Positions 1 through 64,000 of a stretch of DNA of 64,000 nucleotides are shown one piece after another. A program made the translations under genes and the position numbers. The notes beneath the pieces were generated by a model, which did not search any database, was not told the origin of the DNA, and saw nothing but the letters and a program-made list of their open reading frames with translations. The number at the start of each line of letters is the position of its first letter. Positions within the stretch are counted from its first letter, which is position 1. Origin of the DNA: Hyperoplus lanceolatus (lineage: Eukaryota; Chordata; Actinopteri; Uranoscopiformes; Ammodytidae); NCBI GenBank assembly GCA_026929865.2, contig CM049418.1, positions 11,821,001-11,885,000 on the forward strand. Direction: 5' to 3'.

Positions 1-22
1 GACTGTGTTGTGTCTTCCCCAG

Positions 23-412
23 GTGACAGTGAGCCAGCTGAGTCTGGTCTCCCACAAAGTAGTAGCGTCTCCGTACCAGTGGCAGTACCCCTACCTGCTG
101 AGCATCATCCCCACGGCCTTCAGCTTCTTGGCATTGCCCAGGAACAACATCAGCTACCTGGTCATCTCTATGATCAGCTCTGGGCTCTTCTGCGTGGCTC
201 CGCTCATCTACGGATGCATGGAGATGTTCCCCGTAGCGCAGCAGCTGTATCGACACGGCAAGGCCTACCGCTTCATCTTCGGCTTCAATGCCGTCACCGT
301 CATGTACCTGGTGATAGTCATAGCCGTCCAGGTGCACGCCTGGCAGATCTACTACAGCAAGAAGCTGCTGGACCAGTGGTTCACCAGCACGCAGGACAAG
401 AAGAAGAAATGA
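23..412 (+). CDS. jagn1: Jagunal homolog 1, terminal coding exon (partial gene)
   Basis: This exon encodes the last ~130 residues of Jagunal homolog 1, a ~183-aa four-pass ER membrane protein needed for secretory-pathway organisation and, in mammals, neutrophil function. A splice acceptor (pyrimidine tract then AG at 21-22) precedes the exon, which opens in phase 0 with VTVSQLSL. Family hallmarks are visible: [54 protein letters not shown] and [22 protein letters not shown]. Three hydrophobic segments lie at about 97-180, 160-225 and 280-345 nt. The protein ends in a lysine-rich tail (DKKKK), consistent with a cytosolic dilysine ER-retrieval signal. The stop is TGA at 410-412. The upstream exon(s), encoding ~53 residues and the first membrane segment, lie outside the window. 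Which teleost paralog (a or b) this is cannot be told from the exon. The identification rests on recall of the human protein. Confidence 0.93.
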
Positions 413-790
413 GTTGACCTGCTTGAAGCACACACACTCAGCGCTGAGATCCACTGTGTTAGTCTGGCAGGCCCGTTAGGACAAAGATTATTCCAGAGAG
501 CTGATGCGTTTGTTTGGAAGCTGTGGTCTGCGGACTGGTGGATTGGGCCAGCCGAGACCAAGAGAAGAGACTCCCAAAAGTACTGCGGTCCTTCATCATC
601 ATCTATTTTCTATATTTATATTTGACAGTGATGATGTGACATTGTTGAGTTGTTTGCAGAAAATCTGTGCCTGCTGCCATGCATTCCTACTGGCATTTCA
701 TAATTCAGACGATTAAAAAATGAACTGTAAATGTTTCCTTGTCTGTCTGCACCTTGTTATTTCAGGAACTGAAAACAGATTAAACTGGAA
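413..790 (+). other. jagn1 3' UTR with candidate polyadenylation signals
   Basis: Non-coding sequence directly follows the jagn1 stop. ATTAAA hexamers at 712-717 and 779-784 are candidate poly(A) signals; no AATAAA is seen before them. The true cleavage site cannot be fixed from sequence. From 790 to 1070 I see nothing beyond a short GGTGTG run near 950. Confidence 0.55.
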
Positions 791-1070
791 GAAGACTGGA
801 ATATATAAGTAGAGGATTAGAAAAGAAATTCAAGAACACATTTGAATATACATGTCAGTTAATGATGAATGGTATTGGATACTGCGACTACAAGAAACTA
901 TGGACTGTCAGGAATAACGTTTTAACACAACCTCCAAGCTTTTCCCTGTGGGTGTGGGTGTGGGTGTGTGGGGTAAAAACAATCCTTATAGGGCAAGGCA
1001 TGTGGAAGTTACAGGATGTCAAAATAAATAAGGTCATGGCTGATGTATCAAAGAATTATTTTAAAATAAC

Positions 1071-1160
1071 TAGGGCTGTCAAATTAACGCGTTAATTTCG
1101 ATTAATTAATCACAGAAAAATGAACGCGATTAAAAAAAATTAACGCAGATTAATCGCACT
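1071..1160. mobile_element. Terminus of a fish MITE (TAGGGCTGTCAAATTAACGCG type)
   Basis: The sequence starts TAGGGCTGTCAAATTAACGC and continues through alternating AACGCG/GATTAA motifs, a layout common at ends of hAT-type non-autonomous fish elements. The matching inverted end (TTTGACAGCCCTA) is not found nearby, so this looks like a solitary or truncated terminus. Family assignment is from recall. Confidence 0.5.
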
Positions 1161-1246
1161 ACTATATTACCCTTTGACCCGGTGCTAAAGAGGTGAGACG
1201 ATAGCGGAGCTGCACCTGTATCTTGCGGACACCGCCCGCACGGGAT

Positions 1247-1545
1247 TGAGCTTTTTCCTCGGTTGCTCTCGGTGTGTTAAAGACTTTTTAAATGTAGCAG
1301 TGGACGTGTGTGTGTGTGTTTAACGTGAGGGAAAACAGTTGAAAAGTTGATTTGGCGGCGACCAGACCAACGGCTGATTGAATGCTGAACAGGTGAGGCC
1401 ATTTGAGTATTAATTAACAGTTACATTACAACATTTTTGTCGGAAATCAGTCGCAATTTAGTTTCATATTTCGCCAGACCCTCGCAAAGTTGTCTTACAC
1501 TTGTCGCACTTTCTGACTTGCAAAGACTAAAATGAGAAGGGTTTG
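1247..1545. repeat. Dispersed repeat, copies at 27449-27640 and 34290-34430
   Basis: The part at 1247-1420 (GAGCTTTTTCCTCGGTTGCT through TGCTGAACAGGTGAGGCC) recurs at 27449-27640 with a longer GT run inside. The part at 1433-1540 (GGAAATCAGTCGCAATTTAG through AAGGGTTTGTGACGCG) recurs at 34303-34420. Here the two parts adjoin; at 27-34 kb they are separated by the Harbinger element and other sequence. No coding potential is evident. From 1545 to 1865 I see no gene. Confidence 0.7.
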
Positions 1546-1865
1546 TGACGCGTGCGACACACATTTCCGGTGTTTGGGCACACTTTTTAGGTTATTGGGG
1601 TCCCTACCAGCACACACAAGCTTCAAAAAGACAAATATGTGAGTTTCTTCTGGGACACTTATTTCGAAAAAAGGGGGATTTGATGGTCTGTTCTAAAATA
1701 CACCGACTGATGACGAAATTGGTCGCTTTTCATTATCATATTATACTCTCACGGGAAAGCTCACCAGAAACTCGGCAGTTGATTGGCAAATCGCCCCCGT
1801 TGGTAACCACACACACCTGGCTGAGCCTCCACCCGCTCATGCAACAAGAAAGAGTATTTGAATTT

Positions 1866-2530
1866 TGAATTTTTTATTTTATTTCAGACATATCAAAAAC
1901 AATACAAAACAAAATGAAAAGCATAAAAATACAATAAACACAATGTATGTTTAAATGACTTTACAAAAATAAAAATAAATATCTGTATTGATGTGATATG
2001 CCTGAAAAGGAGCAGGAAGAAGTATACACTTATTTAATCCCTTTTCCATAGTAAAACAAAATATATTTATTATATTCGCTTCTTGTATTCCATATAATCT
2101 CTATACAATTGGCGATACTATATTTGACATTTCCGATCTATACATACATACAACTTAATATAGGCTACTATGATTTTTGATATTTTATATATTTATACAA
2201 TGCATATATATCTATATTTATATACAATCATCATATCCATATCTACATACATATCTATACAATCAGTATATATATCCATATATATCAATACAACCCACAT
2301 AATAAAAACAAAAACAAAAAAAAAAATATATATATATATATATATATTATTCCTCTCCCTCATCCCTGTACCTTTTGAAAATCATTGCTTTGAACCTTTT
2401 TTAAACTGGATCATGTTTGGACATTGCTTTAGCTCCATGCTCATCCCATTCCACAGTTTCACACCCCCAATTGAGATGCAATGACATTTTAAAGTCATGC
2501 GTACCGCCAGTGTCTTAAAGTTTAACTGTT
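1866..2530 (-). mobile_element. Putative 3' tail of the minus-strand LINE at 2534-3420, with AT microsatellites
   Basis: AT-rich sequence downstream (on the minus strand) of the LINE coding remnant, starting at a TTTTATTTTATTTCAGAC motif often seen near 3' ends of L2-like fish LINEs. It holds degenerate TATA/CATA runs (2170-2300) and a clean (TA)n at 2327-2347. Assignment to the LINE is by position. Confidence 0.4.
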
Positions 2531-2533
2531 CCC

Positions 2534-3400
2534 TCAAATTGTAACCCCCCCCCCCCCCCCCCCCCCATCTCTGTCAAAAAAAAGTTTTTGAATGTTACCT
2601 GGTAGCAGTTTGTTTCTTGCTTTGAACATGATTTGTGCAACTTGATATTCAACCAGGTCCTTGAACTTTATGATCCGGGAATGTAAAAACAGGAGGTTGG
2701 TGTGATCATAATATCCAGCTTTATTGATTATTCTTATGGCTCGTTTTTGTATTGTGACTAGCGGTTGCAGTGAGCTTTTGTAAGTGGTCCCCCAGACCTC
2801 CACACAGTAATTTAAATAAGGTAAAGAATATGCAATGATTTTTGATCCAATATATGCTTTGCTTTACACAGGGTCAATCTTAATATTTACGTCATTATTG
2901 AAATTACAATTTCCAAACAACTTGATTTTTGTTTTAGTTAGATTCAATGACAATTTATTATTGTCAAACAACTTTTTTTAATTTGCTCATTTCAGTTGTA
3001 ATTAACTCCAGAAGTTGCTACAAGTCCTCTCCGGTGTTGTCTGCTAATAACACAAATTGTAAAATCTCTGATGTTTTGCATATATCATTGATGTAGAGAA
3101 TAAAAAGAATTTGCCCTAATACTGACCCCTGGGGGACCCCACAGGCAATGTCCAAACAAGATGACATTTGTTCACCCATCTTCACAAACTGTTGACTATT
3201 GTGTAAATAGCTCCTCTGCCAGTTTAATACAACCCCCCTGATACCATAGCGTTGTAATTTATTGATTAATCTGTCATGATTTATGGTATCAAATGCTTTT
3301 TTGAGATCAATAAAAACAGCGGCTGCATAATTGTTTTGGTCCAGGGAAGTTGTTATCTTTTCAATTAGCTCAATGACTGCTAATGAAGCAAGCTGCAGTG
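2534..3400 (-). pseudogene. Non-LTR retrotransposon reverse transcriptase remnant (L2/Rex-like)
   Basis: Read on the minus strand, broken frames give the RT core FIDLKKAFDTINH (~3310), GVPQGSVLG..LFILYINDI (~3130) and a decayed catalytic box, LLADNTG instead of YADDT (~3050). They run on to a C-terminal stretch at 2803-2534 with WGTTYKSSLQPLVTIQKRAI and NLLFLHSRI.KFKDLVEYQ, typical of the RT 3' domain in L2/CR1/Rex elements. A run of about 20 C at 2547-2567 ends the readable frame. The piece is 5'-truncated near 3400, as most LINE copies are. No intact ORF remains, and the change in the catalytic box suggests it is dead. Confidence 0.8.
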
Positions 3401-3488
3401 TGAGCTCAACCTCAAGCTACCATCACACCCCAGCCTCGAAGCACACTAGGGCTGAATGGATTTACTTGATTTTTTGCAATCTGTTAGT

Positions 3489-3540
3489 GTGATCAAAGGA
3501 GACTGTGCCAGGAAGACTGAGACACCATCCGTGCGAAATG
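3489..3540 (+). other. Candidate small exon of an unidentified gene
   Basis: A 52-nt segment is bounded by an AG acceptor (TTTTTTGCAATCTGTTAG) and a good donor (AAT|GTGAGTAG). Only one frame is open (VIKGDCARKTETPSVRN). Spliced directly to the candidate terminal exon at 4593 it would stop after three codons, so the pairing is doubtful. Low confidence; RNA evidence would decide. Confidence 0.2.
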
Positions 3541-3650
3541 TGAGTAGTTGTATTTTAAAAATAATTCTGGCCGTTTGTTAGTTGAATGTCTGTAATGTGC
3601 TTTATTTTATCCCTCCTATAATAACCAACACCGACTGAAATGAGAGAATA

Positions 3651-4413
3651 GAGCTGTTAAGCGGAAGTCCCTTACTTCCGGGGCATGGGACCTATCGGCT
3701 CGAAAAATTACAACGGTAGTCAATGGAAAGAAATGTATTATTTTCTGGTCCCAGTCATGAAATGCCTTCGATTACACATATGTTTTGTATGGATTTAGAT
3801 GGTATTTTTTCGTGCAAAGAATGGAACCATTTAGCAAGTAGAAGCTGGATACGGTCAGGTTTTGTGCAGAGCGCTTTTGTGGACTACATCTCTTCGCTGC
3901 TCTTGACACTTATGATATACGTCACCACCACTGGCACCCGCTTAGCTCAGAAACATGGCTGTGTCTTTAATGCACTTTACCGCCTTCTTTCAATGACAAG
4001 ACAAAAGTCTTCAGCGTGGCGAAAACCACTACACAAGTGGACATGTGGAGAGTTTCAATTTCTCGAGTAGGGAGGTTGTTGGCGTTGTCCACGCCAGCCA
4101 TTAGCATTAGCATTTGCACTGTCAGTCGAGAAGTGGAGGCAATGTGTTGAGGTGACGTCACAGAGGCGACAAGACTTGTAGTTGTTCTCGTAACATTTTT
4201 TCAAAAGTCGTTAGACGAATAATCATACAACATACCGTCAAACTCTTCACATGAAAAATTATCATTTAGACCCATACAAAACATATATGTAATCCAAGGC
4301 ATTTAATGACTGGGACCAGAAAATAGTAGATTACTTTCCATAGACTCCCATTAATTTTTTTTCAGCCGATAGGTCCCATGCCCCGTAATTCCGCCACTTC
4401 CGCTTAACAGCTC
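3651..4413. mobile_element. Long-TIR MITE, copy 1 (763 bp, TA-flanked)
   Basis: Ends are inverted repeats: GAGCTGTTAAGCGGAAGT at 3651 and its complement ending at 4413, flanked on both sides by TA. The inverted similarity extends ~180 bp inward: CTGGTCCCAGTCAT.AAATGCC and CATACAAAACATATATGTAAT occur in both arms. A second copy lies in opposite orientation at 61203-61934. Open frames of 64-115 codons occur in both copies in corresponding places, but they resemble no known protein and I treat them as chance. TA duplication suggests Tc1/mariner-type mobilisation. Confidence 0.8.
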
Positions 4414-4592
4414 TATGCCGCGGGGTTTAGTCGTTAGGTAAAGCTAGCAGACGCTAATGCTATCTTATTTTTTATTGGAAGAAAAAAAATATTTTCATGA
4501 CTTTGTAGCTTTGCCATAACAGATGTATGATGTAGGCCTATACATGTCAGCTAGGCTACATGATGTAACATTGAATGTGCCATGTTTTACAG

Positions 4593-4716
4593 ATATCTGA
4601 GTAACCCGATGGAGCCGGACGGAGCCACCAAGACCGTCACACTATCCGTTCCTTCAGAGGAGGACGTGTTCACTGGGTGGGCTTCAGGGCTCAACAACAA
4701 CTGGACAGTTAAATAA
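4593..4716 (+). other. Candidate 3'-terminal coding exon of an unidentified gene
   Basis: An AG acceptor after CATGTTTTAC is followed by an open frame reading YLSNPMEPDGATKTVTLSVP and then SEEDVFTGWASGLNNNWTVK, ending in TAA at 4714-4716. Overlapping AATAAA (4712-4717) and a second AATAAA at 4752 could be polyadenylation signals. The composition looks protein-like and the segment is not obviously repetitive, but I do not recognise the product and no upstream exon can be assigned with confidence. It may be a real 3' exon, a processed fragment or chance. Confidence 0.3.
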
Positions 4717-4759
4717 AAGTTATGGCTTATATTTTAATTCCACTGGCTATGAATAAACT

Positions 4760-5795
4760 GCTTTATTTTGAAAGATGTTTTTGGTCTTTTTAAAATGTAA
4801 TGATACTGTTTTATCAGAGAAAATCTTCAGTGAGATGAAAATGTGAGTTTCAAGTAGGCTAATCCTTTACTACAGGTAGCAAACAGCAACACAATACATT
4901 TTTTAACAGTACAACTTTATTATGAATGAGTGATCACAATACAAATGATACATGGCCTATCTACTAGATATTGAAATGTTGTCAGATCATTTGCAGCTCT
5001 GACAAACCTAAAGCACAATTATTTCAAACATACATTTTCCAAAAGATAATGCCTTTCCAGTGAATTTTGACATGATTCAGGATACATTCTTTTCCATTAT
5101 AGTTGATGTCAACTCAGTATCGGTTTACAACCAAAGCTTTTTCACTCTACTGGGAAATTCCACAGACCTGTAAAAACAGGTTGTACGTTACCAGTTTAGA
5201 GAGTTTATGCATGAATACTTGGCTCAAATTCTGTTATTGACTGTGACATTATTAAATGGTATTTACCTGAGGATAATGTCAGGGAAACGTTGATGCCATT
5301 TTCAGAGTTTTCAGCTCAGACTCGTGTCTGAACAGGTTCAGTTGTACATCTTTTAGTTTAGAACTGGTTAGCGTGCTGATATTTGTGGTAGAAATGAAGC
5401 TAAACGTGTTAAATTGGTCTCCATGCCGCATTGGCCAAAAGTAAAGAAAACTGACAGCTGGGCGTGTGCCATGCCCATGTAGGTATAGAGTAAATGAGCA
5501 GGGCGGTGCATGCACACCTATTTAGATAGAGAGCAGAAAAGGCGATGAAGAAATGGGCAATGGTAGAAAACTAATGGGTTTTTTGAACAATAAACCATGA
5601 AAACCTTTTCTAGTAGACCTTGGAAATACACTGTAGCGGAACAATGAGGTATTACCGTGGCCGAGTGGGCCATTGATTTCCACTGACATTTGATACTAGG
5701 AACCAGGCAAAAGGGAGACGCGGAGAAGTAGGATCAGGTCTTAACAGGATTGACTTTATTAAAGGTTGACATCAAGGTACAGCTAGTAGACAGCT
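4760..5795. other. No recognisable gene
   Basis: AT-rich single-copy-looking sequence. Reading frames are short on both strands, and no repeat termini, RNA gene or splice pattern stands out. Confidence 0.4.
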
Positions 5796-5799
5796 TCTA

Positions 5800-6330
5800 G
5801 TATATTTCATTTCATTTCATTTAACTTTTATTTATCCTCGAGAGACCAATTGAGGGGTGACCCTCATTTACAATGATGTCGAGTAAATAAATTCCAAGGA
5901 AAAACAACAATACATACACAATATTCAATGCAAATACATCAAATACACAACAACAGGTGAAGAGAGAAAAAAAACAATTGAAACATTTACATAGTGGTGA
6001 AGAGTGGCAGCAATTAAAATGAAATGGATGAAAGTACAATAAAGCCTAATTAAAACAGTTACAGGTAGAGTTTGGCAGATTTAAGATAGTTTGTTTAAAT
6101 TGATTAAAGGATATGAAGGTATTTAGTTTAATTTGTTGCTGTAAGTTGTTCCAGGAGACGGGGGCACTGAAGCTAAAAGCTGTCTTTCCCAGCTCAGACC
6201 GGGCTTGTGGGACATAAAGCATGAGCATGTCAGTGGAGCGGGTCTGATAAAGCCCATCTGAAATTTGCAACATTTCTGTTAAATGAAGCGATCCCAACTT
6301 CCAAAGTCAGACCTTCTATGAAAAGTTAGT
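5800..6330 (-). pseudogene. LINE (L2-like) C-terminal coding end and 3' UTR
   Basis: The minus-strand frame at 6297-6046 carries a typical C-terminus of L2-like LINE ORF2: ARSELGKTAFSFSAPVSWNN, then LQQQIKLNTFISFNQFKQTI, closed by a stop at 6046. The ~240 bp below it (TTTATTTATCCTCGAGAGACC motif at 5827) would be the 3' UTR. The element is 5'-truncated near 6330. Confidence 0.75.
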
Positions 6331-6451
6331 TTTAAGTTCATTAGTTATGTCCTATTAAACCTATATTAACTAACTTGTAACACGATGCTTTAATTACAAC
6401 CTTTATTCCCATTCAAGATCTACCCCTACTCTCACGGCTTCTGCTAGGCGT

Positions 6452-6770
6452 GGTGAAATTGGTTTTATATTCGACATTCGTCTATTTTCCGGGGTTGTAA
6501 CTGTAATAGCGTCACGAAAACCGCACCAATTTCCTCCAGAATGGTATTATTATGTACATAAGACTAAGACTGACATTGCACAGGCTTGATCAACTCACCA
6601 AAATCAGCGAGTCTCGCGAAAGATCAGAGAAACCGCGCCGAATATAGTTTTTAGTGCCACACGGCAGCGGACTGCTTAGGGACCGTCGCAAAAGTGCAAC
6701 GTCTTTTTTCTATTCTTAATAACTCACTGGAAATTCATCCTATCAACACCAAACCACTTCTGTTGTGTTT
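6452..6770. repeat. Left unique terminal inverted repeat of the foldback
   Basis: Complementary to 13905-14198 over ~300 bp with few mismatches, including TTCCTCCAGAATGGTATTAT, CTTGATCAACTCACCAAAAT and GCAGCGGACTGCTTAGGGAC. It contains no tandem unit until ~6716, where the first degenerate unit of the array begins. Confidence 0.85.
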
Positions 6771-7935
6771 ATGAACTCATTTTGTAGTTACCACAACCCT
6801 TTGTTTGAAAGAAAAACCTTTGATTTTTTTTTAAAAGGGAAAATTATTCAGTGTGTATATTGCATCCATATTTAAGGCTATTTTTTTCAATAACTCACTG
6901 TTTTTTATAGTTATCAACACCAAACCAACTCTGGTGTGTTCATGAACTCACTGTGGAGTTCCCACAGCCCTTTATTTTCAAGGAAAAACTTTTAATTTTT
7001 TTAAAGGCAAAAGGAGTCATATATTTAATCCATATTTAAGGCTATTTTTTTCAATAGCTCACTGGTTTTTATAGCTATCAACACCAAACCAACTCTGGTG
7101 TGTTCATGAACTCACTGTGGAGTTCCCACAGCCCTTTATTTTCAAGAAAAAAACTTTTAATTTTTTTTTAAAGGCAAACGGAGTCAGATCATATATTTAA
7201 TCCATATTTAAGGCTATTTTTTTAATAGCTCACTGGTTTTTATAGCTATCAACACCAAACCAACTCTGGTGTGTTCATGAACTCACTGTGGAGTTCCCAC
7301 AACCCTTTGTGTTAAAGAAAAACCTTTGATTTTTTTTTAAAAAGGGAAAAATATTCAGTGTGTATATTGCATCCATATTTAAGGCTATTTTTTCAATAGC
7401 TCACTCGTTTTTATAGTTATCAACACCAAACCAACTCTGGTGTGTTCATGAACTCACTGAGCAGTTCCCACACCCCCTTTATTTTCCAGGAAAAACTTTT
7501 AATTTTTTTTAAAGGCAAAAGGAGTCATATATTTAATCCATATTTAAGGCTATTTTTTTCAATAGCTAACTGGTTTTTATAGCTATCAACACCAAACCAA
7601 CTCTGGTGTGTTCATGAACTCACTGTGGAGTTCCCACAGCCCTTTATTTTCAAGAAAAAAACTTTGATTTTTTTTTAAAAGGCAAACGGAGTCAGATCAT
7701 ATATTTAATCCATATTTAAGGCTATTTTTTCAATAGCTCACTCGTTTTTATAGTTATCAACACCAAACCAACTCTGATGTGTTCATGAACTCACTGTGGA
7801 GTTCCCACAACCCTTTATTTTCAAGGAAAAACTTTAAAAAATGTTTAAAGGCAAAAGGAGTCATATATTTAATCCATATTTAAGGCAATTTTTTCAATAG
7901 CTCACTCGTTTCTATAATTAGCAACACCAAACACT
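6716..7935 (-). repeat. Left tandem array of the foldback (~7 units of ~167 bp)
   Basis: Units are recognised by AACTCACTGTGGAGTTCCCA at about 6950, 7111, 7285, 7455 (variant), 7620 and 7789, preceded by a degenerate copy at ~6776. Each holds TATCAACACCAAACCAACTC, a poly-T/A junction and TTTAATCCATATTTAAGGCT. They are the reverse complement of the units in the right arm. Two unit types alternate irregularly: one with GTGTATATTGCATCC, one with GGAGTCATATATTTAATCC. Confidence 0.9.
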
Positions 7936-7949
7936 CGGTCTATGCCCAG

Positions 7950-8588
7950 GCAAAGGGTCTCCCAGCCAGGGGAGAGTGATGGCTTGACTGGGGTCAGAGG
8001 GAATAAAATGAAAGAGGAATAAAAGAAAGGGGGGGAAAAAAAGGTCAAATATAATGGGGCCGTTTGGAGGAAGCACAGCCCAGTCATAGTGAGTGAAAGA
8101 AGGGAGAAGGCGCCGGTGCTCTGCCTTGGTGAAGGGTCTCCCAGATGGGTAGAGTGGTGGCAGGCCTGGGGTAGGAGGGACAAGGCACTGGGGCCCTGCC
8201 TGGGTGAAGGGTCTCCCAGGCGGGCAGGGGGGGGGGGGGGCTGGGGGGGGGGGGGACAAGGAACTGGGGCCCTGCCTGGGTGCAGGGGCGGGGAGAGTGG
8301 TGGCAGGCCTGGGGTAGGAGGGACAAGGCACTGGGGCCCTGCCTGGGTGAAGGGTCTCCCAGACGGGCAGAGTGGTGGCAGGCCTGGGGTAGGAGGGACA
8401 AGGAACTGGGGCCCTGCCTGGGTGCAGGGTCTCCCAGACGGGGAGAGTGGTGGCAGGCCTGGGGTAGGAGGGACAAGGCACTGGGGCCCTGCCTGGGTGA
8501 AGGGGGGCCCTGCCTAGGTGAAGGGTCTCCCAGACGGGGAGAGTGGTGGCAGGCCTGGGGTAGGAGGGACAAGGCACTGGGGCCCTAA
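7950..8588. repeat. GC-rich minisatellite, 75-bp unit
   Basis: The unit runs GGGTCTCCCAGACGGGGAGA then GTGGTGGCAGGCCTGGGGTA, with copies starting at 7952 (diverged), 8134, 8209, ~8284 (12 bp lost), 8352, 8427 and 8523. Poly-G stretches interrupt it at 8227-8255. The long open frames on both strands arise from repetition of a 75-bp (multiple of 3) unit and are not evidence of genes. It sits in the centre of the otherwise AT-rich foldback. Confidence 0.9.
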
Positions 8589-8649
8589 ATTGCTGCATCA
8601 TGCTTATTATCCAAATTCTGGGATTGGGGTGATTTGTGCCAAAGGGCCT

Positions 8650-9000
8650 GGGTGAGTTATAAGTAAGTAAGTAAGTAAGTAAAATGTATTTATAAAAGCA
8701 CATTTATGACAGTGTGCACCGTCAAAAGTGCTGTACATAGTGCATTCAGTAGGTAAACAATGAAGGTAAAATAACAATAACCAAAATAAAAGACGTAAAG
8801 CCCATACATCCACATAAACACAGATAGTAGTGCAGAGGTAAGATAGTTAATGGGGAGGAAACACCAGTGTGTACAGATGGGTTTTGAGCCTTGATTTAAA
8901 GGCAGAAATGTAGGGGAATCACATTTGTCAGGGGGCAGTTGGTTCCACAAGCATGGAGCAACTAGTGCAAAGTACATTTCTGAGAGTTGTGCCAGTGGCA
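8650..9000 (-). pseudogene. LINE 3' end (Rex/L2-like) inside the foldback
   Basis: On the minus strand the frame 9001-8690 reads ALVAPCLWNQLPPDKCDSPT, resembling the AAPxLWNxLP...FKSxLKTHL motif near the C-terminus of L2/Rex1-type LINE proteins. It is followed by a hydrophobic read-through and a (GTAA)n tail at 8661-8680, which would be the 3' end repeat. Truncated and inactive. Confidence 0.6.
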
Positions 9001-9735
9001 TGGCTGTATACGCTGGTCACCAAAAGAAAGTGATTGTCTACAGTAGCTCAGAAGAGAGTGACATCTCAATTCCACTTAACGACACCACTGACAAGAGTTC
9101 AGATGGCCAGAAAGATGATGATGGTGACTTTGTCATTGTGAGCTTTGCAGGTAAAACCATTAGATCTGCTAGGCCTTGTTTAAGAAAGGTGTCCTTCAAT
9201 TGTTGTCAACTATTTACTTTATTTACTTTAAATACACCTTAAATAAGTGATTGTCTAATGGATTTGTCTTGCATTACAGTTTATGAGATATATATCAATG
9301 GCACAATTCACCCCATGGTATTCTCTCCAACCGCACAACTTACACCACACCGGGGGCAAGTTGTGCATCAAGACAACTTTTTGTCCGAAAGCTATATTTC
9401 CTCAACAGTTTATTCCAGATCCAAAGTTTTTATTGCCAGGGATGCACAACACCCCAAAATATATGTACATCTTTGAGTTGGAGACTTTACTGTCAAGGCC
9501 TTACTTTAAAGTCACTTTGAGTGAAAAGTTGCACAACTTAGGCCACTCTCCCCTATTGTATTTTTCATGAAGTTGAGTTTTAACCTGTAAATATTTTCTT
9601 CTTTTCTTATGACCTGTTGAGATTCCCTTATAAGCTACTTCGAGTTTTTCAACTTCCACTCCTTTCTCTTAATTTTATTGAGTTTTATGATGTATTGTTG
9701 TATATTTTAATGAATGTGTGCAAATAAAATAAAGT
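9001..9735 (+). other. Exon-like gene end in the foldback centre, product unknown
   Basis: An open frame from ATG 9000 encodes an acidic stretch, YSSSEESDISIPLNDTTDKS then DGQKDDDGDFVIVSFAG, followed by a possible donor (GCAG|GTAAAA at ~9151). An acceptor (TTGCATTACAG) ends at 9280, after which the phase-consistent frame continues VYEIYINGTIHPMVFSPTAQ to a stop at 9474-9476. AATAAAATAAA at ~9724 could be the poly(A) signal, just before the right array starts. The acidic DDDxDFVxVxFAGK pattern resembles C-terminal exons of some fish transposon proteins, from recall only. It may be the last remnant of the element's own gene. Confidence 0.3.
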
Positions 9736-9744
9736 CAATTAACA

Positions 9745-12700
9745 CACAATAAGTGGTTTGGTGCTGAAATGTTGAAGTACAAGTGAGTTATTAAAAAATA
9801 AACGCCTTAAGTAGGAATCAAATTTACAAACTGATTACTTATTCCGTTTAAAACTCTTGTAAAGGTTTTTCTGAAAACCAAACGGGTGTGGAAACTGAGC
9901 AATTGAGCTATTAAAAAATAAAAGCCTTCCCTATGAATGCAAAATATGCACTGACTACTGATTCCTTAAAACATTTTTAAAGGTTTTTCTTGAAAAGAAA
10001 GGGTTGTGGGAACTCCACAGTGAGTTCATGAACACACCAGAGTTGGTTTGGTGTTGATAGCTATAAAAACCAGTGAGCTATTGAAAAATAGCCTTAAATA
10101 TGGATGCAATATACACACTGAATATTTTTCCATTTTAAAAAAAAATCAAAGGTTTTTCTTTAAAACAAAGGGTTGTGGGAACTCCACAGTGAGTTCATGA
10201 ACACACCAGAGTTGGTTTGGTGTTGATAGCTATAAAAACCAGTGAGCTATTGAAAAAATAGCCTTAAATATGGATTAAATATATGATCTGACTCCGTTTG
10301 CCTTTAAAAAAAAATTCAAAGTTTTTTTCTTGAAAATTAAGGGCTGTGGGAACTCCACAGTGAGTTCATGAACACACCAGAGTTGGTTTGGTGTTGATAG
10401 CTATAAAAACCAGTGAGCTATTGCAAAAAATAGCCTTAAATATGGATGCAATATACACACTGAATAATTTTCCCTTTTTAAAAAAAAATAAAAGGTTTTT
10501 CTTTAAAACAAAGGGTTGTGGGAACTCCACAGTGAGTTCATGACCACACCAGAGTTGGTTTGGTGTTGCTAACTATAAAAACCAGTGAGCTATTGAAAAA
10601 ATAGCCTTAAATATGGATTAAATATATGACTCCTTTTGCCTTTAAAAAGAATTAAAAGTTTTTCCTTGAAAATAAAGGGTTGTGGGAATTCCACAGTCAG
10701 TTCATGAACACACCAGAGTTGGTTTGGTGTTGCTAACTATAAAAACCAGTGAGCTATTGAAAAAATAGCCTTAAATATGGATTAAATATATGACTCCTTT
10801 TGCCTTTAAAAAAAATTAAAAGTTTTTCCTTGAAAATAAAGGGCTGTGGGAACTCCACATTGAGTCCATGAACACACCAGAGTTGGTTTGGTGTTGATAA
10901 CTATAAAAAAACAGTGAGCTATTGAAAAAATAGCCTTAAATATGGATTAAAAATGTGACTCCTTTTGCCTTTAAAAAAAATTAAACGTTTTTCCTTGAAA
11001 ATAAAGGGCTGTGGGAACTCCACATTGAGTTCATGAACACACCAGAGTCGGTTTGGTGTTGATAACTATAAAAACCAGTGAGCTATTGCAAAAATTAGCC
11101 TTAAATATGGATGCAATATACACACTGAATAATTTTCCCCTTTTTAAAAAAAATCAAAGGTTTTTCTTTAAAACAAAGGGTTGTGGGAACTCCACAGTGA
11201 GTTCATGAACACACCAGAGTTGGTTTGGTCTTGATAGCTATAAAAACCAGTGAGCTATTGAAAAAAAAGCCTTAAATATGGATTAAATATACGACTCCTT
11301 TTGCCTTTAAAAAAAAAAAAAAGTTTTTCCTTGAAAATAAAGGGTTGTGGGAATTCCACAGTCAGTTCATGAACACACCAGAGTTGGTTTGGTGTTGCTA
11401 ACTATAAAAACCAGTGAGCTATTGAAAAAATAGCCTTAAATATGGATTAAATATATGACTCCTTTTGCCTTTAAAAAAAATTAAAAGTTTTTCCTTGAAA
11501 ATAAAGGGCTGTGGGAACTCCACATTGAGTCCATGAACACACCAGAGTTGGTTTGGTGTTGATAACTATAAAAAAACAGTGAGCTATTGAAAAAATAGCC
11601 TTAAATATGGATTAAAAATGTGACTCCTTTTGCCTTTAAAAAAAATTAAACGTTTTTCCTTGAAAATAAAGGGCTGTGGGAACTCCACATTGAGTTCATG
11701 AACACACCAGAGTTGGTTTGGTGTTGATAACTATAAAAACCAGTGAGCTATTGCAAAAATTAGCCTTAAATATGGATGCAATATACACACTGAATAATGT
11801 TCCCCTTTTTAAAAAAAATCAAAGGTTTTTCTTTAAAACAAAGGGTTGTGGGAACTCCACAGTGAGTTCATGAACACACCAGAGTTGGTTTGGTCTTGAT
11901 AGCTATAAAAACCAGTGAGCTATTGAAAAAAAAGCCTTAAATATGGATTAAATATACGACTCCTTTTGCCTTTAAAAAAAAAAAAAAAGTTTTTCCTTGA
12001 AAATAAAGGGTTGTGGGAATTCCACAGTCAGTTCATGAACACACCAAAGTTGGTTTGGTATTGCTAACTATAAAAACCAGTGAGCTATTGAAAAAATAGC
12101 CTTAAATATGGATTAAATATACGACTCCTTTTGCCTTTAAAAAAATTAAAAGTTTTTCCTTGAAAATAAAGGGCTGTGGGAACTCCACAGTGAGTTCATG
12201 AACACACCAGAGTTGGTTTGGTGTTGATAACTATAAAAAACAATGAGCTATTGAAAAAATAGCCTTAAATATGGATGCAATATACACACTGAATAATTTT
12301 CCCTTTTTTAAAAAAAAAACAAAGGTTTTTCTTTAAAACAAAGGGTTGTGGGAACTCCACAGTGAGTCCATGAACACACCAGAGTTGGTTTGGTGTTGAT
12401 AGCTATAAAAACCAGTGAGCTATTGAAAAAATAGCCTTAAATATGGATTAAATATATGATCTGACTCCGTTTGCCTTTAAAAAAAAATTCAAAGTTTTTT
12501 TCTTGAAAATTAAGGGCTGTGGGAACTCCACAGTGAGTTCATGAACACACCAGAGTTGGTTTGGTGTTGATAGCTATAAAAACCAGTGAGCTATTGCAAA
12601 AAATAGCCTTAAATATGGATGCAATATACACACTGAATAATTTTCCCTTTTTAAAAAAAAATAAAAGGTTTTTCTTTAAAACAAAGGGTTGTGGGAACTC

Positions 12701-13925
12701 CACAGTGAGTTCATGACCACACCAGAGTTGGTTTGGTGTTGCTAACTATAAAAACCAGTGAGCTATTGAAAAAATAGCCTTAAATATGGATTAAATATAT
12801 GACTCCTTTTGCCTTTAAAAAGAATTAAAAGTTTTTCCTTGAAAATAAAGGGTTGTGGGAATTCCACAGTCAGTTCATGAACACACCAGAGTTGGTTTGG
12901 TGTTGCTAACTATAAAAACCAGTGAGCTATTGAAAAAATAGCCTTAAATATGGATTAAATATATGACTCCTTTTGCCTTTAAAAAAAATTAAAAGTTTTT
13001 CCTTGAAAATAAAGGGCTGTGGGAACTCCACATTGAGTCCATGAACACACCAGAGTTGGTTTGGTGTTGATAACTATAAAAAAACAGTGAGCTATTGAAA
13101 AAATAGCCTTAAATATGGATAAAAAATGTGACTCCTTTTGCCTTTAAAAAAAATTAAACGTTTTTCCTTGAAAATAAAGGGCTGTGGGAACTCCACATTG
13201 AGTTCATGAACACACCAGAGTTGGTTTGGTGTTGATAACTATAAAAACCAGTGAGCTATTGCAAAAATTAGCCTTAAATATGGATGCAATATACACACTG
13301 AATAATTTTCCCTTTTAAAAAAATAAATAAAAGGTTTTTCTTTAAAACAAAGGGTTGTGGGAACTCCACAGTGAGTTCATGACCACGACAGAGTTGGTTT
13401 GGTGTTGCTAACTATAAAAACCAGTGAGCTATTGAAAAAAAAGCCTTAAATATGGATTAAATATATGACTCCTTTTGCCTTTAAAAAAAAATAAAAGTTT
13501 TTCCTTGAAAATAAAGGGTTGTGGGAATTCCACAGTCAGTTCATGAACACACCAGAGTTGGTTTGGTGTTGCTAACTATAAAAACCAGTGAGCTATTGAA
13601 AAAATAGCCTTAAATATCGATTAAATATATGACTCCTTTTGCCTTTAAAAAAAATTAAACGTTTTTCCTTGAAAATAAAGGGCTGTGGGAACTCCACATT
13701 GAATTCATGAACACACCAGAGTTGGTTTGGTGTTGATAACTATAAAAAACAGTGAGCTATTGAAAGAAATAGCCTTAAATATGGATGCAATTACACACTG
13801 AATAATTTTCCCTTTTTTAAAAAAAATCAAAGGTTTTTCTTTAAAACAAAGGGTTGTGGTAACTACAAAATGTGTTCATAAACACAACAGAATTGGTTTG
13901 GTGTTGATAGGATGAATTTCCAGTG
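9745..13925 (+). repeat. Right tandem array of the foldback (~25 units of ~167 bp)
   Basis: Units are marked by GGGYTGTGGGAACTCCACA at ~10006, 10171, 10343, 10515, 10680 and so on to ~13853, about every 160-173 bp. Each unit carries GAGTTGGTTTGGTGTTGATA, CTATAAAAACCAGTGAGC and GCCTTAAATATGGAT. Two unit types differ after the ATGGAT: one has GCAATATACACACTGAATAA, the other TAAATATATGACTCC. The array shows higher-order duplication: ~660-bp blocks at 10674 and 11338, and an ~880-bp near-identical block at 10249 and 12421. It is far longer than the left array. Confidence 0.93.
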
Positions 13926-14198
13926 AGTTATTAAGAATAGAAAAAAGACGTTGCACTTTTGCGACGGTCCCTAAGCAGTCCGCTGCCGTGTGGCACTAAA
14001 AACTATATTCGGCGCGGTTTCTTTGATCTTTCTCGAGACTCGCTGATTTTGGTGAGTTGATCAAGCCTGTGCAATGTCAGTCTTAGTCTTCTGTACATAA
14101 TAATACCATTCTGGAGGAAATTGGTGCGGTTTTCGTGACGCTATTACAGTTACAACCCCGGAAAATAGACGAATGTCGAATATAAAACCAATCTCACC
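13905..14198. repeat. Right unique terminal inverted repeat of the foldback
   Basis: Mirror of 6452-6770. It begins with GATGAATTTCCAGTGAGTTA and ends CCAATCTCACC. The few differences, such as CTCGAGACTC against GAGTCTCGCG, indicate modest divergence between the two ends. Confidence 0.85.
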
Positions 14199-15115
14199 CC
14201 GGTCTTCTGGCGAGCGTCTCACCCAGGCTCTTGGCGACGAGCTCTCGGGATCTTAACTACTAGACTGCCTGGGATTCTCTTAAATAAATACAAAGTGTTA
14301 TATTTAAACCCACTGTGTTCAGCGTTTCACTTCTTCTAAACCTATTCATCTATATAACGAGGTCTGTTTAGGTACAAAAGGTAACGCTTTATATTTGATT
14401 CAGATAATCATTTACCACTTTTAGGCAGAAGATATCCTTCACAAGTTATTTATTTCAATTTTATGTTTCTCATTGTTTATTAATACCACCTCCATTAAAT
14501 AGAACAGATATACTATTTTCAGCGTTCAACTGCACGCGTGAAACCCGGGAAGTTATTAAAAACAATCCTTTATTCAAAAAAGGGTATATGGTTATGAGGT
14601 TATGTCTAATAATGTTGTCAGCGTGTGTCGGCCGTGTCATGAGTACCAACTTACGTCGGGTCCAAAGGGGCGCTTCACGTCTTGATGTGAAAAAACTCTC
14701 TAACTAGGTCCGTTTTGACTATTTAACTAAATGGTAACAGAGACAAGCAGAACGTTTTACTGGTTTTTATTCAATCACATGATATTAGAGTACATCATAT
14801 ATCAGAATATAGAAAAGACAGAAACAAGATTATATGCCTATTTACTCATCAAAATGGAGTATTTCACACTATCCCCTAGTGGATGTTTTCTTGGTATTTG
14901 TTACAATTTGTCAAAGCACAAGACCAGAGTTATTGCATGCTCTCCGATTTTAAACTTGCGCCTAACCCTATAATAAATGCATCCCTCTGAATCTGTAAAA
15001 ATGGTGAGGACTTAAAGAAAGTTTCCATCAACCTTCGCTAATTCCATCCCCATTCTATCAGACTCCTAGACTAATATCCCCCACCTAAAGTGTTAGAATT
15101 TTACCAAGTCATCCG
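14199..15115. other. No recognisable gene
   Basis: Flanking DNA right of the foldback. A minus-strand AATAAA (CTTTATTC at ~14569) and some GC-richer sequence near 14620-14680 hint at a decayed LTR or gene end, but nothing can be assigned. Confidence 0.35.
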
Positions 15116-15119
15116 TGTT

Positions 15120-15121
<2 letters not shown>

Positions 15122-15179
<58 letters not shown>
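15122..15179. repeat. (GA)n microsatellite
   Basis: Uninterrupted GA dinucleotides, about 29 units. Poly-Arg/Glu frames through it are artefacts. Confidence 0.98.
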
Positions 15180-15181
<2 letters not shown>

Positions 15182-15511
15182 GCTTGGTGAGTCCGTCTTA
15201 TCAAAGATACCGAGTTGATCGCTCAACTGGCCCTGTCCCTTCCTACCTGAGGTTTTTGTCCAAGATGTCTCCTCCCATAAGGGGAAGTCCATTCAACCAG
15301 CACATGAAAATCTCTCTGTATCGCCCCCTCTCTTCTGCTTCGTGAACATACCAAGCTACTTCACTAACTTTAAATAAAACCAACACTTCCTTTGTTTTTT
15401 CACAATAAAACACATCTCACTTCAATTCCCCAGGAAGCTAAACTCACACAAACAAAATTCAAAATAAAACATTTTACGGCCTGGTTTAAATGTACGAATA
15501 TAACAGTTTTA

Positions 15512-16540
15512 TCACATATTTATCCATAATACTAAACATAAATAACGAGGAAGCTTCCCGGTCAAGGCTTTGTAAATAAAAATATGCCAATGTGCATCAC
15601 GTCTCTCTTTAAGGGAGTACCACCCAACCTTTTCATATAAAAGACAATGGTGTGTGTCATAAGCATCTCCTGTGATGAACCTTAAAGCAGAGTGAAAAAC
15701 AGAGTCTAGGAGTTTAAGACATGAATGAGATGCATACCGGTAAACCACATCACCGTAATCAAGGACAGACATAAAAACTGCCTCAATAATCCTTTTCCTA
15801 CTAAATAAAGGGAAGGTGGTTTTGTTCCTATAAAAATAGCCAATGTTTTGTCGTAGTCGACAAACAAGATTTTTTATATGGAAATTAAAAGTGAGTTTAT
15901 CATCTAACCAGATGCCGAGATATTTGTACTCTGTGACTCTTTCAATTAAAAATCCATTCTTTGTAAAAAATATTAAAATCATTAAAAGTTGTAGTTCTTG
16001 CTCTGGAGAAACACATATATTTGGTTTTGTCTGTATTTAGAACCAGCATGCAGGGTGTTAAAAGAGCTTTGTAGGTTCTGAATAGATTGGTGCACCGAAT
16101 CGGAAATGCAATACAGTACTGTGTCGTCAGCGTATAGATGGGCGTGACAGTTTTTTAACGATGAAACAATGTTATTTATATAAATTGTGAAAAGAACTGG
16201 ACCTAAAATTGAGCCCTGTGGGACACCATTTGTAACAGTTAAGAACTCAGATTGGTATCTTCCGAGTTTAACTGACTGCTGTCTATCAGAGAGATAATCC
16301 CTAAACCAGCTACATGCAGACTGATCAAAGCCAATGTCATGCAGCCTCTGTAAAAGCAAATGGTGGTCAACAGTATCAAAGGCCTTTGAAAGATCAATAA
16401 AAAGTGCTGCACAGTGCTTTTTCTTTCCTAATGCTGTAACAATGTTGTCTACAACCAAAGTCACAGCAGAGACAGTACTGTGGCCTGCCCTAAAGCCAGA
16501 TTGGAATGGGCTCAACATGGAAGCACTAGTTAGAAATGTT
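15512..16540 (-). pseudogene. Non-LTR retrotransposon RT domain and C-terminus (L2/Rex-like)
   Basis: The minus-strand frame 16518-15982 gives RT blocks in order: SPFQSGFRAGHSTVSAVTLV, ALFIDLSKAFDTVDHHLLLQ, GVPQGSILGPVLFTIYINNI and the catalytic HLYADDTVLY. The next frame (15982-15512) continues with EYKYLGIWLDDKLTFNFHI, VFMSVLDYGDVVYRYAS and KALTGKLPRYLCL before a stop. Passing from one frame to the other needs a deletion or frameshift near 16040. The N-terminal endonuclease is absent, so the copy is 5'-truncated at ~16540. Catalytic YADD is intact but the copy cannot move by itself. Confidence 0.88.
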
Positions 16541-16689
16541 TCAACACAGATGTTACTTATTCATTACAATCATTCAGATCTTACCAGAATTAACCTACTC
16601 TCAACCGAACTTTGAAAAGGGGAGCCCTGCCCCACAACCATGACATCTTGTTCCTCGGGCGGAAACAGCGCGCCTAGTGCCAAGCACTA

Positions 16690-18011
16690 TGGCCTTTTAT
16701 CAAGCAGTTACTCTGTTACAAATACTTGAGTAACTTTTTGAATAAACTGTAATTTTAGGAGTAGCTTTATCGCAACATACTTTTACATTTACTTGAGTAA
16801 ATATTTGAAGAAAGAACGGTATTGTTACGCCGTTCCATTTGGCTACGTGACGGTCGTTACTTTATTGTTTTATATATTTTTTTATTACACGCGAGAGCCA
16901 TTTCTCTCACGATTTCTCTCCCCGGGGACGTCTTCAGCCAACATCTCTATCACGTGACTATTTTAACCAATACGAACCACATTACAAAAGCTTGCCAACT
17001 AAATGCAGCCACTTGAGTCACATGACAAGTGTTGTCACGTTGTCATAGGGCTCAACAATGTCCGCAGACTTTTTTATCAGCTCCGGTGTGAGTACCAGAT
17101 GTGCTCGGCCGCCAGATCGGCTCGGGGTCCTCACACCGGTTCCGCACCGATGTTGTGTCCATGGCCGAGAAAATGGAAGAAACCGCTGATTCCAAGGAGC
17201 AATAACCACACCCCTGGCCTCACATACAAACTCACAAGCTCTCAATTACACAAACTCACAAAATAACAATCACGCACTCAGAATCACATAGACACAGACT
17301 CCCACACACTTGCAATTAGGCCTACAGAGACACTGTTCTTCTTTGACACATGTCCTCTTCTCCCTGTAGTTTACTCACTGGCCCCCAGTCTGGCTGTGTG
17401 ACAGTCTGAGAGCGGTCTCTTTTTTTCAGCCTCTCTGCAGGTTTTGATGTGTAACGAAGTTTAATTTTGCGCGTTTTATATTTTTGACACAACACAACCT
17501 AGATAATTTTCTCAGGGCCTAGGAATTAGTTTAAAAATGTGTATGTGCAAAAACAATGTTATAAGTATATTGGTTTTAATTAATATACTTTTGGATAAAC
17601 CTAATTTATTATAATTGTATTTGAAGGGTGATGTAGGCTATTTAATTTGGCAAATAATTAATGTATATTTTTTTTTGTTCAAGGGTTATTCATTTTATTT
17701 TTAAATACCTTATTTATTGTTTCATTTTAAAGGATGTTATTTAAAATATCTTTATTTGAACATTGCTGTTTTATATTTTGTTTGTGTCTATTTTGTACCG
17801 TTTGTGTTACTCTGTATATTTCAAAAATAAATCTGGAGTAATTCAGTAGGCCTACTTGTACTCTTGAGTAGTCTTTTCACTGCACACTTTTTTACTCTAA
17901 TTACTTGAGTAATTATTTGTATGAGTACTTTTACTTCTACTTGAGTAATTATAATCTTAAAGTAACTTACTTTTATTAGAGTAAATGTTTTGGCTACTCT
18001 GCCCACCTCTG
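16690..18011. mobile_element. hAT-like element, right terminus intact
   Basis: The right end reads (complement) CAGAGGTGGGCAGAGTAGCC, then alternating ACTCAAGTA/AAAGTACT motifs through ~17850, the signature of a common fish hAT group related in style to Tol2 ends. The left part (16700-16810) holds the same TTACTTGAGTAA motifs, but the CAGAGGTGGG tip is missing. A GC-richer block at 17050-17220 contains ATGGCCGAGAAAATGGAAG, possibly the start of a lost transposase exon. No transposase domain is recognised. Left boundary is approximate and no target duplication is found. Confidence 0.65.
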
Positions 18012-18892
18012 TCCCTACATCACCACATTAATGCACTGCGATCTCGAAGCAGCGAGTTATCTAGCATCATATCGGATCCAGAAGTGTGATAAAACATGAT
18101 TAAAAACCATGAAAATAGACATTGGCAAGGATTTTTACCTGCTCCGCCATTGTAGGCGCATACACATTCACCCATCTGTTGCTCTGGTGTGCACTGGCAG
18201 TGAGACCACGAGTGAGACGGGTTTGGGTCTCTTGTGATTGGATGAAAATTTCAGGATCCTCCAATAAGTTTATTTGCCGATTACGTGGAAAGCAGCTGAC
18301 AGAGAGATGGGCTTTATGAAACGCGCACAGTATGAATAAAGAGCGATTTAACAGTTATAATAACATAAATAAACCACTTACTTGACCTTTTAAGTGACTT
18401 TAATAGTCAATGGTTGGTGTAAATATGGTGGAATACCTTGTTGATGCATCTTTCCTTGCTTGTTATGAATGAGATTAAGAGTCATATTTGCAATTAAAAC
18501 CATGTGTTTGGTTTAGTTTACTTAGCAGTGATTATAAAAGAAATATTTCCCTTGTATTGCTGCAGCCAAGTTGTATGGCGTGCTGACTGTGTGTGGTCAA
18601 AAAACGTTTGTTTGTCTTCCAGTTAGCAAACTATGGAACCAGAGATTGGTTCCTACAATACAAGACCCTCGATTGGCTTTTACAGTGGACTTTGTTACAT
18701 TGAAATGTGTCTTTTCCTCATCTCCCCTCTGAAGTTCCCGCACTTCAGAGGGGGTCAGAGCGCAGGGTCAGCCATAGTACAGCACCCCTGCTCAAGGACA
18801 CAATGGGTAATAGCATCCACCACTCTCACACCCATCCTGGGATCCAACCAGAGGAGGAACCAGAGACCTCACGGTGTCAGTGTCGAAATGTA
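18012..18892. other. No recognisable gene
   Basis: Mixed sequence. 18715-18890 contains GAGGAGGAACCAGAGACCTC, a phrase recurring twice near 53200, so part is an unnamed repeat. Open frames are short and resemble nothing known. Confidence 0.35.
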
Positions 18893-19101
18893 CAACGTTG
18901 CTCCGAGGAACTTTGAGTTTGTGTTGATTTTAGCGAGTCACCTTCTATCACATGGGCATTGAGTGTATAGTTTGAAGCATCCAGCCACTGTTCTAGCTAT
19001 TACGATTAATGAAGAGTTAATGTGTATTTGATAGAAAACAACAGCGGAGAGTGTGGTTTTATTGCACATTAGTTGATATAACGAGTAACGTGATAGGAAC
19101 C
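18893..19101 (+). repeat. Old dispersed repeat 'X', part 1
   Basis: 18900-18995 (GAGGAACTTTGAGTTTGTGT through GCATCCAGCCACTG) matches 35113-35215 with few changes. 19020-19060 (TTTGATAGAAAACAACAGCG) matches ~36013. The repeat is broken here by Tc1-type insertions and resumes at ~20945. Confidence 0.7.
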
Positions 19102-19103
19102 TA

Positions 19104-19336
19104 CAGCTCTGTGAAAAAATGAAGAGACCACTCCAAATGTTGAGTGTCTCTGGTTTTGCTATTTCTAGGCATATGTTTGAGTAGAATGAACATTTTGGTT
19201 TTCTCAAATAAATGACTGACAAGATTTGTACCAAATTCCAATAAATGTTTTGACATTAAGAGCATTTTCATGAAGTAATGTAGAGATGAAGATTGAAGAA
19301 AAATCCAGATCGGTCTCTTAATATTTTCTGGAGCTG
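19104..19336. mobile_element. Short Tc1/mariner-type MITE (CAGCTCTGTGAAAAAAT)
   Basis: 233 bp flanked by TA. Left end CAGCTCTGTGAAAAAATGAA, GAGACC; right end GGTCTCTTAATATTTTCTGG, AGCTG: an imperfect ~26-bp inverted repeat. A very common fish MITE type by recall (CAGCTCTGGAAAAAATTAAG). No coding capacity. Confidence 0.8.
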
Positions 19337-19513
19337 TATGTGTCGGGGGAAGATTTAGTTGAGGTGCACCGGAAGTGTTGACGTGCTGTTTTGAGGCTTC
19401 TGCTCATTCAATAAAGTGGTAGTCGGTTAACAGATACAGATACATGTCTAGGTTAAGACGGCCAATATGCAATGTATTATTTTCCTATGTATTTTTGTAT
19501 CTCCTTGATGTGT

Positions 19514-20786
19514 TGTAGACTGGAAACATTTGGGTTTGACAAGAAAAGATGAATATGAGACAATAGCTCAACATTTCAGCTTTGATTTCCAGGTATTCAC
19601 ATCTGGATGTGATACACAACTGAGCAGATGTAATTTTTTGAAAAGGAACACCACATTTTTAGGCGAGCAAAAGTAATGGAACAGATAGACTTTAAATAAA
19701 TGAAAGTAAATAAATGATAATATTTTGTCGCAAATACTTTGCTTGCAATAACTGCATCAAGCCTGTTATTGTTTGCACACTATGTTTGCATTGTTGTTTA
19801 GTGATGCTTTTCCAGGCTTTCACCGCAGCCTCATTCAGTTGCTGTTTGTTTTGGGGGGGTTACTCCCTTCGGTCTCCTCTTTAGCAGGTAAAAAGTCTGG
19901 AGATTGACTCGGCCAGTTTAAAACCTTCCATTTAGTGCCCCCGATGAACCGGTTTGTTGTTTTTGCAGTTTTTTTGGATCATCATCTTGCTGCACGATGG
20001 AGCATGTTCCAATCAGTTTGGTTGCATATTTGTTTAAATTGGCAGACGGAATGTTTCTGTAGACTTCTGTAGACTGTGTTGTTGTCAAGATTAACCCTTA
20101 CCAAAGTGATGGAAAGGCTAAAGTTTGGAGATAGAAACATACAGGCTCATCTGTGAAACACGGTGGAGGCAATGTCACGGCTGATTATTCTTCATTGATG
20201 ATGTAACACCTGATGGCAACAGCAAAATGAACTGTGAAGTTTACATAAATTTAAGGAACAATGCAACCAAACTGATTGGAAGATCCTCCATCATTCAGCA
20301 AGATAATGACACAAAACACAAGAAAGGAGTTAATCAGGGGCAAGAAGTGGAAGGTTTTAGACTGGCTAAGTCAATCTCCAGACTTAAATGCTAGAGAGCA
20401 TGCATTTTACCTGCTAAAGAGGAGACTTAAGAGAGTGACCCCCTAACACAAACAGCAACTGAATGAGGCTGCGGTGAAAGCCTGTAAAAGCATCACAAAA
20501 GAAGAATGCAAAAGTTTGGTGATGTCAATGGGTCACAGGCTTGATGCGGTTATTGCAAGCAAAGGATTTGCGACAAAATTGTATGTTTTATTCACTTGAA
20601 TTTATTTAAAGTCTATCTGTTCCAATACTTGCGCTGGCCTAAAAATGTGGTGTTCCTTTCCAAACAATGATATCTTCTCAGTTGTGTATCGGATCCAGAT
20701 GCGAATACCTGGAAATGAAAGCTGAAATGTTGAGCTATTGTCTCATATTCATCTTTTGGTGTCAAACCCAAATGTTTCCAGTCTAC
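19514..20786. mobile_element. Palindromic Tc1-type element: inverted transposase 3' halves
   Basis: Left arm 19514-20055 is the reverse complement of right arm 20250-20786 for most of its length: GTAGACTGGAAACATTTGGG, TATGAGACAATAGCTCAACA and GGAACACCACATTTTTAGGC all occur in both. The right arm (+) holds a decayed Tc1 transposase C-terminal half, with reading such as LDWLSQSPDLN then REHAFYLLKRRLK; the left arm carries the same region in minus orientation. The ~200-bp centre adds more transposase-like sequence (GTGAAACACGGTGGAGGCAA). The AATTCCTTTATTTTTGCTGT tip remains only on the right, to ~20817. A fragment of the same terminus lies at 43848-43985. Confidence 0.8.
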
Positions 20787-20944
20787 AGCAAAAATAAAGG
20801 AATTGGCCTCACTGTTGTGAGTGGACTGTATATACAAGTTAATATAGTGTGATTTTTTTTATATGTTGTATATTTCTAAAATATCTATATATGTATACAA
20901 TCAATATATCTATATCTACATATACAATGAATGAATGAATGAAT

Positions 20945-21317
20945 ATTCTAAATGTTGAACTGCTCCCATGCTCAGTTTGTTAAAAATGTGTGTGTCCTAA
21001 CTTGAAAAAAAACATTCAGTTTGGTTTTCCCCCAAAAAATGTGTCTGCTTTTGTGATATAGTGTGTTGTTTTGTTTTTAGATCAGGTGAAAATGTGCTCC
21101 CTTCAGGTACAGATTTCCAAGTTATGTCCCTCTGCTTTTGAACTGAATCATTGCGAAAGCAAGCCAGGATAATAGAAATATCCCAGCTGAATCCCTTATG
21201 TTGGTTTAGTGCAATAGGCCTCAGGAGTCACTCCATTGCTCCCTTCATGTACACACTTGTAACAGGAGATAGCACTGTTTACCTATTTAGCTGGATTGGA
21301 CATGAACTCAATTAAAG
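20945..21317 (+). repeat. Old dispersed repeat 'X', part 2
   Basis: Matches 36240-36550 in the same orientation: CTCCCATGCTCAG.TTGTTAAA, TATGTCCCTCTGCTT, ATAGGCCTCAGGAGTCA and GCTGGATTGGACATGAACTC. It ends where the ~1.1-kb inverted repeat starts (TTAAAGTGGCAACCAGTAAC). Confidence 0.8.
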
Positions 21318-22455
21318 TGGCAACCAGTAACATTTAAATATCTTTTAAACATAATAAATGACCTTTAACAGCAAACGAGACCATCAGTGCAAAGAAAGAC
21401 GTTTTTATATAGTTTTTATTACTACATTTGATCTGGTCGTACACCCAGTCCGATTTTCGGTTCACGCGTGCACGCTCTACGGTCACATATCCGTATTGGT
21501 CGCAGATTTCAGTGTGGCGCAGGAACGCGATTTGAGAAGCCTATCACTCCAGGTGAGGGAGGGGGATAGGGAGACCAGATCCCAATTCACCAGATGTGGG
21601 ACAAAGACTACGTTTGTGCAGGACAAAGTGACGTTTTTTAGCAAAATAAACTTGTGTCACCACCGGTAATGTCAGAGACACGGCTTTCTATAGCCTATTA
21701 AAAAAACACTATCTTTAGATCAGCGCGCAGCAGTTAAGTTAGCTACTGTTAAACAAATGGAGCATTAAGGCTGCGGCTTCACATTAAAAGCATTTCACTG
21801 GCTTCACATTAGCATTTCACTTGACAAACGTGAGTTGGCTTTTATTTTGAAGGAACAGGAAAGTAAACGCTGAAGCACTACAGGCAGCACCTTCACAGAG
21901 CTCAGCCCACTGAGCCCAGCAGCCCGATACACACACACACAGACAAACGGAGACTGCTGTCTCCCCACAGCTATCGGATAAATGCCAGATTATAAAACAC
22001 GCATTTAAAAAGGGGGGCTCACTTTCAACAACAATGCGGGACAACGTCTCAATTTGCGGGATGTGTGAAAAGTAACGGAAATGCGATCTGGTCACCCTAG
22101 AAGGGGAGCGAGCCTTGTTTGAGACAGTTATTTGTTGTCATAATGACTGATAACGGGGCTGAACCATCAAAGAAAAAAAAAAGAAAATGCAATGAAGAAA
22201 AGCTAAAAGGGAGAGCGATAGGCGGGCGGGAGGGCGTTGCCAAGCAACGTATACACAATTTCACGGAGTGAACCTAGACTGCAGTGTTTACTCCTAAATG
22301 AATGAGCGGTAGCCTACTAAAACAAACTTTACTTTGCCTCACCAGCATCATCAGATGACCATTATTCATCTGAAATAGTCATTATTTACAACTACCTCAT
22401 CGCGATCCATAACTAACCACCGTTGCTCGTTCATTGGTTTTGTGTGGGGACATTA
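21318..22455 (+). repeat. ~1.1-kb dispersed repeat, copy A (inverted relative to 38388-39625)
   Basis: Reverse-complement match to 38388-39625 along nearly its whole length: GGCAACCAGTAACATTTAAA, CCGTATTGGTCGCAGATTTC, CAGATGTGGGACAAAGACTA and CATTTCACTTGACAAACGTG. Contains a short (AC)n at 21931-21941 where copy B has 75 GT units. Its 170-bp middle also matches 34840-35000. No conserved reading frame; the ORFs seen in both copies are co-linear but unlike any protein I know. Confidence 0.88.
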
Positions 22456-23770
22456 TTGTATCAAAACGTTTGCAAATGCGTATTTGTGTATTTGCGATGT
22501 ATTTGCGCTTTGTGTATCTGCAAATGGTTTTGTGCATTTTTTCATTTCATTTAACTTTCTAAATATGCCCCACTATTGACCTAGCATCGATAAGCGCCGC
22601 CTCTTACCCTCAATAACCCCAGAAAATGAACTTGCTCCCCTTGCTGCCTGTCCAGCATCCGTTATGCTGTTAACCTTTGTTCAGCACTATTGATCCCAGT
22701 CTGAATTAAAAGTGCACTATGATAAGATGTCAGATGACATTCTCAATCCCACACACTATAGCTTATGATACACTCTCAACCTTGTTTGATTATAACATTT
22801 GGCTAGGCCAAATCGATTAGCCTCTTACGCCACTTTAGGCCTTTTACATAAAGTATTTCTATTGATACAATGTGCTTAGAAAATACAAATGTATTGCAGA
22901 TGTTGCCACTCACTACAAATACTGACAATGTAGGCCTATTTATCAGCAACATTTTTTTTTACTGATTTATTCATTTGGCAGGCTAATATATCAGAGTGGT
23001 GATAGACATAGTGAAACCCTTAATTCTGTGTTTTGGGGGGTTTAATGTTTCAAAAATACTAAAGCTGAAAATTCAATGAAACTCATGGTCAGTTAAGTGA
23101 AAATTGACCTGCAACACTTCTGATGTTCAATAAATCTTTTCACTTGTACCAAAGACCATACGGCCTACCCGAAAACAATGACAACGCCCCCCTCTAGACC
23201 ACCCCATGTGGTAATGTCCGGGTTCCCCCTCAAATTGGATTCCCCCACTTCCTGTTTAACTGTGTGCAACCTTTTATAATAGATCCATTTGTGTACCTGG
23301 AGGTAGATAAACCTGCGTTCGAATGGCATGTATCTATCTTTTTTCTATTCTACATAGTACATTTGACCATAAGACAAAATATCTAGTGTCAAATTCGAGT
23401 TTTTATTACTTTTTTAGACCGTTGTGAACGCTTTAGATGACATTTAATGACAACCCTACTCTGTAGCTCATTCCTCTTGCTTGATGCAGGTGCATACGGA
23501 GCAATGGTCGAGGAAGTGAGCAAATCCTACCGAGGTTTAGTTAATGTTTGGTTGGATAACCTATTTGACAGACATAGGCTACACCAGCGACTTATTTTTT
23601 CCAAGTTTCACCCGCCAGAAATCAGAATAACATTATATAGGTCGTTCTCTACATGTCATTCCCCTCTCTGCCTCTCCAAACTTTCTATTAAAGCATGAAA
23701 ATGCCAAAACATGTCATCTTAAAATCATAGCAGACACAGGACACCTCTCTAAATAGGATCTTAGTGCTGT
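22456..23770. other. No recognisable gene
   Basis: AT-rich. A GTATTTGCG-type short direct repeat lies at 22475-22515. An 83-codon frame at 23447-23698 starts near a possible acceptor (GATGCAG|GTGCATACGG) but shows no known domain and no clear donor. Confidence 0.35.
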
Positions 23771-23783
23771 CCACCAGATGGCG
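23771..23783 (+). promoter_or_regulatory. CTCF-like core motif
   Basis: CCACCAGATGGCG fits the vertebrate CTCF core consensus CCASYAGRKGGCR at all 13 positions. A second full match in the same orientation lies 950 bp downstream. Occupancy is unknown. Confidence 0.4.
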
Positions 23784-24045
23784 TCTTTTCCCCAACAACA
23801 TGAAAAGTTCCAATTAAACAGTTTGTTGACTATTCCAAGTGAATGCACTTTAGCCGGTATCTAAAAATGTATTTGAAATGAAGTTATATTTAATATCGTA
23901 TTTCCAACACTGAGTGTGAAAACAACCATACTAATAGCGTATTACATGCAGTGCAGTATCTTTACACTAGGCACCATAGAGGATAGAGCTCCTTAGCTGC
24001 TATAACGATAGTGGTAAAATAAATTGATTAAAATTGTGCTGACTT

Positions 24046-24070
24046 AAAAAAAAAAAAAAAAAAAAAAAAA
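24046..24070. repeat. Poly(A) run
   Basis: About 25 A. It could be the tail of a retroposed sequence upstream, but no recognisable retroposon precedes it. Confidence 0.9.
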
Positions 24071-24720
24071 TTGCTGACTTTCTTTGTGTTGGATGCTACA
24101 GAGGCTGCCGGTGGAACGGTTTACACTAGCCCTGCTTCGCTAAGGCTAGGTTAACACATCATCATTGGAAACATGGAAGAGTCATCAGGTTCGTCCACAT
24201 CCAAAATAATTCTATTTTGACTTAAAATTATGAAATTGTATGTAGAGTTAATAGGTTTTGAAAATTGTAGGCTCTTCAAATGAAAACAAATCCCCTCAAC
24301 TGAAACTAAATAGTGCACCTGACAGTATAGGCTATAGGCCTATTTAACTAGCATCTCAGCATATCTGAGCGAATTATCACCAAACACAAATTACAGCTAA
24401 GGTTAAAAGGGCTTAGTGTAGCATGTACTGTATAACTGCTCCCAAACGTATTGTAATAGAAGAACTACGCTTCACTGATGTAGTTGACTTGTTTTTATTC
24501 CTCCTTATCCATCAACATCAACGTGACCGTGAATAACTAGGCTATAAATAAATAAATACATAAATGCATATTAAACACAATTGACAAACATGCCGTGTGC
24601 GCCTTCTTTCTCATGTTGGGAAGAGTTAGCTTGAACTAATTTTGTCCGTCTTTTCATCCACTCTATCGCGACAACATTTTATTCCTCACGTGAACAGCAT
24701 ATAAAAACTATACATTTCCA

Positions 24721-24733
24721 CCAGTAGATGGCG
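24721..24733 (+). promoter_or_regulatory. CTCF-like core motif
   Basis: CCAGTAGATGGCG matches CCASYAGRKGGCR at all positions and is followed by CC, extending the fit. Same orientation as 23771-23783. The rest of 24071-25130 shows no gene. Confidence 0.4.
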
Positions 24734-25128
24734 CCACACCCATTTATGTCTGCATTCACTAAATATCAGAAAAATCAAATATATTTCTGAGACAGCTACA
24801 TGTTAAGTGTAGATGTTAAGTGTAAGGCAATTGAAAAATGTGAATGTTAAGTTTCACAGGTTCGATCCCCTTCCTGCCACTTGTGTCATGGTTATTGCGT
24901 CCTTATTACCCAAGACACGTATATGTGGCAACATAGAAACTTTTTCATCATTATTGGATGAGGTCACAAATAGATCTTACATATAAATGTGACTGTATAC
25001 TTTACAAAGGTGAGGTCAGTTAATTAAAAATTGTTTTTGAGGGTATATTGTTTTATTTTTTTTGTTTCTGTATAGGCTGGCTATAATATAGACATTGTTG
25101 ACCATGTATTTAACACAAGTAATTAACT

Positions 25129-25241
<113 letters not shown>

Positions 25242-25525
25242 AGGGATTGAAATAGTCTGGTGTTGAAATAAATGTCACGAAAGATGTAGGCCTACAGTAG
25301 GCCTACATCTTTTTTCAGAAGAGGAAATTGCTAAAAAAACTGACTTTTGTTTGTAGTGTAAATCAAGATGTGTTCACTTCTCGGTTCACTTTTCAGCTTC
25401 TCTGACAGACTAAAGCTTCACTCAAATGTAGAGACTGAGAATTTGACTTTAGATGAATTGAACCTAACAACAAAACAGTAAACACGTCCGAGTGCTTGAG
25501 GTAATGAAGTACTTTAATTTGTACA

Positions 25526-25655
25526 GTGTCATGATCCTGCCTGGGCCTCCTTGCCTCTGGGTTGTTTTGCCCTTTGCCCGTTTCCTTGTCTGGTGTAATT
25601 GCAGGGTTGGAGTCAGGTGAAGCACTCACAGCTGCCAACAATCACTAATCAACCG
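25526..25655 (+). mobile_element. Truncated LTR-like sequence (TGTCATGATCCTGCC start)
   Basis: TGTCATGATCCTGCCTGGGC through CACAGCTGCCAACAATCACT resembles, from recall, the 5' part of a fish LTR. It breaks off at ~25655 where a Harbinger terminus begins. No second LTR or internal domain is present. Confidence 0.4.
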
Positions 25656-25661
25656 CTCTCC

Positions 25662-25696
25662 ATATCCGACCCGCTCTACTCGGTGGAAACGAGGCA
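25662..25696 (-). mobile_element. Orphan terminus of the Harbinger family found at 53446
   Basis: ATCCGACCCGCTCTACTCGG then TGGAAACGAGGCA, followed by TTA, is the exact complement of the first ~35 bp of the element starting at 53449 (TGCCTCGTTTCCACCGAGTA). Only this end is present. Confidence 0.75.
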
Positions 25697-25844
25697 TTAT
25701 AGTGACAGTTTACGTGATTATCAACCAATAAAAGTAAAAAAAAAATAATAATAAAATCAAAAGACAAACTATACATTTAACCTAGCCATTACCTAATCAA
25801 TACAAAAAGAACGTGTTATCTTTGGTGAATGATCATATGATGTG

Positions 25845-25875
<31 letters not shown>
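25845..25875. repeat. (CA)n microsatellite
   Basis: About 15 CA units. A shorter (TG)n lies at 26114-26130. Confidence 0.97.
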
Positions 25876-25877
<2 letters not shown>

Positions 25878-26154
25878 TATGTATATAAGGCAGAACATTT
25901 TGCTAAAATTATTGCTTAAAACATTTTTCCCATCATATCATGATATAAAGCACAGTGCACTAATATAGAATGTTATTTTTAACTGTTTCTGGGGAGAAAA
26001 TGAATGTTTTTTTCAAATTAAATTTTTCACTCAGTGTTTAGTTGATACATTTGAGAATGTTAAAGTAATCTCTCCCTTAAAACCAGCTGACAAACTTTAA
26101 TGAAGGTTCTGATGTGTGTGTGTGTGTGTGTTTATACGATTTGATTTTGATTTG

Positions 26155-26490
26155 AATTTTTTATTATTGTGTCATGCATTAGCATTCCCAGCCCACAAGG
26201 GCTTACAACACACCATTATAAAACACAAACAGACCAAAAACTAAAAATAAATGCTAAACAATACTACCATTAATGATATAAACCATCCTGATGTTTCATC
26301 CAGGCTTTAGTAACAAAAGAGGCTAACTTATAAACATTACAAGTGAACAAACATTCCATCCTGACATCATCATTACTCCAACATATTTCAGGGTTTTGAG
26401 CAAACAGTTCATTTCCAAAAAGGTTCTCTCAGTTTATCATAGACAGTATAAAAGAAAATGAGATTCATTCTCCACTTCTCCTTAATCATA
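26155..26490 (-). pseudogene. LINE ORF2 C-terminal remnant
   Basis: On the minus strand, broken frames give GEVENESHFLLYC, YDKLREP, then NVYKLASFVTKAW. The order (VExExHFLLxCxxYxxLR ... SFVxKAW) matches the C-terminal region often seen in fish non-LTR elements. Frame interruptions show it is dead. Family not determined. Confidence 0.5.
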
Positions 26491-26560
26491 TCTTGTATTT
26501 TTTAAATCTGACGACTTCAAGTGCCAGGGGAAGGATTGCCATTGCAATTGGACATCAGGG

Positions 26561-26639
26561 ATCTCTCTCTCTCTCTCTATACCTCTCTCTCTCTTTCTCT
26601 TTCTCTCTCTCTCTTCTTTCTCTCTTTCTTATGCATATA

Positions 26640-26708
<69 letters not shown>

Positions 26709-26740
26709 TTGTGTGTGAATGTGTGTGTGTGTGTTTGACA
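26561..26740. repeat. Compound (TC)n(TA)n(GT)n microsatellite
   Basis: TC-rich 26561-26630, TA 26635-26696, GT 26695-26738. The small ORFs across it are translation of the repeat. Confidence 0.97.
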
Positions 26741-26829
26741 ATATTATTTATCTACACATTATTTATTTATCTGCATGGTGTCCTTTCATTACTGTTGTTT
26801 ATTTGTGTCTCAGGTGTTGCTCTCTTCAC

Positions 26830-26842
26830 TGTGTGTGTGTGT

Positions 26843-26876
<34 letters not shown>
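26830..26876. repeat. (GT)n microsatellite
   Basis: About 23 GT units with one TA interruption. Confidence 0.97.
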
Positions 26877-27334
26877 CTGGCAACAGTGCTGCCTGTAAGT
26901 TGTTGTAAACTAGTATGGAATGGTCTAACAGCTATGAATTAACTGTTGGCCTGTATTTTCCTGCTCCAATAAACTTCTAAATAAAATAAAAATTCTCAGA
27001 GGTCCAGAAGATGGTGCCATCACCTCCTAGCCACTAAAATACTTGTTCTGTCCTTAAAAAGAGTGGAATTATAAGCCCCCCCCCACACTCTCACTTCAAC
27101 CGATTTAATTAAGATGAAGATTTTAATGTATTTTTATTAATTTCAACTTATTTATATTCTTATTATTTGATGACAAGTTGGTTCTTATTTCATTGTATTT
27201 ATCGAGTATGCTGCTTAGAATATTTGTTTAAATGTGAAGATGCGGCGTAGCATATCCAGCACAGTACAGTTAAATATAAATGCTGTTTTTCGTATTTGGA
27301 AAACTTTGTTTAAAAAAACCAAAAAGTGCAGAGC

Positions 27335-27379
27335 CTGTGACGTATTTCCGTTTTATCCACAAAATGAAATACGTCACAG
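27335..27379. repeat. Perfect 14-bp inverted repeat (hairpin) with CRE-like cores
   Basis: CTGTGACGTATTTC and GAAATACGTCACAG are separated by 17 bp. Each arm contains TGACGT. It may be the tip pair of a tiny MITE or a stem-loop. Confidence 0.6.
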
Positions 27380-27448
27380 TATTCAGATGAAGTGCGCGAG
27401 GCAGGCGGCTGTTAGGATTTTAAAAGTAGGGGGAAAGAAACCACGGAA

Positions 27449-27512
27449 TAATTTCGAGCTTTTTCCTCGGTTGCTTTAAGTGTTAAAGACTTTTTAAATG
27501 TAGCAGTGGACG

Positions 27513-27560
<48 letters not shown>

Positions 27561-27640
27561 TTTAACAGTTGATGATTTGGCGACGACGGCTGATTGCATG
27601 CTGAACAGGTGAGGCCATTTGAGCATTAGGCTAATTAACA
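27449..27640. repeat. Dispersed repeat, second copy of 1247-1420
   Basis: Same order as at 1247, with GAGCTTTTTCCTCGGTTGCT, ATGTAGCAGTGGACGTGTG and GCTGAACAGGTGAGGCCATT. It includes a longer (GT)n at 27517-27557. Confidence 0.75.
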
Positions 27641-28004
27641 TAGGCCCACATTTTTATTTTATGTTTTGTTTTATATTTCTTTATTTAGAAAGGACAGCAC
27701 ACATTAATACACATGAGCACATGTAAATGTGCTAGATTAACCATGCGGTGCTAATGTTCAAGTGTAGTCCCTGGCTGGTTTGATAGCTTAAAAGAAAGCA
27801 TTACGAAAAAAACTACAAAATGAGGCTACAACACATATAGGCTAAGTACAAAAAGAAAATGGCAAGCCCAGACAAGTAAAATGACACAAACATTATTGTA
27901 GTCCATAACAGGTTGCATGGTGTTTTAAAAAAAAAAAACATTAAACAAGTAGCAAAAAGACAGATAAAAGTGCATGAACATATAGCATTAAAGCCCCTAT
28001 CTCA

Positions 28005-28099
28005 CTGGGCTGCGACAGTGTGCGACAAGTTGGAGACACAAAATTGCGAGGAAAATATGCGAATTAGCGACAATTTTATCTTGCAGTCTCACCGAGTTA
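28005..28099 (+). repeat. Left half of an older repeat split by Harbinger element 1
   Basis: CTCACTGGGCTGCGACAGTG through TCTTGCAGTCTCACCGAG. The reading continues across the insertion with CTCACCACACGTTTGCGAAT at ~34205 and the block shared with 1433-1540. Confidence 0.6.
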
Positions 28100-28364
28100 T
28101 GCTGCATCCACACCAACCGCGTTTGGGGCGGGAGGGGCGGTCACTTTGCATACAAAGTCAATGCACAGACGCGAATAGACGCGAATGCTTCTCGCGCGGC
28201 GCGAATGATGCGAATGGCGCGGCGCGAAAGACACGAAATTCGCTCCGCCACTCATTCGCTTGAGTTGAATATATTCATCTCACGCGAAAACTTCGCGTGA
28301 CGCTTTGAAGCGAAAGCCAATCAGCGTTGACACTCACTCTGACGTCATGACGTCAACGTCGCTC

Positions 28365-29981
28365 ATGACAACAACAATGGAGGACCAACTTATCATTGCG
28401 GTTTGCCGGCACCCGGTGCTCTATGATACAAGATTGTACAACTACCGGGACCGGACCAAAAAAGGAGGTTGCGTGGAGGGCTGTAGCGGAGGAGGTCGGC
28501 CTAACTGGTGAGTTGTAAAAATGTGTATGAGTTATTGTTTACAGCCATATTTGAGCTTCAAACTGACACAAACTGTCAAAAATAACGGAAGATAGCAGAA
28601 ACTGAACCAAGCTAGCTAGCGTCAACCGGCATAGTTCAAGTGATAACAGTTCGTGCTTTGTTTCTTATGAGTTATTGTTTACAGCCATATTTGAGCTTCA
28701 AACTGAACCAAGCTAGCTAAAGTTAGCGTCAACCGCTGTCAACAGCTGTTCAACCGGCATAGTTCAAGTGATAACAGTTCGTGCTTTGTTTCTTGTCAGC
28801 GGATGTATGCAGGAAGAAGTGGAAGGGCCTCAGGGACACCTTTTTAAAAGAGAAAAGAAAAGAGAGTGAGGCCAAGAGGAGTGGGGCAGCGGCAGGGACT
28901 TTCAGGAGGTGGAAATACTCTGCGGTCCTGTCTTTCCTCGACCCCCATGTTACACCTAGGGCTACAGCAAGTAACATGGAGCGGGGGGGTTGGGGAAGAC
29001 AGGACTGCAGAGGAACCAGGGAGTCAGGCAGAGCAGGACAGCTCAGCCCAGGCAGAGGATTGGGCTGAGCTGTCTGTGGCCGGGCCTTCAGGAGGAGGAG
29101 GTTGGTTGAATTGTCAAGTCACACATAGTAATAACACGTAGCGAAAAAGTCAAGAACGTTTGTGATCTTGTCTTCTTGTAAAATAAAAGGCTCACTGCAG
29201 GAAAGGGTCAGATAGTGTAGTTACTGGAAATATGTAATGTACTGACATGGGTGTATTTGCTGTCACCAATTACAGATTATCATCATCACCAGCAGCAGGA
29301 GGACCTTGGCTCACCCTCTACCTCTGAAGAGACAACAGAAGTTGATCCCCATCCTCCAGTGCTCCACCCAATACCACCAAGAGGTATGTACATGACAAAC
29401 GATGTATTATATTAAATATAATGTATGCATGGATACTGTGTTTTTCTCGATAACATGTACTTTATTTTGTTTAGTCTGAAATGTGATAATTTTCATTTGA
29501 AGCAATCCTTTGATTTCATTTTGGAATATTCAATTGATAACCATAGTCAACCTGTTTGCATTCCCTTAAGTTTTTATTTAATGGGCATATTTACCTAAAT
29601 AATGGTAATTGAAGTAAAATGTTCAATTACTCATGATATTGATTTGAGGGCAAATTGCCGAGCCCTTATAATAACCATATAACTGATATTATAATGTTGT
29701 CATTTGATACAGGGAGAAAAGCAGGTCAAAAACGGTCCAGGGACAATGAAAGCAACATCGAGAGGATGCTGATGCAGTCCCTGGCCAGAGAGAACACCCC
29801 TGCTCCACCTCCCCTATCTGAAGATGAGATTTTCTTTAAAAGCCTGCTTCCTGCCATGCAGAGGTTGCCCCTTCAACAGAAGGAACACGTAAAATTCAAT
29901 ATTTATAAATTAATTTACGAGGCCAGCACTATCATTCTTAATTTGGAACCTGTTGAGGGGGCAAACCTTGTCTGGCAGTGA
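28365..29981 (+). CDS. MADF/BESS DNA-binding protein of Harbinger 1 (4 exons)
   Basis: Accessory protein expected to bind DNA and help the transposase. Inferred exons: 28365-28507, 28800-29100, 29276-29383 and 29713-29981, all joined in phase 1. The MADF domain spans exons 1-2: MEDQLIIAVCRHPVLYDTRL, then VCRKKWKGLRDTFLKEKRKE and RRWKYSAVLSFLDPHV. An acidic linker rich in E/Q/S follows. The C-terminal BESS motif is in exon 4: DEIFFKSLLPAMQRLPLQQK, then EHVKFNIYKLIYEA. The stop is TGA at 29979-29981; AATAAATAAATA at ~30090 is a likely poly(A) signal. Two frame breaks are seen, in A6 at 28458-28463 (exon 1) and G7 at 28983-28989 (exon 2). Each is corrected by a single-base change, so they may be sequence errors or early decay. 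The exon 2 donor (GTTGGT) is weak. Confidence 0.8.
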
Positions 29982-30232
29982 AGCAGGCTTCAGTTGTTTT
30001 TCTTTTCTTTTTTTTCTGCATTTTTGTAATTTTTTTGTAATTTAATTTTTGATAGTTTATAAAAGATTTTTCTTATTGAATCATACAAAATAAATAAATA
30101 TAACTCCACTTGGATTTTCAATGAATTTATTTTGTTTTATTTAAATATAAATAATTAAAGTTAACAGGACTGAATACTGAAAGCTTGTGCATTCTACTTG
30201 TTCTTACCGGTTTCTAAATGATGTGCGAGTTC

Positions 30233-30603
30233 TGTTACGGTTTGATACTGGACCCAAGAGCAGACAGAGGCAGAGTAGGGTTGATGAACAAAGGTTTATT
30301 GAAATGAGGAGGGGAAGCTGGTGGTGAATGAACGAGGAAGCCGGGGGCAGACCAAAGCAGGGGAGCTGGAGAGAGTGATCCGGGTAACTGCAGGCAGAGG
30401 AAAACAGCGTTAGGATAAAATCACAAAAAGCTACAAGAGGTGAGAAAATAGAGCGTGGTAATAATATCTACTGGAGCCAGGCTCGCATAGTTACCACAGT
30501 AGTGCATGGTACGATCTGGCGACGACAGCAGGGAAGCCAGAGGTGAAGTAGGTGGGTTGATTGGTGATGCAGACCAGGTGTGAGACAGACAGTGGGAGTG
30601 GCA
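30233..30603 (-). mobile_element. Solo LTR (Ty3/Gypsy-like), 5-bp target duplication
   Basis: 371 bp starting TG (TGTTACGGTTTGATACTGGA) and ending CA (GGGAGTGGCA), flanked by the direct repeat AGTTC at 30228-30232 and 30604-30608. On the minus strand it holds AATAAA (complement at 30297-30302) near CTGGGTCCAGTATCAAACCG style sequence common in fish Gypsy LTRs. No internal region remains, so it arose by LTR-LTR recombination. It sits in the gap between the convergent Harbinger genes. Confidence 0.8.
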
Positions 30604-30645
30604 AGTTCAATTGAACCATATTCTTACATTAAACATACCTGAATG

Positions 30646-32141
30646 TAGGGCTGGGCGATATATCGAATATATTCGATGTATCGCGAGATGTGCTCCAGGG
30701 GATGTATAAAATGACCCTATCGCGACCATCGAATACACATTGGCACGTAATGTGTTTTTTTTAGCCGCCGCCGCCACCGGCAAACTCGCTGGTGTTCGCT
30801 TCTCTCGCTCTTTCCTGTGGCTCTCTGCCACATGCATTGGCAACTCACTCACTCACCCCTCCCAACCAGAGTCTCCTGGGCGCGCACCTGTGACGTACTC
30901 TGTGCCTTGTGAGTGTTTACTTTAATCGCCATGTGAAAATAACGACGAGAGGAGGAGAAAAAAAGACGAGGGCTCTGATGCTCTTATGACAGCTGAACGA
31001 GCGGGTGGAGGGGGCGCGAAAGACGGCGATGGTGGCTGTCGTTCATAGCATGGACCTTTTTTGTAGACGGGCGCTTGACAGCATAAGCGGCCGCTGTACA
31101 GAGAACGAGCGCCGGGGGAGTTTTTGGTCCAACGTCACAACAAACACGGCATCCCATTTATTACGGGCAGCCTCTTATAATAGGTCCATGTCAGCACCAA
31201 GGGAGGTGCACACCGTTTATTAACTAAAAGTCTATGTAAAGTAGGCTACATATGCGAGTATTTTTTATAAAATAAAACAGTGTTTTAGTGATAATGCAGG
31301 AGGGCTAGATCAATAGGTAGGAATAGCATCCAGGAATGGTGCATCGGTTAGAATGCAAGGAATGATGATGATGAGACTTTGCTTTCTTTAGACTATAGGC
31401 TATTATTCTCAGCCGTGTTTATTTAAATCCTCTGATTGTCTTCCAGTTTTATTTTCATTAACTAAATACAGGAGAATTAAACAATAAGGCAGGTAACAGA
31501 GGGACGATGAGCCACCTGCTGTTTGCGCTCGCATGAATCTCTCTCGGACTAACAGGCAGAAAACGAAACTTAACTTACACTAAAGAGCAACTGCTCTTAA
31601 AGCGACAGTAACCATTATACATGTCAGAGCCTTTTATACACATAGACTACTATTATGGATCAAAACCGGTTCTGCATTTTAAGTGTGGCTGCTATCTTCA
31701 GGGGGTTAGTGGTGATAAACAATTAGTAAGTGGTTGTAATGAGTCATAATTAGTGTTCTCAGTTTACAGATTAACAGAAGATGGAAAAAACTGTTTCCAA
31801 ATAAAATAATGCTGGATCCATTGTATGGGAGTGGAAGGATGTGGAATAATCAATACAATGTGCAAACTCTTTGCCATGTGCAAGTTTCAAATTGTTCCAA
31901 TAGAAAGCACTAAAGAATATAAACATGTTTCATGTAGCCTAATGCATTGTTAGTGCAGACACATTTTGCAAGGACTATTTAAATCATATTACTGGTGTGA
32001 TGTTATGCAAAAAAATAATTAAATTGAGCATTTAGGATGTGCTCTAGAGGAGATTTGAAATATATCGAGATATATATCGTGTATCGAGATATAGTAAAAA
32101 AATATCGAGATATTGATTTTTGCCCATATCGCCCAGCCCTA
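30646..32141. mobile_element. Non-autonomous hAT element nested in Harbinger 1
   Basis: 1,496 bp with inverted termini TAGGGCTGGGCGATAT and ATATCGCCCAGCCCTA and a perfect 8-bp target duplication CCTGAATG (30638-30645 and 32142-32149). Subterminal ends are full of ATATCGAGATAT-type palindromes. A short GC-rich block at 30760-31150 includes small frames without recognisable transposase domains. Confidence 0.9.
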
Positions 32142-32294
32142 CCTGAATGTGAACACAACTACTACTTACCTTTACACAATTTTTACCATCAGTGCTTAAA
32201 TAAGAAAACATTATGTTGTGTACAAATTGCAAGAAGATTGCTCAATTAAACTGAGTGGGTGGCTCTTAAAAGAGCCGTTTTGTGTGTGCTCCTG

Positions 32295-33963
32295 CTACAC
32301 TATGGTGTCTTGCCAAGACAAAGCCCCCTCTGCTGAGAAGTGGGCAGTGAAGACCTCCCTCACCCTGACAGCCTCTCGTCCCGGGTTGTTGGCGGCAACT
32401 CTGCCCAGGTCTGGCAGTGGCTCCACCTCCACAACTGGGACGTTCCCCCTCACTGCACAAGCCTCCTCTGACCTCCGCAGGAAGTTGTGCAGGACGCAGG
32501 TTGCCTTGACGCACATCTCTGCTACCTCTGGCTTGACCTCCATCGCACGCCTGTACATCCTCCATTGTGAGGAGAGGATCCCGAAGGCATTTTCAACTAC
32601 CAGTCGAGCTCGGGAGAGACGGTAGTTGAAAATCCTCTTCTCACGAGGGAGGATGCGCCCAGGGTATGGCCTCATGAGGTTTTTCCGCAATGGAAAAGCC
32701 TCATCGGCCACAAACACATGCGGCTGGGGTCCCCTCTGGTCAGCTCCAGGAAGTAGCAGGTCAGTGGGCAGGTCGAGGGTTCCAGACTGCAGGGCTTGAC
32801 CAAACGCAGAATTGGCCAGTGTCCCGCCGTCACTGGATCTCCCGTACCCGCCAACGTCAATCACCCGGAAGCAACGCTGGGCATCCACAATTGCTAGCAA
32901 TACAAGGGAGTATGTCCCCTTGTAATTGAAGAACTGGGACCCAGTATTGCCAGGGGCTTTGAGGGTCACATGCTTCCCATCCAGTGCTCCACAGCAGAGT
33001 GGGAAGTTCCAGCGCTCCTCAAACACTGCCGCGATGGACCTCCAATCCTCTGCTGTGGGCACTGCCATAAACTCCCCCCACCAGGCACTCCCAAATGGCA
33101 GTGGCCACAGCAGGGACGATGACGCTGACAGTGGAGACCCCAACACGGAAGCTGTTGGCGATGGTCCTGTAGGAATCCCCTGTGGCAAAGTACCTGCAAC
33201 ACAGACAACAGTTAATATAGGCTAACTGAGTTATTATGTCAAGGTCTATACTAGTTTGTGCTGTTATTGGTGGTAGCATTTTATGTATATGGCTCTAAAG
33301 TCAGAGTAATCAATAATAGATAATAGGCTATAATAAAAGTATGTAGGCCTTTCTGTTTGTAAAAAAAAAGATAATATAGCTGCCACATTTATGTAGGCTA
33401 TGGTTTGTAGCCTACTGTGTTGTTTTGTTTTGACCGCTGTTGGAGCAGCTGTAAACTCAGAACATCAGCTCTTTCCAACTGTTGTTGTCCAACTGTTTTC
33501 CAACTACCAAAAATTATGTTGCCTAGCTATTTCAGTGTAGGCTACTTTTGATACATTTGTTGTTGTGAGATCACAGTGAAATTTCCGTTTTGGTACCAGT
33601 CAGAGAGATTACTATAAATGTTGGTTACAGTTACTATTGATACATTTTAACATTTGTTAGTAAACTCACTTACCGGAGACAGATAGACAGGCGCTCCGCA
33701 GCTGGGACGGAACGCCTGTAGTTGGTATCCTGCCGGGAAATCCTGTCACCGATCCGGGCCAACAGGTCGTCAAATTGGGCCACAGTCAACCGGAGGTAGC
33801 GCTGGAAACGACAGTCATCCAGGCGCAGCTCCTGAATCAACCGGTGATATTCACCCAGCTGGTTCCGACTGCGGGTGATGCTGTGAACCCAGATACGGCG
33901 GCGGTGGGTGCGACGCTTCTTCCAGAGAAGATATAAACACGCCAGGGTGTTAACACTAACCAT
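32295..33963 (-). CDS. PIF/Harbinger DDE transposase of element 1 (2 exons)
   Basis: HARBI1-like transposase, DDE_Tnp_4 fold. Exon 1 is 33963-33674 (MVSVNTLACLYLLWKKRRTH start), donor CCG|GTAAGT. Exon 2 is 33193-32295, acceptor TTGCAG. Splicing restores RYFATGDSYRTIANSFRVG, a helix-turn-helix. Catalytic motifs: first Asp in CGALDGKHV, second Asp in DVGGYGRSSDGGTLA, Glu in RLVVENAFGILSSQWR. ATCVLHNFLR near the C-terminus is also typical. One frame break lies in a six-base G/C run at 33074-33079; one base fewer restores the frame. Total length would be ~395 aa, normal for the family. Otherwise the gene looks complete and recently active. Confidence 0.88.
33194..33673 (-). other. Transposase intron with an internal duplicated phrase
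   Basis: The intron contains CTCTTTCCAACTGTTGTTGT, CCAACTGTTTTCCAACTACC, which recurs at 34021-34065 upstream of the transposase start. No other feature is seen. Confidence 0.6.
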
Positions 33964-34201
33964 GTCTGCTGAATAAAAACGGCGTAGGCTAATTAAAAAT
34001 AAGCCGGCTAGTTTTTAAACCTCTTTCCAACTGTTGTTGTCCAACTGTTTTCCAACTACCAAATAAGCCCCTCCCCTCACGCGGCGCGAATACTTTCACC
34101 GCGCCGCATTCACCCCTGGGGCACATTCACCCCCGCGGTGATTTACACGCGGTTCGCGCGGAGCAACGCGAATTTTCGCGTTTGGTGTGGATGCAGCATA
34201 A

Positions 34202-34430
34202 GTTCCTCACCACACGTTTGCGAATGTCCTGGACAAAAGTTGCCGGGAGCTCCCATTTATGTCTTGTGAGTGTCGCAGGAACGGAATGTCAGCCTAATTT
34301 TTGTTGGAAATCAGTCGCAATTTAGTTTCATGTGTCGCCAGACCCTCGCAAAGTTGTCTCACACGTGTGCACTTTCTGACTTGCAAAGACTAAAATTAGA
34401 AGGGTTTGCAACGTGTGCGACCACTCTGAG
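34202..34430 (+). repeat. Right half of the repeat split by Harbinger 1
   Basis: Continues the sequence interrupted at 28099 and includes GGAAATCAGTCGCAATTTAG, CAAAGTTGTCTCACACGTGT and TTGCAAAGACTAAAAT, shared with 1438-1530. Confidence 0.7.
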
Positions 34431-34839
34431 GCTCTGTTCTCACGGTGAAAACGTGACAGTTTTCCCGTTTTTGGTTTAAAAAAAAACCCGTTTAGACACA
34501 ATTTATCTGACATCTTCACCCATGCACATGTTTTCAGAGGAAACGGGACGAAATTGATGTAGTAAGCATGCCAGGCCAGCAATTGGCGTTTTTTCCGTTT
34601 TAATCTCATGACTTCCGTAGATAGCTTTTCCGGTACAATTTGATGCATAACACCTTACTGACACCGAAAATGAATGCCACTAACGTTCATAAAGCGGTTG
34701 GTGTAAGCTTGGGGTTATAAGTATTGTAAATGACAAGCTTTCTGTCCTCTTATTTCACCGCATTGAACTCGTGAAAACAGAAGACATGCTGATAGTGAAG
34801 GGGCTTTGTGAGCGGCTACTTTTCCTGTTAGGCGTACTA

Positions 34840-35000
34840 CAAAATAAAAGTCAACTCACGTTTGTCCGGGGAAATGCTGTTAATGTTTAGCCAGTGAAAT
34901 GCTTTTACTGTGAAGCCATAGCTTTAATGCTCCTTGTGTTGAACAGTAACTTAACCGCTGCGCGCTGAACTACGGTTAGTGTTTTTTAATCAATATTAGC
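34840..35000 (+). repeat. Partial copy of the ~1.1-kb repeat (as 39070-39235)
   Basis: AAAATAAAAGTCAACTCACG, CCAGTGAAATGCTTTTA and CTGCGCGCTGAACTA align with 39077-39230 in the same orientation. Confidence 0.8.
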
Positions 35001-35109
35001 TTTGCTTGACATTTTCATTCATCCCTAACGTAGCACAGGCATTTCCTCTCTTTCGTTAGCTATCGCCATTGCTGACTACATTAAAGTTGTTGAGTGTAGA
35101 AATGCAGAA

Positions 35110-36550
35110 TGTTAAAGTTGCTCTGAGGAAGTTTGAGTTTGTGTTGATTTTAGCGAGCCACCTTCTATCATATGGGCATTGAGTGTATAGTTTGAAGCAT
35201 CCAGCCACTGTTATCTATTCCAGTTTACATAGGCTATTATGGTTGTCATTGATAAGAGTAATGTGTATGTTGGTGTGATTGGATGTCAGTGTATAGTAGT
35301 TTATAGCATGTTTAAATCCAGTGTGTAGGAGCCATATTCATTCACGCTGTTATGTTGATGTTTTGTGCTCCATAACACTAGGGGGCTGTATTGGATGTGG
35401 CTGAGGTTACGTGGGTCAGTCCAAGGAGGTCATATAACCCAAGAAAAAACAGGGAAACAGCTCTGCGTTGAAAATCACATAGTTTTTCTTTTTACTACAC
35501 TATACATACTGAAGTACAGAAGAGTTTTAGGGCCACAAAAAATTAGAAAAGGAAGATTATGTTTTCATTGTGTGGAGAAATGTCAATAATAAAGATGAAT
35601 ACTGCAACATGCAATTGGAGTTAGTGAGCCATTTTTCAGCAGACTACAATTGACATGCATGTACTGGGACATCCTAAATTTTTTTCTGGCATCCTTAATA
35701 GTATATATAGTATAGTATGTATGGGTATTGGAATACTGGGCAGGTCTTGTTTGATTGGGAGGAAAACGGTTATTTGACTGTGCCCTTTGTGTGCTTAGTT
35801 GTCAGCAATTAGTTGTGTTAGTAATTGAATTATGAGTTAACGTTTGTGCCGGTGAATGGAAAAGGAGAATAAAGCTGCCCTGCTATTGTTTGTTATTTAC
35901 TGGGCGCTCTGGGGGCACGTTTGAAGAATCCATATTAAACAACCCGGTAGTGGTTTGAACAGGGCTTAGCTGCTACACAGTGTTTACTTAACGAGGAGCT
36001 ACTGGATCTGGATATTTGATAGAAAAGAACAGTGGAGAGCGAGTCATGAACATGGGCATTTGGCAGGCAGTGCGTTAACTGAGAAATTTCTGTCAATGTC
36101 AAAGTCGATACCCTGCCAGGTTAAAAATATTTAGATCCGTCACCTCAAACTGTCCACTGGTGCATTTAAGTTTGTCAAATTGTCACGCTGTTGTTCTCTT
36201 GTGGAAGTATCCTAACAAGAAATGATAAGATCAGTCGTCATTGTAAATGTTGAACCGTTCCCATGCTGAGGTTGTTAAAAATGTTATGTCTGATTGACAC
36301 AGATGTGATTCCTTCAGATCCAGATTTACAATGTATGTCCCTCTGCTTCTGTGCAACTGAATCATGGCTAAAGCAATTAAGGATAAGAGAAATATCGTAG
36401 GTAAATCCCGTATGTTGGTTTTGTATATATATAATAGGCCTCAGGAGTCATTCCCCTAATGACTCCACTGCTCCCTTGAGGTACACACTTACTACAGGAG
36501 ATGGCACTGTTGAGCTATTTAGCTGGATTGGACATGAACTCAATTAAGTG
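35110..36550 (+). repeat. Old dispersed repeat 'X', second copy
   Basis: Start matches 18900-18995; end (36240-36550) matches 20945-21317. The interior includes a CCCTGTG-type MITE at ~35460-35760. No gene recognised. Confidence 0.7.
35460..35760 (-). mobile_element. MITE with CCCTGYGTYCCAA ends, copy inverted to 59820
   Basis: On the minus strand it reads GCCAGAAAAAAATTTAGGAT, GTCCCAGTACATGCATGTCA, ATTGTAGTCTGCTGAAAA, matching 59865-59925 and 37536-37600. Its other end (TTTTTACTACACTATACATA) matches 60025-60050. Limits are approximate. Confidence 0.65.
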
Positions 36551-36578
36551 TCCCCTGTAATACCCATACTTCCCTACT

Positions 36579-37526
36579 AGGGGAGAACGGGGTAAGTAGG
36601 CACACTTTTTACTCTAGTGAGAATTGCTCATCACCAAAACATCTGTCAATAGCCATTCCTACATTACATTGAAGCTTAAGGTGTTGGCTTGAAATGTTTG
36701 TCTCTCTTTTTTTCCAACTTATTGTAATGAAGAAGTAATTTACCATCAAAGACACTCTGACACATTGTGACAACCAACCCCATCAAGGGGTCGGTTGTCA
36801 CACACTATGGGGTTGTTTGTCACAATGTTATTTTAATGGGAAAAATCTTAAAAAGAAGGCAATGAGGCAGAACCAAATTTGAAAGCTTAATTGCATTGTC
36901 AAGTTGACAAATAGGCCTACATAACTTACTGTAGCCTTGGCAGCTGGTCTAGTTTGGGATGCACTGGGTTGTTTTGATTTTGTTGCCCTTTTTTCTTTTG
37001 CTTGCTAGCTGCCTTTTCCTGCTCTATTCTTTCCTTCTCTGGGGTGTCAGTGAGGATACAGCTTGACAATTTCTTTCGTTATTGGGTTCCTTTTCTGGCT
37101 GCAGCCTTGAGATAACATGTGACAACCAACCCCCCAAAAAATTTGACGACCAACCCCAACCTGAATTTCTTGCTAGCATCAAGGCCAACAACCATCTGAC
37201 AACTAATTAGCTTGCCAACAACAATCTAAACTATAGCTTACCCTTCACACTTTCTGAGGGTAACAAGTGTTTTGTTATAAACCCATTGTGTAAAAGCCTA
37301 GAAGAAAAATACTGAGAAGCAAAATATTTTGAATTTGACATGAAAAACACAAAACATCCTCTCACCTGAAATGCAGCTGTCTTCCTCCAAGGAAGTCTAT
37401 GTATGTGACCTCTGATCCCAATTCTGGACCTTTTTTATATCAACATTTCAGAGCTAGCGCGCTCTGGTGGCGAGATATAACGAATGTGACATCCAACCCA
37501 TGTGACAAATTACCCCGTTCTCCCCT
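36579..37526. mobile_element. 948-bp MITE with AGGGGAGAACGGGGTAA termini and ACT duplication
   Basis: Perfect 17-bp inverted ends AGGGGAGAACGGGGTAA and TTACCCCGTTCTCCCCT, with ACT on each side (36576-36578 and 37527-37529). The interior repeats the theme TGTGACAACCAACCCC / GGGTYGGTTGTCACA. Joining the flanks reproduces the uninterrupted sequence of the paralogous MITE at 59830-59880, confirming the insertion. The 3-bp duplication does not by itself settle the superfamily. Open frames inside are short. Confidence 0.88.
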
Positions 37527-37599
37527 ACTTGGTATGCGTGAAAGAGATTTAGGATGTTCCAATACATGCACGTCAATTGTAGTATGCTGAAAATCCAGA

Positions 37600-38387
37600 A
37601 ACGGCCCAATAAAGCCTGTTACATACTCTGCGAGAAGAAAGTTGTGGGTGACAGAGCTGCGAGAAGAAAATGACGTCATTTTGTTGTCGCAGCTCTCGTT
37701 CAGCTGTTCTCCCAGCTCGTTCTCGACACACCGTCCGGGCCGAACTTTGTTCTCGCAGCTTGTCCGAGAAGTATTGTGCGATCGGTCAATCTGAAGTCAA
37801 TGAGGAAAATGAGCTTGCGCTACTATGTTACCAGCGTGTGACGTACGTGTGCCGCGGTGAGGAGTTTGGCACTTGAGTTTTGGTGAAGTATGAAACGTCC
37901 AGACCAGAAATAATTTTTGTTGTGGCAGCTCTGTTGGTGAGAAGTTTGTTGTTTGTTCTCGTGGAGAACAATGGCATGTTGGAGTATTTGTCTTTAGTGT
38001 TGACATTTCTGGAGAAATTGAAAAGAAAAATGTTTGTTATCTGAAAAAGTATGTGATATGGAACCCATGGAGAATGTGTTAACCTGTCTGTTTCCCCCTT
38101 CCCTTGGCCTTTAAAGCTACAACGAGTAAGTCGGCACGTTGGCGACACCTTTGAACAAAAGCGGTAGTATTTTTACGACGTCAGCTGTCGTGAAGCTGTT
38201 TTCTTGCTCGTGCAGGGCGTGCAAGATTCAAATAATCAGGAAGCAATACAGTGCGCGTCCGTGTGTCGAAAGTGTGAGGGCACCGGACTCTTTTCGGCTC
38301 AGTGAGAGTGGTTAGTGACACAGCATCAACTACACCCGATTGCAACGAGTTGATCCATTGTCACCTCTCACTGAGCTGAACGAGTAC
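37600..38387. other. Unassigned repeat-like sequence
   Basis: 37610-37760 contains repeated TGCGAGAAGAAA and GTTCTC/GAGAAC words in both orientations (for example CTGCGAGAAG and TTCTCGCAGC), suggesting a hairpin-prone element. No gene is recognised. Confidence 0.4.
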
Positions 38388-39625
<1,238 letters not shown>

Positions 39626-39639
39626 CCGCTTTAACACAA

Positions 39640-41110
39640 GTTGAGCTTTTGGGTATAAGTTGTGCGTTTTCTAATTGGTTTTATTCTTAGATGTATTTAG
39701 TAGTTTTTTTTACTATGCTTTTATTTTTTATGCACATTGTAAAGTACTTTGCGACCCTGTTACTTGCTTCTTTTATGTACAGGTTAGCCGGAGGGGTTTT
39801 TCCCCTCGTCCAATCAGCAGTCAGGCCCATCAGTGAATGCAGTACACCTGTGTGAGTCTCTCTCTGCCTGATCACTGCATCAGCCCTTCCACTCTCTGTT
39901 TGTGTGAGCTCTGGATAACACTACTAAAAGGTACACGGTTGGAAATAGGAGGCTAGGTAAGTTACGGTCACCATACACATGCAGACAGTAGGTCAACCAA
40001 AGAGTAGTTTGTGCAACTTTTGTCTTATTATTTAACTTAATAGAAAATGAAAAAAGCTTGTTACTTGTTGATTTTTGAAGATGATGAAGCTTGTAGAAGT
40101 GGTCGAATCCAAAATGAGTCTAGGACTGAGAATGGTGCTGTTTGTTTTCATTGTAGAATAGTTTAATAGTTGTTACCACCTTTGAGTATTTTTCCTTAAG
40201 CACTTAGTGTTTAGATAAGTAGAGTAGGCTTTGTAGTTGCAGAGTCAGTAGGTTGGCCTAGTTTAGTTGGATTGATTAGTTTGTTTGTCAAGTTGGTGTG
40301 TTTTGAAGGCTTTGTTATATTTTTGACTTGATTAGTGAAATAAAAAGCCTTTAATGTCGCTACCTTTACTGTGACTGGGTGAATATTATTTGGTTGTTGC
40401 GTGTAGTGCAGTTTACCTGTAGCTTACTACTCTGAGGGGCACCAGTTAGATGTAAGTTTGAGCAATGTGTAATGAATTGAATGTCCAGAGAGCTGCTATA
40501 TAGTTGGATATGCCAATCCTTTAATTGATGGCAAAAACTACTGCTGGAAAGAAAATTGGTCTCATTGATATAAAGACAAAAAAGTGATTTCCAGAAGACG
40601 AGCACGGTTGAAAATTGTGTGGTCTTCCCCATTACACAACTGAGTGAGTGTAATCACAGGCTGCCAGATATTTCTAATACCCCCCCCCCCCCCTATATTT
40701 AATTTAATAAAGAAAAGAGAAGAAAGCAACAGCGATTTGAGTGGAACATTGTGTTTGGTTGTTATGTAGCTGTGGTGCCAGTGCCACCACAAAGGGGACA
40801 TAACAGGTGTGTTGAATGATTGAGATATGAAGAGTCAAGTATTGTCATTGTTTGTATTTGTTTGATCTATCTTTCTATGTATTGTGAGAATAAATGTTAA
40901 TTTTATACTGTTGTGCTTTTTAAAGTTATACACTTTTGTATGTTTAGTAAGTTGACATTCATTGAGCATTTGTAAGTGCACATAAGAAAAGTGTATATGC
41001 AGAGGCAGGCCGTTTGAGTAGATACTTTGCCCAAGGTCAGGGGAGAAGTATTTGTGTGGGATGAGCCAGCACATGACAACTGGCCTAGCAATGACCCCCC
41101 CTTGACCTCT
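39640..41110. other. No recognisable gene; poly-C at 40680-40693
   Basis: Sequence at 39770-39960 is somewhat GC-richer and ends in a donor-like GCTAG|GTAAGTTAC, but no open frame or promoter is convincing. A 14-base C run lies at 40680-40693. Confidence 0.35.
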
Positions 41111-41111
41111 C

Positions 41112-41390
41112 TGTTATGAGCAGGGTAGTGTAAAACATGAAATGTATGTTATGAAGAGCAAGAAAAAGAAGACGTCATCGGGAAGCCAAGCCTAACCTCT
41201 ACGGCCAGCCTGTAACACATAGTTAAGCAATGAGAAATAATGTATAAGACTTTGTCCCACCATTTTGTCTTGAGTCTTACTGGGGATGCTTTTTGAGAAG
41301 CAGTAAGCTCCATGTAGGCCTACATGTTTGTGCTGACTGAATTTGGATAATAAACGTTTAAGCTTTGAAATACATCTTGTACTTGTTTTT
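41112..41390 (+). other. Possible decayed solo LTR
   Basis: Starts TGTTATGAGC and has a promoter/R-like segment (TAAGACTTTGTCCCACCATT) followed by AATAAACG at ~41350, an LTR-like order. No CA end with target duplication could be fixed, so this is a weak call. Short (ATCT)n follows at 41431-41453; 41460-42186 shows nothing. Confidence 0.25.
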
Positions 41391-42194
41391 CCTTCTTCAA
41401 CTGTGGTTAAAAGAACATGAAATATTTTTCATCCATCTATCTATCTATCTATCGATATATCCTGTAGTATTTTGATAGTCAATATGACTTATATCAGTCC
41501 ACTTGTTTATGAAGTTTCCTTTAGTGGTGGACTGTAAATTGAGATATGTAGATTGATAAATGAAATGTATGACGTGTGCTGGAAAATGTTTGATGTGAAT
41601 AAACGGCCACGGATGTGGCCAGTGAAATGAAGTGATTGGCTTGACAAGTTGTTGTAACTCCTACACTTGGTTTGTTATTTGTTAAGTGATAATGCACTTA
41701 ATTGTCCCTCAAGTTTTCCTTTCTGTCTCTTCTCCTTTGTCCCCTTCCCTTCTTTGACAGAGTATTGTGGGCCAGCTTATTGTGCTGTGCATTAGTAGTA
41801 GACTGTGTAAAGCTTTAGTTTGAGAAGTTGGGACTTGGTCTCAGAAGAGGATTTGAAGTCACTATTTAAAAGCTCTTAGCATTTCATAGATGCATTTCTT
41901 AAGTACTTGACAGAATTATTTTGGACCACACATGTCCTCTCATTGAGGTCATTTTCATGTGGTGGGGCAGCTTTATGGTTTTTTGTAGATTGTGTCTTGT
42001 GTCCACTTGATGTGGATAAGAAACACTAAGGCGCTTCTGAAGAAGGCCTAACAGAGGCTGTACTTACTTAAGAAGAAGAATGTTGAGGAAAATATGCGGA
42101 TGAATTTTTATCTGTGCACTATTGAGCGTCCTAAGCTGCGGTTTGCCAGTTGTACGTCTCGTTCTTGTCTCTCTTGAGGATGTGTACAATAGAC

Positions 42195-42539
42195 TAGAGC
42201 TGCAACAATTAATCGACGAATCGATTATGAATCGATTATTAAAATAATCGCCAACTATTTTGATAATCAATTAATCGTTTTGAGTAATTTTTTTAATAAA
42301 TGTCCAAATTCTCTGATTTCAGCTTCTCAAATGTGAATATTTTCAGTTTTTTTGACAGTAAACTGAAATATCTGTGTGTTTTGGACATAACAATACATTT
42401 GAGGACGTCAACATGGGCTTTGGAAAATGTATTAACATTTCTCACTATTTTCTGACATTTTACGGACCAAAACACTAATTGATTAATAATCGATTAATCG
42501 AGAAAATAGTCGAAAGATTAATCGTTAGTTGCAGCCCTA
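42195..42539. mobile_element. 345-bp hAT MITE (TAGRGCTGCAAC...), 8-bp duplication
   Basis: Termini TAGAGCTGCAACAATTAATC and GATTAATCGTTAGTTGCAGC, CCTA are inverted repeats. The perfect 8-bp duplication CAATAGAC is at 42187-42194 and 42540-42547. The interior has ATCGATTA palindromes and no coding capacity. A well known kind of fish MITE. Confidence 0.92.
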
Positions 42540-42547
42540 CAATAGAC

Positions 42548-43845
42548 AGTGCCTCAGGAGAGCTCATAGCATTCTCAGAGATTGATCCCACCCAGGCAAC
42601 AATGTCCAGAAGTAATGGACTTTATTTGTTTAGAAAAAACTTTCACATCATTTTTTGTACTATGCCTATTTTTTCAAAAAAGCTGCAGCTCCCCTCGTAA
42701 ATATACAATCTTTGAGCTCTGTCGGGGCCGTGGACCAATAACAAATAGGGGTGTGGGAGGAGAATTCTGACTGGAGTATATTGGGGGAGGGGTGGGGGTT
42801 TCACAAAGGGGGAGAGTGAGAAAAGGAGAGATTGTTATTTTTTGGGATATTTTGCCAGTCTCTAGGCACACCCATTTAAAAAGTGCATTTAGCATAATAT
42901 GTACACATTTAAGGTGGAAAGTGCATGTTGAAAACAGCTGTGTTGACTTTGGACTGGATCAAACACAACACATGACATAAACAACATTGATTCAAACCAA
43001 AAAAAAGACTGTCCCGGACTCTGGAGGAAGAGTGGAGACGACTTGGACGTCCGACTTGCTTCGAGTCCACTGTGAGCTTTCGACGGTCGGTGATGATTGT
43101 AGGGTCCAGTCCGACGTCGACCCGACCGTCTACCGGGACGTTTTAAAGTCATTGACGCTTTCGTCTGCTTACGACCTTTATGGAGATTACCTTTTACGGC
43201 AAGACTTGACACCTGCTTGACTGACCGTGGTCTCGCTGTGCTGGATTGCTCAGAGAACTCTCCTGACCCGAAACCCTTGGAAAAATCTGTGGACAATTGT
43301 CAAGAGGAAGATGATACACACCCAACCAACAATACAGACCAGCTGAAGGCCACTATCGATGCAACCTGGCCTTCCGTCACAACTCAGCCGTGCCACATCA
43401 CTGCAATAATTCATGCCAAATAACATCAAAGACCAAGTGTGAAGATACTTATCTAAAAAAATCAACATTTCTGTATTATCCCTTTTTTCTCAATTGCCCT
43501 TGCATTATGGAATATTCCAACATTTTCACATGCTGGATTTTCATCAACTGTAAGCCCCAATCCTGAAAAGTTCAACAAAAAAACACCAATAATATATCAC
43601 ATCTACAACATATGGAACTCTGACTTTTTCATTACAATTACATTTCAATTTATTGATTCATGCGATATGTCAGGCCAAATAACATCCCAGAGCGCATATT
43701 GAATTAAAAGACTTTTCCAAAGATAAACATTTCTTCATTACAAATCCCTTCCTTGATTGCCCATATGGAATAGTCTAATGAGGCTGGAAGCTGGAACTTG
43801 CTCAATTAAACAAAAAACATCCCCAAATACTGCCCCCAAAACAGT
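42548..43845. other. No recognised gene; unusual GC-richer block at 43000-43280
   Basis: Open frames exist on both strands (42987-43220 +, 43296-42889 -). The + frame contains CRVQSDVDPTVYRDVLKSLT, but neither resembles a family I know. The rest is AT-rich. Confidence 0.35.
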
Positions 43846-43847
43846 TA

Positions 43848-43985
43848 GGCCAATTCCTTTCTTCTTGCAAGAGACAAGAGATCGACATTTCAGCTTTCAT
43901 TTCCAGCTAGTCTGATACACAACTTTTTTCCAAAGGAACACCATATTGTTAGGTGAGCAAAAGTATCCAATTAAGGCTAAAACTT
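43848..43985 (-). mobile_element. Fragment of the Tc1-type terminus seen at 20650-20817
   Basis: GGCCAATTCCTTTCTTCTTG, ATTTCAGCTTTCATTTCCAG and GGAACACCATATTGTTAGG follow the order of the Tc1-type terminus with ~15% differences. From 43986 to 45060 there is no gene; 44905-44985 shares TTACATTCAGCTCACCCCTC with 59510-59535. Confidence 0.6.
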
Positions 43986-45185
43986 CATTCTTTTACAAGG
44001 GACTGCATATCACTTCATGACAATCAATCTACAACATGGATCTTTTCTACAACACCTTCACCCTTATCACCTTCTGCATGACTCCTAGAAGAACCAAACA
44101 GTTATTAAATAATCACCTTCACACCCCTGCCCAATACATACCACCCCAACAACAAACCCTAACCCAGACTACTCACACATTCAATATAAAGCTACACAAA
44201 CACTAGATAGATGATTCAAACGGCACTTTCAAGTAACCCTAACCGATATACCCATCAGTGGTGACCTTCTGCTCCACGTATTGCTTCAGCACATACAAGT
44301 GTCCCTCAACTGGTCAGCCGTAAAGCAACTCCAAGCGGGCACTTTCCTGTATGAAGAGAAAAGAAATAGTAACCACATTGGTTAAACCTCTCTTTTTCAT
44401 TTCATTTTTCTTACAGCTCTTCAGCATACTTCTTAATAGTAATACAGACATAGCCTGCCATTCACTCAACTCTGTTGTTGGCATTGTATCCCCTCACCTC
44501 TCAAAAATTGCAACACAAAACATTCCAACTGTTGACAACATACTAAAAGCCATTGCCGCCATGACTCCATTTTACAATGGCTAAATATCTCAAAATCTTC
44601 AAGGGCCCCAAACTTCGGCCAAATGCCAAAAAAACAAAAAGAGCCTGAAATGTATCACTTTATGCCTAATAAATCTAGAAAACATGGCCCAACTGTACAA
44701 AACCTTGGCCCTTCTCGCCAACAGTGGTTACCTTCTGCTCCAAATTTGGGTTCAGACCATTGAGGAACTCCCAGGGGCTTTTTCCACAATCCTGTGGAGG
44801 CTTGAAGCACCTCCTATATGAAGACAGAAGAAATAGTTACTGCTAATTCAAATCAAACCTTTATTTCAATATTATCATTTGATTGATTGATTAGAATATT
44901 ACATTATTATTTCCTTTGTCAATTACACACACATGCAAGGTCAGTCACAAAATTACATTCAGCTCACCCCTCCTACACTGATCATACAGCTGGGCTCACA
45001 ATAAGGCAAAGTGTTTGTAGCGCATCTTTGAATTCAGAGCAGAGATTCGGCTCATAGACTGCATATAAAAGGCCTCGGGACTTCCGGGTGACGGTCGAGC
45101 AGTATGGACGCTTCAACGGTGTGCTCCCTAATACCGACACAAAAAACTCTAAAATATAACAAACAAAGATACGTGGACGTTGACA

Positions 45186-45891
45186 ATGAGCCAAGGATCA
45201 AAGAAAAACAACAACAAGAAAATCCCCAGCAGACAAAGTCAAAAAATAAGTCCTTCTGACGAGGAACAAGACAAGCTAACTGGACCTGCAGCTATGGCTA
45301 CACCGCAAGCTGGCTTAGAGAGCATTAGCAAGCAAATCCAAGCCATGCAAAAAGAGCTGAAAATTGACCTGAAAACTGTCAAAGACCAAATCACCACCCA
45401 AGTGAAAAACCAACTGGAGGACATTAACCATAAACTTGTCAAAGGAAACGCAGTTGTAGAAGAGCAAAATGACAAGATAGATGCCGCTTTGACTCGCACT
45501 CAAGAGGTCCAACAGTGGAGTACTGACGCAAAATGCGCACTGAAGGACATACTAAAGGAACAGAAAATAATGATGGATAAGCTGGCTTATGATTTAGAAT
45601 CCAGAAGGTGCGGAGCTGAGAAGCAAATCGGTCGCGGCGTTTATGGACAAATGCTTAAAAGACGAGCTTTCCATTGAAACGGACCTCCGGATTCAACGAG
45701 CCCACCGAGCCCTCGCGCCGAAGCCAAAGACGGGACAACCGTCGAGATCGATTCTACTCGACTCTCAGCAGTTTAATGTCAAGGACAAGGTTTTCAAAGA
45801 GGCGTGGGGAAAGAAAACGGTCAAGCTCGGAGAAAGTAGGATTTATTTTGACCGTGACTACTCTGTGAGAATGCTGCAACAACGCAAGTAG
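45186..45891 (+). pseudogene. L1 ORF1 (RNA-binding coiled-coil protein), internally deleted
   Basis: Normally ~300 aa, forming trimers that coat L1 RNA. The N-terminal frame (45186-45677) starts MSQGSKKNNNKKIPSRQ and has a long coiled coil, with LESISKQIQAMQKELKIDLK and NKLVKG-like heptads. The frame breaks at ~45610, and the C-terminal domain follows in another frame (45643-45891): LRIQRAHRALAPKPKTGQP, then KVFKEAWGKKTV and YFDRDYSVRMLQQR. The central RRM is missing, so a deletion removed the join. Confidence 0.82.
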
Positions 45892-45944
45892 GGAACTACA
45901 TCCGTTAAGTTTCTGCCAGGTAACAGGCTGAACTAAGGGGTTTT

Positions 45945-48270
45945 GTGGACTTCAGTCACTATTCAGCAGCACACTCTGCATACTCAACAATTGACTATTT
46001 TTTTATGCAGAAAGAGGAATGTCAAATTGGAGTGGCCCACTTGTCCGACCGTAGCCCAATCTTTTTCAAAATACATTTCCAGTCCGGACGAAAAGATACG
46101 ATATGGAGATTGTACGTGGGGATATTAAATAACAAACTGGTGGTCCGACAAATCAAAGCTGAAATACGCAAGTATTTACAAGACAATGATAATGACCAGA
46201 CAAACCCAGCAATACTATGGGATGCTCTAAAAGCTGTTACACGAGGAAAATTCATTTCAATTACCAGTAGATTTCAAAAAGACCTGAAACAATTGGAACA
46301 AAAACACAAAGAAAAAACTGACAAAAAAATACAACGACAAATGAAAGAGGTGAGAAACCAAATTAATACAATTCTACAACAGGAAATAGAGATAAAGGCT
46401 AGGTATTTCAAACAAAATGACTATCAATTAGACCCTAAAGCTACGTGATCCTAATACCAACCAAATTAAATATGAACCAAAAGAAATTGAAAATTATTAC
46501 AAAGATCTTTATACCCAAACATCAACAACAAATCATAAGGATACTAAAACATTTCTAGACTCCCTGGATTTGCCTTCTATAGGTAGAATTCAAAATTAAC
46601 GCATAACAGCAAAGATATCTACAGATGAAATCCATAAAGCAATAAGAAAATTGAAAACAAACAAGGCTCCAGGTAGTGATGGATTTCCATCTGAGTGGTA
46701 TAAAAAAACTTGAAAATTAACTGTCGCCACTATTACTTAGAACCTTTAATTGGACCATTACCAAAGAGAACAATCCCCCCTCATGGAAGGAAGCAATAAT
46801 TACAGTCATTCCCAAACCGCTAAAGGATAAGGAATACAGCCAAAGTTAGAGACCAATATCAATTCTTAATATAGACTACAAACTTTATACCGCTAGAATT
46901 TCAAACACACTCCAAACAGTAGTAACAGATTTGATAGATGAAGACCAGACTGGCTTTGTCTTAGGTCGACAAACTCAGGATAATATCAGGACAATACTCC
47001 GCATTATACATAAAATACAAAAAAATTAAATACCAACAGCATTGATCAGCCTAGATGCTGAAAAGGCATTCGATAGGGTCAACTGGGATTTTCTAGATTT
47101 AACCTTAGAAAAACTTGCAATTAATAAAAAAAACTATTCAATGTATCAAATCAATCTATAACAAACCAACCGCTAGAATCAAAGTAAACGGCTCACTAAC
47201 GGACGGGGTTGCTGTCTCAGCCCTACCTTGTTTGATCTCTATATAGAACCATTAGCCCAAATGATCAGACAAGAGGATGTAATAACAGGAATAGATATTA
47301 ATAACCAAACCCATACTAAAAGTCTTTTCGCGGACGACGTTTTCATCATATTAAAAGATCCAGTAAACTCTTTTACAAAACTTAGGGAAATTTTACCAAA
47401 GTTTGGAGTATACTCAGGTTACAAATTAAATATATCTGAAACTCAAATTATCATGTTTAACTGCTCTCCAAATGAACAACTTAAAGAATTGAAATTAAAT
47501 TGGAAAGCCAAATCAATTCAATATTTAGGCATAACCAAAAACTTGTCAACTTTTCCCAAACAACTATGATCATATTGATGGCAACGTACAGAAAGATATT
47601 GAAAGGTGGTCAATGAGCCTCACTGACAGGATAAATGCAGTGAAAATGAAGATTTTGCCACATTTATTATACTTGTTTCTATCCTTGCCTGTTTGTATAC
47701 CACAGATCCAGTTTATCTAGATTTATCTGGGGGGGAAAGAAACCGAGAATTCCATATACCGCTCTCCAGCTGCCAAAAGACAAGCGGGGGACTGGCACTT
47801 CCTAACTTCAGGGAATACTTTAATGCAGCACAATTGCGTCCACTTATATACTGGTGCAATGTTGATTAAATAGCTCGCTGGAAAGACATTGAAATACCTA
47901 CATCTGGGCCCCTGATACAACCGTTCATAGGGCAAAGACAAATTCCTGCCCATACTAAAGAAGAGGAAGAATTAGACCCAATAACAACTTTTACCTTAAA
48001 TACATGCTATTCCATTATTAAACAACTAAAAGTGGGAAGGGAACTTGGTCTGTTAAAATGGATAGCTTTTCATAAATTCACACCAGGAATTTCTGATGCC
48101 AGATTTAAACAGTCGACTAAGATATGCCAGGTTATACAAAAGCGATATGCAAGGTTATACAAAAGGGTGAAATGACAAACTTTCAAGATTTAAAAAGTAC
48201 ATATGGCTTAGAGAACCAGGACTTATTCAGACTCTTACAAAACCCCTTTTTTCCCCCTCTACCATTAAGG
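45945..48270 (+). pseudogene. L1 ORF2, endonuclease tail and reverse transcriptase
   Basis: The first readable part (45945-46448) is the end of the APE-type endonuclease (SAYSTIDYFFMQKE, AHLSDRSPIFF) and the helical linker. About 180 N-terminal endonuclease residues are absent. RT blocks follow in broken frames: KLKTNKAPGSDGFPSEWYK (~46650), RPISILNIDYKLYT (~46850), FVLGRQTQDNIR (~46955), LISLDAEKAFDRVNWDFL (~47045) and catalytic LFADDVFI (~47325), then LNISETQIIMFNC and IQYLGITKN. At least six stops or shifts occur. No longer functional. Confidence 0.9.
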
Positions 48271-48277
48271 TTGAAAT

Positions 48278-50905
48278 GGACAGCGGACTGAAAACCGTAG
48301 GAACGTTGAAGCCATTCATTCCTATGAAAGCTGCTCATTGGCGCAGGGCGACCATACAGGAAGTATTTGCTTCCGCGTACACGGTGCCAACACGCCCCTT
48401 ACTGACGTTCTTGGATGAAGAAAGCAGTGTAACAGTCTAATATGTCCATGTCGTAAATTAAGCTGAAGCTAAGCGGAGACGAGCACAGTTGTATTGTTTA
48501 TCTACCATGGAAGTATAAATTACATATCCCCGATGATTCTCTGTATGTAATCTTAAAATGACACCCCGTTGTTGTTAAGTAATATAGTGATTCACAAGTT
48601 CTAAACGAAGACTACTCCTGCCATCAGGGCAGCACTATTAGCTAATGTAAGCTAAACCAGCTAGTGGGTTAGCGCTGTTTTAAATAGCGTGTGCTGTTAG
48701 GTAGTGAGCAAAGTTCTTAGTGCTCTATTGAAATAAAGCAAACAAATGTTCAAATGCCAAAGTGAGCTTTTAAAGTTTAATTATAAGACCGAATGTGTGG
48801 TTGTCAAAGCAATTGCCTAATCAGAATGGGTTAGAATTAGTTTTATTTTCCTGCTGTGGGTATCAGTTATATTACAAATTACACAAGCTTAAAAATTCAA
48901 TGTAAAGTTAAACAGTTACAGTTAAACAATCCTTTTTTAAAGAATATTAGTTTGTCCCTTTTTGACATAGTGTTCTGGAACTGAAAATCAGGCTGTCTGG
49001 TTCAGATGAGAGTTGGCAACGAAATACCAGTTGAAACAACATTCAAGTTAAGTAATTAAGATGTTTATTGCTTTCAAGCAAGAGTCAAGGCACAATTATC
49101 AATAAGAATCAAGAATGTCAGCAATTTTTCAAAAATATATAGTAAACTGTACCTGTTGCTGTACCTGTTGCATGAAACACAAACATTTGCAAGTCCACAA
49201 CAGGCTTAACATGTATATAGATTAGGCCTATATATATATATTTCCATAACACCAGATAAAGAAAAACACCTTGTAGGCTATTTACATTTTCATTCAGGGA
49301 ACTCACTGATTCATTCAAGTTGTTAAGAAGCGAAAGAGTCTGAAATGACTCACATGGAACTATAACAACTATAAAAAGCCATGGAAACCAGCAAGCAACA
49401 CATGTTAAATTAAATAACCTGATTATAAAATAATAATCATGGATTAAAGCAATTGCAGAATTAGTTAATCTTCAATGTGATTTAAAACTCTGGGATGAGC
49501 AGTTCCAAAATAAAAGTGGCAAAATGTTAGTGCAGCCACTAGAGTCGTTAAACGCAGCCACTGGTTTGTTGACCTGATTCTTTTGAACGTGTGTGTGCAA
49601 TAAATCAGACAGATATGATATAGAAATAAATGGTTACATATTGAACAGCAACGAAGTTGGAGTAGCCTATAACAGCATAATTAATTATAATACACCAACA
49701 TTGTTAACTGTCATACATAGCCTAACTTAACAAGCAACAGTTGCTGCAAATTAAAAACCAACGTAACTGAAATGGTTATATTACACTAACAATATTATAA
49801 AAATTACGTAGGTCTCCCATACTCATTCAAGTAATCAATACATCCGTGCCTGTTACAGGCATTTCAATGATGTGTGCTTTGGTGTTTTCCACACCATGGG
49901 TAGCGCAAATGGCATAGTACCCATTAGAGATTATTAGAGCTCATCAGCACAGCTGGAGGTGATGGTGAGGCTGCCGCTGGATGAGCAACTAGTTTTTGTA
50001 CATGATCCCGTAATGCACCCATCCTTTGCCTATGGATCTTTTCAATAAATGGATCAATATAGTGAATCGCAATGATCGCAAGCAGAGGAACGTGAGAGTT
50101 GAGCTCACGCGACTAACAGCTGAACCAGTCTACAAATCCCTCGGCGACTGTAATGTTAAAAAGTCACATGCCTAAAAATCATCAACGTCCTTCATGTTAA
50201 GTAAAAGGAAAAACCTCAGACACGAGAAGTTAATGGAGCCTCGCACTGAAAGAGTCATGGACCTATAAAGAAACACTGAGCCCTCTCGGAGGCCGGAGCA
50301 GAAAACCGAAACATTTGTTTCACTACGACTCTGTTCAGCTGCCCACGGCTGCCCACTCCCTCCTCCTCCCGCGAAAACAAACTGAAAGACGTTGAAAGCC
50401 GTTGGGCTAATAAAACGCTTGAGGTGGCGTTTTGAAATGAGAAAACTTCAGTTTTATTAGTACATGGTCTAAAGACAAGTATGAGCCTATGATTGATATC
50501 CAGAAAAAATTTGCGGAGACACAATCTTGTTCGCCGCTTGTATTGTGTGGACGGGGAAATCTGCCTCAGGGCTCCATGGAAAATAAGCTCCCATTCACAG
50601 CATGCAGTACCAATGGGTTGGCCACTAGTCCATGCTGGCTGCTCGGAGAAGGCAGCATCCTGGGGGCCTGTCTTACCCTGACAAAAGTTCTCCAATCTAT
50701 TGCCGGGAAAAAGCAATGACGTCACCGATGTGTCTTGCTGTGTGCAACGTTAATTAAGACCCCCCCTTGCTGCAGAGTAACTCGGAACTATTAAAACATT
50801 ACTCATTATAAAAATAGCGATATTAACAGATATGTAAATGGTTTTATGACAAAAAAATAACACGTACAGGTTTTGAGAATGTTCACAAAAATACAATTAA
50901 ATAGG
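48278..50905. mobile_element. Unidentified 2.6-kb insert in the L1
   Basis: L1 reading stops at LFRLLQ (~48270) and resumes with LTQLHVKAKWEKEQSEDILD at ~50908, so the DNA between is foreign. It is mostly AT-rich. GC-richer ends lie at 48290-48440 and 50100-50780; the latter holds a 156-codon minus frame without known domains. I find no inverted termini, LTRs or poly(A) tail, and no clean target duplication (CTTACAAAA / TTCACAAAA is only similar). Origin unknown. Confidence 0.6.
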
Positions 50906-51470
50906 CAACAAATTGACTCAGCTACATGTCAAAGCTAAATGGGAAAAAGAACAGAGTGAAGACATCCTGGACGACATGTGGTTTAATATGTGGAAAATAC
51001 ACCAGACAAGATTAGCCCAAGATTACCTGCAGACAAATCAACACTCAACAACCCTGCTCGATACTGTGCAAAAGACTGGATCCGAACCGTACACACGTGT
51101 TTTGGAGCTGCAGTAAAATTCAACCTTACTGGGATCATATCCATGTTGTGCTATGTGAGGTACTAAGATACAAAATCCCCCCAACTTGTCTTGTCCTATA
51201 CCTTGGACATATAGAAGGATCGGTGCGCAAAGGAGACCATATTTGATTAAGATTCTTCTTGCTGCAGCAAAAAAGCCCATCGCAAACAACTGGCTCCAGC
51301 CTGTTACACCCGACTACAGACAATGGCTCAACGTTATCGGTGATATTCAAACAATGGAGAGACTAACATATAGATTACAAACTAAGGAAGACTCATTTTC
51401 TAAAGGCTGGGATAAATGGTTGCTTTACATGTCCAAAAATGAAGAAATTTCAAATAGTCTTTATATGTAA
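50906..51470 (+). pseudogene. L1 ORF2 C-terminal region
   Basis: Two frames carry the L1 C-terminus: KWEKEQSEDILDDMWFNMWK and HQTRLAQDYLQTNQ (50913-51116), then ILLAAAKKPIANNWL, ERLTYRLQTKEDSFSKGWDK and a stop at 51468-51470. The cysteine-region core lies across the frame change near 51100. Confidence 0.85.
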
Positions 51471-51589
51471 TGTCAATTGCCCCCCAAAAAGCACTGTTCC
51501 TCTTTAATTTCCCCACTTTATATCTTTCTCTCTAACTTTCTCTCTTTTTCACCATACTCTACATAAAACCAATAAAAGAAAGTTACAAA

Positions 51590-53445
51590 AAAAGTGTTGT
51601 AGGCCTACCGTCAACTGTCTCACCTTCAAACTCCTCCAACTCAGTTTCGTAAAGTTAAAAAAAAAATAAACTCCGTCAGCTGCTGCTGCGTCAGACGGTG
51701 TGGAGTCGGGCTCGGAGTCCGAGTCTGCACCGTGCGCAACAACAGTCATTCAAAGCAGCGGTAGTAATCACACAACCGGACGGTTTTCAAATCCACGTTA
51801 AAATCGCCAGGATATAGAGCTAATTTGCTACAAAAAAGTGGCTAATGGTGTCAAATATGTTGTGTGCAGGTCGGCTCGCTAAAATTAGGCAAATGTCTAT
51901 AAAAGGTCATCGTGATGTGTTCAAATATAACACAAAAGAAAAAAAAATATTTTCCACTAGAAACTTGAATAATAAGGTTTTGGTGAAGAACTTCTTTTCC
52001 CAGCAATATAAAATAGATAGTAAATATAGATTTATGACCTGTTTAACATCCTATCTTGAGCTCTGATCATCTTATAGGCAATTAAAGCAATAATACTAGT
52101 TCTCTTTCAACAAAATAATAGAAAAGTATCAATAGTGGTATCGATAAGGACTCAAATTGTTAAGGAGACTAGATAATGGTATCGATATCAATAAAAAGTA
52201 GCCATCTCCATCCCTACTAGAGATGCAGTATTGAGCCTTCAGCCCTATTTTGAAAATATGTGCTGTGCAAAACAGGCTCATTGCAGCCACCAATGCAGGC
52301 CTAAGACTCACTGACTTGCTCAAAAATTTGGGCTCAGATTGCAAAGTAATGACACAAATGCTCATATTTTCTCTATTCTAGAATTGTATTCCTTGATTTT
52401 ATTTCAATACATTTTAAACTTTTAAGCCTGACCTATTTAGTTACTATTTTCTTGACGCAATCGGGGAACGGTGGGGCTCGAAAATATCCCCATCTCCAAG
52501 TGGGGAATTACAAAAAAAAGTTTGACGACCACTGCCCTAGTGTTACAAATAACACCCTCCTATCCGATGCCAGGGATGGAACCAGACACCTCACCCCAGA
52601 GACCTTACGGCAATGACGTTCCCCCCCCAGGAATCAGAGCACCTGAATTTAGCATTCCTCGTCGCGCACCCGACAACAAATGTGTCACTCTAATAGGCTG
52701 CTGCATCCAAATCGTCCCCGATCGCCAATTTGATACTATAGCAACGCAATTTAGCAAAACTGTCAGGATCCCCTATCTAAGGTGCAGATCTGGCCACTGG
52801 AGCAGACAAGTTGCCAGCGTGTCTGTTTCTCCACAGCGCACAATATCTAATAGGCTATTAGACTACTTTTAGAATAAAATGTCACACAAGAGCGACGATA
52901 AACACACAGGTCAGTAATGGCAAGGTGATGACGCAGATTCTTTGGAAAATCGAAAAAAAGGAAAAAGTTTATGATGATGTCAACAACTCGTGTGTGTGCT
53001 TTTTAAGTCACCACAACCCAAGAAACAAGTCATTGAGGCTCAAATTTTCCTGGGGGAGGACCCTAAGAAAATGCAGCACTCCCAGTATTCTGAAGCACGT
53101 GTATCATCTCTTTTCTGGCTACCCCCACATATTGCTCAAGCCCCTCCTTAGCCCAGGCAGACAAAATATCCTGCCACTGTGCATGCCTTACGGTTAATGG
53201 GAGGAGGAACCAGAGACCTCATGGTTACTGGGAGGAGGAACCAGAGACCTTATGGTTACTAGTCAGCCCCCTTACCATCCTACCATCCCAATCCTTCCCT
53301 GGCCATGTCACATACAAACTTCCTCAGCAACCTCTTCAGTTTGGTTAAACTTCTCTTTTTCATTTCTTTACAGCTCTTGACCATAGTATCATGATATGGA
53401 ACACACAACATTCAAATAATAACACAACAAAACAAAAACACTACC
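51590..53445. other. No recognised gene; MITE-like and repeat fragments
   Basis: 52125-52215 has GGTATCGATA motifs resembling an end of a common fish MITE (ATCGATACC ... CCATCTC). 52540-53270 carries several copies of GAGGAACCAGAGACCT and ACCAGACACCTC phrases, also seen at 18850, so an unnamed repeat is present. Frames are short. Confidence 0.4.
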
Positions 53446-53772
53446 TAATGCCTCGTTTCCACCGAGTAGAGCGGGTCGGATCGGAGCGGTTCGGTCCGGG
53501 TAGTTTGGCTTTTCATTTGCCAAAAGTTGGGTAGGGTACGGTTTAAGCGCACCTAACCGCTCTGAGCCGCTCCCGATCTCAGTACTCCTCCGTAGGGGTA
53601 CTGGCCGCCTGAAAGCGGTCCGAAAATTCATGAGAAGGCGGCGCTACACACTGCCGCCATTTGATTGGTCGGCAGAATCGTCACTTCCGCGCGACAGGGG
53701 GATTTAAAACAAACAAACACAGTACCTGCGATTCATTTCTGGACAACAGCGTAAGCTTATTTTCTTGTAAAA

Positions 53773-55065
53773 ATGGCGCGCAGAATTTTGCCCTGGACAA
53801 ACGCTGAGACGGAGACTTTCCTCTGTATCCTTGGGGAGGAAGAGGTACAGAGGGAGCTGGATGGAGCTGTGAGGAACGAAAGGGTCTTCCAGCTGGTGTC
53901 GGAAAAGATGGTGGCTGCTGGTCACCCGAAGACCACTGAGCAGTGTCGAACAAAATCTAAGAAGCTTCGGGCCGAGTACCGAAAGGTTAAAGACCACAAC
54001 AATCGAAGTGGCGTCAGCAGGAAGACGTGGAGGTGGTACGACACGATGGACGCCATCTACGGTCACCGACCGGCAAGCCGAGGAAGAGAGGGGGGATCGA
54101 CACGGCCACCTCTCTGCTGGAGTCCTTGTTGGAGCCTAACGGTAAGATTTGCCAGGATTGTAGCTATTGTGAGCGTTTTGCTATACTGTTAAGTAACTTA
54201 AATAATTGATAAATAAGCATATTAAGAGACTGGGATGTGCTGCGTTGGGTTGCTGGCCGGTTAGCTAGCCGGTTAGCTAGCAACCCTTTGTTTGGAAGCT
54301 AACGTTAAGTAGCACGCTTCTAGTTTTACTGGTCACCAATTCGGTGACTCAAATATTTCTTTAAAGTCAATGTTGGTCCGTAAACTATTGTTTAGTTGTC
54401 GTGACTAAAACGTAATTTGTGTAACTTTCAGGCGAGGCCCGTTGCTCACAGGACCAGTCGACCCTGTTCGATTCCGAACCCATGGCGACTCCGGAGTGTG
54501 CAACCCCAACACGATGCCCCCCCTTCACGGACATCAACGCCAGCACCAGTGGAGCCTGCTGCCCCAAGCAGTAGGAACACCACTCCACGGCCTTTTGTCT
54601 TTGGTAAGTCCTAAAAAATCACCTGACAACACAGCATTGTTGCTTCTAAATTACGTTCTTTCACTGCTGGATATGATGAAAGTAGAGCTACATTTAACCA
54701 GACCTTTTAAATTCTGCATTATGTGTACCTGCATATGAGTTATTGAGAAGTTGATTAAAAACAATGTGTCTAACATCTGATATTCCTCTCTATTTTGCAT
54801 TACAGACAAAAGGAGAAGGGGCAATGAGGTTGCTGAGGCAATAAGGGAGCTCAAGGCATCCGATGAGAGGACGCTGGAGAGGTTAGAGGCGCGGCAGGAC
54901 GAGCGCCACCAGGTAGATCGGGAGGATGCCCGGATTGCTAGACAGGAAGCGACGGAGGTGGCAAGGGTACAAATGGAGAACCTTGCCGCTTTCAACGCCG
55001 CCTTCCTCCAGACATTTAGTGCGATGGTACAGGTGATGGGTGGACGTCGTGACCCTGTGCCGTGA
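53773..55065 (+). CDS. Myb/SANT-like DNA-binding protein of Harbinger 2 (3 exons)
   Basis: Expected DNA-binding partner of the transposase. Exon 1 runs from ATG 53773 to ~54141 (donor AACG|GTAAGA) and encodes a trihelix Myb/SANT-like domain: WTNAETETFLCILGEEEVQR, VSEKMVAAGHPKTTEQCRTK, SKKLRAEYRKVKDHN, ending KTWRWYDTMDAIYG. Exon 2 is ~54432-54602 (Pro/Thr-rich linker), donor TTTG|GTAAGT. Exon 3 is 54806-55065, a charged helix: REL.ASDERTLERLEARQDE, then RQEATEVARVQMENLAAFNA, likely a coiled coil, stop TGA. Single-base frame breaks are inferred near 54070 (CCGGC) and in the C-run at ~54514. All three exons join in phase 1. Minisatellite and AATAAA (~55457) follow. Confidence 0.8.
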
Positions 55066-55173
55066 TCCAGCCAAAGCTCACGCCAAATTTGTATTTTATA
55101 AATACAAGTTGTTTGTTTTTGTAAACTATTCAGTCTTTTGTAAAGACCACTTTGTTGCACATTGTTTTAAATT

Positions 55174-55365
55174 TGTTTTTGCTTGCTGTTATTTGCACTA
55201 TTTACATTTGTTTTTGCTTGCTGTTATTTGCACTATTTACATTTGTTTTTGCTTGCTGTTATTTGAACTATTTACATTTGTTTTTGCTTGCTGTTATTTG
55301 CACTATTTACATTTGTTTTTGCTTGCTGTTATTTGAACTATTTACATTTGTTTTTGCTTGTTTTG
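55174..55365. repeat. 35-bp minisatellite in the SANT gene 3' region
   Basis: Unit GCTTGCTGTTATTTGCACTA then TTTACATTTGTTTTT, starting at 55181, 55216, 55251, 55286, 55321 and partly 55356. Period is exactly 35 bp; copies differ only at GCAC/GAAC. Confidence 0.95.
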
Positions 55366-56347
55366 CATTTTAAACTATTCACCAGTCTTTTGTAAAGACC
55401 ACTTTGTTGCTTTGCACTTTGTTTTTACATTTTACCTGAAAAGTGTCTATGTAAATAAAGCACATTTTCTCTACTATAACAGGACTTTGTTTCTATACAT
55501 TTCCCATACATATTTGATTGTCACAATGAAGTTCAGTTAAACTTTAACCCCATGGAGAAATTGTGATGGGCATATCATAGTTTTTTTTTTCACAAGAGGG
55601 GTTTAAGTTTGTTTTCAATTGCCGTAGTGCCAACATTCATTGCACTTTATTTCATCAGCTGAATGGGGAGGTGTACTCACCCACTCTTTGAGAGATTAGA
55701 CTTTGCATTTACTCTTTTTGTATGTATTGCAGCCCTGGAAATTCAGGAGTTGTTTGTAACATTTAATTTTTTATTGGGTAAGAAATCTTCATCTACAGGT
55801 TTTGCCAATGACTTTGTGAAATATTGATAAACTAAAGCTCATCTAGACACATGACAACAAATTAACATTTTTATTTAAAACAACTCAGATCATTGAAATG
55901 TTGCTCATGTTTTGCACCAGTGAGCTTGTTTCGTAAACATGCACATGCATTGCACATAATTATGCATGTTATTGATGCACACTGTTAGGATTTTTGCACC
56001 TTTGGTTTCAGTTGTGCCCACTGTTTAATCGAAAAAAATCTAAGCTGGTTCACCTGATTAATACCCAACTGAGAGGAAATGTAGTGGTATAACACTACCT
56101 ACTTGTTACTCTTGTGATTAATAAGTAATAAGTTAATAAGTAGGTAGTCACCTTCAAATCTATTTTTCAAAGCATCTCACTCAATTGTGATATACATTGT
56201 GTTATACAGCAATCAACTCATCGCAAATTGTTACAAAATATGAAGAGGCAGAGTTAAAGCAGAAAGGTTTTATTTGTGTTCAAAACAATAAAGAAATAAA
56301 AGATACATGTGCAAAAACAACTTCAACCTACTTATGGCCACAGAAAA

Positions 56348-57455
56348 TCAAATGTTCACATAGCGCATTAAAGCCTCTCGGACATCCCTGCCCTCCTCTT
56401 CTGCACCCTGTGCAAGTGGCGCCAGAGGCTCTGCTGCCACAGCTGCTTCTACCGGTATGTCCCATTCAGTCTGATAGTTCTCTGCATGACTTTCACAGAG
56501 ATTGTGGAGGGCACAACAAGTCACCACCATTGCCTTTGTCAGTTCGACGCTGCTGTCATTCCTTTTCATAAGGCAACGCCACCTCCCCTTAAGTCTTCCA
56601 AAGGCATTCTCTACCACCACACGTGCCCTGCAGACTTTCTTGTTGTACAGCTGTTGTTCTGTAGTAAGCCGGCCATTGTCAGGGAATGGTTTGAGGAGCC
56701 AGTTCTGTAAAGGATAGGCAGAGTCTCCCAGAATGTAATGACCAGCATTCACCCCTGCAATGTTCCTGGTGCAGGCTGGAAAAAGTCTTCCATGCTCAAC
56801 TAATTCCCAAAGTGTGGAGGATCTCAAAACGCGAGCGTCATGATAACTCCCAGCCATTCCTACAAACGCGCTCCAAAACAGTCCTTTCCCATCCACAACT
56901 CCTTGAAGGATGATGGAATGCCAGCCTTTTCGGTTGAAATAGTCACAGTGGTACTCCTGTGGGGCTATAATAGGTATGTGACACCCATCAATGGAACCGA
57001 CACACTGTGGAAGGCCCCACCTCTGCTCAATGTAGGCTGCCATGTCTTTGAGTTTCTCCTGGTCAGGAAAACATATCTGGTCTGGAGCCAACACCTTGCA
57101 GGCAGCATCACAGAACTCTTGCACACATCGACAAACTGTTGTTTTGCTCACGCCGAAAAGATGACCTATGCTCCTGTATTCGTTGTTGGTGGCCAGCTTC
57201 CACAGTGCGATGGCAACTCTTTTTTTTCAGGGAAACACACCGTCGATAGTTTGTGTCCTGCTTCTGTAGCGCTGGACGCATCATGTTGCAAAGGTGCAGG
57301 AATGTTCCTTCTGACATCCTGAAGTTCTGCACCCACTGTGTGTGTGTGAATCCTGGAACGATCACATCCCACCATTCGCTGGCTCTGCTGAAAGCCCAAA
57401 CTGTTGGCCTGCAGCGTCGTCTGTGCAACAGCTGAATTATCTGAAAGACAAACAT
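56348..57455 (-). CDS. PIF/Harbinger DDE transposase of element 2
   Basis: HARBI1-like protein. It reads from 57455 (an exon starting IIQLLHRRRCRPTVWAF after a CTTTCAG acceptor, or ATG 57455) to TGA at 56348. An N-terminal region with QNFRMSEGTFLHLC and QDTNYRRCVSL is followed, after one frame break in an eight-base A/T run at 57220-57227, by a helix-turn-helix (NNEYRSIGHLFGVSKTTVCR). Catalytic motifs: Asp in GSIDGCHIPI, Asp in GMAGSYHDARVL, Glu in ARVVVENAFGRLKGRWRCL; TCCALHNLCE follows. The acidic tail ends MRYVNI. About 370 aa, family length. The poly-T frame break is the only defect, possibly a sequencing error. 55500-56340 between the genes shows nothing else. Confidence 0.88.
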
Positions 57456-57604
57456 AAACAGAATTTAATACACAAATTGATTGATGGTGTTGCAAAGGTG
57501 GAATAAAACTATAAGTACATATAAAAAAGTGGGGAGAGCAATTCTGGAGAATGCATGTTGACAAATTCAAATTGAGGCAGTTGTGCTCTACTTTTCTATC
57601 CATG

Positions 57605-57890
57605 TTACTTTATAATAATAATAATAATAATTGATAGGTTTTATATAGCGCTTTTTGTGGTCACTCAAAGACGCTTTACATTGCATAGAAATATATACAT
57701 AAAGAAAAGAAAGAAACACGAAAACAAATTAAAATAGAGTCGGGTGTGGTATGGGTGGAGTCAGGGGTCGTATGCTATCTTGAAGAGATGAGTTTTGAGT
57801 TGGCTTTTGAATGAGTTTATTGAGTCTGAGTTTCGGATGTTTGGGGGGAGGGGTAATTGTACTCCACAACAATTCAGTTGGCCATACTCT
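57605..57890 (-). pseudogene. LINE (L2-like) C-terminus and 3' end
   Basis: The minus-strand frame reads LPPNIRNSDSINSFKSQLKT, HLFKIAYDP, the classic C-terminal motif of L2/Rex-type LINEs, followed by a 3' UTR and (TAA)n tail at 57613-57632. Cut off by the GC tract. Confidence 0.75.
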
Positions 57891-57972
57891 ACTCCCCCCC
57901 CAACCCCCCCCCCAGGAGGGGGGGGGGGGGCCCCCGGGGGCGGCCCCCCCCCCGCCCCCCCCCCCCCCCCGG
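57891..57972. repeat. Poly-C / poly-G tract
   Basis: About 80 bp made almost only of C runs, one G run and CCCGGG. It joins two LINE 3' ends in opposite orientation. Likely low-quality sequence or an assembly join. Confidence 0.9.
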
Positions 57973-58170
57973 GAAAATCAAATGACATTTTTCAAAAAAG
58001 GCTCCCGTTTCATCTACCTCTACCAAGTCCCTCACCATATCCAGTTCCACCTCAAAACCCATCTCTTCTCCTACATCACCAACCCAAGCCCCATTAACTT
58101 TACATTTGCTTTGGTTTGTTCTTGTGTCCCTTAAGTAAAGCACTATATGAATCCAATATATTAGTATTAC
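57973..58170 (+). pseudogene. LINE C-terminus and 3' end, opposite orientation
   Basis: The + strand reads HHIQFHLKTHLFSYITNPSP then a stop at ~58133 after CSCVP, followed by AAGTAAAGCACTATATGAAT, a typical L2-like 3' end. Facing the minus-strand LINE end at 57605-57890. Confidence 0.6.
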
Positions 58171-58528
58171 CAGGCCATCTGTCTGAAGGTGATAAGGAGA
58201 CCTGAAGACTCCTTATGTAGCGGACCCATAAGACGGGGTGTTAAGTCAGTTCCCTGGTCAGGATCTCCTCCAGGATGCCTACAAGGAAAAAACAAGAGCA
58301 CTTATCAGTTTTGGAGTGGTTACAGACAGACAGACATACATACATACATACAGACTCACTCACTCAGATACTTTTGCCCATCTACTTCCACAGTGCATGT
58401 GGTTCTGGCTTCCTGTCACCATGTTACACCTAACATCTGTTTGCTGGCTGGAGTCAATAGCACATGGTACAAGACTATTTCTAATACATAGTCCAGCAGA
58501 TATGTCAAAGCATTGTGCTTTTTTTTGA
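58171..58528. other. No recognisable gene
   Basis: Unremarkable sequence with a (CATA)n-like stretch at 58334-58350. Confidence 0.4.
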
Positions 58529-58530
58529 TA

Positions 58531-58695
58531 CAAACATGAGCTTTGGTGGTGTACTACAACCCAAGCTACTGGTACTATAACAGCCAATGGCGGCATTTTT
58601 TTTTTTTTTTTTTAGATCGCAGCCATACGAAAAGGCCCTATAGCCAAAACTCTTCACTAGGGCATGCTCTAACAGTGTGCCAAAGCTCATGTTTG
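58531..58695. mobile_element. Small MITE with CAAACATGAGCTTTGG inverted ends
   Basis: CAAACATGAGCTTTGG (58531-58546) and CCAAAGCTCATGTTTG (58680-58695), each flanked by TA, enclose 165 bp that includes a 19-base T run. Fits a Tc1/mariner-type MITE. Confidence 0.75.
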
Positions 58696-58739
58696 TATAA
58701 AAATAAACACAATGAATTTACATACCTGGACTAACATGA

Positions 58740-59817
58740 CATTCAACTACCAGAATCAACAACAGCAGTTCAGACACGAGGCCATTCAAAGTGCTATAAA
58801 TTAAACTTGAATAAATCAAATATTCTCTCACCCACGTCCTGGTGTCAGGAGGAAGGAAGCTCCAAGATGATGGACTCACTCAGCCAACTCTTCTCTGCTC
58901 CTCAACTCCATTTCTACATTTTTATATAAAAAAAAAGAAAAAAGTTTGATGGCAGTCTACTAGCTTGTTCATTTGCAAACTATTGCTCTGCCTGTGTCAC
59001 AAATGTAGTTCATAATTAAACAACATCCAGCGCCAGTAGAGGCCCTTCAAATGGTGTGTTTATGTGTTCTCCTCAAGTAAGACATACAGTGTGTAGAATT
59101 TTGGGATTTTTTTTCATGGCAGACTTGGAAAAAAATAATTACAATATCCATACATACATTTCATTTAGCTGAATCTTTTTTTTAAAAATTATTATCTTGT
59201 ATCTCCGTATTTCACCATACCGTGGACCAAGGCATGGGCGCTGCCATTTTGGAAGCGTCATAGTTGGAATGTCATCAGCTCTACAGAAGCACAGAATGGA
59301 ACAGTTGGCCACACTATGTCCATCAGAACTACCAGCTGGAATGTTCTTGAAGCATTTCTGTAGCTTCTCTGAACAGGACCCATAGAGACCAACTGTTGTG
59401 ATGATTTCATATTACACGCTGCACCTTTAAGTTAAGTATTTCTTTTGTCAATCACACACACACTTACCTAACGCACATGCAAGGTGAGTCACAGGCATGG
59501 CCATCCGTATTACATTTAGCTCACCCCTCCTACACTTCCAACACATGGTGAGCTGTTGCTGCTGCATTGATTCCTCCTGACAGAACCAACAACAACAAAG
59601 TAAAGAGGAACTCCAGTCAGCCTCCCAATGTCGTGCTGCCACCCTGTGGCATTAATGGGTATAACACCCAGAAGCACAACTTCATAGAAGACTGAATAAA
59701 AGTTGTTTAAAACCTTAAATAAATCATCAACAAGTGCTGGGATACATGATATTACGATCACTGATTAAATGAATAGGTAAAAAACAAATTGTCATTCAAG
59801 ACAAGATCCCAGACCTA
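58740..59817. other. No recognised gene; repeat fragments
   Basis: 59088-59420 begins CAGTGTGTAGAATTTT and ends TTACACGCTGCACCTTTAA, loosely inverted, possibly an old MITE. 59430-59535 shares TTTGTCAATCACACACAC and TTTAGCTCACCCCTCCTACA with 44915-44980. Confidence 0.4.
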
Positions 59818-59821
59818 CCCT

Positions 59822-60082
59822 GCGTCCCAATCCCCATGCTTGCCTACTATTTAGTATGCCAGAAAAAGATTTAGGATGTCTCAATGCATGCACGTCATTT
59901 GTAGTATGCTGAAAATACAAAAATGTCCCACTAACTCCAATAGCATTTTCAAGTATTTGTCTTTATTCTTGACCTTATCTAATTTTTTTCTCTCTCACGT
60001 CTGTGGCCCTAAAACTCTTCTATACTTTAGTATGTAGTGTAGTAAAAAGGAAGAGTTTGTGATTTGGAACACAGGGCAAGTA
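59822..60082 (+). mobile_element. MITE with CCCTGYGTYCCAA termini
   Basis: Left tip CCTGCGTCCCAATCCCCATG, right tip GATTTGGAACACAGGG: imperfect inverted ends. The internal GCCAGAAAAAGATTTAGGAT, GCATGCACGTCATTTGTAGT matches copies at 35640-35730 (inverted) and 36556-37600 (interrupted by another MITE). Confidence 0.75.
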
Positions 60083-60770
60083 CTGAGTGGGTGAATGAAC
60101 ATACTTTTCAAAAGGTTGACATTTATGTATTACAATTCATTTCGGAATATTCAAATATTTTGAGATGCTGCAATTCTTCAAGAGCTGTACTTTACCAAAT
60201 TAAACAAAAAAGAGGGCCTGACATATCACTATATGTCTAATGAATATAGAATATATGGGAATTTCACATTTTGAGGGAAAAATTATAAATGAGATTGACA
60301 ATAGGCATCACAAGCCAGACACAGAACATCTACTCACACACACGCACACACACACATACACACATAAAGACACTGCATTAGAAAGACAAATATAATAAAA
60401 TACATCTATCTATGTCTCTCAAGGCCCAACCATGCATACAATCTCACATTTAAAACAAAGTAAAATAAAACATAATTAAAAAAATCTCCACTGATACACA
60501 GATTTCATATAAACAGGTGTATTGGGGGTGGGATATAAGTGGAGTAACTTTATTTGTGTTCCTTCAGACTCTGACCTCAAAGAAAAGCCTACCTCACACT
60601 GCCCCCTGCAGGCTGCTCTGACCCACTGCAGACTACTGTCAAATAGCAATAGAAAAGTAAATAAGGCTGCATTTATTATTATTAATTATTAATTAAGTAA
60701 TTATTACTCTCCACCATACGTATTCTTCTGTTTATTACTTCTTCTTCCTTCCATTTTTCGAGCTGCTACT
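60083..60770. other. No recognisable gene; (CA)n at 60333-60358
   Basis: AT-rich, with a short CA microsatellite and ATTATTAATTAATTA runs at 60675-60705. Confidence 0.45.
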
Positions 60771-60774
60771 CCTC

Positions 60775-62330
60775 CCACACCGTTTCACTTAGAAACGCAA
60801 CAATTTCACAGAACGTCCGTCCCTACCCCGAATGGTGTGCTATTATACAGTTTTTTGAATTTCCGCTAGGGGGCGCTGTTATTACGCCCCGACTGAAGAA
60901 AGTTTGAGAGGCCGCGCCCATCACACCGTAAATCCGATTGACTTGAAATTTCTCACACGGGTGTATTTGCAAACTATTGCTCTACAAAAAAGCCTCTGGG
61001 ACCATAAAAGTCCTTCGGGGAATAACAGGGTGTTATCCACAACTTTCTGAAATTTTACTGTATCGACACCAAATTTCTCGTGAAGCCCCGGGGGACTACG
61101 AAGAACATACCCGTAAAAGATTAGTAGGACAACTTCAAAAACGTGGCCGCCATTGACCAAAAAGTTTACGCAGGGGCGGGGCCTATCAACAATTTGGCCA
61201 TAGAGCTGTTAAGCGGAAGTGGCGGAATTACGGGGAATGGGGCCTATCGGCTGAAAAAAAATTAATGGGAGTCTATGGAAAATAATTTACTATTTTCTGG
61301 TCCCAGTCATTAAATGCCCTGGATAACATATATGTTTTGTATGGGTCTAAATGATCATTTTTCATGTGAAGAGTTTCACATGAAATTCGTCTAACGGCTT
61401 TTGAAAAAATGTTACGTGAACAACTACAAGTCTTGTCGCCTCTGTGACGTCACCTCAACACATTCCCTCCACTTCTCGATTGACAGTGCTAATGCTAATG
61501 GCTGGCGTGGACAACGCCAACAATCTCCCCACTCGAGAAATTGAAACTCTCCACGCGTCCACTTGTGTAGTGGTTTTCACCACGCTGAAGACTTTTGTCT
61601 TGTCATTGAAAGAAGGCGTTAAAGTGCATTAAAGACACAGCCATGTTTCTGAGCTAGGCGGGTGCCAGTGGTGTTGACGTATATCATAAGTGTCAAGAGC
61701 AGCGAAGAGCTGGAGTCCACAAAAGCGCTCTGCACAAAACCTGACCGTATCCAGCTTCTACTCGCTAAATGGTTCCATTCTTTGCACGAAAAAATACCAT
61801 CTAAATCCATACAAAACATATGTGTAATCGAAGGCATTTCATGACTGGGTCCAGAAAATAATACATTTCTTTCCATTGACTACCGTTGTAATTTTTCCAT
61901 GCCCCGGAAGTAAGGCACTTCCGCTTAACAGCTCTATAACTCCTTAACCATAGGTCCTATCATCATCAAACTTGCTGGGTATGTGCAGAAGTCATGTGGT
62001 AACATGTCCCTGGAAACTTATCGAGATTAACCCATAGGGGGCGCCACAAATGCCCCCTGACTCTGATTGACTTGAAATTTCTTACACTTACGCCCCTCCC
62101 ACCGTAAGTCCGATTGACTTGAAATTTCTCCCATAGCTGTATTTTAGGGTGCTCTACAAAAAAGCCTCTTGGATCATTAAAGTCAACCTGGAAATATTTT
62201 TGGCTAATTAGCATAAACTGAAAAACAGGGTTTTAACCACAACTTTGTGAAGTTTTACTTTAGCAAAACCAAATGTCTCACTAAGCCCCGGGGGACTATG
62301 ACGCACGTCTCTGATTGACTTGACATTTCT
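60775..62330. repeat. Degenerate repeat array (GATTGACTTGAAATTTCT units), interrupted by a MITE
   Basis: GATTGACTTGAAATTTCTYAC occurs at ~60938, 62073, 62112 and (variant) 62313. CTCTACAAAAAAGCCTCTKG occurs at ~60979 and 62150, and AAGCCCCGGGGGACTA at ~61083 and 62284. This is a fish repeat type whose units also carry TAGGGGGCG. The MITE at 61203-61934 splits it. Confidence 0.75.
61203..61934. mobile_element. Long-TIR MITE, copy 2 (732 bp), inverted relative to copy 1
   Basis: Ends GAGCTGTTAAGCGGAAGTGG and its complement at 61917-61934, flanked by TA. Internal sequence is the reverse complement of 3651-4413: CTCCACTTCTCG.TTGACAGT, GGCGTGGACAACGCCAACAA and TGCACAAAACCTGACCGTAT. The flanks join as GGCCATAACTCCTTAACC, the usual continuous form of the host repeat. 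Confidence 0.88.
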
Positions 62331-62334
62331 TACA

Positions 62335-63230
62335 CATGTACACAGGGGCGTAGCACCAAATTCTGGGCCCCTATACAAAAAGTCCTGATGGGCCCCCTGA
62401 AAAGCGGTCTTACAATACACATGTCTCTCTGAGCCAGACAACTCCACAATATTTCATCTGATGACTGACCAAATCATTACTTTTACCGGTGTTTCCCCCA
62501 TAATATGTCTTAGTCAAGGTGGTCACTGGGCGGGGCCACAGGAGGTGCGGCGAAAATTTTGGGGGTATTTTGCTCAAAGATGCCAATGCGCACTATAGAA
62601 ATAAACAACTGTTTATTTGAATACAGATGTGCAATTTTGTTTGCTATGTGCAAGTATAATTTTACAGACAGTACAAAACACAATTAAAGAAAACTTCTAC
62701 TGTTTTTGTGCAATACTATGCAGACACACTAAATACAAATAATAGACCATACACTTGTGTCGGCACATCAAGTGCAAATTAAACTTTTTAAAGTTCCTTT
62801 GTGGATGGGGGGCTGTGATTATTGTGGACAATAGGCCTACTGTGATGCGATAGCCTATAATTAATTAATGGTTATTATTAGCCTACTGGCTTGATTTCTT
62901 TTTAAATACAGGTTGTTTTGGAACATGTCTTTCCCAATTTAAAACATAAAAATAAAGCAGCATTGAACATTCATAAAATCAATCTTGTTGGCCTACACTA
63001 GCATGCTGTTCTACAAATAACTCAATAGTTGAAATAATAAATACAATGTGTTTTCCCCTTAAAATGTTGAAATGCATTTCAAAAGCAGTAACAGTGTGGC
63101 ACTTCTTTAAACTTACTGAAACTTGCAGGGGCCATCACCCTCATGTATTCATCAGACTTTTCTTTGCGCTGTCTGAGCTGATAGATAGGTTGTGTGGCCA
63201 CAGTGATGTGGAGTCTTAAACTGTCCTAGC
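62335..63230. repeat. MITE-like fragments, no gene
   Basis: 62342-62400 (GGGGCGTAGCACCAAATTCT) and 62488-62560 (CCGGTGTTTCCCCCATAATA, then GGGCGGGGCCACAGGAGGTG) resemble widespread fish repeats by recall. The remainder is AT-rich. Confidence 0.4.
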
Positions 63231-63734
63231 TTTGCCAGCACTTATTTCTGTACAGCTAAATATCCCCATAGAAACATTGCTGCGTTTATTTTCGCCACCA
63301 GTTCAATTCAATGTTGGCTTGCTCCTGCTTACTCTCCCGCATACATGGCTTAGTCATGCGCAGGCCCCTGATCTCCTTGCAAGGGTCAGGGGCCTATCAC
63401 GAGCCAGTCAATTATTTCTTTTTTTGGAATGGCATTGTTCAGGGCCTTCAAAGATCGGGGCCACACATTTAGCTTTAACATTTAACTTACATGACCTGAA
63501 ATACAGTGAAGTGACATTCACTCTGTGGATTACCAACCTATCGTCACCAAATTGTTTACACAGCATCAGGGGACGGCCACAACTCGGGACTGGAGTTCGG
63601 AAAGGCGGCGGTTCGTAGAAGCGTTCTGGCGCGGCCGAAGCAACACCGGCCTGCGCAGGGCTGCCCGTACTTTCAAAATCTCCGCGGGATTTTCTAGTAT
63701 TATTTTATTCCTAAAAAGTCCTGGAAAATAACAA

Positions 63735-64000
63735 CGTAGATTGAAAGATCGTCTCAAGCATTGCTTCATTTCAGCCAGCTCAGCTGTAATTGTTCTCCTC
63801 CATGTGGTTTTTGGCCTTCCACGCGTTCTCTTTCCTGTTGGTGTCCATCTCAAGGCAACCTTGGGGATACGCTGACAGTCCATTCTTAGAACATGTCCAA
63901 GCCATTTCAGACGTCGACGTTTCATGTCGTCCTCCGGTTTGTCTATAGGTCTTGGTTGGAGATTTTCACTGGCCAGAAAATGCGGCAAATTCTTCTCAGA
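63735..64000 (-). pseudogene. RTE/jockey-type LINE ORF2 C-terminus (runs off window)
   Basis: The minus-strand frame reads DMKRRRLKWLGHVLRMDCQR, IPKVALRWTPTGKRTRGRPK, TTWRRTITAELAEMK, a conserved C-terminal segment of a widespread fish and invertebrate non-LTR retrotransposon group. Its upstream RT would lie beyond 64000. After ~63745 the frame continues into unrelated sequence, so the end is truncated. Confidence 0.75.

Follow-up and report, generated by a model that had tools for sequence, protein, structure and literature searches.

A probable non-autonomous foldback transposon with tandem-array arms in Hyperoplus lanceolatus, and a candidate coding relative

The element at positions 6447-14203 of the window (the whole 64,000-nucleotide stretch of DNA analysed here, on C24) is very likely a non-autonomous foldback DNA transposon of 7,757 bp, which would depend for its movement on a cut-and-paste transposase supplied in trans, of the kind encoded by a longer copy on C19, and which is most like Rehavkus (MULE-related). 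A preliminary description had already proposed a foldback transposon, and this was borne out: termini and arrays recur together, 9-bp target-site duplications (TSDs) border them and empty sites were found. The further copies with conserved termini that it had advised looking for exist genome-wide (96 ends, 34 convergent pairs), and its reading of the element as non-autonomous agrees with the finding of no transposase frame in the window copy and of an intact long candidate frame in the C19 copy, a candidate autonomous relative with the same termini.

Structure and genomic copies of the element

The borders were refined by comparing copies, which placed the outermost bases at GGCG... (6447) and ...CCGGT (14203). 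The element is capped at both ends by ~293-bp unique inverted termini, the inverted arms (6449-6843 and 13807-14201) being 97% complementary, and two inward arrays with unit cores spaced 163-173 bp apart enclose a centre of 2.04 kb that includes a 75-bp minisatellite (Table 1). The layout first described was thus real in its termini, inward arrays and unit length; its estimate of ~7 units on the left stands, that of ~25 on the right is slightly off, and its 1.8-kb centre was too short. Sequence comparison of the terminus with the array unit gave short chance matches and no further similarity.

Table 1. Features of the window element and its target-site duplications (positions in the window)
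Feature	Positions	Strand	Remarks
Left target-site duplication	6438-6446		CTTCTGCTA; equals empty site except last base
Left unique terminus	6447-6739	+	Begins GGCGTGGTGAAATTGG; from inverted-arm match and copy comparison
Left inward array	6740-7932	+	7 unit cores, spacing 164-171 bp
Non-array segment, 49% G+C	7933-8100	+	Part resembles a host intron/exon boundary, reverse strand (by eye)
75-bp minisatellite, 71% G+C	8101-8586	+	
Centre common to the C19 20.4-kb copy and others	8587-9740	+	Possible two-exon frame (by eye)
Diverged units, inner edge of right array	9741-9976	-	
Right inward array	9977-13909	-	24 unit cores
Right unique terminus	13910-14203	-	From outside: ACCGGGGTGAGATTGG
Right target-site duplication	14204-14212		CTTCTGGCG; positions 6-8 GGC, GCT in empty site

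The whole genome (807 Mb in 527 contigs, about 24 of them chromosome-sized) was searched with the terminal 35-mer at up to 3 mismatches, with the reversed 35-mer as a control. There were 96 matches (77 exact) against none for the control, and the unit core gave 823 matches against none; chance repeats were rejected on these counts. Sixty-eight of the ends form the 34 convergent pairs, with distances of about 0.6 to 20.4 kb between partners, and at the search stringency the other 28 had no partner. Flanks were read for 86 of the 96 ends (L-numbers below are locus labels of copies or ends), and 31 of the 34 pairs had both ends readable, the others having a truncated left end (C7:20.68 and C1:1.26) or unsequenced flank (C11:0.75). 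The two truncated left ends and the unpaired ends weigh against the favoured reading.

In all 28 whole copies long inverted arms of tandem repeats surround a variable centre, which is the class feature of foldback elements, and the units, which face inward at either end, change orientation no more than once along a copy. The small copies L022 and L046 contain two units each, in a single orientation, and arm length across copies ranges from none to 31 units. At C2:19333179 and C2:1951488 (L027 and L025) several kb without detected units lie between the end and the resumed array, perhaps as nested insertions.

The preliminary description had foreseen that the inverted arms might be an assembly join of two loci; this, or a segmental inverted duplication with no transposon, is scarcely credible. 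Long inverted arrays are hard to assemble, and the length given for an array at any one locus may be in error, but the like architecture was found at 28 of 28 loci with locus-specific TSDs and contiguous empty sites. The 96 ends (control 0), the convergent pairs, the TSDs and the empty site of the window copy argue for a real transposon.

Termini differ by about 1% on average among 16 copies chosen as young, and older copies differ more; the low figure points to a recent spread of the family, as judged from sequence. Copies outside this set lie 0.7-4.5% from the C19 copy, apart from four arms at 21-38% (L044 right; L052, L055 and L046 left), which are taken to be truncated or rearranged. Ends beginning AGCGGGGTG (L073, L077 and L080, and also L079) share an identical or near-identical flank, CTCGCACTA, and may represent a single dispersed unit or else a subfamily of greater age.

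Within the centre of the window copy, 8587-9740 matches the C19 copy at 97% over 1,049 bp. Stretches similar to the 7933-8100 region occur outside the family at C15:16994459 (90%, 88 bp) and C4:20879452 (96%, 103 bp), and an array at C360:25013-26338 is related to the 75-bp minisatellite (76-80%). Because parts of 7933-8586 match non-family loci and have an edge that looks, by eye, like an intron/exon boundary, this suggests captured host DNA, possibly a captured gene fragment; the centre would have lost its coding region and gained host-like DNA. An insert of ~375 bp, with an 8-bp overlap at its edges, is found at one place in the centre of 9 of the 28 copies examined, as expected if copies descend from one another by transposition.

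Other mobile-element sequences were seen in the window. Fragments of RVT_1 reverse transcriptase flank the element on the minus strand (3021-3416 and 15985-16560), and two transposase frames with DDE_Tnp_4, also on the minus strand (32298-33221 and 56351-57226), are presumably of PIF/Harbinger type; a Myb/SANT-like frame lies at 53755-54189.

Target sites and the GGC change

Among the 31 pairs, the 9 bp flanking the two ends agree at 9/9 positions in 11, 8/9 in 4, 7/9 in 6 and 6/9 in 6, and the last four agree at 4, 3, 3 and 1 of 9. Agreement at at least 6/9 bases was thus seen in 27 of the 31 testable pairs, permuted pairs never reached 8 or more, and mean agreement was 0.79 compared with 0.24-0.28 in offset controls. 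The pairs at C8:0.78 and C17:11.8 have no shared TSD, and the flanking bases of L015 and L061 suggest duplications of 10 and 8 bp that fall out of register in a 9-bp comparison. Where an insertion lies within another repeat, paralogues of that repeat can supply the empty site, and such sites were found for 9 insertions including the window copy (paralogue at C22:17111548, reading CTTCTGCTG); for common repeats, few of the listed paralogues were used.

Beyond the TSD of the same 31 pairs, G stands fourth after it in 18 and T fifth in 15, and on the other side C stands fourth before it in 16 and third in 17, with A fifth in 12. Binomial p values at 0.25 for these five positions run from about 1e-4 to 0.06, uncorrected, and G as the third base after it, seen in 11 of 31, gives p 0.13. 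Counts over 80 ends go in the same direction but are not wholly independent, as 3 of 40 left ends share the flank CTCGCACTA. The base counts hint at a moderate palindromic target preference.

The triplet GGC was found at positions 6-8 of the right flank in 16 of 40 ends, and at the corresponding positions of the left duplication in 1 of 40. Thirteen of the 31 pairs have it on the right only (the window copy, L009, L015, L021, L024, L026, L048, L049, L051, L055, L056, L059 and L065), and one more, L023, has it on both sides; L065 (C17:11.8) has flanks mismatched to each other and L015 is one of the two pairs that look out of register. In the window the triplet lies at 14209-14211.

In 7 of 7 such insertions with empty sites, positions 6-8 of the left copy are those of the empty site, while the right copy has GGC there (sites used: window copy 1, L009 3, L024 6, L049 4, L026 4, L056 3 and L059 3 of 4, the fourth, L115, being left out for poor alignment). 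Since the empty sites match the left copy at these positions, the alignments show the left duplication to be the original in these seven insertions, and the right the altered copy. One base is altered in L056 and L059, two in the window copy, L009, L024 and L026, and three in L049; the change in L056 is possibly a plain mutation. The left side is altered in L044, which has GCC at positions 2-4 as a mirror image (4 empty sites), and in L012 (C11:16.4), at positions 3-4 (3 empty sites). Extra differences from the empty site occur at position 9 in L059, at the base after the TSD in L024 and at the base before it in L044. A reading of the mismatched TSDs as a 5-bp TSD with 4 filler bases was rejected, the empty sites showing the opposite side to be altered.

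Supposing that filling of the 9-nt gaps starts at the outside and moves inwards, the bases gained in L044 and in the seven insertions altered on the right are GCC, at nucleotides 2-4 of the strand so made. The element has tips of 5'-GGC on the left and 5'-ACC on the right, and the GGC could come from the left tip, copied as the gap was filled, or from carry-over of a donor-flank flap; the left change in L012 does not fit a tip-copy rule. It is also possible that the GGC arises by change after insertion. We put forward tentatively, and as somewhat more probably wrong than right, the combined proposal that insertion rewrites three bases of one TSD to GGC (nucleotides 2-4 when a 9-nt gap is filled), perhaps with the 5'-GGC tip of the element itself as template, and that the element is also the first autonomous foldback or Rehavkus-type element from a vertebrate. 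If this were true, a transposon would leave a self-templated signature in host DNA, and a GGC change made by insertion would be an unexplained DNA-repair step with a clear test. The literature matches listed include nothing on a GGC change of this sort and no vertebrate Rehavkus or foldback element.

Array growth and the coding relative on C19

Nearest neighbours were determined for 466 units from 21 copies, with ties shared. The nearest unit lay in the unit's own arm and copy for 128 (16 expected), in the equivalent arm of another copy for 303 (231 expected) and in the other arm of its own copy for 7.6 (10 expected), so that about 431 of the 466 fell in the same arm overall compared with about 247 expected. 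The terminus-adjacent unit differs between copies by 4-5%, against 13% overall. On account of this same-arm excess and the low divergence of the terminus-adjacent unit, the arrays seem to lengthen through local, tandem duplications confined to one arm and then to be inherited with that arm; within-arm duplicates would travel with the element. Homogenisation of the arms by gene conversion was rejected, as the mean left-right distance in the 16 young copies was 1.30% within a copy and 1.34% between copies.

The suggestion that the element could seed satellite DNA is so far without support: 495 of the 823 unit cores lie inside the 28 examined elements (the other 328 are unplaced), and no free satellite array was seen among the 100 listed matches of the 823, none of which is more than about 14 kb from an element end. 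What the arrays do seem to show is satellite-like repeats growing inside a mobile element.

The C19 copy (C19:8441734-8462201) is 20.4 kb long, shares the termini and the arrays, here of 31 and 18 unit cores, has a perfect 9-bp TSD and contains an intact frame of 1,193 codons, stop to stop, which we infer to be a candidate transposase. Its N-terminal half includes a coding minisatellite (L019:2663-3916, a 30-bp unit x 40.6). The LDATG and the second D of a DDE-like motif are common to three diverged loci in the same genome and the C..H to two of the three, while the E (VENWF) was assigned by eye only. No Pfam or NCBIfam model reached its cut-off against the frame (best weak matches E 0.43 and 0.96), no MULE transposase domain was found in the whole frame at E up to 1, and the last 626 residues matched PF21672 alone (E 0.43, below cut-off); the three PDB matches are all in the minisatellite-encoded part.

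Downstream of the frame, in separate sequence, lie Ulp1-like exons (hand-joined, with splicing by eye; PF02902, E 0.0018, 18.6 bits, below the 20.7 cut-off) and one half of a PHD finger (PF00628, E 1.9e-7, above cut-off). The Ulp1-like piece had one PDB match, ULP1, at E 0.21. This is the one intact coding copy; the next closest, at C11:31.80 Mb, is broken up, with stops in several of the pieces, which match the C19 frame at best at 67% over 233 residues (others 43-84%). The remaining relatives of the frame are distant (25-33%), and of 27 pattern matches to viral relatives none was confirmed. Under the favoured reading a C19-type frame would be the active transposase, with the termini, and perhaps the arrays too, as its binding sites.

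A Galileo-like foldback element of the P superfamily is a very improbable alternative. Galileo, from Drosophila, shares long, internally repetitive arms in the source text available, but P and Galileo elements have TSDs of 7-8 bp, against 9 bp here, and neither a THAP domain, which Galileo has, nor a P-element profile was among the profile matches of the C19 frame.

Comparison with Rehavkus and other foldback systems

In the available text of a 2019 survey, Rehavkus has a 9-bp TSD, terminal inverted repeats (TIRs) of 26-400 bp, a PHD finger and a minisatellite in its C-terminal part; its hosts there are arthropods and annelids only, and vertebrate MULE reports are considered probably misidentified (PMC6446971). 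Rehavkus-1_TC from Tribolium is given, in the portion of its paper available, as 9.5 kb long with termini bearing 164-bp tandem arrays, mostly of 5 and 8 monomers (PMC10218199). The present family likewise has a 9-bp target duplication, a unique TIR within the 26-400-bp range and arrays of 163-173 bp, close to that 164-bp unit. The minisatellite is in the N-terminal half of the C19 frame, in contrast to the C-terminal position in Rehavkus (PMC6446971), and the PHD finger is in separate sequence rather than in the long frame. Unlike Rehavkus-1_TC, the family has a fish host, a 20.4-kb coding copy and Ulp1-like exons. It is Rehavkus that the family most resembles, in features rather than in compared proteins. 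Beside the earlier remark that no named fish family is known with this unit can be set this named insect element of like architecture, Rehavkus-1_TC, with its 164-bp unit.

A MULE lineage such as Phantom/FB-NOF, in which the arrays and minisatellite would be convergent, is a possible but doubtful placing. The available text on FB4/FB-NOF of Drosophila gives inverted arms of ~700 bp and a 9-10-bp TSD and calls the FB4 transposase unknown (PMC8277862); that on Tetris of Drosophila virilis gives a foldback element with an 8-10-bp TSD and 220-bp tandem arm repeats, a proposed satellite seed (PMC4079207). The two elements thus share TSDs of 8-10 bp and long arms that carry repeats, those who described them favour a Mutator affinity (PMC4079207, PMC8277862), and the C19 frame has DDE-like motifs, named by eye. 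Against this, its Pfam matches include no MULE transposase profile, and the PHD finger, minisatellite and ~164-bp terminal arrays better fit Rehavkus, which we continue to favour.

The window element is like FB4/FB-NOF in its long inverted arms and 9-bp TSD, a likeness of description rather than of compared sequence. It is unlike Tetris in unit length, in the absence of a free satellite among the matches listed and in having a candidate autonomous copy, where the Tetris text available reports none found. Foldback elements have rarely been tied to a coding partner, and FB4 and Tetris are without one in these sources (PMC8277862, PMC4079207); here a young family and an intact candidate occur in one fish genome, so that the enzyme can be tested.
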